From positions 1-52,934 of the forward strand of contig CACYPS010000021.1 in assembly GCA_902776305.1 (NCBI GenBank): DNA of 52,934 bases, read 5' to 3'. Below, piece after piece: positions 1 to 52,934 of this stretch. How positions within the stretch are numbered: position 1 is the first letter of the stretch; every line of letters starts with the position of its first letter. The position numbers and the translations under genes are program-made. The DNA comes from an uncultured Lachnospiraceae bacterium (GTDB taxonomy: Bacteria; Bacillota; Clostridia; Lachnospirales; Lachnospiraceae). A model generated the notes under the pieces. The model saw only the letters and a program-made list of their open reading frames with translations, was not told the DNA's origin and searched no databases.

Positions 1-60
1 CGGCAACTCAATTTTACCATGAACCAGTGAGGAGTTGTTTTATTTTATAACAAAAAGAAT

Positions 61-97
61 GCCGTAATTATGCGGCTTCTGGCGTTTCGCAAACGCC
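61..97 (+). other. two leader hairpins before the first gene
   Basis: Two small inverted repeats lie in the leader: GCCG/CGGC (61-64 and 73-76) and GGCGTTT-cgc-AAACGCC (81-97), the second followed by a T-rich stretch. The second has the shape of a weak intrinsic terminator or attenuator just upstream of the gene at 132. Bases 4-9 (CAACTC) and 32-37 (GAGTTG, then TTTT) could be the terminator of a gene outside the window. Confidence 0.4.
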
Positions 98-131
98 TAA
101 TTTGTTTTTTGTACGAAAGGAGGTGAAAGTA

Positions 132-1331
132 ATGCCAAAACCTGTTCGCTATACATTTAAGGACCGGGCTACAGGTGCACCGGTAGCGACCGCAATTATT
201 CCGGAAGGATATCTGGTGAATGCAACGATTACAGACAAATACTCCAATGATCTGGTTCCGCTTCAGGCCTATACGTCTGCACTTACTGAGGATCACAGCA
301 TTGTACTCAATTCGCATTCAAAGTGCCTGTGGGAACACGTTATTAATTCGCTCATGAAGCATACTGCTAAGATGACCGGGGTAAGTAAGGCTAACTTTGC
401 TGACTATCAGGATCCTCCGCAGTTTCTGTTGGACTTTGTAGCCCCGTATTTCGATTCGAAGAAGATCATGCCCGTTGCCACGGCTACCCTTCCCGGAAGC
501 TTTGCGGATAACAGACAGGCTATCCACAACAGCTTTGTTCAGGAGTTCATCGATAAGGAAGGAAACGCTCCGAACGTTCAGCTTGAGATCGTAAGCAGCA
601 TCTGCGAGCCTATCTTGATGAAGTTTATGGGGACACGGAAAGGAAAACCTACAGTGGTACTGGCCGGATACGAGCTCATGGGCGTTGAGTATAGAAACGC
701 AATCAGACCGGAGATGCTTATGGGCGGCACGATCGGGCTGATGTCCGTGCTTATGGGTGCGGCGAAAAAGAAGCCTAAGTCACAGGCTCCCTTTGGTCAT
801 GCCAAAGAGCGGGATTCGATCCGCTGGGGTTATAACAGGCTTTATACTTGTATCTGCGATGCAGAACTCGAAGGACGCGCGACGGAGGAATTTCTGAGAT
901 TTGTGTTATCCTTCACGCCGGATATGAGTTTCATCCAGCGTCGCGAGCAGCTTGCATATGAGAAGTGGGTGCAGGCTATGCAGTTCGCAAATCAGCTGTC
1001 AGCGCAGGCAAGGCAGGGACAGATTCAGGCACAGCAGCGTGCGCTTGAGGCTTCGCGCATGATTGCACAGAACAGCGCAGAGATGTCTGCAGGTATCATG
1101 GATTCCTGGAACAGGAAGATGGCCTCCGACAGCCGTATCAGTCAGAGCAGGTCGGAAGCTATCCGAGGCGTAAATACGTACCAGACGACATATGGACGGA
1201 ATGTGGAGGTCGACGTTACAGCCGATCATGTTTATCAGAATAATTATGGTGATGTTTATGGAGTATCAGGGAGCGCTCCGGATCAGGAACTGCTGAATCG
1301 GTTGAACTGGACGGAGTTACACAGACGCTGA
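132..1331 (+). CDS. hypothetical protein, 399 aa, Gln/Ala-rich helical region
   Basis: I do not recognise this protein. The start at 132 is chosen over an in-frame ATG at 102 because AAAGGAGGTGA lies just before it. The first 200 residues look globular; near residues 190-205 is a short glycine-rich hydrophobic stretch (GGTIGLMSVLMGA). Residues about 280-350 form a Gln/Ala/Arg-rich, probably coiled helical stretch, followed by a C-terminal tail rich in Asn, Tyr and Asp. There is no signal peptide and no convincing membrane segment. It ends 31 bases before a small membrane protein gene, which in turn overlaps a YbjQ-like gene, so the three probably form one operon. A cytoplasmic role linked to the membrane partner is only inference. 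Confidence 0.75.
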   Translation: MPKPVRYTFKDRATGAPVATAIIPEGYLVNATITDKYSNDLVPLQAYTSALTEDHSIVLNSHSKCLWEHVINSLMKHTAKMTGVSKANFADYQDPPQFLLDFVAPYFDSKKIMPVATATLPGSFADNRQAIHNSFVQEFIDKEGNAPNVQLEIVSSICEPILMKFMGTRKGKPTVVLAGYELMGVEYRNAIRPEMLMGGTIGLMSVLMGAAKKKPKSQAPFGHAKERDSIRWGYNRLYTCICDAELEGRATEEFLRFVLSFTPDMSFIQRREQLAYEKWVQAMQFANQLSAQARQGQIQAQQRALEASRMIAQNSAEMSAGIMDSWNRKMASDSRISQSRSEAIRGVNTYQTTYGRNVEVDVTADHVYQNNYGDVYGVSGSAPDQELLNRLNWTELHRR

Positions 1332-1362
1332 AACGCCTGAACAGGCTAAGGGAGGTCTGGAT

Positions 1363-1590
1363 ATGTCGCATCATGGGAAAAAGATGATTGCTCCCGTCGT
1401 TATCACGATTCTGTTCCTGCTGTATCTGCTGGTCTATATCGTGATGCTGGCAAGGGAAGCATCCACGGAACCGTTGGTCATTCTGATGGGAGTCCCGTTG
1501 GTTCTGTTGGGTATCGGAAGCGTAGTCACATTGTTCGGAAGAATTAAAGAGATAAGGAGCGGTGAAGAAGATGATCTTGACAACTACTGA
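1363..1590 (+). CDS. small two-helix membrane protein, 75 aa
   Basis: A short protein with two hydrophobic segments (about residues 10-29 and 38-58), short charged ends and an acidic C terminus. GGGAGG lies 7 bases before the ATG. Its last 20 bases overlap the next gene, consistent with translational coupling. No family recognised; it could act as a membrane anchor or accessory factor for its neighbours, which is inference from context only. Confidence 0.7.
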   Translation: MSHHGKKMIAPVVITILFLLYLLVYIVMLAREASTEPLVILMGVPLVLLGIGSVVTLFGRIKEIRSGEEDDLDNY

Positions 1591-1885
1591 AACAATTACA
1601 GGAAAAGAACTCGAAATGCTTGGTCTGGTCAAAGGAAGCACGATCCAGACCGTAAATGCTGTGCGTGATATTGGCGCAGGCTTGAAGACCCTCGTGGGAG
1701 GAGAGCTTACACGTTATAATGAAATGATGAATGATGCCAGAGCTTTGGCTACAAAGAGGATGGTAGCGGAAGCCGAGGAGATGGGAGCGGATGCAGTTGT
1801 CGCGGTCCGTTACAGTTCGGCTTCCGTTATGCAGAGCGCTGCGGAGGTCATGGCATATGGGACGGCAGTCAGATTCACGACGTGA
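1571..1885 (+). CDS. YbjQ/UPF0145 family protein
   Basis: This 104-residue protein matches the YbjQ (UPF0145, heavy-metal-binding-like) family: it begins MILTTTETITG, has the central GAGLKTLVGGELTRY segment (family pattern: G, aromatic or Lys, then VGG) and the late helix with GADAVVAVRY. Family members form pentameric rings; the biochemical function is not established. I choose the ATG at 1571 (AAGGAG 11 bases upstream) over a GTG at 1562 that is only 2 bases from the same site and would add three residues. It overlaps the preceding small membrane protein gene. Confidence 0.85.
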   Translation: MILTTTETITGKELEMLGLVKGSTIQTVNAVRDIGAGLKTLVGGELTRYNEMMNDARALATKRMVAEAEEMGADAVVAVRYSSASVMQSAAEVMAYGTAVRFTT

Positions 1886-1968
1886 TAAATCATATTAGAT
1901 CGGAAAAACACCGGAAAGACACAAAATGGAACTATAATACATTTACATTCATTTATGTGGTGAACGAT

Positions 1969-2949
1969 ATGAAAAGAGAAAAGCTTAGATTTGCATCAAT
2001 CGTGCTTGCCTGCATACTTCTTTTCTCCGCGTGCGGGAGCACATGTGTGTACGCATCCAATAAGACATCCGGTTACGAATACGGCCAGACGCTGTATGTG
2101 GTAAATTGTAAGGAATGGATTTCGCTTCGGACCAAGCCTTCCACTTCCTCAGAAGCCATCCTGCGGATTCCGCTGTTTGCCGGAGTCACATATTTGGCAG
2201 ACGCGGATAACGGCTTCCTGAACGTGAGTTATCACGGTAAATCCGGATATGCGCTGGCCAAATATCTTGATGAGTTTGAGCCGCAGATCGCGATCGGCGA
2301 GTATATGGAAGTGTACAAGTGCAAAAAAAGTATTACTCTCAGGAAAGAGGCTTCAACAAAGGCCAAGGAAATCTGTCAGATTCCGCTGGGTGCCGTTGTG
2401 TATGTAGTGAAGGAAGCCGCGAACGGATTCTATATGGTGGTTTATAACGGCCTCGAAGGATACGCACTGTCATCTTATCTCCGAACAGTGAGCAGCGAAT
2501 CAGACTGGAAGAAAGTTGACAAAACAGACTACTATTACGGTCAGTCGTTATCGGTTGTCGGAGTGAACGAAAGTATATCACTGAGGGAAGAACCTTCGAC
2601 ATCGTCTGACGCTATCTTACAGATCCCGCTTTATGCTTCGGTGACTTACCTTGAGGATGCACCCAACGGATTTGTGCATGTAGTTTATAACAATGTTGAC
2701 GGGTATGCTCTGAGCAAGTATCTCGATGAGTACGAGCCTCAGATCGCAATCTGCGAATACATGCGTGTCGTCAATTGTAAGGAGAGCATAACCCTCAGAA
2801 AAACGGCGTCGACATCCGGAAATGAGATCTGTCAGATTCCTCTGGGCGATATCGTATATGCAATAAAAGAAGCCGCTAACGGGTTCTTAATGGTCGAATA
2901 TAACGGTAAGCAGGGTTATGCGCTCAGAAAGTATCTGGAGTTTGTGTAA
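1969..2949 (+). CDS. secreted or lipid-anchored protein with four SH3-like repeats
   Basis: The N terminus is a signal sequence with a possible lipobox (LLFSAC) and, a few residues later, a possible signal peptidase I site (VYA-S). The mature part holds four bacterial SH3 (SH3b) repeats of about 70 residues, each with the pattern SITLR-x-x-x-ST...I-x-x-IPLG...V-x-Y...GYAL-x-x-YL. Repeats 1 and 3 resemble each other more than 2 and 4 do, so the protein arose by duplication of a two-repeat unit (ABAB). SH3b domains usually bind peptidoglycan or other wall components; no catalytic domain is attached here. The ATG at 1969 is chosen because it starts the signal peptide; the upstream frame (from 1882) adds no plausible sequence. 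Confidence 0.8.
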   Translation: MKREKLRFASIVLACILLFSACGSTCVYASNKTSGYEYGQTLYVVNCKEWISLRTKPSTSSEAILRIPLFAGVTYLADADNGFLNVSYHGKSGYALAKYLDEFEPQIAIGEYMEVYKCKKSITLRKEASTKAKEICQIPLGAVVYVVKEAANGFYMVVYNGLEGYALSSYLRTVSSESDWKKVDKTDYYYGQSLSVVGVNESISLREEPSTSSDAILQIPLYASVTYLEDAPNGFVHVVYNNVDGYALSKYLDEYEPQIAICEYMRVVNCKESITLRKTASTSGNEICQIPLGDIVYAIKEAANGFLMVEYNGKQGYALRKYLEFV

Positions 2950-3096
2950 TACATTTATAGAGTATCCGATGCCGGTTTGACGCGCAAAATCAGTTAGCGT
3001 CAGTGTGATGTGCCGACATACTGCCTGATGAGGCATGAACGGCAGGAAATCTGTAGTGTTGTGAGAATTACAGCTTGAGATGAAAGGAGTAGAATC

Positions 3097-3579
3097 ATGA
3101 GAGGAAAGCAGAAATGTAAGATTCTGAAGGAAATCCGCCAGCGTATCGCTGATGAAAATGACATCCCATATGTAACTCGCGAGTGCGGATATCAAGGGGA
3201 GTGCAAGGGGACCTGCCCCCGTTGTGAGAGTGAACTTCAGTATCTGGAACGAGAACTGGCACGCCGCAGATCTCTCGGAAAGCGTGTGAGCGTTGCCGCG
3301 CTGTGCGTCGGAATGTCTCTGGCAGCGGCCGGATGTTCTCCCACAGAAAAGACAGTCGAAAAAGTGGAAGTTGAAATACAGAACAATGATCTTACCGGAG
3401 CAGCCGTTGTCGATAAAGCGACTCCGACTCCGGACCCGAATTCGGACATCGTTTTCCTTGACGGTGAGGTGGCGTATATCGATGAAAGCGACAACGATTA
3501 CTCGGATGAGGTTTATGTGACGGAGGGAGAGTACGCTTTGCCTGACGAGGAGTGTGACACTTCTTCTAAGATTTCGTGA
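3097..3579 (+). CDS. small CxxC-motif membrane/lipoprotein
   Basis: A 160-residue protein of unusual order. A cytosolic-looking N-terminal domain (1-55) carries cysteines in the pattern C-G-Y-x-G-x-C-x-G-x-C-P-x-C, which suggests metal or Fe-S binding, and ends ELQYLERELARRRS. A single hydrophobic segment (about 65-80) ends in AAAGC, and an acidic, Thr/Pro-containing tail follows. I have seen this N-terminal pattern in gut anaerobes next to radical SAM genes, but I cannot name a characterised function. AAAGGAG precedes the ATG. The next gene (3671) is a radical SAM protein, so a partnership is plausible but inferred. Confidence 0.75.
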   Translation: MRGKQKCKILKEIRQRIADENDIPYVTRECGYQGECKGTCPRCESELQYLERELARRRSLGKRVSVAALCVGMSLAAAGCSPTEKTVEKVEVEIQNNDLTGAAVVDKATPTPDPNSDIVFLDGEVAYIDESDNDYSDEVYVTEGEYALPDEECDTSSKIS

Positions 3580-3585
3580 GGAGCA

Positions 3586-3613
3586 AAAGTTTGAAAGTAA
3601 ACTTTCAAACTTT
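3586..3613 (+). other. perfect 13-bp hairpin between the CxxC and radical SAM genes
   Basis: AAAGTTTGAAAGT (3586-3598) and ACTTTCAAACTTT (3601-3613) are exact complements with a 2-base gap, starting 6 bases after the CxxC gene's stop. It is not followed by a T-run, so it is not a classical terminator; an mRNA-stability or processing element is possible. Confidence 0.55.
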
Positions 3614-3620
3614 GATAGGC

Positions 3621-3657
3621 GGGTCAGATGACCATGCAAGCACGGTCGCCTGACCCT
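3621..3657 (+). promoter_or_regulatory. nested hairpin abutting the radical SAM ribosome site
   Basis: GGGTCAG (3621-3627) pairs with CTGACCC (3651-3657 region) and, inside, GACC (3630-3633) pairs with GGTC (3644-3647), separated by a symmetric AT/GC internal loop. The GGAGGA ribosome site begins right after the stem. This position could tune translation of the gene at 3671; it has no T-run. Confidence 0.5.
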
Positions 3658-3670
3658 GGAGGAGCATATT

Positions 3671-4294
3671 ATGAACGAGCTGCGTTATCCTTTGGTCGGT
3701 TTTGACAGGCTCAGGATGGAAACAGACGGTGAAGGTGTGACAACACTTGTGGCAGGAGGCGGATGTCCGCTTTCCTGCCATTATTGTATAAACAAGAAAT
3801 TGCTTGCTAAAGCCCCTGCGGAACATGTGACCGTATCGGAATTGTATAAGAGAGTCAGTATAGATGATTTGTATTTCCGCGCGACCGGCGGAGGTGTGAC
3901 CTTCGGTGGCGGGGAGTCGCTTTTGCATGCTTCTTTCATCAAAGAGTTTCGAGGTCTTTGCCCGTCGGAATGGAATATTTATGCGGAGACCAGCCTTGCC
4001 GTTCCGAGGGAAAATATCCTCTGTGTGTGCGATGCAGTCGATTATTTCATAGTGGACTGTAAGGATATGAATCCGGATATTTATCACCGCTATACCGGTG
4101 GGGAAGAGAATCTGATGGAAGAAAATCTGAAGCTTTTGCTGGATTCCTGCGGTCCTGAGCGCGTCCGTGTCCGCGTACCGCTTATACCGGGTTATAATAC
4201 ACCGGAGGATCAGGCAAAGAGCGCACAGAGCCTGAGGGAGATGGGAGTCTCAAAAATAGAACTTTTTAATTATGTAATCAGAGACACAGAGTAG
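3671..4294 (+). CDS. radical SAM protein, glycyl-radical-enzyme-activase-like
   Basis: A 207-residue radical SAM protein. GGGCPLSCHYC gives the CxxxCxxC cluster motif for [4Fe-4S]/SAM; GGGVTFGGGESLLH matches the GGE region, and YAETSLAV and VDCKDMNPDIYHRYTG match activases of pyruvate formate-lyase type (PflA family), which install a glycyl radical. It is shorter than PflA (about 245 residues) and lacks extra ferredoxin-like clusters. No glycyl radical enzyme is encoded nearby, so the substrate is unknown. GGAGGA precedes the ATG. It follows a CxxC-motif protein, which may be its partner. Confidence 0.85.
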   Translation: MNELRYPLVGFDRLRMETDGEGVTTLVAGGGCPLSCHYCINKKLLAKAPAEHVTVSELYKRVSIDDLYFRATGGGVTFGGGESLLHASFIKEFRGLCPSEWNIYAETSLAVPRENILCVCDAVDYFIVDCKDMNPDIYHRYTGGEENLMEENLKLLLDSCGPERVRVRVPLIPGYNTPEDQAKSAQSLREMGVSKIELFNYVIRDTE

Positions 4295-4446
4295 AGAAGA
4301 AGTTATCTTTCGCCGCTCCGATTGCATTTTTAATGATATCGACTGTTTTGTAGATATGAAGTGGGAAGTTTGAGCATATAATTTATACGCCAAAACCTGA
4401 AACGACCTGACATCGCCATGCCCTTGTTTACACTGAATATAAATTT

Positions 4447-4469
4447 CAGATTTTTGCAAGAAAAATCTG
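4447..4469 (+). other. perfect 9-bp inverted repeat upstream of the GGDEF promoter
   Basis: CAGATTTTT and AAAAATCTG flank a 5-base loop, ending 8 bases before the -35 of the promoter at 4477. It could be an operator or a remnant terminator for the radical SAM gene. Confidence 0.4.
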
Positions 4470-4476
4470 ACAAATA

Positions 4477-4506
4477 TTCACCTTTTAGGCAATTCTGTGG
4501 TATACT
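4477..4506 (+). promoter_or_regulatory. promoter of the GGDEF gene
   Basis: TTCACC (4477-4482), 18 bases, then TATACT (4501-4506) with an extended TGG before it. It lies about 40 bases before the start at 4548. Confidence 0.55.
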
Positions 4507-4547
4507 CTATGAAAACGTCGACTGTGTTTTCTGAAAGGAGGCCGCCT

Positions 4548-5498
4548 ATGGAACATGAAAAACTGATAGCTCATCTGTCCAGACTCTCTGAGGAAGATAC
4601 GATCACCGGTCTTCTGAATCGAAGAGGCGGTGTAAAGCGAATCAACGATTATCTGACAGCGCATCCCGATGAGGTTTGTGCATTCCTGCTCTTTGACGGG
4701 GACCACTTCAAGAAAATCAACGACAGCTACGGACATCTCGTCGGGGACCATGTCATAGCACAGAGCGGGCAGGAGATTCTCCGCCGTTTCTCGGACAAGG
4801 GAATTGTGTTCCGCCTGGGTGGAGATGAATTCGTTGTCTTTTATACCAATACTTCCGAAACGGAGGTACGGATGCGTCTGGACGAATTCCAGAATTCTCT
4901 GAAGCAGGCAAATGCAATGAGCGATATCAATATGCCGTTCACATTCTCCGTAGGTGTCTCCATGACGCCGGACCACGGCAGCGATTTTAATGATTTGATG
5001 AAAAGTGCGGATATAGCGCTCTACAACTCGAAGTATGAGGGCCGCGGCAGATATCGTTTTTACAAGATTGGTATGGAAGTGCCTCACAGGGATCAGTTCA
5101 TGTTCGCTCTAGAGGAATTTGCCAAAGGTATGCCGGGAGGATTTTTCGTGTACGAGGCTCAGGGTGAGGAGAAAATTCTTTACGCGAGTGAATCACTGGC
5201 TAAGATGTTCAAGTGCAAGACCGTAAAAGAATTCCGTAATTTTGTCGGAAACAGCTTCCGTGGGATCGTCCATCCGGATGATCTTGAGGAATCGGAGAAA
5301 GAGATCGCGGTGCAGCAGTTCGAGTCACCGGAAAATGAGAACCGTATGGACTATGTCCGTTACAGGATCATATGCAAGGACGGAACGGTCAAGACTGTGG
5401 ATGACTTTGGTCATCTCGTGATAGATCCGACATTCGGACCGGTGTATTACGTGTACCTGCTTGATTTGGAGGATGCGATTTTCAGTATGAGAAAATGA
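4548..5498 (+). CDS. diguanylate cyclase with C-terminal PAS domain
   Basis: A 316-residue cytosolic protein. Residues 10-180 are a GGDEF domain with intact active site GGDEF at 91-95 preceded by the D-G-D-H-F-K-K-I-N-D metal and GTP binding segment, so it should make cyclic di-GMP. The inhibitory RxxD site at its usual place five residues before GGDEF is absent (residues there are SDKG), so product inhibition through that site is unlikely. Residues about 185-310 resemble a PAS sensor (GFFVYEAQG...ILYAS...HPDD...YRIICKDG), in reversed order to the common PAS-GGDEF layout. AAAGGAGG supports the ATG at 4548 rather than an upstream in-frame ATG at 4497. It converges on a phosphatase-sensor gene. 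Confidence 0.88.
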   Translation: MEHEKLIAHLSRLSEEDTITGLLNRRGGVKRINDYLTAHPDEVCAFLLFDGDHFKKINDSYGHLVGDHVIAQSGQEILRRFSDKGIVFRLGGDEFVVFYTNTSETEVRMRLDEFQNSLKQANAMSDINMPFTFSVGVSMTPDHGSDFNDLMKSADIALYNSKYEGRGRYRFYKIGMEVPHRDQFMFALEEFAKGMPGGFFVYEAQGEEKILYASESLAKMFKCKTVKEFRNFVGNSFRGIVHPDDLEESEKEIAVQQFESPENENRMDYVRYRIICKDGTVKTVDDFGHLVIDPTFGPVYYVYLLDLEDAIFSMRK

Positions 5499-5549
5499 AG
5501 CTTCCGATGTATGCGGGATGGAAATAACAGAAAATGTGAGAAAAGAACA

Positions 5550-5655
5550 GAGGCTGTCTCATTCAGGCGCGTCACCGCTATATAAGACAGACGTTATTTG
5601 TAAATGTCTGCCTTATATAGTGATAATTCGTCTGATGGACAGCCTCTTTATTTTT
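5550..5655. terminator. long nested hairpin, family B copy 1 (inverted orientation)
   Basis: GAGGCTGTC (5550-5558) pairs with GACAGCCTC (5638-5646), followed by a T-run. Inside, CACCGCTATATAAG and CTTATATAGTG pair and lead to CAGAC (5588-5592) and GTCTG around an A/T loop. Read on the minus strand, the apex is CAGACATTTACAAATAACGTCTG-like, the same core as in copies at 12331 and 47412. It lies between two convergent genes and can terminate both. Confidence 0.8.
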
Positions 5656-5733
5656 TACGTCAGATGATGTTGTTATGAATCTTGTGCCGGTCTGGTACGC
5701 AAGTCTGGAGCTGATTTACCTCAGATGCCGGTC

Positions 5734-8700
5734 TCATCCCTCTGCCGAGGTGCTCGGTCCGCGATATTCCAGGCAGAGCATCGTCAGATCATCGAACTGT
5801 TCTGCAGAGCCGACGAACACGGTGACGGACTCCCGAACATTGCCAAGAACCTCTTTGGGCATAACGCGCGTCTTCGCATTCAGTGCCTCCAGCATACGGT
5901 TCGCCCCGAAGAGCTCATTGTTGCTGTCGGTAGCTTCCGGTACTCCGTCCGTATAGAGGAAGAGCTTGTCACCCGGGTGAAGCTCTATCTTATATTCTTT
6001 GTAGAACATCCCTTCCAGACCGCCCATGACAAATCCGTGTTTGTCTTTCAGCATGGTATATGTATCATCCGCAGAGCGGTAAATCATCGGGTATTCATGT
6101 CCTGCGTTGGCCGCTGTAATTATTCCTGTACTGATTTCGAGCACTCCGACCCAGGCGGTTACGAACATTTCCATGTCGTTGCTGTTACAGAGGCTTTCAT
6201 TTGTCCGGCTAAGGATCTCCCCTGCCGTTATGCCGAGCATCGCGTAACTCTGAACGATCGTTTTCGCTCTCATCATAAAGAGAGATGCGGGAACTCCCTT
6301 GCCGCTGACGTCTGCAATCACTATACCGAGATGATCGTCATCGATCAGATAGAAATCGTAGAAGTCGCCGCCGACTTCTCTGGCCGGTTCCATCGACGCG
6401 TAGATATCGAATTCTTTCCGGTCCGGATAAGCCGGGAACGTGTTGGGCAGCATGCTTTCCTGAATCTGAGTTGCCATCTTCAGCTCCGTAACGAGACGCT
6501 CCCTCTCAGCTTCCGCCTGATGCTTCAGCTCAAGCAGATGCATTCTTCTGGCAACATACATCCTCACTCCTGCTACGACACAGGCGAGCACTAAAAGACC
6601 CATTACTGCATAGAACCACGGATACTCGTAAAAGGCCTTCTCTTTCGTGATCTGTATGGCAAAAGATCTGTTGCCCCTGCCCATGGCATCCATGAGCTTG
6701 ACGGTAAAATAGTATGTTCCGCCGGGGAGATTCGTATAATCGATCGGTACCAGTTCGCTGCGGTTGACTGTGATGCTCTTCTTGTCAAAACCGTTTAGCT
6801 GGTATGATACCAGCGGATTGCTCAGTGAGTAATTATAGACAAAGCTGTAAATTGTCAGCCTGCGTACGTGGGAGGATACCGTAAATTTTCCGCTGTTGTC
6901 CGGATACATCCGTATACCGTCCGCATCTATATAGGGTACCGCTACCTTGAGAGTGTTGACATTTCCGTGCGTATCGTCGATATTGACTTTTCCGACACCC
7001 GTACTGCCTGCCATGTAAAGGTTTCCGTTATCGTCGAGATAGCTGTAAGAATTGGCTGTCGGGATACATGGGAGACCGTTGAAAATACCGTAGTAAACCG
7101 GGTTCAGATTTTTATTGTCCAGCATTTCTTCTGCCGGCGTTACATAAATTCCGTTGCTGCTGAAGACCCAGAGATCGCCGACTTTGTTCTCGTAAATATC
7201 GAAGTTGTTCGAATACGGAAAGTTCGTGATCGTAGTAATTTTATAGTCAGCAGTCATGTAGGCGATTGAATTACTTGTAACGATCCAGAACAGATCTCTG
7301 ATGGGGTCTCTTTTTATGCGCATAATGATTTCCGATGAGAGACCATCTTTGATATTGAGATTCTGCACGCCGTTTTCGGATATGATATACAGGCCGCCGC
7401 CGTCCGTGCCGAGGATTATATCTCCGTTCATCCCTTCGGCTACTGTCAGACTCTCAGCATTTATGACGCCGTCTTTTTCCCCGTAGCTTTTCACTACACG
7501 GTCTCCTTCGATGATACTGACACCGCCTGTGCTGACCACCAAAAGTGAACCGTCCCGTCTCTCACAGACCGTTCTGACGCGGTCGGACAGAAGACCGTCT
7601 TCCTCGGTAAAGACAGTGGCTTTATTTCCGTCATAGCGCAGGAGCCCGATTTTTCTCCAGGAAGAAATCCAGAGATTATTTTGCGAATCACGTATGACGG
7701 AGCGAATTCGACATCCGCCAAGCAGCTCGAATAAATCCGTTGCTTCGATCGGAACTCCGGAAGCAGTCTCTGCCTTTGTCAGCGGAAGTTCTGATAAAGG
7801 ACCTTCGTCATCCAGTACTGTAAGGCCGTTATCTGTTCCTACGAAAAGCATGTCATTGTAAAGACATGTGCTGTTGACAACGGTTGCGGGCAGACCGTAC
7901 CGTTCATAGAGGTTAGAGAACTGATTCGGAGTAATCTTCATAACACCCTGGCGGGTGGATGTGAACCAGAGATTTCCCTCGTAATCCGTCATTGCGTGCC
8001 CGACGGAATTATTCATCGGAACATTGTCCAGCTTATAAAAGTTGCCGTCCCAAACTGTGCCGATTCCGTTTCCGCCGCAGATCCAGAGCTTTCCGTCTAT
8101 TTTTTCAAAGTTTTCCACATACGTGATGGGGGAGATATCATATGTCTCCATATCGCTGAAACCGTTCTTCAGGTTTCCGTAATAAACCTGAGAAGTCTCG
8201 GTACCGAGATATACATAACCGAGATTGTCCGTGTCAGGGAGAATACTCATGACGCCTTTTACGGGAGATGTATCGGAATCGAGATAAGTATCTATCTTCC
8301 CATCCAGTATGGTGAAGATATTTCCGTCTACGTCAATGCCGTAGATGTATCCGTCGTTGCTCTTCCTCAGAGAGCGTATGTATGCGTCATCTACTCTGGG
8401 ATCCCCGAAATTGCGGAGCTCCATGGACGGGTCAATGATCATGAGGCCTTCATTGGTCGCGATATACATGTTTCCTCTGCGGTCTTCCGCGATTGAATAA
8501 ACATAGGAAGATTTCAGGCCTTCGGCTTTTCCCCATTTAAGGAGTTCATCCCGGTACATCATGAAAACACCGCTGTCATTTGTTCCGATCCAGAGACGAT
8601 CTTTGCTGTCCGTGTAAAGGTAGACAACACTTGCGACGCCTGTAGTGGAATCAAGGCGGACAAAAGAATGTCCGTCATATCGTATCAGTCCGCCATAACT

Positions 8701-8985
8701 GCCGATCCAGATAAAACCTTCTTTCGTTTCGGTTATTGCGTTCGCTTCCGAAGTGGGAAGGCCGTTGGTGTTATTATAGAGGACTGCGGAATACCCTTCA
8801 ACGGACCCGGTGGGGTCTACAGAGAGCGAGCGGTTCCTTCCGCCGGAAGCATTCACGCCGGCCACGGATTTCATTGCAAAACAAGTATGCGCATTTATAA
8901 AAATCAGGAGGACAAACAGTATCGGCAAGATGCTGTATTTATCGATTATCGGTTCTCTTTTCAGCACAGTAATAATCTCCGTCAT
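5734..8985 (-). CDS. two-component-type propeller sensor with SpoIIE/RsbU phosphatase domain
   Basis: A 1083-residue membrane sensor. A signal sequence or first membrane helix (residues 1-38) is followed by a long extracellular beta-propeller built of two-component-regulator propeller repeats (patterns such as GLPTSEANAI, GFIWIGSYGGLIRYDG, LWIGTNDSGV, LWFTSTRQGV), then a Y_Y_Y domain (about 715-785). One membrane helix (about 790-812) leads to a charged coiled coil and a SpoIIE/PP2C phosphatase domain (about 845-1075) with EVGGDFYDFY, IADVSGKGVPASLFM, NAGHEYP and LFLYTDGVPEA. Family knowledge: such phosphatases act on anti-sigma-factor antagonists. The ATG at 8985 has no clear ribosome site; a GTG at 8967 with CGGAG 9 bases upstream is an attractive alternative and leaves the signal peptide intact. 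It stands alone, so the partner-switch proteins must be elsewhere. Confidence 0.9.
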   Translation of the reverse strand: MTEIITVLKREPIIDKYSILPILFVLLIFINAHTCFAMKSVAGVNASGGRNRSLSVDPTGSVEGYSAVLYNNTNGLPTSEANAITETKEGFIWIGSYGGLIRYDGHSFVRLDSTTGVASVVYLYTDSKDRLWIGTNDSGVFMMYRDELLKWGKAEGLKSSYVYSIAEDRRGNMYIATNEGLMIIDPSMELRNFGDPRVDDAYIRSLRKSNDGYIYGIDVDGNIFTILDGKIDTYLDSDTSPVKGVMSILPDTDNLGYVYLGTETSQVYYGNLKNGFSDMETYDISPITYVENFEKIDGKLWICGGNGIGTVWDGNFYKLDNVPMNNSVGHAMTDYEGNLWFTSTRQGVMKITPNQFSNLYERYGLPATVVNSTCLYNDMLFVGTDNGLTVLDDEGPLSELPLTKAETASGVPIEATDLFELLGGCRIRSVIRDSQNNLWISSWRKIGLLRYDGNKATVFTEEDGLLSDRVRTVCERRDGSLLVVSTGGVSIIEGDRVVKSYGEKDGVINAESLTVAEGMNGDIILGTDGGGLYIISENGVQNLNIKDGLSSEIIMRIKRDPIRDLFWIVTSNSIAYMTADYKITTITNFPYSNNFDIYENKVGDLWVFSSNGIYVTPAEEMLDNKNLNPVYYGIFNGLPCIPTANSYSYLDDNGNLYMAGSTGVGKVNIDDTHGNVNTLKVAVPYIDADGIRMYPDNSGKFTVSSHVRRLTIYSFVYNYSLSNPLVSYQLNGFDKKSITVNRSELVPIDYTNLPGGTYYFTVKLMDAMGRGNRSFAIQITKEKAFYEYPWFYAVMGLLVLACVVAGVRMYVARRMHLLELKHQAEAERERLVTELKMATQIQESMLPNTFPAYPDRKEFDIYASMEPAREVGGDFYDFYLIDDDHLGIVIADVSGKGVPASLFMMRAKTIVQSYAMLGITAGEILSRTNESLCNSNDMEMFVTAWVGVLEISTGIITAANAGHEYPMIYRSADDTYTMLKDKHGFVMGGLEGMFYKEYKIELHPGDKLFLYTDGVPEATDSNNELFGANRMLEALNAKTRVMPKEVLGNVRESVTVFVGSAEQFDDLTMLCLEYRGPSTSAEG

Positions 8986-9046
8986 GTTATGAAATTTTGG
9001 GAATGATTGTCGAAAAAAGGTGTCCTTAGTATATCATAAAATAATG

Positions 9047-9074
9047 TTGAAAAGACGCAATTTTTCGGTATAAT
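9047..9074 (+). promoter_or_regulatory. promoter of cls
   Basis: TTGAAA (9047-9052), 16 bases, TATAAT (9069-9074). The transcript would begin near 9081, giving a leader of about 100 bases. Confidence 0.7.
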
Positions 9075-9096
9075 TAGTAAACATGAAATCTGAACG

Positions 9097-9128
9097 GTAT
9101 TATGCATGAGGTTTCCGCCTCGTAATAC
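9097..9128 (+). other. hairpin in the cls leader
   Basis: GTATTA (9097-9102) pairs with TAATAC (9123-9128), and inside it GAGG (9108-9111) pairs with CCTC (9118-9121). A competing pair exists: CTCATAATAACC (9134-9145 region) can pair with the same GGTATTAT strand. This offers two alternative folds of the leader; no T-run follows. Confidence 0.45.
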
Positions 9129-9179
9129 GTCAGCTCATAATAACCGACATTTGTGTAAATGGAAAGGAGTTACTTCAAG

Positions 9180-10748
9180 ATGTCTTCCGGTAAAAAAACA
9201 GTGGAGAAAAAGGCTTCTACAAGGAACGGAGTGTTGCGGGTTATTTTTGTCGTAATCGCATTCTGCCTTGAGATAGCTTTTATTGTAGGTCTGTTTCGGT
9301 CAGGCCTCGACCAATACGCGGAGATTGTCTCTATCGTCATTCGAATCCTGGCATTACTGATAGTGCTCGCACTTTACAGTCAGAACAGCCCGCCTTCCCT
9401 CAAGATTCCCTGGATCATTTTGATTCTGCTCGCCCCGCCTATCGGTGTTGCGCTCTATCTTATGATCGGTCTGGCAGGTTCGACGAAAAAGATGAAAGAA
9501 CGTTATGAAAATGAGGACCGGAAGCTCCTGCCGTTCCTTGTCCAGAACAATGCCGTGTCAGATGAACTCGCTATGACTCACCCTTCCTGCAGCGGAGTCA
9601 GCAGATATATATACAGGGAGAGCAAATATCCGATTTATCACAATTCAAAAGTAGACTATTTCGCAGATGCGTCCGATGGACTTGAGTCACAGAAGAAGGA
9701 TATGCGTGAGGCGAAGAAATTCATCTTTATGGAATACTTTGCCATCGAGAACGCCGAGAGCTGGCAGGGCGTGGAAGAGATACTGGCGGAAAAAGCTTCG
9801 GAAGGTCTTGATGTAAGAGTGTTTTATGATGATGTGGGCAGTATCGGTTTTATCAACGTAGATTTTGTCAAGCGTCTTGAAAAACTCGGGATCAAGTGCC
9901 GGGTATTTAATCCGATGACGCCTGCTCTGAACATTTTTCTTAATAACAGAGACCACCGGAAGATGACCGTTATCGACGGAAAAATCGGTTACACCGGCGG
10001 TTACAATATTGCCAACGAGTATTTCAACGTCACATCGCCTTACGGATACTGGAAGGATACAGGCGTCCGCATAGAGGGTGAAGCTGTCAAAGCCCTGACA
10101 GCCACTTTCCTGTCCATGTGGAATGCTGTTCGGGATAATGATAAGGACGACACGCATTACGGGACTTTCTTCCCGGAAGCAGACAGGCAGGAGAAAGTCG
10201 ACGGATACGTTCAGTTCTATGCGGACAGCCCGATGGATAAGCTCCCGGTTGGTGAGGACGTCTATATGAGCATGGCGAACCGTGCGAAGAAGTATCTGTA
10301 TATTATTACACCGTACCTTATTATTACAGACGAGATGAACCGAACCCTGGGCATCGCAGCGAAGCGGGGAGTCGATGTAAGAATTGTTACGCCGGGTATT
10401 CCGGATAAGCCTTTAATTTACAAGATAACGAGATCCTATTACAGTCATCTGGCGATAAGCGGAGTACGAATTTTTGAATACACTCCCGGATTCTGCCATG
10501 CGAAGATGAGTGTATCTGATGACATAATTGCCACGTGCGGAACAATTAATATGGATTACCGGAGCCTGTATCATCATTTTGAGTGCGGCTGTCTGATGGT
10601 CGAGTCTGACGCGGTTCTGGCGATCAGAGATGATTTCGAGGATATATTTGCCAAAAGTACTGAAGTTACGGAGAAGTATCGAAGCGGCAGGTCTGCCGTC
10701 CTTCGGTTTGGGCAGCTGCTCCTTCGAGTGGCAGCACCTCTGTTATAA
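9180..10748 (+). CDS. cls: cardiolipin synthase (phospholipase D superfamily)
   Basis: A 522-residue protein that condenses phosphatidylglycerol into cardiolipin at the membrane. Two hydrophobic helices occupy about residues 18-75, including the PPIGVALYLMIG segment typical of Cls. Two HKD catalytic motifs are intact: HRKMTVID at H259, followed by GGYNIANEY, and HAKMSVSD at H440. The length suits bacterial Cls (about 480-520). AAAGGAG about 10 bases before 9180 selects this ATG over one at 9159 that has no ribosome site. It is transcribed alone from the promoter at 9047. Confidence 0.93.
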   Translation: MSSGKKTVEKKASTRNGVLRVIFVVIAFCLEIAFIVGLFRSGLDQYAEIVSIVIRILALLIVLALYSQNSPPSLKIPWIILILLAPPIGVALYLMIGLAGSTKKMKERYENEDRKLLPFLVQNNAVSDELAMTHPSCSGVSRYIYRESKYPIYHNSKVDYFADASDGLESQKKDMREAKKFIFMEYFAIENAESWQGVEEILAEKASEGLDVRVFYDDVGSIGFINVDFVKRLEKLGIKCRVFNPMTPALNIFLNNRDHRKMTVIDGKIGYTGGYNIANEYFNVTSPYGYWKDTGVRIEGEAVKALTATFLSMWNAVRDNDKDDTHYGTFFPEADRQEKVDGYVQFYADSPMDKLPVGEDVYMSMANRAKKYLYIITPYLIITDEMNRTLGIAAKRGVDVRIVTPGIPDKPLIYKITRSYYSHLAISGVRIFEYTPGFCHAKMSVSDDIIATCGTINMDYRSLYHHFECGCLMVESDAVLAIRDDFEDIFAKSTEVTEKYRSGRSAVLRFGQLLLRVAAPLL

Positions 10749-10860
10749 TTATTGACGCAGAATTCTCGTGATTAAGTCGTGAGATGAATGTGCAAAATGA
10801 AACTCAACTCTGATATGGGATCCAAAACGATGTCAGAGACTTAAAAGCCTCTGACGGAGT
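10744..10860 (+). ncRNA. family A structured element, copy 1 (upstream of metY)
   Basis: TATAAT (10744-10749) overlaps the cls stop codon. It is followed by a hairpin: CGCA (10756-10759) pairs with TGTG (10789-10792), then a symmetric GAA/GAA internal loop, then CTCGTG (10765-10770) with CGTGAG (10778-10783), which includes two adjacent G-U pairs. A second stem follows, CTCTGATAT (10808-10816) with ATGTCAGAG (10830-10838); CTCTGA at 10849-10854 can compete for TCAGAG. About 115 bases match the copy at 44141. The intrinsic terminator at 10891 could end this transcript, making a small RNA of roughly 170 bases. Confidence 0.55.
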
Positions 10861-10890
10861 GCAGATACGTATTGAGAAAGGATCATAGAA

Positions 10891-10933
10891 CATGAGCCTG
10901 CTATAGGTCAAAGCTATAGCAGGCTCATGTTTT
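10891..10933 (+). terminator. strong intrinsic terminator between family A copy 1 and metY
   Basis: A perfect 16-bp stem, CATGAGCCTGCTATAG (10891-10906) with its complement (10914-10929), a 7-base loop and TTTT. It separates the upstream element from the metY promoter at 10940. Confidence 0.85.
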
Positions 10934-10939
10934 AATGTA

Positions 10940-10969
10940 TTAACACTTTTTCGAAAAACCTATTACAAT
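10940..10969 (+). promoter_or_regulatory. promoter of metY
   Basis: TTAACA (10940-10945), 18 bases, TACAAT (10964-10969), just after the terminator. metY therefore probably has its own start, independent of the upstream element. Confidence 0.6.
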
Positions 10970-11006
10970 AGTAGGAAATAAAGAAATTCGAACGGAGGAG
11001 AGCATC

Positions 11007-12314
11007 ATGGCACAGATTACAAAAGAAACCGCATCAAAATGGAGATTCGAGACAAAACAGCTTCACGTAGGACAGGAAGACTATGACCACGCAACAGATT
11101 CGCGTGCCGTACCGATATATCAGACCTCATCCTTTGTATTCAAGAATAGCCAGCACGCGGCAGACAGATTTGCCCTGAGAGATGCAGGCAATATTTACGG
11201 GCGTCTGACGAACCCGACAGAGGATATATTTGAACAGAGAATAGCCGCTCTGGAAGGCGGAATAGCAGCTCTTTCCGTTGCCTCCGGCGCAGCCGCCGTC
11301 ACATATGCAATCCAAAATGTTGCGCTCGCGGGCGATCATATAGTCGCTGCCAGGAACATTTACGGCGGAACATATAATCTGCTGGCTCACACCCTGATAG
11401 ATTACGGTATCCGGACGACTTTCGTGGATCCGCTCGTTCTTAAGAACTTTGAGGACGCCATACAGCCGAACACGAAAGCCCTTTACATCGAGACGCTCGG
11501 TAACCCGAACGGGGAGGTCGTTGACATAGAGGGTGTCGCGGAGATCGCGCACAGGCACGGCATCCCGGTCATTATCGATAACACATTCGCGACACCGTAC
11601 CTCCTGAGACCAATCGAGCACGGCGCTGACATTGTTGTTGAATCTGCTACCAAGTTCATCGGAGGCCATGGCACGTCGATCGGCGGCGTCATTGTGGACG
11701 GCGGAAAATTCGACTGGGGTGCGCATCCGGAGAAATTCCCGCAGCTTACTCAGCCGAACGAGAGTTATCATGGCATCAGTTTCGTGCAGGCAGCGGGACC
11801 GGCGGCTTTCATAACGAGAATACGTGCGATTCTTTTAAGAGATACGGGTTCCACTCTTTCACCTATTCATAACTTTATATTCCTGCAGGGTCTGGAGACG
11901 TTGTCGCTCCGTGTCGAGAGACATGTTGAGAATACGTTGAAGGTCATTGACTATCTGAAGACGGTTCCGCAGGTCGAGAGTATCAGCCATCCGTCGCTTT
12001 CCGAGAATCCGGAGCAGAAGAGGCTCTACAATGAATATTTCCCGAACGGAGCGGGTTCCATATTCACATTCCGCATTAAGGGCGGAGCGAAGGAGGCCCA
12101 GGATTTCATCGACAGGCTGCAGCTGTTCAGCCTTCTTGCAAATGTTGCGGATGTGAAGTCTCTGGTGATCCATCCGGCCAGCACGACGCATTCGGAACTG
12201 AATGAGGAGGAGCTGGTGGAGCAGGGAATTTATCCGAACACGATCCGTCTTTCCATCGGAACGGAGCATATCGATGATATTATTGCTGATCTGAAGCAGG
12301 CATTTGAGGGATGA
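11007..12314 (+). CDS. metY: O-acetylhomoserine sulfhydrylase
   Basis: A 435-residue PLP enzyme of the Cys/Met metabolism family. It joins O-acetylhomoserine with sulfide (or methanethiol) to give homocysteine (or methionine). The N-terminal FETKQLHVGQ, the IYQTSSFVF and YGRLTNPT segments and the length of about 430 fit the OAH sulfhydrylase subgroup rather than shorter MetB/MetC. The PLP lysine is K216 in ESATKFIGGHG. CGGAGGAG precedes the ATG. It is monocistronic, ended by the nested terminator at 12331. It fits the sulfur theme of the 28.7-35.9 kb island, though they are far apart. Confidence 0.94.
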   Translation: MAQITKETASKWRFETKQLHVGQEDYDHATDSRAVPIYQTSSFVFKNSQHAADRFALRDAGNIYGRLTNPTEDIFEQRIAALEGGIAALSVASGAAAVTYAIQNVALAGDHIVAARNIYGGTYNLLAHTLIDYGIRTTFVDPLVLKNFEDAIQPNTKALYIETLGNPNGEVVDIEGVAEIAHRHGIPVIIDNTFATPYLLRPIEHGADIVVESATKFIGGHGTSIGGVIVDGGKFDWGAHPEKFPQLTQPNESYHGISFVQAAGPAAFITRIRAILLRDTGSTLSPIHNFIFLQGLETLSLRVERHVENTLKVIDYLKTVPQVESISHPSLSENPEQKRLYNEYFPNGAGSIFTFRIKGGAKEAQDFIDRLQLFSLLANVADVKSLVIHPASTTHSELNEEELVEQGIYPNTIRLSIGTEHIDDIIADLKQAFEG

Positions 12315-12330
12315 TAGCAAGCTGCCCTTG

Positions 12331-12428
12331 GCTGCCGCATTAGACGGAGTCGCCGCTGCATATCGCAGACATTTGCAAATAATGTCTGCGATATGCAGCG
12401 GCGGCGCGCCTTAATGCGGCAGCTTTTC
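12331..12428 (+). terminator. long nested hairpin, family B copy 2 (metY terminator)
   Basis: The outer stem GCTGCCGCATTA (12331-12342) pairs with TAATGCGGCAGC (12412-12423), followed by TTTTCTTT. An inner perfect 23-bp stem (12351-12373 with 12381-12403) ends in CAGACATT-tgcaaat-AATGTCTG. The apical core ATTTGCAAAT is itself palindromic and is shared with the copies at 5550 and 47412. Confidence 0.85.
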
Positions 12429-12460
12429 TTTATGTTCATACCGGGGGCACATAGTCTCTC

Positions 12461-12489
12461 TTGTTAATCGGAAATTCGTGTGATATACT
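12461..12489 (+). promoter_or_regulatory. promoter upstream of tRNA-Leu
   Basis: TTGTTA (12461-12466), 17 bases, TATACT (12484-12489). A second TATACT at 12545-12550 lies nearer the tRNA but has no clear -35. Confidence 0.5.
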
Positions 12490-12502
12490 GAATTTATCTT
12501 GA

Positions 12503-12530
12503 AAAAGTGCGTATTTTTATGCACTTTTTT
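12503..12530 (+). terminator. hairpin with T-run between promoter and tRNA-Leu
   Basis: AAAAAGTGC and GCACTTTTTT pair around an A/T loop just a few bases after the expected start from the 12461 promoter. It could be a bidirectional terminator, leaving the tRNA to the second -10 at 12545. Confidence 0.5.
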
Positions 12531-12569
12531 GTGATAAAATCTGATATACTATCACATCTATGGTGTCAT

Positions 12570-12651
12570 GCGGCCGTGACGGAATTGGCAGACGTGCAGG
12601 ATTTAGGTTCCTGTGTCGCAAGGCGTGAGGGTTCGACTCCCTTCGGCCGCA
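12570..12651 (+). tRNA. tRNA-Leu (anticodon UAG)
   Basis: An 82-base class II tRNA. The acceptor stem is GCGGCCG/CGGCCGC with discriminator A at 12651. The anticodon stem CAGGA/TCCTG holds loop TTTAGGT, anticodon TAG with G37. A long variable arm follows (TGTCGCAAGGCGT), then the T arm with GGTTCGACTCC. CCA is not encoded. It reads CUN leucine codons. trkA begins 31 bases downstream. Confidence 0.96.
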
Positions 12652-12682
12652 GCTCTTATTTACACCGACAGGAGACGATCCT

Positions 12683-14050
12683 ATGAAAATTATTATTGTA
12701 GGCTGCGGCAAAGTCGGCGGAACACTCGCCAAGCAGCTATGCAGCGAAGGACATGATGTAACAGTCCTTGACAAAGATGCGTCCAAACTGCGCGCTATGT
12801 CATCAGGATATGACGTGCTTGCACTGGAAGGCGACGCATCCAGTTACAGTGACCTGAAAGAAGCAGGTGTGGAGGATGCAGACATCCTGATCGCGGTCAC
12901 TGATTCCGACGAGAAAAATCTTCTATGCTGTCTGATCGGACGCAAAACAGGCAATCTAAAGGCAATCGCCAGAGTAAGGAATCCCGTTTATAACAGTGAA
13001 GTTGAGTTTTTCCGCAAAGGCTTTGGTCTTGCGATGGTCATTAACCCGGAGATGGCTGCGGCTTCTGAAATTGCGCGTATGTTCCGTTTCCCGTCGGCCA
13101 TCAACATCGAAACTTTCGCGAAGGGGCATATTGAGCTCCTCACGTTCCATCTTCCCGAGCACAGCAAGCTGGCAGGAAAACCGCTCACATATATCCATTC
13201 CAAGCTTCATACAGATGTCCTTGTCGTCATGGTGAAGCGCGGCGACCAGGTGACGATTCCGTCCGGTGATTTTGTCGTTCAGGCCGGCGATGTCCTTTCC
13301 ATAGTGACAGGACACGGACAGGCACATGATTTCTTCGGCAAGATCGGCATCGAGACGAACCGCGTCAAAAATGTTATGATCGTCGGCGGCGGTAAAGTCA
13401 CATATTATGTTGCGAAGAAGCTGATTGAGAACGGCATCTCTGTCAAGATCATAGAACGGGACAGGACAAAATGCGATGAACTCTCGGACCTTCTGCCGAG
13501 AGCCGAGATTATTCACGGGGACGGCATAGACGAAGATCTGCTGCTCGAAGAGGGAATCGAGGTCGTCGACGGATTCACGGCGCTGACCGGACTCGACGAA
13601 CAGAATATCATGATAGGTCTCTTTGCCAAGAGTGTATCCAAGTCCAATGTCAAGCTGGTCACCAAGATCACAAAGATTTCCTTCGACGATGTTATTGCCG
13701 GGCTGAATCTGGGGTCTATCGTTAATCCGAAGGAGATAACAGCCGATTATATCCTTCAGTTCGTCCGCTCGATGCAGGCTTCCGTGGGCAGCGAGATGGA
13801 AAATCTGTACAAGCTTCCGGATTCGAATGCCGAGGCGATGGAATTCCATATCGGTGAACAGTGCAAGGCTTGCGATATTCCTCTTCAGAAGCTTCGTCTG
13901 AAGAAGAATATTCTGATTGCCAAGATCTATCGAGGCGATCATCTTTTCACACCGACCGGTTCGGATTACATGCAAGTCGGCGACACGGTCGTCCTTGTCG
14001 CTCTGCGCGAACACAAGATTACGAATCTCGATGATATTCTTGAAAGCTGA
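12683..14050 (+). CDS. trkA: Trk potassium uptake regulatory subunit TrkA
   Basis: A 455-residue cytosolic peripheral protein that binds NAD(H) and gates the TrkH potassium channel. It contains two tandem Rossmann RCK_N units, beginning IIIVGCGKVGG (residue 3) and VMIVGGGKVTYYVAKKL (about residue 232), each followed by an RCK_C domain. AGGAG precedes the ATG. It is followed after 23 bases by trkH, so the two form an operon. A long antisense frame exists inside but shows no coding signs. Confidence 0.95.
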   Translation: MKIIIVGCGKVGGTLAKQLCSEGHDVTVLDKDASKLRAMSSGYDVLALEGDASSYSDLKEAGVEDADILIAVTDSDEKNLLCCLIGRKTGNLKAIARVRNPVYNSEVEFFRKGFGLAMVINPEMAAASEIARMFRFPSAINIETFAKGHIELLTFHLPEHSKLAGKPLTYIHSKLHTDVLVVMVKRGDQVTIPSGDFVVQAGDVLSIVTGHGQAHDFFGKIGIETNRVKNVMIVGGGKVTYYVAKKLIENGISVKIIERDRTKCDELSDLLPRAEIIHGDGIDEDLLLEEGIEVVDGFTALTGLDEQNIMIGLFAKSVSKSNVKLVTKITKISFDDVIAGLNLGSIVNPKEITADYILQFVRSMQASVGSEMENLYKLPDSNAEAMEFHIGEQCKACDIPLQKLRLKKNILIAKIYRGDHLFTPTGSDYMQVGDTVVLVALREHKITNLDDILES

Positions 14051-14073
14051 GGCAGGGGGGCGATTCATAAACC

Positions 14074-15516
14074 ATGAATTACGGTATAGTTATTTATGTT
14101 CTGGGGTGGATCCTGAGAATCGAAGGCGTTCTCCTGCTGCTCCCGTGCGTGACCGCTCTGATTTACGGTGAGAGAGCGGGATTCGCATATGTCGCAGGTG
14201 CGGCGATAGCCTTTGTACTCGGCTTTGCGCTCAGCTTTAAAAAACCGCGCAGCACCAAGGTTTATGCAAGAGAGGGATTTGTCGTAGTTGCTCTTGCATG
14301 GCTTGTCATGTCGCTCGTAGGCGCACTGCCTTTTACACTGTGCGGTGATATTCCGAATTATCTCAATGCGGTTTTTGAGACGGTATCCGGATTTACAACG
14401 ACCGGAGCGTCCATATTACCCGAGGTGGAGTCTCTTAACCACTGCTCGCTGATCTGGCGAAGTTTTACGCACTGGGTAGGAGGCATGGGAATATTTGTCT
14501 TCATGCTTGCTGTTGTGCCGCTTCTCGGAGGTTCGACCTTTAACCTTATGAAGGCAGAAAGCCCGGGACCTGTCGTCGGTAAATTCGTTCCCAAGATCCG
14601 TGACAGCGCGGTCATCCTTTACGGTATTTATCTCGCTATAACAGTCACGGAGATGCTGCTTCTCTGGATTTTCGGTATGCCGCTCTTTGAAGCTGCGTGC
14701 CATACGTTCGGAACCGTGGGTACCGGAGGATTTTCAGTCAAAAATGTCGGCTATATGGGATACTCCCCGATTTTGCAGAATATCACTACATTCTTCATGA
14801 TTGCATGCGGTATCAACTTCCAGTTCTATTTTTACCTGTTAGCTAAGAAATTTAAACTGGCGATCGGTATGTCGGAGGTAAGGGCATATCTGACCATCAT
14901 TCTTACTTCCATCATTCTTATCTCATTCAACGTAAGAGGAATGTATACGACGTTGGAAGAGACTGTGCGTCATGCGGCTTTTCAGGTCGGTACGATCATA
15001 ACGACGACCGGCTATGCGACGTATGACTTTGACAAATGGCCGGAATTCAGTAAAAGCATCCTTCTCATTTTGATGATTGTGGGAGCCTGCGCCGGTTCGA
15101 CCGGCGGCGGAATGAAAATCTCCCGCGTCGTTATCGTGGTCAAGGGAATGAGGAAGGAGCTGAACAGCATTATCCATCCGAGATATATCAAAAAGATTCA
15201 GTTCGACGGTGTGCCGGTAGCGCATGAGACTGTCAGAAATACAAATGTTTTCATAGCTATTTATTTCGTGATCATGATTTTGTCAGTTCTGCTGGTGTCT
15301 GTGGATAACCATGATTTTACTACTAATTTCACAGCCGTTTCTGCCACACTCAATAATATCGGTCCGGGTCTTTCCATGGTAGGTCCGACGCAGAATTTCA
15401 GTTTCTATTCAGGTTTTTCCAAATGTATCCTGATCTTCGATATGCTTGCCGGACGACTTGAGATATTCCCGATGCTGCTTCTATTTGCTCCGGCAAGTTG
15501 GAAAAAATATACATGA
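14074..15516 (+). CDS. trkH: Trk potassium uptake channel TrkH
   Basis: A 480-residue polytopic membrane protein, the pore of the Trk system. The selectivity-filter-like segments TVSGFTTTGASI, FGTVGTGGFSVKN, TIITTTGYATYDF and SATLNNIGPGLS (four P-loops of the TrkH/KtrB family) are all visible, as is RSFTHWVGGMGIFVF. It acts with TrkA encoded immediately upstream. The ATG at 14074 has a purine-rich site (GGCAGGGGGGC) at rather long spacing. Confidence 0.95.
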   Translation: MNYGIVIYVLGWILRIEGVLLLLPCVTALIYGERAGFAYVAGAAIAFVLGFALSFKKPRSTKVYAREGFVVVALAWLVMSLVGALPFTLCGDIPNYLNAVFETVSGFTTTGASILPEVESLNHCSLIWRSFTHWVGGMGIFVFMLAVVPLLGGSTFNLMKAESPGPVVGKFVPKIRDSAVILYGIYLAITVTEMLLLWIFGMPLFEAACHTFGTVGTGGFSVKNVGYMGYSPILQNITTFFMIACGINFQFYFYLLAKKFKLAIGMSEVRAYLTIILTSIILISFNVRGMYTTLEETVRHAAFQVGTIITTTGYATYDFDKWPEFSKSILLILMIVGACAGSTGGGMKISRVVIVVKGMRKELNSIIHPRYIKKIQFDGVPVAHETVRNTNVFIAIYFVIMILSVLLVSVDNHDFTTNFTAVSATLNNIGPGLSMVGPTQNFSFYSGFSKCILIFDMLAGRLEIFPMLLLFAPASWKKYT

Positions 15517-15600
15517 AAATTTTCCGCTGCGCGAACATTACAGGCGGGCAGTTTCGAAAAAAAGTAACTCTGATTTAATTGTTCTACAAAGGGATAATAT

Positions 15601-17202
15601 ATGGCAAATGGAATGACAAAGGAAAAGTATCAGACCCTGAGCGTCAAGGTCCTTCGCGACCTTGCCAAGTCGAGGGGAGTGAATGCTTATTACTCTCTAA
15701 AGAAAGGAGAGCTTATCGAGGCCATGCTGCAGCTCGACGAGGAGGAGAACGGAGCAGGTGCTGCAGGCGAATCGGGCGCTGAAAGCAATGCGGAGCATAC
15801 CGAGTCATCCGGCGGCGACGCTTATAGAGAATATCAGGCGGGTGATGAGTTGACGGCACCCGCAGAACCGGAAACTTATGACGAACGCCGATTCGGTGAA
15901 TCTGAATACGCTAAGGTCGATTCCGCGGAGGAAGAACCCGCATCGGAGACTGATGCGCAGGGCGGTGAGGAGCAGGAAGTTCCGGTTGAAAGAGAAGGGG
16001 GCCGTGAGAACCTCAGAAAAAATAACGGCGATGAGAACGGGAAACAGAAGTATTCGGGTATCCCCGGCGATACGGGAAAACAGGTCAGAGGTATACTGGA
16101 AGTCATGCCTGACGGATTCGGTTTTCTGCGCAGCGCGAACTTTCTTCCCGGTGAGGATGATGTATATGTCTCACCGTCTCAGATCCGAAGATTTAACCTG
16201 AAGACAGGCGATATGGTCACCGGCAACAAGAGAGAGAAAGCTCAGGGCGAGAAGTACGGGGCGCTATTGTATGTCAATACGGTGAACGATCAGCATGCGG
16301 AAAATGCGCGCAAGAGATTCCTTTTTGAGAATATGACGCCCATTTTCCCGAATGAGCGGATCCGCCTTGAGAGACCTAACGGCTCGACTGCCACAAGAAT
16401 TCTCGATCTGATTTCACCGATCGGCAAGGGACAGAGAGGTATGATCGTTGCGCCTCCGAAAGCCGGCAAAACTACCTTGCTCAAGGATATCGCAAGATCG
16501 ATTCTTGCCGGTAATCCGGACGCATATCTGATCATTCTGCTGATCGATGAGCGGCCCGAAGAAGTCACTGACATGAAGGAATCTGTTTTCGGAAAGAATG
16601 TCGAGGTCATCTATTCGACATTTGACGAACAGCCGGAGCATCATAAGCGTGTATCCGAGATGGTAATCGAGAGGGCAAAACGCCTGGTCGAGCACAAACA
16701 GGACGTCTTCATCCTGCTCGACTCCATTACTCGTCTTGCAAGAGCATACAATCTCACGGTATCGCCGAGCGGCAGAACGCTTTCCGGCGGTCTCGATCCG
16801 GCTGCATTGCACATGCCGAAGCGTTTCTTCGGAGCGGCCAGAAATATGCGCGAGGGCGGAAGTCTTACGATTCTTGCCACTGCGCTGGTGGATACGGGAA
16901 GCAAAATGGACGACGTCGTTTATGAGGAATTCAAGGGAACCGGTAACATGGAACTTATCCTCGACAGAAAACTGCAGGAGAAGCGAGTTTTCCCGGCTAT
17001 TGATATTGTCAAGTCCGGCACAAGGCGTGAGGATCTCCTCCTCACACCGAAGGAGCTTCGGGCTGTGGATCTGATGAGAAGGCGTATGAACGGCCTCAAG
17101 CCGGAAGACGCAGTCGAATCGATCCTGAATGCGTTCGCAAGATTCCCGACGAATGAACAGGTCGTGAATCAGGTCCTCGCAAAATGGGGAAAAGATCAAT
17201 AA
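15601..17202 (+). CDS. rho: transcription termination factor Rho
   Basis: A 533-residue hexameric RNA helicase. Order: N-terminal Rho_N helix-extension-helix (1-45), a long acidic low-complexity insert (about 45-165, rich in Glu, Gly and Ala), the cold-shock RNA-binding fold ([16 protein letters not shown]...[14 protein letters not shown]), then the RecA-like ATPase with Walker [13 protein letters not shown] (about 282-293) and Walker [12 protein letters not shown]. The acidic insert is longer than in E. coli Rho (419 residues), as is common in Firmicutes and Actinobacteria with extended Rho. AAAGGG lies 9 bases before the ATG. It is followed by rpmE on its own promoter. Confidence 0.96.
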
Positions 17203-17222
17203 AAGTTCCGGTGAAAAAGTGC

Positions 17223-17251
17223 TTGCATACACCCTGCAAGTGTGTTAGAAT
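17223..17251 (+). promoter_or_regulatory. promoter of rpmE
   Basis: TTGCAT (17223-17228), 17 bases, TAGAAT (17246-17251). Confidence 0.65.
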
Positions 17252-17320
17252 CAATGTCGCTGTCTTATGTGAAAAGGCGATTATTATTTCAGAATATGTA
17301 TTTATAAAGAGGTGAGTGAA

Positions 17321-17524
17321 ATGAAGGAAGGAATCCATCCGAATTACTATCAGGCAACAGTTAGCTGCAACTGCGGAAACACCTTTACTGTTGGCTCAAC
17401 AAAGAAAGATATCCACGTGGAAATTTGCTCCAAGTGCCATCCGTTCTATACAGGCCAGCAGAAAGCTGCTAAGGCTCGCGGACGTATCGAGCGCTTCAAT
17501 AAGAAGTACAACATGGGCAAGTAA
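17321..17524 (+). CDS. rpmE: 50S ribosomal protein L31
   Basis: A 67-residue protein, [17 protein letters not shown] onward, of the zinc-containing L31 type: CNC and CSKC supply four cysteines. GTSKKD-like and [10 protein letters not shown] segments match the family. AGAGGTGAG before 17321 favours this ATG over a GTG at 17312. A terminator follows at 17541. Confidence 0.96.
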
Positions 17525-17540
17525 GATAAGACTTTTACAG

Positions 17541-17569
17541 GAGACGGGGCTCTGGCGCCGTCTCTTTTT
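17541..17569 (+). terminator. intrinsic terminator of rpmE
   Basis: GAGACGG (17541-17547) pairs with CCGTCTC (17558-17564), then TTTTT. Confidence 0.85.
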
Positions 17570-17605
17570 CTTTCATTGGAAACTTTGTATTGGAGGAGTC
17601 AGCTG

Positions 17606-18541
17606 ATGCAGAAATCTTCTAACATCGGTGGTCAGGCAGTCATGGAAGGCATTATGATGCGGAACGGAGATACGTATTCTGTTGCTGTCAGAAAACCGGA
17701 TCACACTATTGAGATGAAGACGGAGCCGTTTCGCAGTATCGCACCGTCACCGTCTCTCAGAAAAATTCCGATCATAAGAGGGATGGTAGCCTTCGTAGAC
17801 TCGCTGGTCGTGGGTACAGGCGCGCTCATGTGGTCCGCGGAATACGCGGCGGAAGACGAGGAGGAAGCAGCCAAAAAGGAGGAGAATCCGGAAAAGGAAG
17901 CAAGAACGTGGAAAATTCTTATGACAGTCACTGTTATTATTTCCATATGTTTTTCTGTCGGTCTTTTTGTGGTTTTGCCTTACCTGCTTGCCTCGCTTCT
18001 TCGAAGGATCGGCTCCCCGGAAGTGGTGGTCTCGCTTGCGGAAGCGCTTCTTCGAATTGTCATTTTCCTTCTGTATATGCTCCTGATTTCACGAATGGAG
18101 GACATACAGAGAGTATTTGCCTACCACGGCGCTGAACATAAATGCATTAACTGCATCGAGAACGGCTGGGAACTCAATGTGGAAAATGTCCTGAAATCAT
18201 CAAGACGCCATAAGCGGTGCGGCACGAGCTTTCTGCTTATCGTCATTGTGATATCCGTCATCGCATTTTTGATCCTCGGGCTAATGGGAATAACGTCTCC
18301 GCTTATGCGAATCGGTCTCAGACTACTCCTGATTCCGGTCATCGCAGGTGTTTCGTTTGAATTCCTGAGAGTAGCCGGCTCCAGTGATAATCCGGTCGTA
18401 TGCAAACTTGCCGCGCCGGGACTTGCACTTCAGGGTCTGGTCACCAGGGAGCCGGATGCGGAGATGGCGGAGGTCGCGATCAGCGCTGTAAATGCGGTGT
18501 TCGACTGGAGAGAATGGCAGGAGAAGGAAGGCCTTATCTGA
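17606..18541 (+). CDS. DUF1385 (YqhQ-like) membrane protein
   Basis: A 311-residue protein of the DUF1385 family. It opens with the family signature IGGQAVMEGIMMR and has about four membrane helices (roughly residues 100-128, 135-158, 205-227, 232-252). The conserved YHGAEHKCINCIENG segment lies near the middle. Molecular function is not established. The gene sits in the conserved order rpmE-DUF1385-prmC-prfA of Clostridia. TGGAGGAG precedes the chosen ATG; an upstream in-frame ATG at 17576 lacks such a site. Confidence 0.9.
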   Translation: MQKSSNIGGQAVMEGIMMRNGDTYSVAVRKPDHTIEMKTEPFRSIAPSPSLRKIPIIRGMVAFVDSLVVGTGALMWSAEYAAEDEEEAAKKEENPEKEARTWKILMTVTVIISICFSVGLFVVLPYLLASLLRRIGSPEVVVSLAEALLRIVIFLLYMLLISRMEDIQRVFAYHGAEHKCINCIENGWELNVENVLKSSRRHKRCGTSFLLIVIVISVIAFLILGLMGITSPLMRIGLRLLLIPVIAGVSFEFLRVAGSSDNPVVCKLAAPGLALQGLVTREPDAEMAEVAISAVNAVFDWREWQEKEGLI

Positions 18542-18550
18542 GAGGAAAGT

Positions 18551-19414
18551 ATGACCTATCAAGAATTATATCGGAAGGCATGCGGCATTCTTTTGGAAGC
18601 CGGATGCCGCGAAGCGCAGGCGGACGCCAGGCAGCTGCTTTTTTATGTCGCAGATCTTGACCTGTCGTCTTACGCGCTGCGAATGAACGAGAAGGTACCG
18701 GAAGATATAAGCAGGCGGTATCTGGAAACAATCGCAAGGAGAAGTGCAAGGGAGCCGATTCAGTATATTACAGGAGAGGCTCCCTTTTTTGGATACACTT
18801 TTTATGTGACGCCGGCTGTCCTTATCCCGAGGTTCGACACGGAGATCCTCGTTGAGGAGGCGCTGCGCTATGTGAAGCCGGATTCGCATGTCCTGGACCT
18901 CTGCACAGGCAGCGGGTGTATATTACTGACGATTCTTGCGGAGAGCAGGCGCAAGTATGGCGATGCATGTGAGGTCAGGGGAACGGCATCAGACATTTCA
19001 GAGGATGCACTTTCCGTTGCAAAGTGCAACGACGAAAGGCTTCGAACTGAAGCAAATTTTATTTTAAGCGATTTATTCAATAATATCTGCGGAACTTATG
19101 ATATAATCACTACGAATCCGCCTTATATCCCCACTGAGATCGTTGCCGGGCTGGAGCCGGAAGTGCGGGATCATGAACCGAATCTTGCGCTTGACGGAAA
19201 AGAGGACGGTCTCTTCTTCTACAGGAAGATTGCAAATGAAGCCGGGGCATATCTCAGGGAGGGCGGTCGGCTCATCATGGAAATCGGCTTCGATCAGGGT
19301 GAAGCAGTTATGCAGCTGCTTGATAAGGCAGGGTATACGGATGTAAAATGCATAAAAGATCTCTCCGGACTCGACCGTGTGGTCATGGCGGTGTGGCAGA
19401 CATACAGCAAATAA
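18551..19414 (+). CDS. prmC: peptide chain release factor N5-glutamine methyltransferase
   Basis: A 287-residue SAM-dependent enzyme that methylates the glutamine of the GGQ motif in release factors. A helical N-terminal domain (1-85) is followed by the Rossmann methyltransferase fold with VLDLCTGSGCI (SAM site) and the catalytic NPPY at residues 189-192. It starts 10 bases after DUF1385 and is followed by its substrate gene prfA. Confidence 0.95.
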   Translation: MTYQELYRKACGILLEAGCREAQADARQLLFYVADLDLSSYALRMNEKVPEDISRRYLETIARRSAREPIQYITGEAPFFGYTFYVTPAVLIPRFDTEILVEEALRYVKPDSHVLDLCTGSGCILLTILAESRRKYGDACEVRGTASDISEDALSVAKCNDERLRTEANFILSDLFNNICGTYDIITTNPPYIPTEIVAGLEPEVRDHEPNLALDGKEDGLFFYRKIANEAGAYLREGGRLIMEIGFDQGEAVMQLLDKAGYTDVKCIKDLSGLDRVVMAVWQTYSK

Positions 19415-19438
19415 CATATTGAGAATATGATTGTGAGA

Positions 19439-19483
19439 GCACGAAGTGCGGAACAATCCGTAATCTGCTTGTGAGTGAATCAA
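19439..19483 (+). repeat. family D repeat, copy 1 (prmC-prfA spacer)
   Basis: GCAC-gaa-GTGC hairpin followed by GGAACAATCCGTAATCTGC, then CTTGTGA and AATCAA. A related stretch (GTGC-gtaa-GCAC, AACCATCCGTAAC, CTTGTG, AATCAA) occurs at 43186-43234. The match is partial and the meaning unknown. Confidence 0.4.
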
Positions 19484-20572
19484 ATGATAGATAAAATAGA
19501 CGGAATATTAAAAAGGCAGGAGGAGATCCTTGCCGAACTGGCTCAGCCGGATACGGCGTCGGATCCGGTGCGAATGACGGTCCTTATGAAGGAACAGGCG
19601 CAGCTTGCACCCATTGCCGACACATACAGGGAATACCTGAAAGCTGAGGACGACGAGAAGGACAGCCTTCTCATGCTCGAGGAAGAGCAGGATGAGGAGA
19701 TGCGGCAGATGCTCCGCGAGGAGCAGGTCGCTGCCAAAGAGAAGAAGGAAGAACTCTATGAAAAACTGAGGATCCTGCTTCTTCCGAAGGATCCGAACGA
19801 TGACAGAGATGTCATTGTTGAGATTCGTGCAGGTGCCGGCGGTGACGAGGCGGCCCTCTTCGCATCAGAGATATACCGGATGTATGTAAGATATGCGGAT
19901 ACTCTCGGATGGAAGACAGAGATGATTTCTCTGAATGAGAACGGTCTCGGAGGTTTTAAGGAGTGTACGTTCCAGATCCACGGAACCGGAGCGTTTGAAA
20001 GGCTCAAATATGAGAGCGGCACGCATCGTGTGCAGCGTGTACCTGAGACCGAGAGCGGCGGACGCATTCACACTTCGACTGTTACGGTTGCCGTCCTTCC
20101 GGAGGCCGAGGAAATCGATGTGGAGATCGATCCGAAAGACTGCAGGATTGATGTGTTCCGTGCGACAGGCAACGGCGGACAGTGCGTCAACACGACGGAT
20201 TCCGCTGTAAGACTCACGCATATCCCCACCGGAATCGTGATTTCCTGTCAGGATGAGAAGTCTCAGCTCAAGAACAGGGCGAAGGCCATGAAAGTGCTTC
20301 GCGCGAGATTGTATGATCTCAAACAGCGGGAAGAGCACGATAAGAGGGCAGATCTTCGAAGAAGCCAGGTCGGAACGGGTGATCGCTCGGAGAAAATCCG
20401 CACCTATAATTTCGGACAGGGGCGTGTGACGGACCATAGGATTCATCTCACGCTTCATAAGATAGACAGCATTTTAAACGGCGATCTGAATGAAATCATT
20501 GACAGTCTGATCGCATATGATCAGGCCAGCAAGCTTTCGGCGGAAAACGCGGAAACGGGAAAAACTCAATAG
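19484..20572 (+). CDS. prfA: peptide chain release factor 1
   Basis: A 362-residue class I release factor that reads UAA and UAG and triggers peptide release. PET at 187-189 (in [11 protein letters not shown]) is the RF1 PxT anticodon-like motif (RF2 would have SPF). GGQ is at 231-233 within [15 protein letters not shown]. The ATG at 19484 is chosen; an alternative GTG at 19475 has no better ribosome site. Its GGQ would be the substrate of PrmC encoded just upstream. Confidence 0.95.
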
Positions 20573-20602
20573 TATAAGCATTTTACAGGAGGTAAAATTA
20601 TC

Positions 20603-21520
20603 ATGAAGAAAGCAGCGCTTGTTATTCTTGCTGCCGGTATCGGCAGCCGTTTCGGAGGCGGGATCAAACAGTTGGAGCCGGTAGGACCGAATGGCGAGAT
20701 CATTATGGATTACTCGATCCATGATGCTATCGAAGCAGGCTTCAGCAAAGTTGTATTTATCATTCGCAGAGATCTGGACGAGGATTTCCGCAGAATCATC
20801 GGCGACAGGATCAGCAAGGTCGTTGAGGTCGCGTACGCTTACCAGGCTATGGACGATCTGCCGGAAGGATTTTCCGTTCCGGAAGGCCGCAAAAAACCGT
20901 GGGGAACAGGTCAGGCAGTACTTGCCGCCCGCGATGTGATCAGTGAGCCGTTCGCGGTCATCAATGCAGATGACTACTATGGAAAAGAGGGCTTTAAGCT
21001 TCTTTACAATGTTCTGACAGCCGACGATGCTTCCGAGGAAGATATTGAGAAAATCTACATGGCAGGCTTTGTTCTGAAAAACACCCTCTCGGATAACGGC
21101 GGTGTCACACGCGGAATCTGCCGTCGCGATGAGGAAGGCAATCTGATCGGAATCGACGAGACGAAAGATATTGTCAAGAACGGTGATGGCGCTGCGGTTC
21201 AGACCGACAACGGACTGGTAGAAGTGGATCCGGAGAGTCTGGTATCAATGAATATGTGGGGATTCTCCCAGTCCTTCGTTAAGGAACTGGAGAAGGGCTT
21301 CCCGGTATTCCTTAAGACGATTGAAGGCAATGAGCTGAAGGCAGAATATCTGCTTCCGATCATTGTTGACGATATGCTCAGCAACGGAAGAGCGGTCGTC
21401 AAAGTACTGCGTACAGACGATCAGTGGTTCGGCGTTACTTATAAGGAAGACAAAGCTTTTGTGAAGGAGTCCTTCGAGAAGCTGGTCAACGCCGGAGTCT
21501 ATAAGTCACCGCTCTTCTGA
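20603..21520 (+). CDS. sugar-phosphate nucleotidyltransferase
   Basis: A 305-residue NTP-transferase-fold protein. The N-terminal ALVILAAGIGSRFGGGIKQLEPVGPNGE matches the nucleotide-binding signature G-x-G-(S/T)-R with a following lysine, and the INADDYYG segment carries the metal-binding aspartates. It resembles proteins annotated as NTP transferase domain proteins in gut Clostridia; the sugar is not known. AGGAGG precedes the ATG. It precedes glmM, which would fit a role in making nucleotide sugars for the cell surface, by inference. Confidence 0.82.
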   Translation: MKKAALVILAAGIGSRFGGGIKQLEPVGPNGEIIMDYSIHDAIEAGFSKVVFIIRRDLDEDFRRIIGDRISKVVEVAYAYQAMDDLPEGFSVPEGRKKPWGTGQAVLAARDVISEPFAVINADDYYGKEGFKLLYNVLTADDASEEDIEKIYMAGFVLKNTLSDNGGVTRGICRRDEEGNLIGIDETKDIVKNGDGAAVQTDNGLVEVDPESLVSMNMWGFSQSFVKELEKGFPVFLKTIEGNELKAEYLLPIIVDDMLSNGRAVVKVLRTDDQWFGVTYKEDKAFVKESFEKLVNAGVYKSPLF

Positions 21521-21573
21521 TGTAACACAGGTCCCGTTTGCGGAATCTTATGCAGCAGATGTATCAGTAACGG

Positions 21574-21605
21574 TTGACATAATTTTGGGACGGAAACGAT
21601 ATGCT
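21574..21605 (+). promoter_or_regulatory. possible promoter upstream of glmM
   Basis: TTGACA (21574-21579) is a perfect -35, but the best -10 (TATGCT, 21600-21605) is 20 bases away, which is longer than usual. The family A hairpin begins 10 bases later. Confidence 0.4.
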
Positions 21606-21611
21606 TAGTCT

Positions 21612-21662
21612 TTGACGCTGAAGTCTCGTGCTTTTGCCGTGAGACGAATGCGAAAAATGAAA
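21612..21662 (+). repeat. family A structured element, copy 2 (glmM leader)
   Basis: TGACGC, then the hairpin GUCUCGUG (21623-21630) with CGUGAGAC (21638-21645), again with two adjacent G-U pairs. GAA (21620-21622) faces GAA (21646-21648), closed by CGC/GCG (21616-21618, 21650-21652). The trailing AATGAAACT is also shared. Only the first hairpin is present here; the AGGAGG of glmM starts about 10 bases later. Confidence 0.6.
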
Positions 21663-21684
21663 CTTACAAACAGGAGGAGTTATT

Positions 21685-23040
21685 ATGGGAAAGTATTTCG
21701 GTACAGACGGTTTCCGCGGAGAAGCCAACAAAGATCTTACTGCAGAGAAAGCTTTTAAGGTCGGACGTTATCTCGGATGGTATTACGGCCGTATGCATGA
21801 GGACGGAAAAGCACAGATCGCGATAGGCAAGGACACGAGAAGAAGCAGTTATATGCTGGAGGATGCACTTTCTGCAGGTCTCACGTCTTCGGGTGCGGAT
21901 GTCTATCTGCTTCATGTCACGACTACACCGTCGGTCTCATACGTTGTTCGTACAGAGAATTTTGACTGCGGTATTATGATCTCAGCCAGCCACAATCCTT
22001 TCTATGACAACGGCATCAAGATCATGCGTTCCAACGGACAGAAGATCGAGCCCGAGATCGAGTATCAGATCGAAGAGTATATTGATGGTAAGATCGAGGA
22101 GATTCCGTACGCAACGCGCGAAGGCATCGGTCGCACAATCGACTTTTCAGCAGGAAGAAACCGCTATATCGGATATCTGATTTCCATTCCTACCCGCAGC
22201 TTTAAGTCAAAGAGAATCGGTCTTGACTGTGCGAACGGAAGCGCTTCCTCGATTGCCAAGAGCGTTTTCGATGCTCTCGGAGCAAAGACCTATGTTATGG
22301 GCAATGCTCCGGACGGCATCAATATCAATCGCGGCTGCGGGTCTACACACATTGAAGCTCTTCAGAATTTTGTTATGGACAACGGACTCGATGTCGGATT
22401 TGCCTATGACGGCGATGCTGACAGATGTCTCTGCGTTGATGATCAGGGAAATATCATCAACGGCGATCATATCATGTATATCTGCGGCAAATTCATGAGC
22501 GAGAACGGTCAGCTGAAAGACAATATGGTCGTCACAACTGTCATGTCCAACCTTGGTCTGTATAAAGCACTTGCCCGTGAAGGAATCAATTATGTTCAGA
22601 CGGCGGTCGGTGATAAGTACGTTGCCGAGAACATGCTTGCCAACGGCTATCGCATCGGAGGAGAGCAGTCCGGACATATCATTTTCAGCAAATATGCTAC
22701 TACAGGTGACGGCATCCTGACGTCTCTGATGGTCATGCAGACCATGCTTGACAAGAAGGCTTCGCTTTCTACTCTCGCATCGGAAATGAAGGTATATCCG
22801 CAGGTACTAAAGAACGTTAAAGTTCATGACAAGGCTGTTGCACAGGCAAATCCGGCTGTTCGGGAAGCAGTTGAGAAAGTCGCGAATGAACTCGGAAAAG
22901 ACGGACGCATCCTTGTACGTGAGAGCGGCACGGAGCCTCTTATCCGCGTAATGGTGGAGGCCGGCACAAATGCCATCTGTCACGAAATGGTGGATAAAGT
23001 CGTCAAAGTCATTTATCAGGAAGGGCTTGCGATAGACTGA
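21685..23040 (+). CDS. glmM: phosphoglucosamine mutase
   Basis: A 451-residue enzyme interconverting glucosamine 6- and 1-phosphate for peptidoglycan precursors. GKYFGTDGFRG opens it. The phosphoserine is S102 in ISASHNPFYDNGIK, the metal-binding loop is DGDADRC, the sugar loop is GEQSGH and the phosphate loop is RESGTEPLIRVM. These are the GlmM rather than PMM/PGM variants. AGGAGG is 8 bases before the ATG. A family A hairpin occupies its leader. Confidence 0.95.
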   Translation: MGKYFGTDGFRGEANKDLTAEKAFKVGRYLGWYYGRMHEDGKAQIAIGKDTRRSSYMLEDALSAGLTSSGADVYLLHVTTTPSVSYVVRTENFDCGIMISASHNPFYDNGIKIMRSNGQKIEPEIEYQIEEYIDGKIEEIPYATREGIGRTIDFSAGRNRYIGYLISIPTRSFKSKRIGLDCANGSASSIAKSVFDALGAKTYVMGNAPDGININRGCGSTHIEALQNFVMDNGLDVGFAYDGDADRCLCVDDQGNIINGDHIMYICGKFMSENGQLKDNMVVTTVMSNLGLYKALAREGINYVQTAVGDKYVAENMLANGYRIGGEQSGHIIFSKYATTGDGILTSLMVMQTMLDKKASLSTLASEMKVYPQVLKNVKVHDKAVAQANPAVREAVEKVANELGKDGRILVRESGTEPLIRVMVEAGTNAICHEMVDKVVKVIYQEGLAID

Positions 23041-23054
23041 CATCGGAGGAAATA

Positions 23055-24089
23055 TTGAAGAAATTAGCTGTATTATTGTTCATATCTGTACTAATTCTTT
23101 CCGGCTGCGGCGCTTCGGCTAATCTGATTTCCAAGGCAGGCGAGAAGCTTGAAGCCGGGAAGTATGAGGAAGCAGAAGCAATTTATAGTGAAGTCACGGA
23201 GACAGGCCGCTATGTTTCGGAGGGCTACCGCGGTATGGGAATCTGCCAGATCAATCAGGGAATGTATGCGGATGCATGCATTTCCTTTGAGAAAGCACTT
23301 CTCTATGCGGACGCCCAGAGTGCGGAGTACACCAGAGATGTGGAACTTTATCTGGCTTATTGCAGACAGCATCACGGTGAGGATGACAAGGCGCTGGAAA
23401 TATATAACGGGATCGTTGCCCGTGACGCAAGTCCGGACGTACTGTATCTCCGGGGAAAACTGTACATGGACCTCGGAAATACGGAGGCTGCCTCTGAGGA
23501 CTTTGACAGAGCAGCTTCGCTGAGCGAAGATTACGATCTCTTTATCAACATCTATGAGGTGTATGCCTCCCATGACAAGAAGGCGGACGGAAGCAGTTTT
23601 CTCGAGAGAGCGCTTCAGATCGTCAGCGATTCCGAAAAGGATTATTATAATAAGGGACTTGTGCATTACTACCTGCAGAATTATGAGGAGTCGAAGACCA
23701 ATCTAATATCGGCACTCGATGAGGATCCGTCCGACAGCGCCTCCATACTTCTGCTCGGAAGAGTGTATCTTTCCATGGGACTGACAGCCGACGCCAGAGC
23801 GATGTTCAATGAGCATATCATAAACGGCAGCAATGCGGCAGCGGCCTATAACGGTCTTGCCATGTGCGACATGGAGGAGGACAATTACGAGTCGGCACTT
23901 AACAATATCAATGCAGGTCTTGAACTGAATGATGCCGAAGCGGACCGCGGACTTATGTACAACAGAATTATCGTGTACGAACATCTGAAGGACTGGAGTT
24001 CTGCGAAGGCGCAGGCGACGGCATTTGTACAGAAATATCCGACAGATGAGGCCGGAATAAGAGAAAATGAGTTCCTGAGTACCCGGTAG
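23055..24089 (+). CDS. TPR-repeat lipoprotein
   Basis: A 344-residue protein starting at TTG, with CGGAGGA 5 bases upstream. The signal peptide ends in the lipobox LSGC (residue 20 region). The rest is a chain of tetratricopeptide repeats (patterns such as YEEAEAIYSEV, YRGMGICQINQGMYADACISFEKAL, YYNKGLVHYYLQNYEESKTNL, AAYNGLAMCDMEEDNYESAL). TPR lipoproteins act as scaffolds at the membrane; the partner is unknown. It starts 14 bases after glmM and may be cotranscribed. Confidence 0.85.
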   Translation: MKKLAVLLFISVLILSGCGASANLISKAGEKLEAGKYEEAEAIYSEVTETGRYVSEGYRGMGICQINQGMYADACISFEKALLYADAQSAEYTRDVELYLAYCRQHHGEDDKALEIYNGIVARDASPDVLYLRGKLYMDLGNTEAASEDFDRAASLSEDYDLFINIYEVYASHDKKADGSSFLERALQIVSDSEKDYYNKGLVHYYLQNYEESKTNLISALDEDPSDSASILLLGRVYLSMGLTADARAMFNEHIINGSNAAAAYNGLAMCDMEEDNYESALNNINAGLELNDAEADRGLMYNRIIVYEHLKDWSSAKAQATAFVQKYPTDEAGIRENEFLSTR

Positions 24090-24171
24090 GAACAAAAAGA
24101 GTCGGGCAACATGAGGTGTCATATCCTGCATGCAATGACAGTGTGCAGGCTGACGCTTTTGTGCCGGAGTT

Positions 24172-24280
24172 AAGAGGGGTTTTCGCACCCGGTGAAGCCA
24201 CAATATATACCAGGCTGTATCTATAAAAGTCTGTTAAATGTTGTGTCGATACTGCCATATGCGAAAGCCCCTCTTTTTTT
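24172..24280 (+). terminator. long-range terminator stem enclosing about 72 bases
   Basis: AAGAGGGGTTTTCGCA (24172-24187) pairs over 16 positions (one G-U) with TGCGAAAGCCCCTCTT (24260-24275), and the T-run continues to 24280. Inside, GGCTGTATC pairs with GATACTGCC with one mismatch, and CACAA with TTGTG competes. It is unusually large for an intrinsic terminator. Confidence 0.65.
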
Positions 24281-24540
24281 GAACTTTTTGAAGAAGGAAT
24301 ACACAGTGTATCAGCATGTGATCCGCACATATGTCTGAACAAATCGGTGCATTATTGTAAACCGCATTCGAAAGTACGAATATATGAATTATATGCGTAT
24401 AACAGAAATGAGCAAAAGTGAGCATGAAAATGAAGATAAATCGTGGATGAACGGTCAAAGATGGGCAGAGTGATTCTTTTTAGTATTTGAAAAGAGCTTT
24501 TTTTCAACAATGTTCACAAAAATGACGGGTCATATTTGGG

Positions 24541-24591
24541 GATTATTCGTGATTGAAAATGATTGAATTTGATTACGCGTGATGGTATGAT
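24541..24591 (+). promoter_or_regulatory. fru operon promoter with 10-bp-phased GATT repeats
   Basis: The promoter is TTGAAT (24563-24568), 17 bases, TATGAT (24586-24591). GAT(T) begins at 24541, 24551, 24561, 24571 and 24581: five starts exactly 10 bases apart, overlapping the -35. DeoR-family repressors commonly bind direct repeats of this kind, so this is the likely autoregulatory operator. AATTTGATTnCG recurs at 26546 ahead of fruA. Confidence 0.65.
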
Positions 24592-24626
24592 AGTTTCAGA
24601 TCAAAAAAGGAGTGTGAGTGGACTAA

Positions 24627-25376
24627 ATGCTGACAGAAGAACGCTGGGGAGCGATACTGGAGCTGGTCGAAAGGGAAAAAGCCGTATCGGTTCCCGAACT
24701 GGAAAAACGTCTTGGTGTTTCTGCGTCTACAATTCGAAGAGATCTCACGCAGCTGAATTCACTCGGCAAACTGATCAAAGTTCACGGAGGAGCTACCAGC
24801 ATCGGGACACAGTATGTCGGAAAAGATCTGACGATGGACGAAAAGTATCTGATGAACAGCGATGAAAAGATGGAGATAGCCAGATATGCAGCTGAGCTGA
24901 TCGGTCCGGGGGACTACGTTTATATAGACGCCGGCACGACTACAGAGATGCTGGTGGACTGTATCAGAGAGCAGAAAGCAACCTATGTCACGAATTCACT
25001 TACCAATGCGCGTAAGCTTGTAAGAAAGGGATACAGAACCTTTCTGACAGGCGGCGAGGTAAAAGGCACGACAGAAGCTGTTGTCGGGGCAGAAGCAGCC
25101 GAGTATCTGAGAAAACTTCACTTCACGATCGGATTCTGGGGGACGAACGGCGTCTCGGCAGAACAAGGTTTCACTACGCCTGACCAGAATGAAGCTATGA
25201 TTAAGCGCATCTCAATGGGTCAGACTACAAAGAGGTATATTTTATGTGACCGGAGTAAGTTCTCGGTCGTATCACCTGTAACTTTTGCGGATTTTGAGGA
25301 TGCAGTTGTGATCACCGGAAAACTGACGGACAAAAAATATAAAAAATACGAAAATATTATGGAGGTGACAAAATGA
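24627..25376 (+). CDS. DeoR-family transcriptional regulator of fructose use
   Basis: A 249-residue repressor. The N-terminal winged helix-turn-helix (VSVPELEKRLGVSASTIRRDL, about 21-41) is followed by a DeoR sugar-phosphate sensor domain (GDYVYIDAGTTTEML, VTNSLTNARKL, FTIGFWGTNGVSAEQGFTTPDQNEA). In this family the effector for fru operons is usually fructose 1-phosphate. The next gene, fruK, starts within its stop codon (ATGA overlap). The start is fixed by an in-frame stop just upstream; AAGGAG is rather far (14 bases). Likely FruR-like. Confidence 0.9.
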   Translation: MLTEERWGAILELVEREKAVSVPELEKRLGVSASTIRRDLTQLNSLGKLIKVHGGATSIGTQYVGKDLTMDEKYLMNSDEKMEIARYAAELIGPGDYVYIDAGTTTEMLVDCIREQKATYVTNSLTNARKLVRKGYRTFLTGGEVKGTTEAVVGAEAAEYLRKLHFTIGFWGTNGVSAEQGFTTPDQNEAMIKRISMGQTTKRYILCDRSKFSVVSPVTFADFEDAVVITGKLTDKKYKKYENIMEVTK

Positions 25377-26287
25377 TTTACACGGTAACATTCAACCCGT
25401 CTCTGGATTATATTATCAGAGTGGAAAATCTTCGTCTCGGTGTGATCAATCGTACGTATTACGAAAACATTCTTCCCGGCGGAAAAGGAATCAATGTTTC
25501 GATCGTTCTGAAGAATCTTGGTCATGAGAGCACAGCACTCGGATTTATGGCAGGTTTTACAGGTCGTGAAATTGCAGCAAGACTTGAAAAATTCGGTGTA
25601 GCTTCTGATTTTATCGAGGTCAAGGAAGGTCTTTCCAGAATCAATGTCAAGGTTAAATCCAATGAGGAGTCTGAGATCAACGGCCAGGGTCCGAATATCA
25701 CAGAGGAAGATATCCAGGCTCTCTACAAGCAGCTCGATGACCTCAAGGAAGGCGACATCCTCATTATCTCCGGCAGTGTACCGAATACTCTTCCGGGCGA
25801 TATGTATGAGAGAATTATGTCCAGACTGGAAGGCCGCGGAATCGACATCGTTGTTGATGCTGAGCGCGCACTGCTTGTAAACGTTTTGAAGTATCATCCA
25901 TTCCTGATTAAGCCGAATAATCATGAGCTCGGCGACATCTACGGCGTTACACTGAAGACACAGGATGAGGTTATTCCGTACGCTAAGAAACTCCAGGAAG
26001 AGGGCGCCCGCAACGTTCTTATCTCCATGGCAGGTGAAGGTGCAGTATTTATCTCCGAGAAGGGTGATGTATTAAAGAGCCCGGCACCGAAGGGCACGGT
26101 CGTAAACTCCGTAGGTGCAGGCGATTCCATGGTCGCCGGATTTGTTACAGGTATGATCGAGTCTAACGATTACATGACAGCATTCCGCATGGGTCTGTGC
26201 ACAGGCTCCGCAAGTGCTTTCTCACCGGATCTTGCCACAAGACCTGAGGTCGAGGCACTTCTGGCAAATCTTCCTGTAATCGAATAA
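25373..26287 (+). CDS. fruK: 1-phosphofructokinase
   Basis: A 304-residue PfkB-family kinase converting fructose 1-phosphate to fructose 1,6-bisphosphate. TFNPSLDYII and PGGKGINVSIVLKNLG form the substrate side, and VNSVGAGDSMVAGF holds the catalytic base Asp and anion hole. TATGGAGGTGACAAA supplies the ribosome site. It overlaps the regulator gene by 4 bases and precedes fruA, completing the PTS fructose route. Confidence 0.94.
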   Translation: MIYTVTFNPSLDYIIRVENLRLGVINRTYYENILPGGKGINVSIVLKNLGHESTALGFMAGFTGREIAARLEKFGVASDFIEVKEGLSRINVKVKSNEESEINGQGPNITEEDIQALYKQLDDLKEGDILIISGSVPNTLPGDMYERIMSRLEGRGIDIVVDAERALLVNVLKYHPFLIKPNNHELGDIYGVTLKTQDEVIPYAKKLQEEGARNVLISMAGEGAVFISEKGDVLKSPAPKGTVVNSVGAGDSMVAGFVTGMIESNDYMTAFRMGLCTGSASAFSPDLATRPEVEALLANLPVIE

Positions 26288-26306
26288 TATGCTTACAGTG
26301 ACAAAA

Positions 26307-26418
26307 GTATCATTCTGACACCGAGCATGCTCGGGTGGAAAGAACGATACCCGGGGCGTAACAGTTTCAGAGCCTCGCCAATGAAACTATTCATATCCGT
26401 AAAGCACATAGCGGATAT
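26307..26418 (+). other. three successive hairpins in the fruK-fruA spacer
   Basis: First: GTATCATTCT with AGAACGATAC (26307-26350), enclosing the perfect palindrome CCGAGCATGCTCGG (26321-26334). Second: AGTTTC/GAAACT (26363-26388). Third: ATATCCG/CGGATAT (26393-26418). None is followed by a strong T-run. They lie before TATAAT (26431) and TTGACT (26440), possible internal promoter parts. The rest of the 303-base spacer shows no gene. Confidence 0.5.
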
Positions 26419-26590
26419 ATAGTGTAAGGATATAATACATTGACTTGCGCGTTTGTGAAAAATCGTATACAATGTGTATAAATAGGACATTTTATATGTG
26501 CGAATTGCACAGATGTTCAAGTAGGTATATATCAATATATTGCGTAATTTGATTCCGGATTGCGTCAATAAAGAAAAAGGAGGAATGGGA

Positions 26591-28528
26591 ATGAGAATTA
26601 CTGATTTGCTGAAGCCGGAAGGTATTAAGCTCGGCGGAAGCGCAACCGACAAGATGGATGCCATCAACCAGATGGTAGACCTCATGGCAAAAGAGGGTAA
26701 CGTAACAGATAAGGAGAAATATAAAGCCGCTGTTATTGCCCGTGAGCAGGAGAGCACAACAGGTATCGGCGACGGTATCGCTATCCCGCACGCAAAGACA
26801 GACGCTGTCAAGGCTCCGGGTCTTGCAGCTATGACACTGCCGAACGGTGTTGATTACGAGGCACCGGACGGAGAGCCGTCCAACATCATTTTCCTGATCG
26901 CAGCTCCGAACACGAAAGAGAACGTTCATCTGGAAGTTCTTTCCCGCCTCTCCATGCTGCTCATGGATGATGATTTCACGGATTCTCTGAGAAATGCAAA
27001 GACTGTCGAAGAGTTCCGTGCAATCGTTGATAAGGCAGAGAATGAGAAGCTGGCTGAGGAAGACGCTAAGGAAGCTGCTGCAGCATCAGGCGTTTCCCAG
27101 GGCTATGACATTCTTGCAATCACAGCCTGCCCGACAGGTATTGCTCATACTTACATGGCAGCTGAAGCTCTCGAGAAGAAGGCAGCAGAGATGGGTCTCA
27201 AGCTGAAGGCTGAGACACAGGGATCTGTCGGTGCGAAGAACGTCCTTACGGCTGAGGAAATTGCCAACGCCAAGGGTATCATCATCGCTGCTGACAAGAC
27301 GATCGATCTTGCACGTTTCGGCGGCAAGCAGGTTTATCAGACATCTGTTTCCGCAGGTATCAATAAGCCTGAAGAACTCATCAACAAGATCATCAACAAT
27401 GAGGCACCTATCCTCGACGGATCTGCTCCGGCAGCATCTGCTTCCGGCGGAGAAGGACAGGGCGCAGGCGCTTCCTTCTACAAGTACCTCATGAACGGTG
27501 TATCTCACATGCTTCCGTTCGTTGTCGGCGGTGGTATCCTGATCGCGATCGCATTCCTGATCGACGGTTTCCTTGCACCGAATGCAGGTGCTGATTTCGG
27601 TTCCGCTACACCGGCAGCTCACTTCTTCAAGCAGGTCGGTGGTGATGCATTTGGTTTCATGCTCCCGATCCTTGCAGGTTACATCGCTATGGCTATCGCT
27701 GACAGACCCGGTCTTGCAGTAGGTTTCGTCGGTGGTACTCTTGCAAACGCAGGTTATAACTGGGGCTGGCTGAACGGCGGCGCAGCTGTCGGCGGCGGTT
27801 TCCTCGGTGCTCTGTTCGCAGGTTTTGCGGCAGGTTTCTTTGTTAAGTGGCTCGAAGGCGCATGCGATAAGCTTCCGGATTCTCTGGAAGGTATCAAGCC
27901 GGTTCTTCTGTACCCGCTGATCGGCATCCTTGCTATCGGCGTTATCATGTTCACGGTCAACCCGATCTTCGCTATGATCAACACAGCGATGACCAATGTC
28001 CTGAACAGCATGGGAACATCCAACCTCGTTCTCCTTGGCGCAATCGTCGGCGGCATGATGTCCATCGACATGGGTGGTCCGTTCAACAAAGCTGCGTATG
28101 TATTCGGTACAGCTATGCTGGCTGAAGGTACGGACGCCGGCAAGATCATCATGGCTTCCGTTATGGTCGGTGGTATGGTTCCTCCGCTTGTTATCGCTCT
28201 TTCCACAACATTCTTCAAGAATAAGTGGTCAGAGGCTGACAAGAAGGCCGGCCTTGTAAACTACATCATGGGTCTCTCCTTCATCTCCGAAGGTGCTATC
28301 CCGTATGCAGCTGCTGACCCGGGTCATGTCATCCCGTCCTGTATCATCGGTTCCGCTATCGCAGGTGCTCTTTCCGCTATGTTCGGATGCGCAAGCCCGG
28401 CTCCGCACGGTGGTTTCTGGGTCATCGCTATCATCACGAACCCGGTTATGTACTTCGTAGCACTCGCTGTCGGTTCTATCGTCGGCTGCCTGATTCTTTC
28501 CTTCTGGAAGAAGCCGTACGAGGGCTGA
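26591..28528 (+). CDS. fruA: PTS fructose transporter subunit IIABC
   Basis: A 645-residue membrane transporter that imports fructose as fructose 1-phosphate. Order: EIIA (1-150, phospho-His H67 in GIAIPHAKTD), EIIB (about 172-275, phospho-Cys C180 in ITACPTGIAHTYMA), a short linker, then EIIC (about 300-645, many helices, starting YLMNGVSHMLPFVVGGG; GGPFNKAAYVFG and SEGAIPYAAADP present). AAAAAGGAGG lies 7 bases before 26591, which excludes the nearer ATG at 26585. HPr at 37520 would feed it phosphate. Confidence 0.95.
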   Translation: MRITDLLKPEGIKLGGSATDKMDAINQMVDLMAKEGNVTDKEKYKAAVIAREQESTTGIGDGIAIPHAKTDAVKAPGLAAMTLPNGVDYEAPDGEPSNIIFLIAAPNTKENVHLEVLSRLSMLLMDDDFTDSLRNAKTVEEFRAIVDKAENEKLAEEDAKEAAAASGVSQGYDILAITACPTGIAHTYMAAEALEKKAAEMGLKLKAETQGSVGAKNVLTAEEIANAKGIIIAADKTIDLARFGGKQVYQTSVSAGINKPEELINKIINNEAPILDGSAPAASASGGEGQGAGASFYKYLMNGVSHMLPFVVGGGILIAIAFLIDGFLAPNAGADFGSATPAAHFFKQVGGDAFGFMLPILAGYIAMAIADRPGLAVGFVGGTLANAGYNWGWLNGGAAVGGGFLGALFAGFAAGFFVKWLEGACDKLPDSLEGIKPVLLYPLIGILAIGVIMFTVNPIFAMINTAMTNVLNSMGTSNLVLLGAIVGGMMSIDMGGPFNKAAYVFGTAMLAEGTDAGKIIMASVMVGGMVPPLVIALSTTFFKNKWSEADKKAGLVNYIMGLSFISEGAIPYAAADPGHVIPSCIIGSAIAGALSAMFGCASPAPHGGFWVIAIITNPVMYFVALAVGSIVGCLILSFWKKPYEG

Positions 28529-28633
28529 TGCACAATTTCATAATTAACTTGAGAGCTGCCGTTTAGGGCAGTGTTCATAAAACAGTAATACTGAAACTGA
28601 GCACTGTCGTTATCGGATTGGCACAAATGTAAG

Positions 28634-28674
28634 ATGCTCTGTTGTGAATCATTATTCACAACAGAGCATCTGTC
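28634..28674. terminator. terminator between fruA and mnmA
   Basis: A perfect 16-bp stem (28634-28649 with 28654-28669; ATGCTCTGTTGTGAAT) with a CATT loop, followed by CTGTCTTTT. It lies between convergent genes and marks the edge of the sulfur island. Confidence 0.8.
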
Positions 28675-28707
28675 TTTTATACAGTTTCACTCAACATATC
28701 AGAACTT

Positions 28708-29772
28708 TTAAACAATCCTGCCTCCGCCGAGAACAATGTCCCCATCGTACAGGACAACTGCCTGCCCGGGGGTAATCGCTCTCTGTGGATGCTCAAAAGT
28801 GACATTCACCGTGCCATCGGGCATAGGATATGCAATCGCAGGCTGTTCTTGTTGCCGATACCGTATTTTTGCCTGACACTTCACCTCTGCAGCAGGTGCT
28901 TCGCCGCTGATCCAATTGAAATCCGCCGCAGTTAGCTTGTCCCCGTACAGATCCTTGTCTTCGGCCAGTGTCACTGTATTGTTCCCGGCATCAATCTCTT
29001 TGACATACATTGGTTTTCCAAATGTAATACCAAGCCCTTTCCGTTGACCGATCGTATAGTGAATGCTACCGTTATGGGTTCCCAAAATATTGCCATCTAA
29101 ATCAAGGAATGCGCCGGACGCATAGCATTTGCCGGTATAGCGTTCTAAAAAGCTGCCATAATCACCATCCGGCACAAAACAGATATCCTGACTATCCGGT
29201 TTTGCAGCATTGATAAAGTTATTTTCTTCTGCGAGTTTGCGAACCTGGGATTTTCGCATATTCCCCAAGGGGAACCTGGTGTGAGCCAGCTGTTCCTGCG
29301 TCATGGAATAGAGTACATAGCTCTGATCCTTTGTTTCATCCAGTGCCTTTTTCAGAAAATAGACTCCGTCCTCCTTTTCAACACGAGCATAATGTCCGGT
29401 CACCACGCAATCACATCCAAGAATCCTCGCCCGCTCAAACAGCTTGTCAAATTTCATATAACGGTTGCAGTCAATGCAGGGATTTGGGGTTTTGCCGTGC
29501 TCATATGCCTCAACAAAACGGTTTATGACATTCTCTCGGAATCCTTCTTTGAAATTGAATACATAATACGGCATGCCGATTGCATATGCGACACTTCTGG
29601 CATCTTCCACATCATCAAGGCTGCAGCATGTATGCTGGCGGCTGATCCCGATGTCCTCGTTGTCATACAGCTTCATCGTGCAGCCAATGCAATCATACCC
29701 GGCGTCTTTCATCAGTTTTGCGGCAAGAGAGGAGTCAACTCCGCCGCTCATGGCAATCAATGCTTTTTTCAT
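28708..29772 (-). CDS. mnmA: tRNA-specific 2-thiouridylase
   Basis: A 354-residue enzyme placing sulfur at C2 of wobble uridine 34 in tRNA Lys, Glu and Gln. The PP-loop SGGVDSS binds ATP. Catalytic cysteines C99 (in NPCIDCN) and C198 (in SQDICFVPDG) are both present, as is the TIGQRKGLGI segment. It is the last gene of the minus-strand operon that imports sulfur amino acids. In this pathway cysteine supplies the sulfur through a desulfurase, which is not encoded nearby. Its base composition looks more A/T-rich than the flanking genes, as in the rest of the island. The 93-base gap upstream holds a 19-codon open stretch ending in TAG that may be a gene remnant. Confidence 0.93.
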   Translation of the reverse strand: MKKALIAMSGGVDSSLAAKLMKDAGYDCIGCTMKLYDNEDIGISRQHTCCSLDDVEDARSVAYAIGMPYYVFNFKEGFRENVINRFVEAYEHGKTPNPCIDCNRYMKFDKLFERARILGCDCVVTGHYARVEKEDGVYFLKKALDETKDQSYVLYSMTQEQLAHTRFPLGNMRKSQVRKLAEENNFINAAKPDSQDICFVPDGDYGSFLERYTGKCYASGAFLDLDGNILGTHNGSIHYTIGQRKGLGITFGKPMYVKEIDAGNNTVTLAEDKDLYGDKLTAADFNWISGEAPAAEVKCQAKIRYRQQEQPAIAYPMPDGTVNVTFEHPQRAITPGQAVVLYDGDIVLGGGRIV

Positions 29773-29865
29773 GTTCCTTTTCCCCTCTCCGGATGACTAC
29801 TCATCATCTTCAACCAGAACACGCATAATATCTTCCACATCTGCCCTGCCTCCGTTTCACGCAAA

Positions 29866-30606
29866 TTAGTATTCAAAGGATTTCAAAAACTGTCTTGCCC
29901 GCTCTGTCTGAGGACGTTCAAAAAAGGCTTTGGGAGCATGACTTTCTTCCACTATTTCGCCATGTTCAAAAAACAGCACCCGGTCAGCAATCGCTTTTGC
30001 GAAGGCCATCTCATGGGTGACGATCAGCATGGTACTACCGCTTTTGGCAAGATCAAGCACGACCTGCAAAACCTCATGAACCATCTCCGGATCAAGCGCT
30101 GCCGTAATTTCATCCAGAAGAAGCACTTCCGGATGCATAATAAGCGCCCTCACGATCGCAATTCTCTGCTTCTGTCCGCCGGATAGCTGCCTTGGATAAT
30201 CATTCTTTCGGTCTGCCAGCCCGACTCTTTCCAGAAGCTCCATTGCCTCCGCTTCAACCTCTGCGCGCTTTCTTTTCTGAACCTTTACCGGTGCCAGAAG
30301 AATATTTTCCAAAACCGTTTTGTGCGGAAACAGGTCATAACTCTGGAAAACCATTCCGATTTTTTGCCTCATGGATGAGATATCTTTTGCATTCTTCTGA
30401 AGCAGCTTGCCACCCAGATAGATTTCTCCACCCTGAATATCCTCTAATCCATTAAGACAGCGGAGAAGTGTACTCTTGCCACATCCGGATGGACCGATAA
30501 TAACGATCACTTCGCCTTTATTTAATTTAAGGTTAATACCTTTCAGAATAGTATTCCGATCAAACTCCTTGTGAAGGTTTTTGATCGATAGAAGGGAATT
30601 CTCCAT
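29866..30606 (-). CDS. polar amino acid ABC transporter ATPase
   Basis: A 246-residue ATPase with Walker A GPSGCGKST, signature LSGGQKQRIAIVRAL, Walker B VLLLDEITAALDP and switch His in IVTHEM. The nearest families are GlnQ/TcyC-type ATPases that energise polar amino acid or cystine uptake. The ATG at 30606 is chosen (AGAGG 8 bases upstream, TAATG overlap with the permease stop); a GTG at 30615 would add three residues. It probably drives the permease pair 30606-31920. Confidence 0.92.
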   Translation of the reverse strand: MENSLLSIKNLHKEFDRNTILKGINLKLNKGEVIVIIGPSGCGKSTLLRCLNGLEDIQGGEIYLGGKLLQKNAKDISSMRQKIGMVFQSYDLFPHKTVLENILLAPVKVQKRKRAEVEAEAMELLERVGLADRKNDYPRQLSGGQKQRIAIVRALIMHPEVLLLDEITAALDPEMVHEVLQVVLDLAKSGSTMLIVTHEMAFAKAIADRVLFFEHGEIVEESHAPKAFFERPQTERARQFLKSFEY

Positions 30607-31280
30607 TACGACCACCTCTTTTCCAAATAAACAGACAACTTACTGATAGGCCAGCAGATCAGAAAATAGAGCAGGAATACGACAGCAAAGATACCAAATG
30701 CCGCATTCGGCGAGCTTCTTCGATTTGCCTCAATAATCTGTTGCGCAACCTTCAATACTTCTACAATGCCGATCATCATAACAAGACTGGTCGTCTTGAT
30801 CATTCTCGTAATCAGATTGATGGATAAGGGTATCAGTCTGCGTATCGTCTGGGGAAGGATCACATGATAATAGATCTGTTTTCCATCCATTCCCAATGCC
30901 ATAGCACTTTCATATTGAATCTTGGGAATGCTGATCAACGCACCTCGCACCAGATCCCCCATCTCAGCAATGCCCCAGAAACTGAATACAAGAATCGCAG
31001 ATACTTCCGCTTCCAGATTCCAGCCAAATACCCTGGTCGTTCCAAAATAGACAATAAACAAAAGAACCATCTGCGGCATAATTCGTACAATTTCCAGATA
31101 AATACGGAAGATAACTTTCAAAATACGATTCTTCGATGTCATGAGAGCGCCAACAACCAAACCAAGAACAATGCTGATAATGACGGAAATCAGGCTGATT
31201 CGAACGGCTACCCACAGGCCGGAAAGTAATCTTACAAAATTTGTTCCCTTGAAGAGAACATCAATCCCCAAATTCTGCAT
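30606..31280 (-). CDS. polar amino acid ABC transporter permease (second)
   Basis: A 224-residue HisM-type permease: GLWVAVRISLISVIISIVLG at the start, the EAA loop ALGMDGKQIYYHVILPQTIRRLIP, and about five helices. AAAGGAG is 8 bases before the ATG. The start overlaps the end of the first permease by 20 bases. The two probably form a heterodimer with the ATPase downstream. Confidence 0.92.
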   Translation of the reverse strand: MQNLGIDVLFKGTNFVRLLSGLWVAVRISLISVIISIVLGLVVGALMTSKNRILKVIFRIYLEIVRIMPQMVLLFIVYFGTTRVFGWNLEAEVSAILVFSFWGIAEMGDLVRGALISIPKIQYESAMALGMDGKQIYYHVILPQTIRRLIPLSINLITRMIKTTSLVMMIGIVEVLKVAQQIIEANRRSSPNAAFGIFAVVFLLYFLICWPISKLSVYLEKRWS

Positions 31281-31920
31281 GGCGAAGTCTCCTTTCCAGC
31301 AGGTCTCCGAGAACGGATACTGGCAAAAGCATAATCAGATAAAAGATGACCAGAAGCACCAGGCATTCAATTGTCTTGGCATACATCCCGATAAGGTCTT
31401 TAGCAGTAAACATCAGATCCATAAGACTGATCGTAGAAAACACACTCGTTTCTTTTAATAGAAAAATGACATTTGCAACCAGGCCCGGAATGCTGGATGC
31501 GACCGCCTGAGGGAGAATCACATAACGAAACATTTGACTGCGACTCATACCTAAGCTCTCTGCGCTTTCAAACTGAATCTTTGGGATGTTATCCAGTCCA
31601 CTCCGAAAAGTCTCTGTCATATATGCTCCTCCCAACAGTCCTAATCCCCATGTGCCGCAGACTTCAGGAGAGACGCATATTCCGATTTTCGGTAATGCGA
31701 AGTAAATGAAAAATAGTTGAACCAGAAGAGGCGTGTTGCGAAATAACTGCGTATAGGCAGACACAATATATCTGGCAATCGGAATTTCAAAATGTATGAT
31801 TGCAGATCCAATCAGGCCAATCAAAACAGCAATTGCAACGCCTTTCCATCCCACCCGCATGGTTAAAAACAGTGCATCTCTATATAAAGGGAGATAAGAA
31901 ATCATCACATCCAGATTCAA
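31261..31920 (-). CDS. polar amino acid ABC transporter permease (first)
   Basis: A 219-residue HisQ/HisM-type permease starting at TTG with CGGAGG 9 bases upstream. The EAA loop SLGMSRSQMFRYVILPQAVASSIPG is clear, with LFRNTPLLVQLFFIYFALP before it. The partner is the permease at 30606. The 17 bases to metI upstream keep it in the same operon. Confidence 0.92.
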   Translation of the reverse strand: MNLDVMISYLPLYRDALFLTMRVGWKGVAIAVLIGLIGSAIIHFEIPIARYIVSAYTQLFRNTPLLVQLFFIYFALPKIGICVSPEVCGTWGLGLLGGAYMTETFRSGLDNIPKIQFESAESLGMSRSQMFRYVILPQAVASSIPGLVANVIFLLKETSVFSTISLMDLMFTAKDLIGMYAKTIECLVLLVIFYLIMLLPVSVLGDLLERRLRHAEFGD

Positions 31921-31937
31921 GATTCCACACCTCCGTA

Positions 31938-32603
31938 TTATTCATTATTTCTGTGATCCATTCTTTTTGCCAGAAGGGTTCCGACAACTTGCATGAGCTG
32001 GACAATGGCGACAATAAATACCAATGTTACAAGCATGACCGGCGTGTCATAACGGTAGTAGCCATAGCGGATTGCGATATCACCGAGCCCACCACCGCCA
32101 ACTACGCCTGCCATGGCAGAATATCCAAGTACTGTTCCAAGTACAATCGTTACTCCCACAAGCAGAGAGGTTCGGGCCTCTCCAATCAAAACTTTGAAAA
32201 CGATTGTTTTTGTCTTAGCTCCCATGCTGACAGCAGCTTCAATAACACCCCTGTTTACTTCTTTCAGAGATGACTCAACCATGCGTCCGATGAGAGGTGC
32301 AGCTGCCAGTGTAAGAGGAACGATGGTCGCTGTTGATCCGTAACTTTTTCCTACAAGCAGTTTTGTCAAGGGCATTACTACGATCAGCAGGATTAAGAAA
32401 GGTACGCTTCTTGTAATGTTGATGATCATATCAAGTGTCCTGTATATGGTTCGGTTTTGACGAAGTCCGTTTTTATCCGTGAGCGTCAGGGCAATTCCAA
32501 GAGGAAGGCCGAGTATATAGCCGAAGAGGGTAGAAACAACCGTCATATACACGGTGTCGCGGATTCCTTCCAGCATCATGACGGTCATCGTACTATCCCA
32601 CAT
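31938..32603 (-). CDS. metI: methionine ABC transporter permease
   Basis: A 221-residue permease of the MetI type: GIRDTVYMTVVSTLFGYILGLPLG, TRSVPFLILLIVVMPLT, the EAA-like loop SMGAKTKTIVFKVLIGEARTSLL and GYSAMAGVVGGGGLGDIAIRYGYYRY, all typical of MetI. The ATG at 32603 is chosen because GGAGG is 9 bases upstream; the ATG at 32612 abuts that site. It overlaps the end of metN by 11 bases. Confidence 0.94.
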   Translation of the reverse strand: MWDSTMTVMMLEGIRDTVYMTVVSTLFGYILGLPLGIALTLTDKNGLRQNRTIYRTLDMIINITRSVPFLILLIVVMPLTKLLVGKSYGSTATIVPLTLAAAPLIGRMVESSLKEVNRGVIEAAVSMGAKTKTIVFKVLIGEARTSLLVGVTIVLGTVLGYSAMAGVVGGGGLGDIAIRYGYYRYDTPVMLVTLVFIVAIVQLMQVVGTLLAKRMDHRNNE

Positions 32604-33366
32604 ATGTCTCATCCTCCTCTTCTTCTAATAGCAGCAAACGTTTGGCAGCCCTGGATTTCGGATTTACAAATAGTTCGGAGACGGTACCAATTTCCTGCAC
32701 CTCGCCGTTTTCCAGTACCGCGACGCTGGAACAGATTTCCTGAATTACTTTCATTTCATGAGTAATGATTACTACTGTGATCCCCATCGTATCATGAATC
32801 GTCTTTATCAGTCCCAGGATCGTTTTCGTCGTTTCCGGATCCAGCGCGCTTGTTGCTTCATCGCAGAGCAGAATATCCGGTTCGTTTGCCAGGACTCTTG
32901 CAATGGCAACACGCTGCTTTTGTCCGCCAGAAAGCTGAGACGGATAAGCTTCTGCCTTTTCCGCAAGGCCTACCTTTTCCAGCAGTCCCATGGCTTTTTC
33001 TCTGCGTTCTTTTCTCGGAATACCTCGAATTTCCAGAGGAAAACACACATTGTTTAACACGGTTTGCTGCTCCAGCAGATTAAAATGCTGGAAGATCATT
33101 CCAATTTTCTGCCTCCGAAGACGGAGTTCTTCGCTGCCAAGATTCAAAAGGTTTTCTCTATTAATGATGATTTCCCCGGTATCTGGTCGCTCCAACAAGT
33201 TGATACATCGTACCAAGGTGCTTTTTCCGGCTCCGGACAATCCAATCACTCCGAAAATCTCATTCTGCGGAAGAGAAAGAGATACGTTTTTCAGCGCTTC
33301 GACAGTACCGTTTTTGGCTGAATAATGCTTGGATATTGCATTCAGCGTAATGTAATTATCATTCAT
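32593..33366 (-). CDS. metN: methionine ABC transporter ATPase, lacking the regulatory NIL domain
   Basis: A 257-residue ATPase with Walker A GLSGAGKSTLVRC, signature LSGGQKQRVAIARVL, Walker B ILLCDEATSALDP and the MetN-like stretch INLLERPDTGEI. Standard MetN is about 340 residues because a C-terminal NIL (ACT-like) domain binds methionine and inhibits transport. Here the protein stops soon after NGEVQEIGTVSELF, so that feedback domain is absent. It is followed by metI and preceded by the fused binding protein. Confidence 0.92.
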   Translation of the reverse strand: MNDNYITLNAISKHYSAKNGTVEALKNVSLSLPQNEIFGVIGLSGAGKSTLVRCINLLERPDTGEIIINRENLLNLGSEELRLRRQKIGMIFQHFNLLEQQTVLNNVCFPLEIRGIPRKERREKAMGLLEKVGLAEKAEAYPSQLSGGQKQRVAIARVLANEPDILLCDEATSALDPETTKTILGLIKTIHDTMGITVVIITHEMKVIQEICSSVAVLENGEVQEIGTVSELFVNPKSRAAKRLLLLEEEEDETYVG

Positions 33367-33437
33367 AAAACGTTTCCTATCTTTCTGTCATTAGAAAAGC
33401 AGGCAGTGATAGCATATACACTGCCCGCTCTTATTAC

Positions 33438-33467
33438 TTAATCCTCAAACGGAACAGTCACGCCATC
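33438..33467 (-). repeat. remnant duplicate of the binding-protein C terminus
   Basis: Read on the minus strand these 30 bases encode DGVTVPFED and a stop, nearly identical to the true end DGAVVPFED of the gene whose stop is at 33467-33469. They abut it directly. It looks like the scar of recombination between two paralogous metQ-type genes. Confidence 0.7.
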
Positions 33468-35110
33468 TAATCCTCAAATGGAACAACCGCGCCATCATAG
33501 GTATCAATAATGTACTGTTTGATTTCCTGAGATTTTAATACTTCAGCCAGTGCCAGAATTCCTTCATTATTTTCATTGCCTGCTTTCACAACAAGCACAT
33601 TGACATAGGTCTGTGCCGCAACGGAATCGCTGGTTTCATAGGCAACAGCATCATGTGCTACGGAGAAGCCTGCTTCAAGGGCATAATTGCCATTCAAAAC
33701 AATAAATGCGACCTCATCTTTTACGCGGGATACCTGTGCAGCTTCAAGCTCCTGGATCTTAATATTATGAGGATTCTCCTCGATGTCCTTCACGGTGGCC
33801 AACAGACCGGCGCCGTCCTTCAGCTTGATGATACCGTTATCCTGCAGGAGAAGAAGTGCTCTTGCTTCGTTTGTTGTATCGTTTGGTACTGCAATCACAT
33901 CGCCGTCACTCAACGCTGCAAGATCGGCTTTGGTGCCCGGATAGATACCGAAGGGCTCATAATGAATGCCTGCGACAGATACAAGAGAAGTGCCGTTCTC
34001 TTCGTTAAAATTGTCGAGATAAGGAACATGCTGGAAGTAGTTTGCATCAATATCGCCGCCCTCAACGACAAGATTCGGCTGAACATAATCTTCAAATTCG
34101 GTTACTTCAAGTGTCCAGCCCTGCCCGGCAAGAATTTTTGCTGCCTGAGCCAGAATCTCTGCATGGGGAGTGGGAGATGCTGCTACTGTAATGGTGCCTT
34201 TGCTTTCAGTAACAACGGTCTGCGCAGTATTTGCAACAACGCCGCCTTCTACAACGAGAGTATCTTCATAGTCCTTGCCATAGGTGTCCAGGAGGGTTGC
34301 TTCATAATCGGCATGGAAGAAGGCCTCACTGCCGAGTGCAACGATCTCAGCATTCAACCAGTTCAGAAGGGTTTCGTTGCCCTTGGTAACTGCTGCTGCA
34401 ATGGTATCTGCACTGCCCAGAGAAGGAATTCCCACGGTGTAGCCGGGATTTTCAATGGCGAATGCGATGACTTCGGTATTATCATTGGCCCATGCAATGC
34501 CGTTTCCGTTTTCAAATGCAGTTTTTGCCTCCGCATATGCGTCATATTTCTGCAACTTGATATTCGGATAATTCTTTTCCAGATAAGTTTCAGCCGTTGT
34601 ACCGGAAATCACGATCACTTCATCATCAGCTCCGATCTCATCAAGGCTGGTAATGACTGCACTGTCAGGGGAAACAACACCCAGAGCAACATTCATATAC
34701 GGAAGTGCGAAGTCAACTTCCTGTGCGCGTTCTTCTGTGACGGTGAAGTTTGCGAGAATGATATCCACCTTTCCGGTCTGGAGATACTCAATGCGGTTAG
34801 CGGCCTCAGTTGAAACATAATTAATCTTTACGCCAAGATCTTCGCCGATGCGATTACCAAAGTAGACATCATAGCCCTGATATTCACCTTTCTCATCTAC
34901 ATAGCCGAAAGGGCTCTTATCGGAGAATACGCCAATGTTGATAGTGCCGCTTTCTTTGATTTCATCTACGGTTCTGTATACGACAGAATCAATACTATTA
35001 GGAGCCTGAGTATCCTGCGCTGCATTTTTTGCACCGCAGCCGGTAAGAGAAGTGATTGCAAGGGTCAATCCAAGGAGCGCCGCTCCGATTTTTTTGAATG
35101 TATATTTCAT
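33467..35110 (-). CDS. fused two-domain ABC solute-binding lipoprotein (SBP_bac_3 + MetQ)
   Basis: A 547-residue lipoprotein with signal peptide and lipobox LTGC (Cys25). Residues about 55-280 are an SBP_bac_3 polar-amino-acid/cystine binding domain (GTINIGVFSDKSPFGYVDE, GKVDIILANFTVTEERAQEVDFALPY). A short linker (281-304) leads to a complete MetQ/NlpA methionine-binding domain (305-547; ITVAASPTPHAEIL, NLVVEGGDIDANYFQHVPYL). Each part alone matches the normal length of its family, so this is a true fusion and not a truncation. The operon encodes exactly the two matching membrane machines: MetNI, and the permease pair with its ATPase. One lipid-anchored protein may therefore serve both importers. 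Confidence 0.93.
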   Translation of the reverse strand: MKYTFKKIGAALLGLTLAITSLTGCGAKNAAQDTQAPNSIDSVVYRTVDEIKESGTINIGVFSDKSPFGYVDEKGEYQGYDVYFGNRIGEDLGVKINYVSTEAANRIEYLQTGKVDIILANFTVTEERAQEVDFALPYMNVALGVVSPDSAVITSLDEIGADDEVIVISGTTAETYLEKNYPNIKLQKYDAYAEAKTAFENGNGIAWANDNTEVIAFAIENPGYTVGIPSLGSADTIAAAVTKGNETLLNWLNAEIVALGSEAFFHADYEATLLDTYGKDYEDTLVVEGGVVANTAQTVVTESKGTITVAASPTPHAEILAQAAKILAGQGWTLEVTEFEDYVQPNLVVEGGDIDANYFQHVPYLDNFNEENGTSLVSVAGIHYEPFGIYPGTKADLAALSDGDVIAVPNDTTNEARALLLLQDNGIIKLKDGAGLLATVKDIEENPHNIKIQELEAAQVSRVKDEVAFIVLNGNYALEAGFSVAHDAVAYETSDSVAAQTYVNVLVVKAGNENNEGILALAEVLKSQEIKQYIIDTYDGAVVPFED

Positions 35111-35174
35111 TTTCTTTACCTCATTTCAATTGATTTATTGGGCTTTTGTCAGCCGATGCATGGAATCTGAGCAT

Positions 35175-35207
35175 AAAAAAACCGGGACTTCTTCATAAGC
35201 TCCCGGG
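35175..35207 (-). terminator. leader terminator of the sulfur operon (attenuator)
   Basis: On the minus strand, CCGGGA (35206-35201) pairs with TCCCGG (35187-35182), extended inside by CTT/AAG, followed by seven T. It lies 65 bases before the binding-protein start. Its 5' arm CCCGGGAG (35207-35200) is the exact complement of CTCCCGGG at 35306-35299, which would form a competing anti-terminator. Confidence 0.8.
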
Positions 35208-35239
35208 CAACTGGCATTATAGCATTTCATTCTGAAATG

Positions 35240-35362
35240 TCATACATCGGTGCAGCGACAACACAAAGCAGACGAATGCACCTGGCCACACTGATATGCC
35301 CGGGAGAACAACATTCGACTACAACACATGATGGATTCATAAGAATTGTTAGATCTATACAT
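35240..35362 (-). CDS. cysteine-rich leader peptide (candidate)
   Basis: A 40-codon frame with GGAAAGGAG 9 bases before its ATG. Six of 40 residues are cysteine (13, 14, 25, 34, 35, 37), including Cys-Cys at 13-14 and CCRC near the end. The segment CTCCCGGG that can pair with the terminator arm starts 15 bases after the first Cys-Cys. A frame offset by one, starting at 35367 (46 codons, cysteines 3, 14, 19, 20, 30, 35), also exists, but its ATG is only 4 bases from the AGGAG. Both are cysteine-rich. Ribosome stalling at Cys codons when cysteinyl-tRNA is scarce is the proposed signal. Confidence 0.55.
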   Translation of the reverse strand: MYRSNNSYESIMCCSRMLFSRAYQCGQVHSSALCCRCTDV

Positions 35363-35408
35363 TGCATTCCTCTCCTTTCCTGATTGGTTGCTCAAATTCG
35401 ATGATGTT

Positions 35409-35437
35409 ACTATATACCTATTTCCCTACTTAATCAA
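35409..35437 (-). promoter_or_regulatory. promoter of the sulfur operon
   Basis: On the minus strand TTGATT (35437-35432), 17 bases, TATAGT (35414-35409). The inverted repeat at 35417-35441 covers the -35 and the spacer. Confidence 0.75.
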
Positions 35438-35441
35438 TAGG
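35417..35441. promoter_or_regulatory. candidate Rrf2 operator 1
   Basis: CCTATT (35417-35422), 13 bases, AATAGG (35436-35441): an inverted repeat lying on the sulfur-operon promoter. The same half-sites occur at 35475-35498. Confidence 0.6.
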
Positions 35442-35465
35442 AAAATGGGAAAATGTTATTTTTTC

Positions 35466-35498
35466 TTGAATTCACCTATTACCCTCCGGTAAAATAGG
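35466..35498 (+). promoter_or_regulatory. Rrf2 gene promoter with candidate operator 2
   Basis: TTGAAT (35466-35471), 18 bases, TAAAAT (35490-35495). CCTATT (35475-35480), 12 bases, AATAGG (35493-35498) overlaps it. This is the arrangement expected for autoregulation plus control of the divergent operon. Confidence 0.6.
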
Positions 35499-35517
35499 AG
35501 AATCAGGAGGTGTTACC

Positions 35518-35925
35518 ATGATCTCAACCAAAGGAAGATATGCAATTCGATTTATGATAGATCTAGCTGAACAGTAGGAAGGAGTCCCGGTTCCACTTGA
35601 AGGCATCGCTTTACGACAGGAAATATCCAGAAAGTTTCTGGAAACTGTTGTTAATCTTCTCGTAAGGGCAAAGCTGGTGAAAGGGGCCAGCGGAAAAGGC
35701 GGTGGATATCGGCTGCTGCGTAAACCTTCAGAATATACAATTGGAGAAATACTGAAGATTACAGAAGACACATTAGCAACAGTCGCTTGCCTGGATGAAG
35801 ATGCGGATATCTGTCCGAGAGGAAAGGTTTGCAAAACCTTACCCATGTGGAAAAAATATGATTCGATGGTTCACGACTTCTTTTATCACATCACCATTGA
35901 AGATCTTGTAAATGGAAATATATAG
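35518..35925 (+). pseudogene. Rrf2-family regulator interrupted by an in-frame TAG
   Basis: The ATG at 35518 follows CAGGAGG. The frame reads MISTKGRYAIRFMIDLAEQ, then TAG (35575-35577), and continues in the same frame to 35925 as a complete Rrf2 protein (about 135 codons): ISRKFLETVVNLLVRAKLVKGASGKGGGYRLL and a three-cysteine cluster VACLDEDADICPRGKVC, as in Fe-S or thiol-sensing members (IscR, CymR). Only one base change separates it from an intact gene (CAG-TAG-GAA). It is probably inactive, or made only by readthrough or by reinitiation at an internal start that lacks the HTH. It neighbours the sulfur operon it presumably controlled. Confidence 0.88.
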
Positions 35926-36064
35926 GCATTGTAACGACTGTTCATTTTGATACAATAAAAACATTTTGCATTTTTAATGATTTGACTGTGTATTACAGCA
36001 TGAAGCATAAGAATTGGTAAGAGGTTTTGCTTTCGTAGATATAAAAGAGGCTTTTAAAAAAAAC

Positions 36065-36093
36065 TTGCCCATTCATGCTTTCATGTGTATTAT
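36065..36093 (+). promoter_or_regulatory. promoter of serA
   Basis: TTGCCC (36065-36070), 17 bases, TATTAT (36088-36093). The leader of about 85 bases contains the inverted repeat CTCAGC/GCTGAG (36114-36142). Confidence 0.5.
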
Positions 36094-36184
36094 ATACAAA
36101 TGAATTTGGAAACCTCAGCAATCCCCGTCAGGAGGCGCTGAGAAATCACAAAGTCGGCAATCATCACGCATTGAGGAGTGCATT

Positions 36185-37363
36185 ATGAAAGATAGAAAGA
36201 TTTTCTGCCTGAACAACATCAGTGAAGTAGGTACAGCAAAGTTTCGTAACGGGTACACCCTGGTCGATTCCATGGATGAAGCGGCAGGTGTTCTCGTTCG
36301 TTCCGCCAATATGAATGAAATGGAATTCCCGGAGAATCTCCGCGCGATCGCACGTGCGGGTGCAGGCGTCAACAATATTCCGGTCGAGCGCTGTTCCGAA
36401 GAAGGAATCGTTGTCTTCAACACGCCGGGCGCTAACGCCAATGCGGTCAAGGAGCTGGTCATTGCCGGCCTCATGCTGGCCGCAAGAGACGTAGTCGGCG
36501 GTGCTGACTGGGTGAAAGAGAATGCGGACAATCCGGACATAAAGAAGGCAGCGGAGAAGGCAAAGAAGGCGTTTGCGGGAAATGAAGTACTCGGCAAGAC
36601 ACTGGGCGTCATCGGTCTCGGCGCAATCGGCGTTCAGGTAGCCAATACCGCTTCTCAGCTCGGAATGGATGTATACGGTTACGACCCGTATCTCTCGGTA
36701 GACGCGGCTTGGCATATGTCCCGCGCTGTCCACTATGCGGAGACGCTCGACGATCTCTTTGAGAAGAGCGATTTCATTACGATCCATGTGCCGTACATGC
36801 CTTCCACTAAGGGCATGATCTCCAGAGAAGGAATTGCGAAGATGAAGGATGGCGTGAGCTTTCTGAATTTTGCGCGTGACGCTCTGGTTGACGAGGAAGC
36901 TATGGCAGAAGCTCTCGAATCCGGCAAGGTCAAGTGCTATGTGACGGATTTTGCAAATCCAATATCTGCTCATATGAAACACGCGGTCGTTCTGCCCCAC
37001 CTGGGTGCATCCACCGAGGAAGCGGAGGAGAACTGTGCGATCATGGCGGTCAAGGAGCTGCAGGATTATCTTGACAACGGAAACATCTCCAACTCCGTCA
37101 ACTATCCGAATCTCAGCGCTGGAATCTGCACGTCTGTGTCCAGAGTAGCGATTCTGCACAGGAATCTGCCGAATATGATTTCACAGATCACGGCTTTCTT
37201 CGGAAAGAACGGACTTAATATCGAGAATCTTTCCAGTAAGAGCAAGGGCGCTTATGAATATACACTGATAGATCTGGATGCCAAGATGCCGCACGACACG
37301 GTCGAACGGCTCAAAGAAATAGACGGGGTCCTTCGTGTGAGAAGATTGTCCCCCAAAGACTGA
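36185..37363 (+). CDS. serA: D-3-phosphoglycerate dehydrogenase
   Basis: A 392-residue NAD-dependent enzyme opening serine synthesis. The substrate domain has RAGAGVNNIPVE; the Rossmann motif is GKTLGVIGLGAIG, and the catalytic Arg/His regions are NFARDALVDEEAM and LPHLGASTEEAEENCA. The C-terminal 75 residues form an ACT domain (RNLPNMISQITAFFGKNGLNIENL), the usual site of serine feedback. GAGGAG precedes the ATG. Serine is the carbon precursor of cysteine, which fits beside the sulfur island, though serA is probably a separate transcription unit. Confidence 0.9.
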   Translation: MKDRKIFCLNNISEVGTAKFRNGYTLVDSMDEAAGVLVRSANMNEMEFPENLRAIARAGAGVNNIPVERCSEEGIVVFNTPGANANAVKELVIAGLMLAARDVVGGADWVKENADNPDIKKAAEKAKKAFAGNEVLGKTLGVIGLGAIGVQVANTASQLGMDVYGYDPYLSVDAAWHMSRAVHYAETLDDLFEKSDFITIHVPYMPSTKGMISREGIAKMKDGVSFLNFARDALVDEEAMAEALESGKVKCYVTDFANPISAHMKHAVVLPHLGASTEEAEENCAIMAVKELQDYLDNGNISNSVNYPNLSAGICTSVSRVAILHRNLPNMISQITAFFGKNGLNIENLSSKSKGAYEYTLIDLDAKMPHDTVERLKEIDGVLRVRRLSPKD

Positions 37364-37426
37364 AAAAAACACTAAAGAAACTGTAAAAATGTCGGATATT
37401 TGTATTCTTTTCAGAAGAACTTATGG

Positions 37427-37432
37427 TATAAT
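37427..37432 (+). promoter_or_regulatory. extended -10 of the HPr gene
   Basis: TATAAT (37427-37432) preceded by TGG. No good -35 is visible. Confidence 0.5.
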
Positions 37433-37519
37433 TTACCTTAGCATGGTGGTTGCAGGAGAGAAATGATCATAGCGACATTTACCTGTTCCGCCGAAAAATC
37501 ATAGACAAGGAGAATAAAA

Positions 37520-37777
37520 ATGAAGAGTTTCAGCTATGTACTCACAGATGCAGAAGGTATCCACGCACGTCCGGCAGGTGAACTTGTTAAGAAGTGCAAA
37601 GGCTATGCAAGCAAGATCACTATCATCAAGGACGGCAAGGCTGCAAACGCAGCTAAGATCCTTGCAGTTATGAGCCTTGGCGCAAAGCAGGGCCAGACTG
37701 TTGAATTCCAGATTGAAGGCGCTGACGAAGATGTAGCAGCTGCTGAGCTTGAAGCATTCATGAAGGAGAACCTGTAA
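37520..37777 (+). CDS. HPr-like phosphocarrier protein without Ser46
   Basis: An 85-residue HPr. His15 lies in AEGIHARPAG, so it can pass phosphate from enzyme I to sugar IIA domains such as FruA. Position 46, normally the serine phosphorylated by HPr kinase in Firmicutes, is lysine (NAAKILAVMSLG against the usual NxKSIMGVMSLG), so the catabolite-repression switch through Ser46-P is not possible on this copy. AAGGAG precedes the ATG. It is monocistronic, with terminator at 37808. A second, canonical HPr elsewhere is likely. Confidence 0.92.
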   Translation: MKSFSYVLTDAEGIHARPAGELVKKCKGYASKITIIKDGKAANAAKILAVMSLGAKQGQTVEFQIEGADEDVAAAELEAFMKENL

Positions 37778-37807
37778 TTCAGATTTAACTTATCTATGAA
37801 TTATGAG

Positions 37808-37840
37808 AAAGGGCTGTCGCGATTGCGGCAGCCCTTTCAT
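37808..37840. terminator. terminator between HPr and argG
   Basis: AAAGGGCTGTCGC (37808-37820) pairs with GCGGCAGCCCTTT (37825-37837), loop GATT. The A/T tails suit both directions. Confidence 0.8.
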
Positions 37841-37854
37841 TATGCTTTGTGAGG

Positions 37855-37902
37855 ATCGCAGACGTGCGCAGCGTGTAGCGCTTACGCGCCGCGCACGTCG
37901 CG
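37855..37902. repeat. family C hairpin, copy 1
   Basis: GACGTGCGC (37861-37869) pairs with GCGCACGTC (37891-37899); inside, GCGC-ttac-GCGC. Left flank GGATCGCA. It lies between HPr and argG. See 40747 and 44247. Confidence 0.65.
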
Positions 37903-37944
37903 GTAAGAACGCCGATGCGCTCTTGAATTTATTCGTTCTTGAAT

Positions 37945-39180
37945 TTATTTTGCAGACTCGTTTGACTTAGCCTCCTGAAGCTTCAGCGCACGCACCTTCA
38001 GCGGAAGACCGAACAGTGTAATGAAACCGTCAGCATCATGATGATCATACATATCGCCTGTTGTGAAGGATGCAAGAGATTCATTGTAAAGGCTATACGG
38101 GGAAGTCGTTCCGGCTTTGATGATGTTGCCCTTATAGAGCTTGAACTTCACTTCGCCGGTCATATATTCCTCTGTGGATTTTGTGAAGGCGATGAGGGCG
38201 TCGCAGAGAGGTGTGAACCATTTTCCTTCATAAACTACCTGAGCGAGTTTATCGCCGACCGTCTTCTTGAACTCCATCGTTGCACGGTCGAGGACGAGCT
38301 CTTCAAGCTGCTTGTGTGCTTCAACGAGGATCGTTCCGCCGGGAGTCTCATACACGCCGCGTGATTTCATACCGACGACGCGGTTCTCAACGATGTCCAC
38401 GATACCGATACCGTTGGCGCCGCCGAGCTCGTTCAGCTTGCGGATGACGTCGGCAGGTTTCATGGCCTCGCCGTTAACGGATGTCGGAACACCTTTTTCA
38501 AATGTCATTGTAACTTCTGTCTCACGGTCCGGAGCATGCTGCGGAGAGACGGACATGACGAGCATGTGGTCATAATTCGGTGCGAGTGACGGATCCTCGA
38601 GCTCAAGACCTTCATGGCTTATATGCCACAGGTTGCGGTCACGGCTGTAGCTCTGGGAATGATCGAAAGGAAGGTCGATGCCATGGGCCTTGCAGTATTC
38701 GATTTCGTCTTCCCTAGACTTAAGCGTCCAGAGGTCTGTCATACGCCAGGGAGCGATAACTTTGATATCCGGAGCCAGAGCCTTGATTCCCAGCTCAAAA
38801 CGGATCTGATCATTGCCCTTGCCGGTAGCACCGTGGCAGATCGCGACAGCGCCCTCCTTGCGGGCGATTTCGACGAGCTTCTTTACGATAGCCGGGCGAG
38901 CCATGGAAGTACCGAGCAGGTACTTGTGCTCATAGACAGCGCCGGCCTGTACGCACGGCATAATGAAATTTTCCGCGAAATCGTCGTTAATGTCCTCAAT
39001 GTATAATTTGGAAGCGCCGGAGAGCATAGCTCTTTGATCCAGTCCGTCCAGCTCTTTTCCCTGGCCGCAGTCAACGCAGCAGCAGATAACTTCGTAGTCA
39101 AAGGTCTCCTTGAGCCACGGAATGACCGCCGTTGTATCAAGACCGCCGGAATAGGCAAGAACTACTTTCTCTTTACTCAT
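37945..39180 (-). CDS. argG: argininosuccinate synthase
   Basis: A 411-residue ATP-dependent ligase joining citrulline and aspartate. KVVLAYSGGLDTT is the PP-loop; CHGATGKGNDQIRFE and WRMTDLWTL are diagnostic. AGGAGG lies 10 bases before the ATG. It is divergent from argJBD across a 277-base region with candidate ARG boxes. Neither argF nor argH is in the window. Confidence 0.96.
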   Translation of the reverse strand: MSKEKVVLAYSGGLDTTAVIPWLKETFDYEVICCCVDCGQGKELDGLDQRAMLSGASKLYIEDINDDFAENFIMPCVQAGAVYEHKYLLGTSMARPAIVKKLVEIARKEGAVAICHGATGKGNDQIRFELGIKALAPDIKVIAPWRMTDLWTLKSREDEIEYCKAHGIDLPFDHSQSYSRDRNLWHISHEGLELEDPSLAPNYDHMLVMSVSPQHAPDRETEVTMTFEKGVPTSVNGEAMKPADVIRKLNELGGANGIGIVDIVENRVVGMKSRGVYETPGGTILVEAHKQLEELVLDRATMEFKKTVGDKLAQVVYEGKWFTPLCDALIAFTKSTEEYMTGEVKFKLYKGNIIKAGTTSPYSLYNESLASFTTGDMYDHHDADGFITLFGLPLKVRALKLQEAKSNESAK

Positions 39181-39287
39181 GATTATGTTTCCTCCTGAAA
39201 AATGATTATGACCGCACAGTTTGCGATGATATGCAAGGTAACGAGCCGCAAGGGCGGTGCACCCGTTGTCGGCTGCTGATAGGTACG

Positions 39288-39316
39288 AATATACAACGTA
39301 TGCAAAAAATATGCAA
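39288..39316 (-). promoter_or_regulatory. promoter of argG
   Basis: On the minus strand TTGCAT (39316-39311), 17 bases, TATATT (39293-39288). TATGCA is repeated within it. Confidence 0.65.
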
Positions 39317-39349
39317 CACTTAATTTAGAAAATCGATTTTTAATGGCGA

Positions 39350-39390
39350 ATGTATGAATAAATATACATAATAAATGTATAATTATGCAT
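39350..39390. promoter_or_regulatory. candidate tandem ARG boxes between argG and argJ
   Basis: Box 1: ATGTATGAATAAATATACAT (39350-39369), an imperfect palindrome with TGTAT...ATACA and a central GAATA. Box 2: ATGTATAATTATGCAT (39375-39390). AT-rich near-palindromes of this length and spacing resemble ArgR operators. They sit just upstream of the argJ -35. Confidence 0.6.
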
Positions 39391-39400
39391 AATAAAACGG

Positions 39401-39429
39401 TTTACATTTCTTCCCGAATGGTCTATTAT
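39401..39429 (+). promoter_or_regulatory. promoter of argJBD
   Basis: TTTACA (39401-39406), 17 bases, TATTAT (39424-39429). Confidence 0.75.
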
Positions 39430-39457
39430 GTATCAATATAAACGAGGAGGGAAAACT

Positions 39458-40684
39458 ATGAAGTGTATATCAGGCGGCGTAACAGCTGCAAAAGGTTTTT
39501 CAGCGACCGGCGGGGCAGCCGGTATTAAAAAGAACGGCAGTGCCGATATGGCTCTTATATATTCAGATACTCCCTGCATCACGGCAGGAACGTTTACGAC
39601 CAACCGTGTAAAAGCGGCGCCGGTCATCTGGGACAGAGATCAGGTCAGATCCGGCAATAAGGCTCAGGTCATAGTGGTGAATTCGGGTGTTGCAAATGCC
39701 TGCACAGGCGAAGAAGGCCTTCGCTACTGCCGCGAGACGGCAGAGGCAGCTGCAAAGGAATTCGGTGTTGAAGCAAATGCCGTGCTCGTAGCATCCACCG
39801 GCGTTATCGGCCGGCAGATCCCGATCGACAAGATCGTGGCGGGCGTGACAGCCTTAAAGCCCGGCCTCGACGGAAGTTTGGAAGGAGGCGCACGTGCAGC
39901 CCGCGCCATCATGACAACGGATACCGTTCCGAAGGAAGCCGCTGTCAGCATCAGCCTCTCTGACGGAACGGAAGCAGTCATCGGCGGTTGCTGCAAGGGC
40001 TCCGGCATGATTCATCCGAATATGTGCACTATGCTCGCATTCATCGGAACAGATGCCGCAATTTCTAAGGAAATGCTTCAGAAGGCTCTTTCCTCCGTCG
40101 TAACCGATACATTCAACATGGTATCTGTCGATGGGGATACTTCCACGAACGACACATGCATTGTGATGGCGAACGGCCAAGCCGGGAATAGGGAAATCGC
40201 AGACGAAGATGAGGATTACGCACTTTTCCGCGCGGGACTTCTCGAGGTCTGTACAAAGCTGGCGAAGAAGATGGCAAAGGACGGAGAGGGAGCGACATGT
40301 CTCTTCGAAGTCAAGGTCATTCACGCCGATACGAAGGAAAATGCGCGTGTGCTCGCCCGCTCCGTCGTCTCATCGACGCTGACCAAGGCCGCCATCGCAG
40401 GACACGATGCGAACTGGGGCAGGATCCTCTGTGCACTCGGCTATTCGGGGATAGAGTTTGACCCGGATAAAGTCGACCTCTATTTTGAGAGTGCAGCCGG
40501 TAAGCTGCAGATCTTAAAGGACGGCGTGTCGACGGACTACAGTGAGGAATTCGCAACAGAGATTCTCTCGTGCGATGAGATCACCGCGACGGCCGACATG
40601 AAGATGGGCGACGCCGAGGCTGACGCATGGGGCTGTGATCTGACACATGAGTATGTAAATATTAATGCGGACTACCGCTCATAA
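39458..40684 (+). CDS. argJ: bifunctional ornithine acetyltransferase/N-acetylglutamate synthase
   Basis: A 408-residue precursor of the ArgJ family, which moves acetyl groups between acetylornithine and glutamate. It cleaves itself before the nucleophile Thr280 in KDGEGATCLFEV into alpha and beta chains. GCCKGSGMIHPNMCTMLAF and HDANWGRI are family motifs. GAGGAGG precedes the ATG at 39458, chosen over an upstream ATG at 39428 that overlaps the promoter. First gene of argJ-argB-argD, though 266 bases of repeats separate it from argB. Confidence 0.95.
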   Translation: MKCISGGVTAAKGFSATGGAAGIKKNGSADMALIYSDTPCITAGTFTTNRVKAAPVIWDRDQVRSGNKAQVIVVNSGVANACTGEEGLRYCRETAEAAAKEFGVEANAVLVASTGVIGRQIPIDKIVAGVTALKPGLDGSLEGGARAARAIMTTDTVPKEAAVSISLSDGTEAVIGGCCKGSGMIHPNMCTMLAFIGTDAAISKEMLQKALSSVVTDTFNMVSVDGDTSTNDTCIVMANGQAGNREIADEDEDYALFRAGLLEVCTKLAKKMAKDGEGATCLFEVKVIHADTKENARVLARSVVSSTLTKAAIAGHDANWGRILCALGYSGIEFDPDKVDLYFESAAGKLQILKDGVSTDYSEEFATEILSCDEITATADMKMGDAEADAWGCDLTHEYVNINADYRS

Positions 40685-40692
40685 GGATAAAA

Positions 40693-40741
40693 GCCTTAGC
40701 TACACAATGCTCCACTGGAGCATTGTTACGCATGCTTAGGC
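40693..40741 (+). other. nested hairpin after argJ
   Basis: ACAATGCTCC (40704-40713) pairs exactly with GGAGCATTGT (40717-40726). The flanks GCCTTAGC (40693-40700) and GCTTAGGC (40734-40741) pair with one mismatch. No T-run follows. Confidence 0.55.
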
Positions 40742-40746
40742 ACGGC

Positions 40747-40798
40747 GGATAGCAGACATGCGCAGGGAAAGGCGCTTACGCGCCGCGCATGTCGCGTG
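40747..40798 (+). repeat. family C hairpin, copy 2 (argJ-argB spacer)
   Basis: GACATGCGC (40755-40763) pairs with GCGCATGTC (40785-40793); inside, GGCGC-ttac-GCGCC. Left flank GGCGGATAGCA. The A-T pair at the fourth position replaces the G-C pair of copy 1, a compensatory change. Confidence 0.65.
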
Positions 40799-40950
40799 AG
40801 ACGTTCCTGAAACAAGCAGAAAGTAGGAGACTTGCTGCAGGAGCAGAGAAGACAGTTCGCATATGAGAAAGAGACGGTCTTCAAGAATAAAGAAGACAGA
40901 AACCTAAGAAAAAACAGATGCCGTCATCAGGCGGCAGAATGGAGATAGAT

Positions 40951-41859
40951 ATGGCCGGAAATATGGATTTATGGATCGAGAAGGCGAATGTTCTCATAGA
41001 AGCCCTTCCCTATATCCGCGAGTTCAGCGGTAAAAAGATAGTTGTCAAATACGGCGGATCCGCTATGACGGATTCCGTCCTGAAGAAGAGTGTCATCACC
41101 GATGTTGCCCTTCTGAAGCTGATCGGTATGAAGCCGATCATCGTTCACGGCGGCGGAAAGGAGATCAGCAAGTGGGTCAAGCTCTCCGGTAAGACTCCCG
41201 AGTTCGTGAACGGACTCCGCGTCACAGATTCCAAGACCATGGAGATCGCGGAGATGGTGCTGAACCGCGTCAACAAAGGCCTTGTTCAGTATATGGAAGA
41301 GAACGGTGTGAAAGCCTGCGGCATTTCCGGCAAGGACGGCGCTACCATGCTCGTTAAAAAGAAGGAGCTGCCCGGCGGTCAGGATATCGGATACGTCGGT
41401 AAGGTCACGACGGTCAATACCGCGCTGATTGATACGCTGCTTGACCAGGACTTCGTTCCGGTCATCTGCCCGATCGGTATGGGCGAGGAGGACTTCAAGT
41501 CCTACAATGTTAACGCGGATGATGCTGCGTGTGCGATCGCGACTGCCGAGAAGGCCAACAAGCTGGTATTCCTGTCCGATATAGAGGGTGTCTACCGGGA
41601 TCCTCACGATCCGACAACTCTGATTTCCGAGCTCACCGTAGAGGAGACCAGAGACTTTATTGCAGAAGGAAACGCCGGCGGCGGAATGCTGCCGAAGCTT
41701 CAGAACTGTATAGCCGCGATAGAACAGGGCGTATCCAGAGTACATATTCTGGACGGAAGAGTGGAGCACTCACTCCTTCTCGAGTTCTTTACGGATCGCG
41801 GTATCGGAACTGCGATTATTGATCGTGACGACAGCAGATATTTTCACGGAGCAAAATAA
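40951..41859 (+). CDS. argB: acetylglutamate kinase
   Basis: A 302-residue kinase phosphorylating N-acetylglutamate. [41 protein letters not shown] and [11 protein letters not shown] match the amino-acid-kinase fold of ArgB. GGAG 6 bases before 40951 selects this start; in-frame ATGs at 40918 and 40939 are less well placed. The N-terminal extension before the kinase core is of the arginine-sensitive type, so feedback is likely. Confidence 0.95.
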
Positions 41860-41988
41860 TTTCGGAATGTCCATGACAGATTTCCTACATGCGGTTCCTG
41901 ATAATCGCAGTATTATGTTGATTGCGACGGTTCAGCATTATGAAGTGGGAAACAGAAGAAGATAAAAGGAAAGATAGCAGGTGCATTT

Positions 41989-43182
41989 ATGACACAGAAT
42001 GAAATCATGAAGACTGTTGATGAGTATGTACTTCACACATACAATCGTTACCCGCTTTCCATAGAGCGTGGAGAGGGAGTCCGTGTCTGGGACACAGAAG
42101 GCAAGGAATACCTTGATTTTATGGCCGGCATAGCCGTCTATGCGTTGGGATATCACTATCCCGGTTACGATGAAGCTTTGAAAGGACAGATTGACAAAGT
42201 CCTTCACACATCAAACCTCTACTATCATGAGCCACTCGCACTCGCCGCGAAAGCAGTTGTCACATCATCGGGGCTTTCAAAAGTATTCTTTACGAACAGC
42301 GGCGCGGAAGCTATTGAAGGCGCGATCAAATCCGCAAGAAAATATGCGTGGCTGAAGGACAAGAAGAATGATCATGAGATCATCGCGATGAAGAGCTCCT
42401 TCCACGGACGTTCCGTCGGTGCTCTGTCTGTCACCGGCAACGCGCATTATCAGGAGCCGTTCAAGCCGCTCATGGGAGGCGTAGTATTTGCAGAATACAA
42501 TAATATCGAGAGCGTGAAGGCACTCGTCAACGATTCCACGTGCGCCATCATCATGGAGACTGTTCAGGGCGAGGGCGGAATTTATCCGGCAGATCCGGAA
42601 TTCATCCGCGAGATCCGCAGAATCTGCGACGAGAAGGATATTCTCCTCATTCTGGATGAGATCCAGTGCGGTATGGGCCGCACCGGAAAGCTCTGGGCTT
42701 ATGAACATTACGGAATCATGCCGGACATCATGACATGTGCGAAGGCTCTGGGATGCGGCGTGCCGGTGGGGGCATTTGTCCTCAATGAGAAAGTCGCTGC
42801 GAATTCTCTTGTCCCCGGTGACCACGGAACGACATACGGCGGAAATCCGTTCGTCTGCGCGGCGGTCGATACGGTCTTTGAACTGTTCAGGGAAAATGAC
42901 ATCGTCTCTCATGCGGAAGCCATGGGAAAATATCTGGCGGATGCTCTGGATGCATTTGCCGCAAGACATGCGGACAAAGTCGTCGCACACAGAGGTCTCG
43001 GACTGATTCGTGGTCTGGAATTCGCACCGGATTGTCCTGTGGGACCGATCACGAACAAAGCGCTCGAGAAGGGCCTGCTGATCATCAGCGCCAGCAACAA
43101 TGTACTGCGCTTTGTTCCGCCGCTCGTTATCACGGAAGCTGATGTCGATGAGGCTGTCCGGATTCTGGAAGCGTGTATCTGA
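41989..43182 (+). CDS. argD: acetylornithine aminotransferase
   Basis: A 397-residue class III PLP aminotransferase. FTNSGAEAIEGAIK, HGRSVGALSVTG, LDEIQCGMGRTGKLWAYEHY and the PLP lysine in MTCAKALGCGVP are present. The length (about 400) suits ArgD rather than the longer GabT or BioA. It is the third gene of the argJBD set. Confidence 0.94.
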   Translation: MTQNEIMKTVDEYVLHTYNRYPLSIERGEGVRVWDTEGKEYLDFMAGIAVYALGYHYPGYDEALKGQIDKVLHTSNLYYHEPLALAAKAVVTSSGLSKVFFTNSGAEAIEGAIKSARKYAWLKDKKNDHEIIAMKSSFHGRSVGALSVTGNAHYQEPFKPLMGGVVFAEYNNIESVKALVNDSTCAIIMETVQGEGGIYPADPEFIREIRRICDEKDILLILDEIQCGMGRTGKLWAYEHYGIMPDIMTCAKALGCGVPVGAFVLNEKVAANSLVPGDHGTTYGGNPFVCAAVDTVFELFRENDIVSHAEAMGKYLADALDAFAARHADKVVAHRGLGLIRGLEFAPDCPVGPITNKALEKGLLIISASNNVLRFVPPLVITEADVDEAVRILEACI

Positions 43183-43185
43183 GGA

Positions 43186-43234
43186 GTGCGTAAGCACGCA
43201 ACCATCCGTAACGGACTTGTGTTGTCTTAATCAA
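43186..43234 (+). repeat. family D repeat, copy 2 (after argD)
   Basis: GTGC-gtaa-GCAC, then AACCATCCGTAACGGA, CTTGTG and AATCAA, resembling 19439-19483. TCCG-taa-CGGA forms a second small hairpin here. Confidence 0.4.
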
Positions 43235-43352
43235 AATACTGTTTCAGAGCAGAAAAACATCATTAAGAAAGTGACTTGTCAAGCATAAATTATTTCGTTA
43301 CAATAGTATCGTGCACGGTCGGAGGCATATCTATGTTCTTCGGAGGTGCACG

Positions 43353-44102
43353 ATGTTTTATAATTTCAGAAATTCCATGGCTGTCTGCGTCATGGTTTTT
43401 ATTCTGCTCAGCGGATGTGCGGCACACGGTCAGACGGCCGAGGATGTACGTTTTGTCGATGATCTTAGCGAATCGACCTGGCAGGTTGAAGAGGAGACGC
43501 AGGCTGAAGGACAACCGCGGGAGCGTGATGAAGATGCGTCCGAGCTCCCGTCAGCACAGGATGATCCGCAGACGGATAGCGATGAATCGGGCGGAAAAGC
43601 TGCAATTTATGTGGATGTGTGCGGAGCAGTGGTTTCCCCCGGCGTCGTCAGAATGCCGGAAGGCTCACGCGTGTTCGAAGCCATTGAAAAGGCAGGCGGG
43701 CTCGGGCAGGATGCGGACGGCAGCTATATAAATAAAGCCAGGATCCTGAGTGACGGTGAACAGATCTATGTGCCGACGAAAGAGGAGACGGCGAGCAGTG
43801 CTTTTCACATGACTGACGGGCATACGGGAACTGCGGCAGACGGTACCGCGGGTACGCGCGGTGGATCCGGGACCGGCAGCAGCGGTTCACAAGGCGTCTC
43901 TGCAGATGGAAAAGTCAATATCAATACGGCAGATTCAGCGACATTGCAGACACTGACGGGTATTGGCGAATCGAGAGCTGAGGCAATTATTTTGTACAGA
44001 GAGACGAACGGCGCATTTGAGACCATTGAGGATATCATGAAGGTCACTGGTATCAAGAATGCGTTGTTCAATAACATTAAGAATGATATAACAGTCGAGT
44101 AA
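43353..44102 (+). CDS. ComEA-like lipoprotein (SLBB plus helix-hairpin-helix)
   Basis: A 249-residue protein. The signal peptide ends in lipobox LSGC, then an acidic linker, an SLBB domain (about 85-145; IYVDVCGAVVSPGVVRMPEGSRVFEAI), a Gly/Ser/Thr linker and a helix-hairpin-helix DNA-binding domain (about 190-249; VNINTADSATLQTLTGIGESRAEAI). This is the ComEA domain order. ComEA binds DNA outside the membrane during transformation; it usually has a membrane helix, but here a lipid anchor is predicted. No comEC is in the window. CGGAGG precedes the ATG at 43353. Confidence 0.88.
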   Translation: MFYNFRNSMAVCVMVFILLSGCAAHGQTAEDVRFVDDLSESTWQVEEETQAEGQPRERDEDASELPSAQDDPQTDSDESGGKAAIYVDVCGAVVSPGVVRMPEGSRVFEAIEKAGGLGQDADGSYINKARILSDGEQIYVPTKEETASSAFHMTDGHTGTAADGTAGTRGGSGTGSSGSQGVSADGKVNINTADSATLQTLTGIGESRAEAIILYRETNGAFETIEDIMKVTGIKNALFNNIKNDITVE

Positions 44103-44130
44103 CGGATGCTCTGCAAGGATGTGCGGGAAT

Positions 44131-44240
44131 TCGGTTTAATCTCTGACGCAGAATTCTCGTGACTTAAGTCGTGAGATGAATGCGCATAATGAGACTTGTC
44201 TCTGACATGGGATACAAACCCGCGTCAGAGATTAAAAGCC
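44131..44240 (+). repeat. family A structured element, copy 3 (response-regulator leader)
   Basis: TTTAAT, 4 bases, GACGCAG: the same spacing as copy 1. The hairpin is CGCA (44147-44150) with TGCG (44181-44184), GAA/GAA loop, CTCGTGAC with GTCGTGAG. The second stem is CTCTGAC (44200-44206) with GTCAGAG (44224-44230), with GGG/CCC inside. The remainder, ATTAAAAGCCTCCGGCGGATCGCAG, runs into family C copy 3. Confidence 0.6.
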
Positions 44241-44246
44241 TCCGGC

Positions 44247-44294
44247 GGATCGCAGCCGCGCATTAAGGAAGGTGCTTCGCACCATGCGCGGCTG
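44247..44294 (+). repeat. family C-like hairpin, copy 3
   Basis: CAGCCGCGCAT (44252-44262) pairs with ATGCGCGGCTG (44284-44294); inside, GGTGC-ttc-GCACC. Left flank GGCGGATCGCAG is the same as in copy 2. The ribosome site of the response regulator follows directly. Confidence 0.6.
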
Positions 44295-44305
44295 AGGAGA
44301 TATAG

Positions 44306-44995
44306 ATGGCAAAAAAGGTACTGGTAGTAGATGATGAGAAATTGATTGTCAAGGGCATACGATTTTCTCTCGAGCAGGACGGATATGACGTGACCTGTGC
44401 ATATGACGGAGAAGAGGCGCTTGAGTTCGCAAAACAAACTGAATATGATATCATCCTGCTGGATCTGATGCTCCCGAAGATCTCGGGACTTGATGTGTGT
44501 CAGCAGATCAGGGACTTTTCCTCTGTCCCGATCATCATGCTGACCGCCAAGGGAGAAGATATGGATAAGATCCTGGGCCTTGAATACGGTGCGGATGATT
44601 ATATTACAAAACCGTTCAATATCCTTGAAGTGAAAGCCCGCATTAAGGCAATTCTTCGCAGATCAAAGAAAAGCGCCGATGAGAAGGAGAAGGCAAGGAC
44701 GATAGAGGTGGCCGGGCTGCGCATGGATTGCGAGAGCCGCAGGGTCTACGTCCACGACAAGGAAGTCTATCTCACAGCCAAGGAATTCGATGTTCTCGAG
44801 CTGCTTGTATTCAATCCCAATAAGGTGTACAGCCGCGAGAATCTTCTGAATATTGTCTGGGGATACGAGTATCCGGGCGATGTACGTACGGTCGATGTTC
44901 ATATTCGCCGTCTGCGCGAGAAGATTGAGGAGAATCCGAGCGACCCGAAATTTGTTCACACGAAGTGGGGCGTTGGATATTACTTCCAGAGCTGA
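44306..44995 (+). CDS. OmpR-family response regulator, WalR-like
   Basis: A 229-residue regulator. The receiver domain has D9-D10, the phosphate acceptor D53 (ILLDLMLP), T in MLTAKG and K in TKPF. The C-terminal winged helix (about 130-229) ends VRTVDVHIRRLREKIE...VHTKWGVGYYF, very close to WalR/PhoP-type regulators. Its kinase is encoded immediately downstream. GAGGAG precedes the ATG. The leader holds family A and C elements. Confidence 0.93.
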   Translation: MAKKVLVVDDEKLIVKGIRFSLEQDGYDVTCAYDGEEALEFAKQTEYDIILLDLMLPKISGLDVCQQIRDFSSVPIIMLTAKGEDMDKILGLEYGADDYITKPFNILEVKARIKAILRRSKKSADEKEKARTIEVAGLRMDCESRRVYVHDKEVYLTAKEFDVLELLVFNPNKVYSRENLLNIVWGYEYPGDVRTVDVHIRRLREKIEENPSDPKFVHTKWGVGYYFQS

Positions 44996-45139
44996 AGATA
45001 AGCATGCGGGGTGTAAGCCATTTTTTCCAGAGTTGACAATAAATTTGAATTTTCTTTTTTAAGGAGCCTTCGCTTTCGAATAACGGTCATTCTGATCCTG
45101 ATCGGTATCATACCGTGCGCGATCGGAACGGGAATAATC

Positions 45140-46459
45140 GTGCGGGGCTACATGAACCGCGCTGTTTCTTTACGCGAAAGCAGTGTAAAGAACCAGTGCG
45201 AAATTTTGTGCAAATCTTTAGAGACAGAAGGCTATCTTGATAATCTGGATTCTCCGACTATCAACAGCGAGCTGTCTCTTCTTTCCAATGTCTATAACGG
45301 CCGCATTTTGATCGCAGATTCGGATTTTCGCGTTGTTAAGGATACGTACGATGTCGATACGGGCAAGACATCTGTGTCGAAAGAGGTCGTGTCCACTTTT
45401 ACAACGGGCAAGGGAACATCTTCCTACGATGACAGGAATGCGTACATATTGATGACGTTTCCTCTCCTGACGGCATCCGGGAGAGTCGAGGGCGTCATGC
45501 TGATTTCCATATCGACAAACGAGATCGTACAGAATACAAGAATCCTCGAGCGACAGGGACTGATCGTAATAGTTCTGGCGCTTCTGTTCGTTCTGATTAT
45601 CGGATATTTTCTTTCCGGATGGCTTGTGAAACCGTTCATGCGCGTAACACATGCTATCGAAGACGTGACGGACGGTTATGAGGATGAGGCAATCTCTGTC
45701 CCCGATTACACAGAGACGGTTGCTATCACGACGGCCTTTAATCAGATGCTGTCCCGCGTCCGGGCGATGGATAATTCCAGACAGGAGTTCGTGTCCAACG
45801 TCTCCCATGAATTGAAAACGCCTCTGACTTCCATGAAAGTCCTCGCGGATTCCCTGAACGGACAGGAAGGACTTCCGGTTGAGATATATCAGGAGTTCAT
45901 GCAGGACATCACACAGGAGATAGACCGCGAGAACAAAATTATTTCGGATCTTCTGTCAATGGTACGTCTGGATAAGAAGGCTGCTGCTCTGAATATTGAG
46001 CGTTGCTATATCCCGAACCTGATCGAAGGAATCATTAAGAGGCTCAGACCCATAGCCACCAAGAATCATATCACGCTGCTCGTTGAGCCGATGCCCGACG
46101 TTTATGCGGAGGTGGATGAGAGCAAGCTTTCCCTTGCGTTCTCGAATCTTATCGAGAACGGTATCAAATATAATGTGGAAGGCGGATGGGTTCGCATATC
46201 CATGACGGCCGATCACAAGTATTTTTATGTAACCGTGGCTGACTGCGGTGTCGGAATTCCGGCAGATCAGCAGGATCACATTTACGAGCGATTCTACCGC
46301 GGAGATAAGTCTCACTCAACTACGATCGAAGGAACCGGTCTGGGGCTGGCCATAGCGCGAAGCGCTATTGTTCTGCACAGGGGTGTGATTAAAGTGAACA
46401 GCAAGGTGAATGAGGGGACGACGTTCCAGGTCAGAATTCCGCTAAAGCATCAGAAGTGA
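45140..46459 (+). CDS. sensor histidine kinase, WalK-like (true start uncertain)
   Basis: The first canonical start in frame is the GTG at 45140 (439 residues), but an open frame continues upstream to 45017 and encodes a clear membrane helix (ITVILILIGIIPCAIGTGIIV) with AAGGAG at 45061-45066. No ATG, GTG or TTG lies between that site and 45140. After an extracellular loop comes a second helix (LIVIVLALLFVLIIGYFL), HAMP, and the kinase core: H-box FVSNVSHELKTPLTSMK, N-box SNLIENGIKYN, DCGVGIP, FYRGD, GTGLGLAI. Partner of the response regulator 144 bases upstream. A wall-stress role like WalK is inference. Confidence 0.88.
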   Translation: MRGYMNRAVSLRESSVKNQCEILCKSLETEGYLDNLDSPTINSELSLLSNVYNGRILIADSDFRVVKDTYDVDTGKTSVSKEVVSTFTTGKGTSSYDDRNAYILMTFPLLTASGRVEGVMLISISTNEIVQNTRILERQGLIVIVLALLFVLIIGYFLSGWLVKPFMRVTHAIEDVTDGYEDEAISVPDYTETVAITTAFNQMLSRVRAMDNSRQEFVSNVSHELKTPLTSMKVLADSLNGQEGLPVEIYQEFMQDITQEIDRENKIISDLLSMVRLDKKAAALNIERCYIPNLIEGIIKRLRPIATKNHITLLVEPMPDVYAEVDESKLSLAFSNLIENGIKYNVEGGWVRISMTADHKYFYVTVADCGVGIPADQQDHIYERFYRGDKSHSTTIEGTGLGLAIARSAIVLHRGVIKVNSKVNEGTTFQVRIPLKHQK

Positions 46460-46468
46460 GGTACGGTC

Positions 46469-47395
46469 ATGCGCAGAATCAGCCTAATAATTTTATATCT
46501 GACCATGGCGATCTTTCTGCTTGCCGGCTGTGCTTCCGGCGCCGGCAGTTCGGTGGGAGATGAGGCGGAGAATGTCGTCTACTGTCTGGACGATGAGGAG
46601 GAATCACTCGAGTTTGAGCCGTATACGGACGACGGACAGAATATGGAGGAGTCGATCGACGGCTATCTGAAGGCGATCATTGCAGGCCCGAAGGAAGCAA
46701 AACACAAGAGGCTTCTCACGGAAAATGTCACCGTGCAGGGATGTGAGGTCGTGAACGGAAATGTCACGATTGATTTCTCGAAAGAATATCATGAGATGGA
46801 GAAACCGAGAGAGGTTCTTGTCCGCGCAGGTATTGTCAGGTCCCTGATGAAGGTTCCGCATGTAAAAGGAGTTATGTTCACAGTGAACGGAAAACCGATC
46901 ACGGATTCCAAGGGACAGGAAATCGGCGCCATGACTTCAGATACATTTATCGAAAATGCAGGACGTCAGATCAACACGTACTCACATGCATCTATCAACC
47001 TGTATTATGCTTCCGAGGACGGCAAGCATCTGAAGAGAGAGTCGAGAGCGATTTACTACAGCAGCAGTATGCCGCTTGAGTGGGCAATTGTGGAGCGTTT
47101 GATTGACGGTCCGAAAGTCAGGGGAAATCATCCGACGGTACCGCCCAATGTACAGATCGTATCGGTGACGAATTCCGACGGGATCTGTTACGTCAATCTG
47201 GATTCTTCTTTTCAGGCAAATGTTCTCACCGTCAGTCCGGAAGCCACCATCTATTCAATCGTTAATTCTCTTGTGGAGGATTGTAATGTTCAAAGTGTGC
47301 AATTCTCCGTCAACGGTGAATCGGATGTGGAGTTCGCCAACGGGCTGAGTCTGAAGCAGCCGTTCACGGCGGATATGAGTCTGGTAGTAGAATAA
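46469..47395 (+). CDS. GerMN-domain lipoprotein
   Basis: A 308-residue lipoprotein (lipobox LAGC). Two GerMN domains follow (about 55-160 and 180-300), each with a pattern like GYLKAIIAGPKE...VTVQGCEVVNGNVTIDFSKEY and VERLIDGPK...VQIVSVTNSDGICYVNLDSSF. In Bacillus GerM acts in spore formation and germination; relatives such as LpqB sit next to two-component systems (MtrAB). Here it starts 9 bases after the kinase gene, so it may modulate that sensor, which is inference. Confidence 0.9.
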   Translation: MRRISLIILYLTMAIFLLAGCASGAGSSVGDEAENVVYCLDDEEESLEFEPYTDDGQNMEESIDGYLKAIIAGPKEAKHKRLLTENVTVQGCEVVNGNVTIDFSKEYHEMEKPREVLVRAGIVRSLMKVPHVKGVMFTVNGKPITDSKGQEIGAMTSDTFIENAGRQINTYSHASINLYYASEDGKHLKRESRAIYYSSSMPLEWAIVERLIDGPKVRGNHPTVPPNVQIVSVTNSDGICYVNLDSSFQANVLTVSPEATIYSIVNSLVEDCNVQSVQFSVNGESDVEFANGLSLKQPFTADMSLVVE

Positions 47396-47411
47396 AACGA
47401 ATTTCATACTA

Positions 47412-47513
47412 AAGGGGCTGTTGCATTAGGTGCCTGGACAATATCTTGCAGACATTTTCAAATGAAGTCTGCAGTATATTGCGGTTTAACACCTAATGCA
47501 ACAGCCCCTTCAT
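47412..47513. terminator. long nested hairpin, family B copy 3
   Basis: A perfect 21-bp outer stem (47412-47432 with 47490-47510; AAGGGGCTGTTGCATTAGG side) encloses CAATAT/ATATTG and GCAGAC/GTCTGC around CAGACATTTTCAAATGAAGTCTG. It lies between convergent genes. Its outer arm (GGCTGTTGCATTAGG) also resembles the outer arm of copy 2 (GCTGCCGCATTAG). Confidence 0.85.
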
Positions 47514-47539
47514 TGCTTTTTGGGCTATTTTCTGTTTCG

Positions 47540-48685
47540 TCACTGCTGGGATTCTGTATGGAATCCCTCGTTCGCAACATCCGTGAGCTCCGTATATGAA
47601 ATCCATCCCGAATAATTATCAGGATCAAAGTCATCGGATCCTGCGCCGGAAGGCTCGTAAATCGGAGAATCTACATTGGTCTCACTGTCGGTCCATCCGT
47701 CTTCCGGTTCGACCCGGAACACATTCGGCTTCTCATAGTTTTCATCCTCGATGATGGCTTCCTGAATCACGCCTCTGAAGTTGATCGGGAGAGTTCCTGT
47801 CTCATAACTCTCTTCACTGTTCACGTAGAGTGTTAACTCTTTCTTCAGAGAGAACGGATAACCGATCGCGAAATGTCCTTCTTCAGGGTAATATCCGATC
47901 GAATTGGAAGCGATGGTCAGCTCCTGGACGTTATCGTCGGTTTCAGAATCGTATGTCTGAGTAGTCTGAAAATTCTTCCGCACATACATGTAGCCGTATT
48001 CCGAAGTTTTGATATCGGTCGCCTCCGTGATCGAAAAATCACCGGCACCGTCAATACTGAGAAAGTCTACAAAGCCGCCGTATGTACCGGAAAGAGTTAC
48101 GACATCATCATCGTAGGAGTAAATCGAAGTCTGATGTCTGCCTGTTCTCGACGAGGTAAAGACGGTTATAAGATTGCTTACATTGTCAGTAAAGTTCAGA
48201 TCGCAGACATAGGCGCCGCGGAATGTATCATATTCATCCGCATCGCAGACGAAATCGTTGATGGTCCCGTCAATCCAGAAGCGCAGGCTCGATATCTTGT
48301 GGTCTCTGCTGTCCTCGTTGATGCGAAGCTGTATGGTATCGGTCTCCTCATCACGGTCAGGATCGAGATCCATGATCTCGTATGGGATGAGGTCAACGAC
48401 ATCTTTGTTGGAACTGTTCACAAAATCAGCCGTGTAAATATCGCTGCCTGAATCAGGTGTTTCCGTAGTACTGCTCTCATCTGAATGAGAGTTCAGCTGA
48501 CCGATGATCGCGGCTGCACCTCCGGAAGGCTGCCGCGGAGTAGGAGTTGCCTCGGTGGAATCATCGCCTGAGACAGAGCTGTCATCGACAGCGTTCGTCG
48601 CATCCTCAATCATCAGGGATTCCCCGCAGCCGGTCTGTGAGAGAACCAATATGGATGCAATGATGAGAATAAGCTTTCTTTTCAT
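47540..48685 (-). CDS. lipoprotein of unknown function, 381 aa
   Basis: Signal peptide with lipobox (QTGC), then a low-complexity Asp/Ser/Thr linker (about 25-85), then a beta-rich domain with many Asp, Thr and Tyr (SSLRFWIDGTINDFVCD, YVCDLNFTDNVSNLITVF, IYSYDDDVVTLSGTYGG). It resembles FG-GAP-free lipoproteins of gut Clostridia that report on a solute or polymer; I cannot name a family. GAGG 9 bases upstream supports the ATG at 48685 over a TTG at 48691. Probably monocistronic. Confidence 0.8.
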   Translation of the reverse strand: MKRKLILIIASILVLSQTGCGESLMIEDATNAVDDSSVSGDDSTEATPTPRQPSGGAAAIIGQLNSHSDESSTTETPDSGSDIYTADFVNSSNKDVVDLIPYEIMDLDPDRDEETDTIQLRINEDSRDHKISSLRFWIDGTINDFVCDADEYDTFRGAYVCDLNFTDNVSNLITVFTSSRTGRHQTSIYSYDDDVVTLSGTYGGFVDFLSIDGAGDFSITEATDIKTSEYGYMYVRKNFQTTQTYDSETDDNVQELTIASNSIGYYPEEGHFAIGYPFSLKKELTLYVNSEESYETGTLPINFRGVIQEAIIEDENYEKPNVFRVEPEDGWTDSETNVDSPIYEPSGAGSDDFDPDNYSGWISYTELTDVANEGFHTESQQ

Positions 48686-48843
48686 TTGCAAATACCTCTT
48701 ATATTTTGAACACGAGAGTGATTACGACAAACTATGCAATTGCATGTGCATATGCATAACAATCATATTTCATGCAAAGTATAGCAATGAGTTTTACTAA
48801 AATCAACTGAATTTCATTTTTATGAGTCAAATCATAAAATGAG

Positions 48844-48856
48844 CGGTTCAGAACCG
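48844..48856. promoter_or_regulatory. inverted repeat CGGTTC-a-GAACCG upstream of the ATP-grasp gene
   Basis: A perfect 6-bp inverted repeat with a one-base centre, flanked by GAG and CTC, about 95 bases before the ATP-grasp start. A regulator site is possible. ATGCAATTGCAT (48735-48746 region) is another palindrome in this 264-base divergent spacer. Confidence 0.4.
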
Positions 48857-48949
48857 ACTCAATGTAACAATTTTACTGTATTAAAGTGCGGATGTGTGAT
48901 AGAATGCACTGTGAAACGTGAAAAATACAGAAGATGAGAGAGGAAAAAT

Positions 48950-50164
48950 ATGAATTTTGTTTTCATATCCCCAAATTTCCCGGAAGCTTTTTCAAGGTTC
49001 TGTGTCGGACTTCACGAGAATGGTGTGAATGTTCTCGGAATCGGGGATGCACCGTATGATGAACTGAATGATGAACTTAAGTATGCCCTGACTGAATATT
49101 TTAAGGTGGATACTCTGGAGAGTTATGACCAGATGGTCCGTGCAATGGGGTATTTTACTTTTCACTATGGCAAGATTGACTGGGTCGAGAGTAACAACGA
49201 ATACTGGATGGAGCAGGATGCAGCCCTCCGCACGGATTTTAACATCACGACCGGTTTGAAGTCAGACGAGATCGTGCGCTTCCGCAGCAAATCCGAGATG
49301 AAGAAATACTATGCGAAGGCTGGCGTCCCCACAGCAAGGTGGCATATGGTCACGGATTTGTCGGAAGGATATGCATTTGCCGAGAAGACAGGATATCCGA
49401 TCGTGGTAAAGCCGGATCGGGGAGTCGGAGCTGAGGCTACCTGGAAGCTGAACAGTGATGATGATCTTGAAGAGTTCTTCAGGAATAAGCCGACAGTTCC
49501 GTATATCATGGAGGAGTTCATAAAGGGAGAGGTCACGACCTTCGACGGCGTCTGTGATTCGAATTCCAATGTGCTTTTTGCCGCAAGCCATATAACGCCG
49601 GGTTCAATCATGGATATGGTGAATGAGGGGAAGCCATGTTTTTACTATGTGAATAAGAGTATTCCCGAGTCTGTCCGCAGCGCGGGTGAGAGAACGCTGA
49701 AGGCCTTTAAGGTCCGGAGTCGTTTCTTCCATCTTGAATTTTTCCGCCTGACAGAGGACAGGGAAGGTGTAGGCAAGCGCGGTGATATCGTCGGTCTCGA
49801 GGTGAATATGAGACCTGCCGGCGGTTTTACACCGGATATGCTGAATTTCAGCCAGAGCGCCGACTGCTTCAGAATATGGGCGGATATGATTGCATTTGAC
49901 GAGAACAGACATCCGGTCGAAGGACCTGCCCAGTATTGCATCTACTGCGGAAGACGTGACGGAATCTCCTACTATCACTCATTGGAAGATATCGGAAACA
50001 GGTTCGGCGAGAAATGCAAGATGCTGACGAGAATGCCGGATGCCCTTGCCGGTGCGATGGGTAACCAGGTGTGCATTGCCGCATTTAATACACTTGATGA
50101 GGTAGAAGACTTCGTGAAATATGCATACGGGCCCATCGAGTGTGCTTCGATCACGCGCTGGTGA
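48950..50164 (+). CDS. ATP-grasp carboxylate-amine ligase-like protein
   Basis: A 404-residue protein. The N-terminal preATP-grasp fold begins MNFVFISPNFPEAF. The ATP-grasp core shows SKSEMKKYYAKAGVPTARW, GYPIVVKPDRGVGAEATWKL (ATP-binding lysine), PYIMEEFIKGEVTTFDG and GDIVGLEVNMRPAGGFTPDM (metal-binding Glu/Asn). Such enzymes make amide or peptide bonds between an acid and an amine; the substrate is unknown. GAGAGGAAAAAT precedes the ATG. The dus gene follows after 8 bases. Confidence 0.88.
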   Translation: MNFVFISPNFPEAFSRFCVGLHENGVNVLGIGDAPYDELNDELKYALTEYFKVDTLESYDQMVRAMGYFTFHYGKIDWVESNNEYWMEQDAALRTDFNITTGLKSDEIVRFRSKSEMKKYYAKAGVPTARWHMVTDLSEGYAFAEKTGYPIVVKPDRGVGAEATWKLNSDDDLEEFFRNKPTVPYIMEEFIKGEVTTFDGVCDSNSNVLFAASHITPGSIMDMVNEGKPCFYYVNKSIPESVRSAGERTLKAFKVRSRFFHLEFFRLTEDREGVGKRGDIVGLEVNMRPAGGFTPDMLNFSQSADCFRIWADMIAFDENRHPVEGPAQYCIYCGRRDGISYYHSLEDIGNRFGEKCKMLTRMPDALAGAMGNQVCIAAFNTLDEVEDFVKYAYGPIECASITRW

Positions 50165-50172
50165 GGTGCTGC

Positions 50173-51303
50173 ATGGAGCCTGACAAGAGAACTGATCACA
50201 ACATTTATTTTGCTCCTATGGAGGGAATCACCGGCCATGTTTACAGGAGCGCACATGCACGTCACTTCAGCGGTATCGACAGATATTATCTGCCGTTTAT
50301 TGCAGCGCACGCAACGCATACCATGAAGAATAAAGAGAAGAAAGACGTAAGCCCGGCACAAAATGTCGGGCTTTGTGCAATTCCGCAGGTCCTAACTAAA
50401 AATGCGGACGATTTTCTCTGGACCGTGGATGAGCTCACCGCGCTGGGTTACCGGGAGATCAACCTTAATTTCGGCTGTCCGTCGCCGACAGTGACGTCTA
50501 AGGGAAAGGGTGCTGCTTTTCTCGGAGAACCGGATGAGCTGGACAGATTTCTGGAGAGCATCTTCGAAGAGTTGCAGCGCCACGGGCTTCTTGCCGCTGA
50601 ACGGACGGAGGTCGGAGGCGGTAGAGAACGAGACGCATCAGAACGGGCGGAAGTCTGCGACAGTAGTGAACGAAACGCATCAGAACGGACAGAAACCGGA
50701 GACGGGGGCAATCGGAATATGCATGCGGACAAAGGAGGTCTGCGGGTTTCGGTCAAGACGCGTCTCGGGGTGGAGAGGACGGATGAGTGGGAGAGAATAT
50801 TTTCAATATTTAACCGTTATCCGATCAGCGAACTGATCGTCCACGCAAGGACTATGCGGGAGTTTTATAACGGGGATACCCACATCGATACATTCGGAGA
50901 GATTCTTAGCCGAAGCCGGATCCCCGTCTGCTACAACGGAAACATTAATACCGCAGAGCAATACCGAAGTATTCTCGGGCGATTCGGGGATGATCCTCAT
51001 TTCACCGGCGTCATGATCGGCCGAGGACTGATCGCCAATCCGGCGCTTGTCCGGGAAATCAGAGGTGGAGATTCTCTTGAAGCCGCGACTCTTCGCGCTT
51101 TTCATGATGACGTTCTCGGCGGATATCTGGAAGAGCTCTCAGGGGATACCCATGTCATCAGCAAAATGAAGGAGCTCTGGTGGTACATGGGCACTATGTT
51201 CCTGAATGCTGAGAAACCGCTTAAAAGGCTCAGAAAATCGAAAACAGTGAGAGAGTACAAGGCAGCGGTCTGTGAGGTGCTGCGGTGTGAGATTCGCAGG
51301 TAG
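50173..51303 (+). CDS. tRNA-dihydrouridine synthase
   Basis: A 376-residue FMN enzyme reducing uridines of tRNA. YFAPMEGITGHVYR is the first strand; EINLNFGCPSPTVTSKGKGAAFL carries the catalytic cysteine; VSVKTRLGVE, IVHARTMREFYNG and GVMIGRGLIANPAL are typical. Residues about 143-184 are an insertion of three 14-residue near-repeats (ERTEVGGGRERDAS and variants) not found in family members. GAGGTG before 50173 selects this start. Dus subtype (A, B or C) cannot be assigned here. Confidence 0.92.
   Translation: MEPDKRTDHNIYFAPMEGITGHVYRSAHARHFSGIDRYYLPFIAAHATHTMKNKEKKDVSPAQNVGLCAIPQVLTKNADDFLWTVDELTALGYREINLNFGCPSPTVTSKGKGAAFLGEPDELDRFLESIFEELQRHGLLAAERTEVGGGRERDASERAEVCDSSERNASERTETGDGGNRNMHADKGGLRVSVKTRLGVERTDEWERIFSIFNRYPISELIVHARTMREFYNGDTHIDTFGEILSRSRIPVCYNGNINTAEQYRSILGRFGDDPHFTGVMIGRGLIANPALVREIRGGDSLEAATLRAFHDDVLGGYLEELSGDTHVISKMKELWWYMGTMFLNAEKPLKRLRKSKTVREYKAAVCEVLRCEIRR
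50599..50724 (+). repeat. 42-bp tandem repeat (three units) inside dus
   Basis: Three in-frame 42-base units encode ERTEVGGGRERDAS, ERAEVCDSSERNAS and ERTETGDGGNRNMH. GAACGGRCRGAA and GAACGAAACGCATCA-like stretches recur. The repeat lies between the catalytic cysteine region and the next core strand. Confidence 0.8.
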
Positions 51304-51356
51304 AAGTCGTCGCAATCTATCCGAATGTAGGGGATGATGTAAAGTAATGAATGTGG

Positions 51357-51362
51357 TATAAT
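51357..51362 (+). promoter_or_regulatory. extended -10 upstream of the LPG-repeat protein gene
   Basis: TGG then TATAAT (51357-51362). The -35 is weak (ATGATG). The start of the transcript would fall inside the left arm of the element at 51362. Confidence 0.5.
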
Positions 51363-51448
51363 GTATCTTATCAGAACCTGCGAAGCAGGTTCAGCAGGAT
51401 TCACGCAGTGAACCTGCGTCAGCCCCCTCAGAGGGCTGATAAGATACA
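51362..51448 (+). other. four-way-junction-like inverted repeat element
   Basis: A perfect 13-bp closing stem, TGTATCTTATCAG (51362-51374) with CTGATAAGATACA (51436-51448). It encloses three hairpins: AACCTGC-gaa-GCAGGTT (51375-51391), GCAGG-a-TTCAC with GTGAACCTGC (51394-51417) and CAGCCC with GGGCTG (51420-51438 region). It overlaps the promoter and lies between dus and the next gene. Confidence 0.65.
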
Positions 51449-51486
51449 CGGATACTTTAAACAGACGATATGCGGGGAGCTAAACT

Positions 51487-52791
51487 ATGGCTGATAAGAT
51501 TAACGGAGTACTGAATACGCCGGGCGATGGCGAAGGTATTGCCGACCTCGATTTCTTATACGAGGATATGCCTGGGCAGTATATCGATGATGTTTTGAAA
51601 TCGGAACTTCCGGGAAGCCATCTGGATCAACTTCTGTATGGTGAGCTTCCGGGAAGTCATCTCGATGTCATTCTGGAGGCACCGCTGCCGGGCGGCAGCA
51701 TGGATGAACTGCTGTATTCCCCTTTGCCGGGAGGATCTTCCTATGGTGGCGGCCGAATCGAAAACCGCAGACCGAATCAGCAGAATCACAGTGCGAATGA
51801 TGCGGAGCGGGCAAGAAGAAGAGAGCAGTTTTTTGAGAAACGCAGAGCAATAGAAGAAGAACAGAGAAAAAAGGTATTTCTGGAGTCTGTGGAGAGGGAA
51901 AGCTACGCGGAGGCACTGGCGGCTAAGAACAGATTAAGCGGTGGACCCGGGAAAGTAGCTGATGATATAGATACGCTTTGGAAAACGGTCCGTCGGAATG
52001 TTCAGGAGAGTAACTCGACGCTCAGCCGAGCCATGAACACGTCAAAGTTCGTACGGAGTCAGGCCAGAAAAGAAAAAAAGACAAAAAACACAAAAACTAC
52101 AAGAAAGATGGGACCCGTTCGTGTATTTTTGCTCATGATCTTTTTTCTGACTTTCCTGAACCGTCTCGTTATACCTCTGGTCACTCACTTCATTTCCTCC
52201 CGTCCGAGCACGCAGGTCGATACTAATGACCCGAAGGAAGACGCATTCAATATGTCGGATGAAGAGTTCAACAGTTTCTATAACGTTTACAACTCTGTAA
52301 TAGAAGAGAAATCTAAATTTAAGGAACTCTTCGATATGACGAATGAGGAGTTTGTCTCCTATTACGAGGAAAACGGCTTTGCGATGGAGATCAATCAGGA
52401 CAGGGGTATTGTTTCAGGAGGCTATTCTGAAGACACGAACTATGTGAATGTTTACAGAAATAAGGAATATCTGGATTTTTCCTGCCAGAACGTATCGCAT
52501 CAGATAGATCGGGATGTGGTGGTCAGAGCATTGTCCGGGAAGTCTACGGATTATGTGACAGAGAATCTCGGAAAGACTGCGAGTGAACTGGGTATAGATT
52601 GGGATACAATCGACAGGTTCATCAGGGCATGGGAAAACGATAATGATGTGCACTACAGTACCGACGACTTTACGATCTATTATTATGATTACGATAAATC
52701 CGGCGCTTTTTATATGTTTGGTGACGAGCAGATATATATTTCATTCGACAAAGCCGGGCAATATCTGGAGATGGTTGCAGTGTGGCAGTGA
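51487..52791 (+). CDS. single-pass membrane protein with N-terminal LPG repeats
   Basis: A 434-residue protein I do not recognise. Residues about 22-85 are five tandem 12-13 residue units ending in (L/M)PG(S/G/Q) (YIDDVLKSELPGSH, LDQLLYGELPGSH, LDVILEAPLPGGS, MDELLYSPLPGGS and a first, degenerate unit). A charged helical region (about 100-205) and a basic stretch lead to one membrane helix (about 216-236). The C-terminal domain is acidic, with two DEEF/NEEF repeats (MSDEEFNSFYNVY, MTNEEFVSYYEE), and presumably lies outside the membrane. GGGGAG precedes the ATG. Confidence 0.78.
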   Translation: MADKINGVLNTPGDGEGIADLDFLYEDMPGQYIDDVLKSELPGSHLDQLLYGELPGSHLDVILEAPLPGGSMDELLYSPLPGGSSYGGGRIENRRPNQQNHSANDAERARRREQFFEKRRAIEEEQRKKVFLESVERESYAEALAAKNRLSGGPGKVADDIDTLWKTVRRNVQESNSTLSRAMNTSKFVRSQARKEKKTKNTKTTRKMGPVRVFLLMIFFLTFLNRLVIPLVTHFISSRPSTQVDTNDPKEDAFNMSDEEFNSFYNVYNSVIEEKSKFKELFDMTNEEFVSYYEENGFAMEINQDRGIVSGGYSEDTNYVNVYRNKEYLDFSCQNVSHQIDRDVVVRALSGKSTDYVTENLGKTASELGIDWDTIDRFIRAWENDNDVHYSTDDFTIYYYDYDKSGAFYMFGDEQIYISFDKAGQYLEMVAVWQ

Positions 52792-52934
52792 GATTTATAT
52801 TCGAATTAGAGCAGCCGGAAGGTTGCATCTTAATAACTCAAACTTCCCACATGAAATATCCGAGCTGTCTTACCATTAAATAATGCATCGTCGGGACGCT
52901 TCCGCTCGGTCTCGCTGGCAGCGGCACTAATAAA

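Follow-up and report, generated by a model that had tools for sequence, protein, structure and literature searches.

The question raised by this locus was whether a short cysteine-rich reading frame, lying ahead of an intrinsic terminator and a run of transport genes, controls transcription into those genes. The window, a stretch of 52,934 nucleotides from an uncultured Lachnospiraceae bacterium, carries the element on its minus strand; an interrupted Rrf2-family gene flanks it on one side and the transport operon on the other. The element is read here as a cysteine-responsive, ribosome-mediated transcription attenuator belonging to a family widespread in Clostridia, with a probability of roughly 0.88.

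On the minus strand, the promoter (35437-35409) consists of a -35 element TTGATT (35437-35432), a 17-base spacer and a -10 element TATAGT (35414-35409), and a promoter-like pattern was present in 51 of 74 relatives. The Shine-Dalgarno sequence AAGGAGAGG stands ahead of an ATG at 35362, from which a leader peptide gene of 40 codons plus TGA is read (35362-35240, stop 35242-35240); MYRSNNSYESIMCCSRMLFSRAYQCGQVHSSALCCRCTDV stands between this ATG and the stop. The peptide contains six cysteines (positions 13, 14, 25, 34, 35 and 37), and the regulatory Cys-Cys codons 13-14 (TGTTGT, 35326-35321) occupy positions -3 and -2 before the nearly invariant hexamer CGAATG (35317-35312), the probable 5' strand of a hairpin termed P1, with CATTCG (35278-35273). 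These are followed by the 5' strand of the antiterminator, or region 2 (CTCCCGGGCA, 35306-35297, read in frame as (x)-Ser-Arg-Ala), its inner 5' strand TGGC (35288-35285), hairpin P2 (35282-35249, GGTGCA at 35282-35277 with TGCACC at 35254-35249), region 3 (GCCA(GT)TGCCCGGGAG, 35215-35200, the first T of TGCCCGGGAG being 35209), and the intrinsic terminator (about 35209-35175), in which CCCGGGA pairs with TCCCGG (35187-35182) ahead of seven T (35181-35175). A first-pass annotation, made from the window sequence alone, had described the promoter, the ribosome site with its six-cysteine frame of 40 codons, and the terminator arms with seven T, and all were found where it had placed them. It had also proposed two mutually exclusive folds, which agrees with the region 3 strand being common to antiterminator and terminator; the 8-base complement on which this was based is a real pairing, drawn too short, as CTCCCGGGCA pairs with TGCCCGGGAG (35209-35200) at 10/10 bases and TGGC pairs in addition with GCCA (35215-35212).

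Relatives were collected by several searches. A DNA search of 61 genomes returned elements within the same genus; the leaders of L002 and L003 were clearly similar along their entire length, the first relatives retained both the 35362 frame and the motif MC(C)xRMxxSRA, and in L003 and L009 the element preceded an O-acetylhomoserine sulfhydrylase-like gene, not a transporter. Weak DNA matches (L005-L008 and L010) were rejected as chance. A pattern made of the spacer and the antiterminator strand matched in 18 of 392 genomes of the order, 15 of which were counted as genuine since L023, L027 and L028 were judged to be chance matches and rejected, and the reversed control pattern gave 0 matches in the genomes listed. 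Covariance-model searches gave matches in at least 14 of 42 genomes of the genus, at least 13 of 391 of the class and at least 5 of 398 of the phylum, these prevalences being lower bounds with up to 63 candidates per genome scored in the genus and up to 6 in the class and phylum. Three of the five phylum-level matches (L185-L187) lie outside the class, and their leaders carry the Cys-Arg-Met motif.

The main sample came from a peptide-agnostic pairing scan of the genome collection, in which CTCCCGGGCA and TGCCCGGGAG were required 66-96 bases apart, with no peptide, and no spacing to a peptide, imposed. At least 118 loci were obtained and all 118 were examined; the main counts refer to these, counts with n = 72, 74, 76, 77 or 80 were drawn from the first 80, and the conclusions were the same for both sets. 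Orientation was set by the terminator alone. In the orientation so defined, 103 of 118 loci had CGAATG at a distance of 11 bases 5' of the pairing, against 0 of 118 in the opposite one. Elements of this kind accounted for 109 of the 118 loci listed. Nine loci (L083, L088, L108, L134, L147, L149, L155, L176 and L183; among their sources Treponema, two Pseudomonas, Bacteroidetes, Methanomicrobiales, Acidobacteria, Halanaerobiaceae and Neomarinimicrobiota) were rejected as being without a leader and without a convincing terminator, none having Cys at -1 or -2; since a missing leader was part of the grounds for rejection, counts out of 118 are given as well. As far as their sources are named, the 109 elements come from Clostridia-group bacteria, many of them ruminant-derived and few cultured, the cultured carriers being Clostridium porci (L148), Lachnospiraceae AC2029 (L113) and AB2028 (L118), and Ruminococcaceae KHP2. 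The elements are not copies of each other; 78 clusters remain at 65% identity, and 77 of the 78 have Cys at -1 or -2.

The frame had at first been left open, an overlapping frame from 35367 also being cysteine-rich. Over the stretch from 30 bases before CGAATG to 12 bases into the antiterminator strand, a stop was found in the frame from 35362 in 0 of 109 relatives, and in the other two frames in 60 and 47 of 109. The frame is thereby settled as that from 35362, and the 35367 frame was rejected as the true leader since only the former is stop-free in relatives. A Shine-Dalgarno sequence of at least 4 bases was present in 101 of the 105 elements having an ATG. Judged from its sequence, the leader is short and putatively translated, with a ribosome site and codons of the regulated amino acid.

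Comparison of these codons across relatives, a check that the first-pass annotation had proposed, showed that 108 of 109 elements (108 of the 118 loci listed) have an in-frame Cys at -1 or -2 relative to the CGAATG position and that the remaining one, L164, has it at -3, giving Cys at -1 to -3 in 109 of 109. Cys stood at -1 in 96 of 109 elements (96 of the 118 loci listed) and at both -1 and -2 in 73 of 109, against a background of 20 in 1199 codons elsewhere in the leaders. The hexamer was exact in 103 of 109, and the spacer from its start to the antiterminator strand was fixed at 11 bases. Conservation of the motif extends beyond Cys, with Arg in 103 of 109 elements, Met (ATG at +1) in 109 of 109 and Ser-Arg-Ala in 80 of 80 loci counted, as could be expected of an arrest peptide, in which the nascent ..CCRMxxSRA.. 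would stall the ribosome in response to cysteine, homocysteine or a similar small molecule, independently of codon supply. However, Ser-Arg-Ala is dictated by the RNA pairing on which the search was based, 6 of 109 elements have Leu, Gln or Lys in place of Arg, the residues in between vary freely, and Cys lies at footprint distance upstream of region 2, as codon sensing predicts; peptide arrest was judged very unlikely. Two further features of the leaders were recorded. The last codon is Cys in 40 of 109 elements, and Arg-Cys-stop occurs in 24 of 76, without an obvious role. Inspection of a candidate pairing gave CGATG near the leader end in 37 of 76 elements, mostly within the leader frame and read there as Arg-Cys, and CATC in the 5' region in 29 of 76.

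Conservation of the pairing was assessed in two alignments. Alignment of 22 elements using MAFFT gave a nested antiterminator (10 + 5 pairs) with the inner hairpin P2, in which double changes were seen in 10 of 21 pairs against 4.5 in shuffled alignments (0 of 500 shuffles as high), and 91% of cells paired in register against 32-49% when the partners were slid by 1-3 columns. A second alignment, fitted to the structure, held 103 rows from 100 loci (76 pairing-scan elements and 24 earlier ones) because L094, L135 and L143 each gave a second match; here double changes were seen in 16 of 21 pairs against 8.9 shuffled, and in 85 cells against 20.6 shuffled, with 0 of 500 shuffles as high in either case. 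Both the antiterminator, including compensatory changes at its inner TGGC strand, and the helices of P2 therefore covary, and the conservation of pairing in relatives that had been put forward as a further check was observed. For P1, whose hexamer is almost invariant and thus leaves little room for covariation, none was found (338 of 500 shuffles reached as high a value). Full 7-base complementarity for P1 was present in 45 of 109 elements against 4.8 (at most 10) in shuffles, the complement occurs in more than one reading frame, and the 5' part of P2 (RCRU) can alternatively pair with AUGY of CGAAUGY, which is P1. On this complementarity, hairpin P1 probably forms.

The position of a stalled ribosome was considered using the established toeprint distance, some 15 bases counted from the P-site codon. 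Under a shortage of charged tRNA-Cys, the ribosome would halt with its A site on one of the Cys codons of MCC(x)RM; if this is the last of them, the toeprint distance would place the front edge just 5' of CTCCCGGGCA; in the window, where the last such codon is at -2, a few more bases would be left. CTCCCGGGCA could then pair with TGCCCGGGAG, the antiterminator being reinforced by the inner TGGC:GCCA helix and by P2, and once it had formed, the terminator could not form and the sulfur genes would be transcribed. When cysteine is plentiful, the ribosome would cross CTCCCGGGCA, reach the stop and cover the 3' arm of P2, after which CGAATG could pair with CATTCG as P1 and the terminator would form. 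From the arrangement of these parts we infer the stall, the sense of the response and the P1 step.

Folding of the switch was predicted for the RNA ahead of the ribosome only, using 110 sequences (the 109 elements and the window). With the ribosome edge placed at the first base of region 2, 104 of 110 sequences were predicted to form the antiterminator. Moving the edge 3 bases on reduced this to 51 of 110, and at +6 it fell to 1 of 110, with 106 of 110 then favouring the terminator. Ahead-only folding of 77 sequences gave the same picture, with a value of 0.99 for the window when the edge was at the start of region 2. In these predicted folds a stalled ribosome leaves the antiterminator strand free and an advanced one does not, and the original proposal that a stall at Cys13-14 would permit read-through fits both the spacing and the ahead-only predictions. 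Full-length equilibrium folding, on which no conclusion is based, separates the states weakly, the predicted antiterminator exceeding 0.5 in 52 of 77 sequences when stalled, 40 of 77 at the stop and 46 of 77 without a ribosome; for the stalled window, where RNA upstream of the ribosome may pair, the predicted values were 0.16 for the antiterminator and 0.69 for the terminator.

Counted from the beginning of region 2, the leader stop comes a median of 64 bases later (range 22-76), and 14-84 bases (median 31) separate it from region 3. In 76 elements its median distance beyond the 3' end of the best stem at the place of P2 was 12 bases (5th-95th percentile -13.5 to 20). Classical trp geometry, with a ribosome at the stop masking the antiterminator strand, was not found among these elements, since the stop is too far past region 2 for a terminating ribosome to mask it as in trp; from its position, a ribosome there would tend to open P2, leaving region 3 free.

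Met codons flank the Cys run and are not needed by a pure Cys sensor. A Met codon stands immediately ahead of the run in 74 of 109 elements against a background of 22 in 654 codons, and the O-acetylhomoserine sulfhydrylase and MetQ-type genes found downstream serve methionine too, so a dual sensor was weighed, in which Met and Cys codons are both read and shortage of either gives read-through. Met is, however, absent from codons -5 to -1 in 14 of 109 elements, Cys being absent from -3 to -1 in none; a stall at the invariant +1 ATG would already mask part of region 2, and the P1 pairing explains that ATG better. Sensing of both amino acids is considered unlikely, and the leader is read as sensing cysteine.

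The regulated genes of the window lie on the minus strand. The first encodes a solute-binding lipoprotein of 547 aa in which SBP_bac_3 and NlpA (MetQ-like) domains are fused (33467-35110; both Pfam cut-offs met, NCBIfam cut-offs not met). It is followed by a MetN-like ATPase and a MetI-like permease (31938-33366; the best NCBIfam models miss their cut-offs narrowly or by a wide margin), two amino-acid-type ABC permeases with a TcyN-like ATPase (29866-31920; best models below cut-off, substrate putative), and mnmA, a tRNA 2-thiouridine synthase gene (28708-29772; cut-off met), which is the last gene of the run and is putatively co-transcribed. Since the best NCBIfam models, mnmA aside, fall below their cut-offs, the transport substrates are predicted ones. 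The SBP_bac_3-NlpA/MetQ-like fusion heads genes for two ABC transporters of different type.

Across the 109 elements, the first downstream gene could be read in 104, and 99 of these were of sulfur amino-acid type by similarity: 63 O-acetylhomoserine sulfhydrylase-like, 16 NlpA-like, 8 NlpA-SBP_bac_3 fusions, 6 SBP_bac_3 and 6 permeases like those of the window, with 5 falling into none of these classes. Classes were set by similarity to proteins of the window and to one protein of L078 that scores above the NCBIfam cut-off for O-acetylhomoserine sulfhydrylase, and Pfam results on 72 loci agree. The five loci outside these classes had a glutamate-cysteine-ligase-like gene below cut-off (L126), a putative MetN-like ATPase (L178), and, further on, putative cysteine-synthase-like or rhodanese-like frames (L099, L141 and L146), the last two cases read from sequence; frames at covariance-search loci were taken by us to be cystathionine-lyase/cysteine synthase pairs, a MetN and a sulfate-binding protein. 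Judged by similarity, the common denominator of the downstream genes is cysteine and its precursors. The first-pass annotation had read the locus as leader-peptide attenuation ahead of a sulfur-amino-acid operon; the downstream genes bear out the second part, and together with the conserved Cys codons and the covarying pairing they support the first.

A probable Rrf2/CymR-type operator (35442-35424, minus strand) overlaps the -35 element of the window. It differs at 5 positions from the family consensus ACCTATTGACATAGTAGGT, which lies upstream of the leader as an interrupted palindrome with the -35 element inside it. Within 4 mismatches, ACCTATTGACATAGTAGGT was found in 87 of 107 elements against 0 of 107 shuffled controls. 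Rrf2-family genes are divergent beside the element in the window, L003 and L186. The window gene (35518-35925, plus strand) is interrupted at codon 20 by an in-frame stop, which reflects either decay of the repressor or a variant of the assembly; in L003 (1069-1476) and L186 (354-761) an intact relative accompanies a leader of this type. The L186 protein meets the Rrf2 superfamily cut-off (128.9 vs 73.3), and the NCBIfam Cys_reg_CymR cut-off of 195 bits was not reached by L186 (88.5) or by the 82-residue window fragment (26.9). It is likely, on the conserved palindrome, that an Rrf2-type operator is stacked on the attenuator, so that a repressor of this family would bind there and share control with the leader. 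Control by an Rrf2/CymR-like repressor alone, with a passive leader and a terminator that is constitutive and leaky, would account for the conserved operator over the -35 element and for the three divergent genes, but it leaves the conserved frame, the Cys codons, the fixed spacing and the covarying antiterminator unexplained, and the window Rrf2 frame is itself interrupted; it was regarded as highly improbable.

Known systems were compared with the attenuator reading. T-box and SAM-type elements often control sulfur genes in Firmicutes, which would favour a known riboswitch here. An Rfam search of the window at the gathering score gave no match at the element, with only a tRNA elsewhere; 16 loci gave no Rfam match, and at relaxed E-values the only match was to a snoRNA (18.9 bits vs a cut-off of 50). 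As far as Rfam models reach, a T-box, SAM or other known riboswitch is refuted, and its chance is practically nil. Two candidate leader peptides had no NCBIfam family match at an E-value of 0.01.

The trp, his, leu and ilv leaders are ribosome-mediated attenuators of amino-acid operons. The present element resembles them in a short, putatively translated leader that repeats codons of the regulated amino acid in tandem, in its exclusive antiterminator and terminator, and in the position of the terminator before the first gene. It differs in that the antiterminator strand lies inside the leader frame, read as Ser-Arg-Ala, in that the stop, at its median distance past the start of region 2, would open P2, and in that an Rrf2-type operator overlaps the promoter. 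The element was not found described in the literature searched, which included few subscription papers and no preprints, and was missing one relevant catalogue.

The uORFC-8-2 description reports 145 examples of a motif found exclusively before cysS in Rhodobacterales (Alphaproteobacteria), with Cys codons inside the first stem and ribosome-mediated attenuation proposed (PMC8632094). That motif shares a uORF with tandem Cys codons at about 14-15 and a terminator (PMC8632094), whereas the present elements belong to Clostridia, the two being set apart by this description; cysS was not read as the first gene at any of the 104 loci. Cys leader peptides of Actinobacteria are reported to have no conserved terminator hairpin and to carry Cys runs near the stop codon (PMC1262725), and mycobacterial polycysteine short ORFs are leaderless by the title of their report (Canestrari 2020). 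Like the present element, both place Cys codons in a short frame upstream of cysteine genes, with a cysteine response observed or proposed (PMC1262725; Canestrari 2020); as described there, they differ from it in that here a Shine-Dalgarno sequence, an intrinsic terminator and an antiterminator are present. The CymR regulon of Firmicutes is reported to be governed by an Rrf2-family regulator with cysteine-metabolism targets (PMC2869319); on that basis it is alike in its targets and in the Rrf2-family gene beside the leader in three loci, and unlike in that an attenuator is added here downstream of the promoter and the CymR cut-off is not reached.

The mechanism is of a known kind; within the reach of the searches, the novelty lies in the family, in the antiterminator strand embedded in the leader frame and in the stacking of the operator. 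A wider interpretation is held tentatively, as possible at well below even odds: an undescribed, old, regulon-wide Clostridia element in which two cysteine-status sensors are stacked, an Rrf2-type operator acting on initiation and a leader reading Cys, and perhaps Met through the Met codons before the run, with one-codon precision, while a P1/P2 relay sharing RCRU would let the ribosome, at the Cys codons or at the stop, set termination. Amino-acid genes of Firmicutes are usually discussed as T-box- and riboswitch-controlled, and a cysteine attenuator before many sulfur operons of gut and rumen Clostridia would, if the attenuator reading is true, be a regulon-scale exception. The signature MCCRMxxSRA plus the pairing could then be used to find cysteine-controlled genes in uncultured bacteria, and the model predicts that the switch is decided over a distance of one or two codons.

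In the genome of the window itself, a second copy (G000:C74, about 6449-6629; L030 and L046) reads MMCCRMLYSQA... and precedes a sulfate-binding-protein-like frame that several stops interrupt; the antiterminator of this copy contains a single mismatch, there is no clear ribosome site, and the operator consensus was not found here (best 7 mismatches). Back-to-back covariance-model matches were obtained in L143 (940-1101, minus strand, and 1567-1737, plus strand; about 470 bases apart) and in L135 (5904-6065, minus strand, and 6437-6607, plus strand; about 370 bases apart), as if one intergenic region held two divergent leaders.
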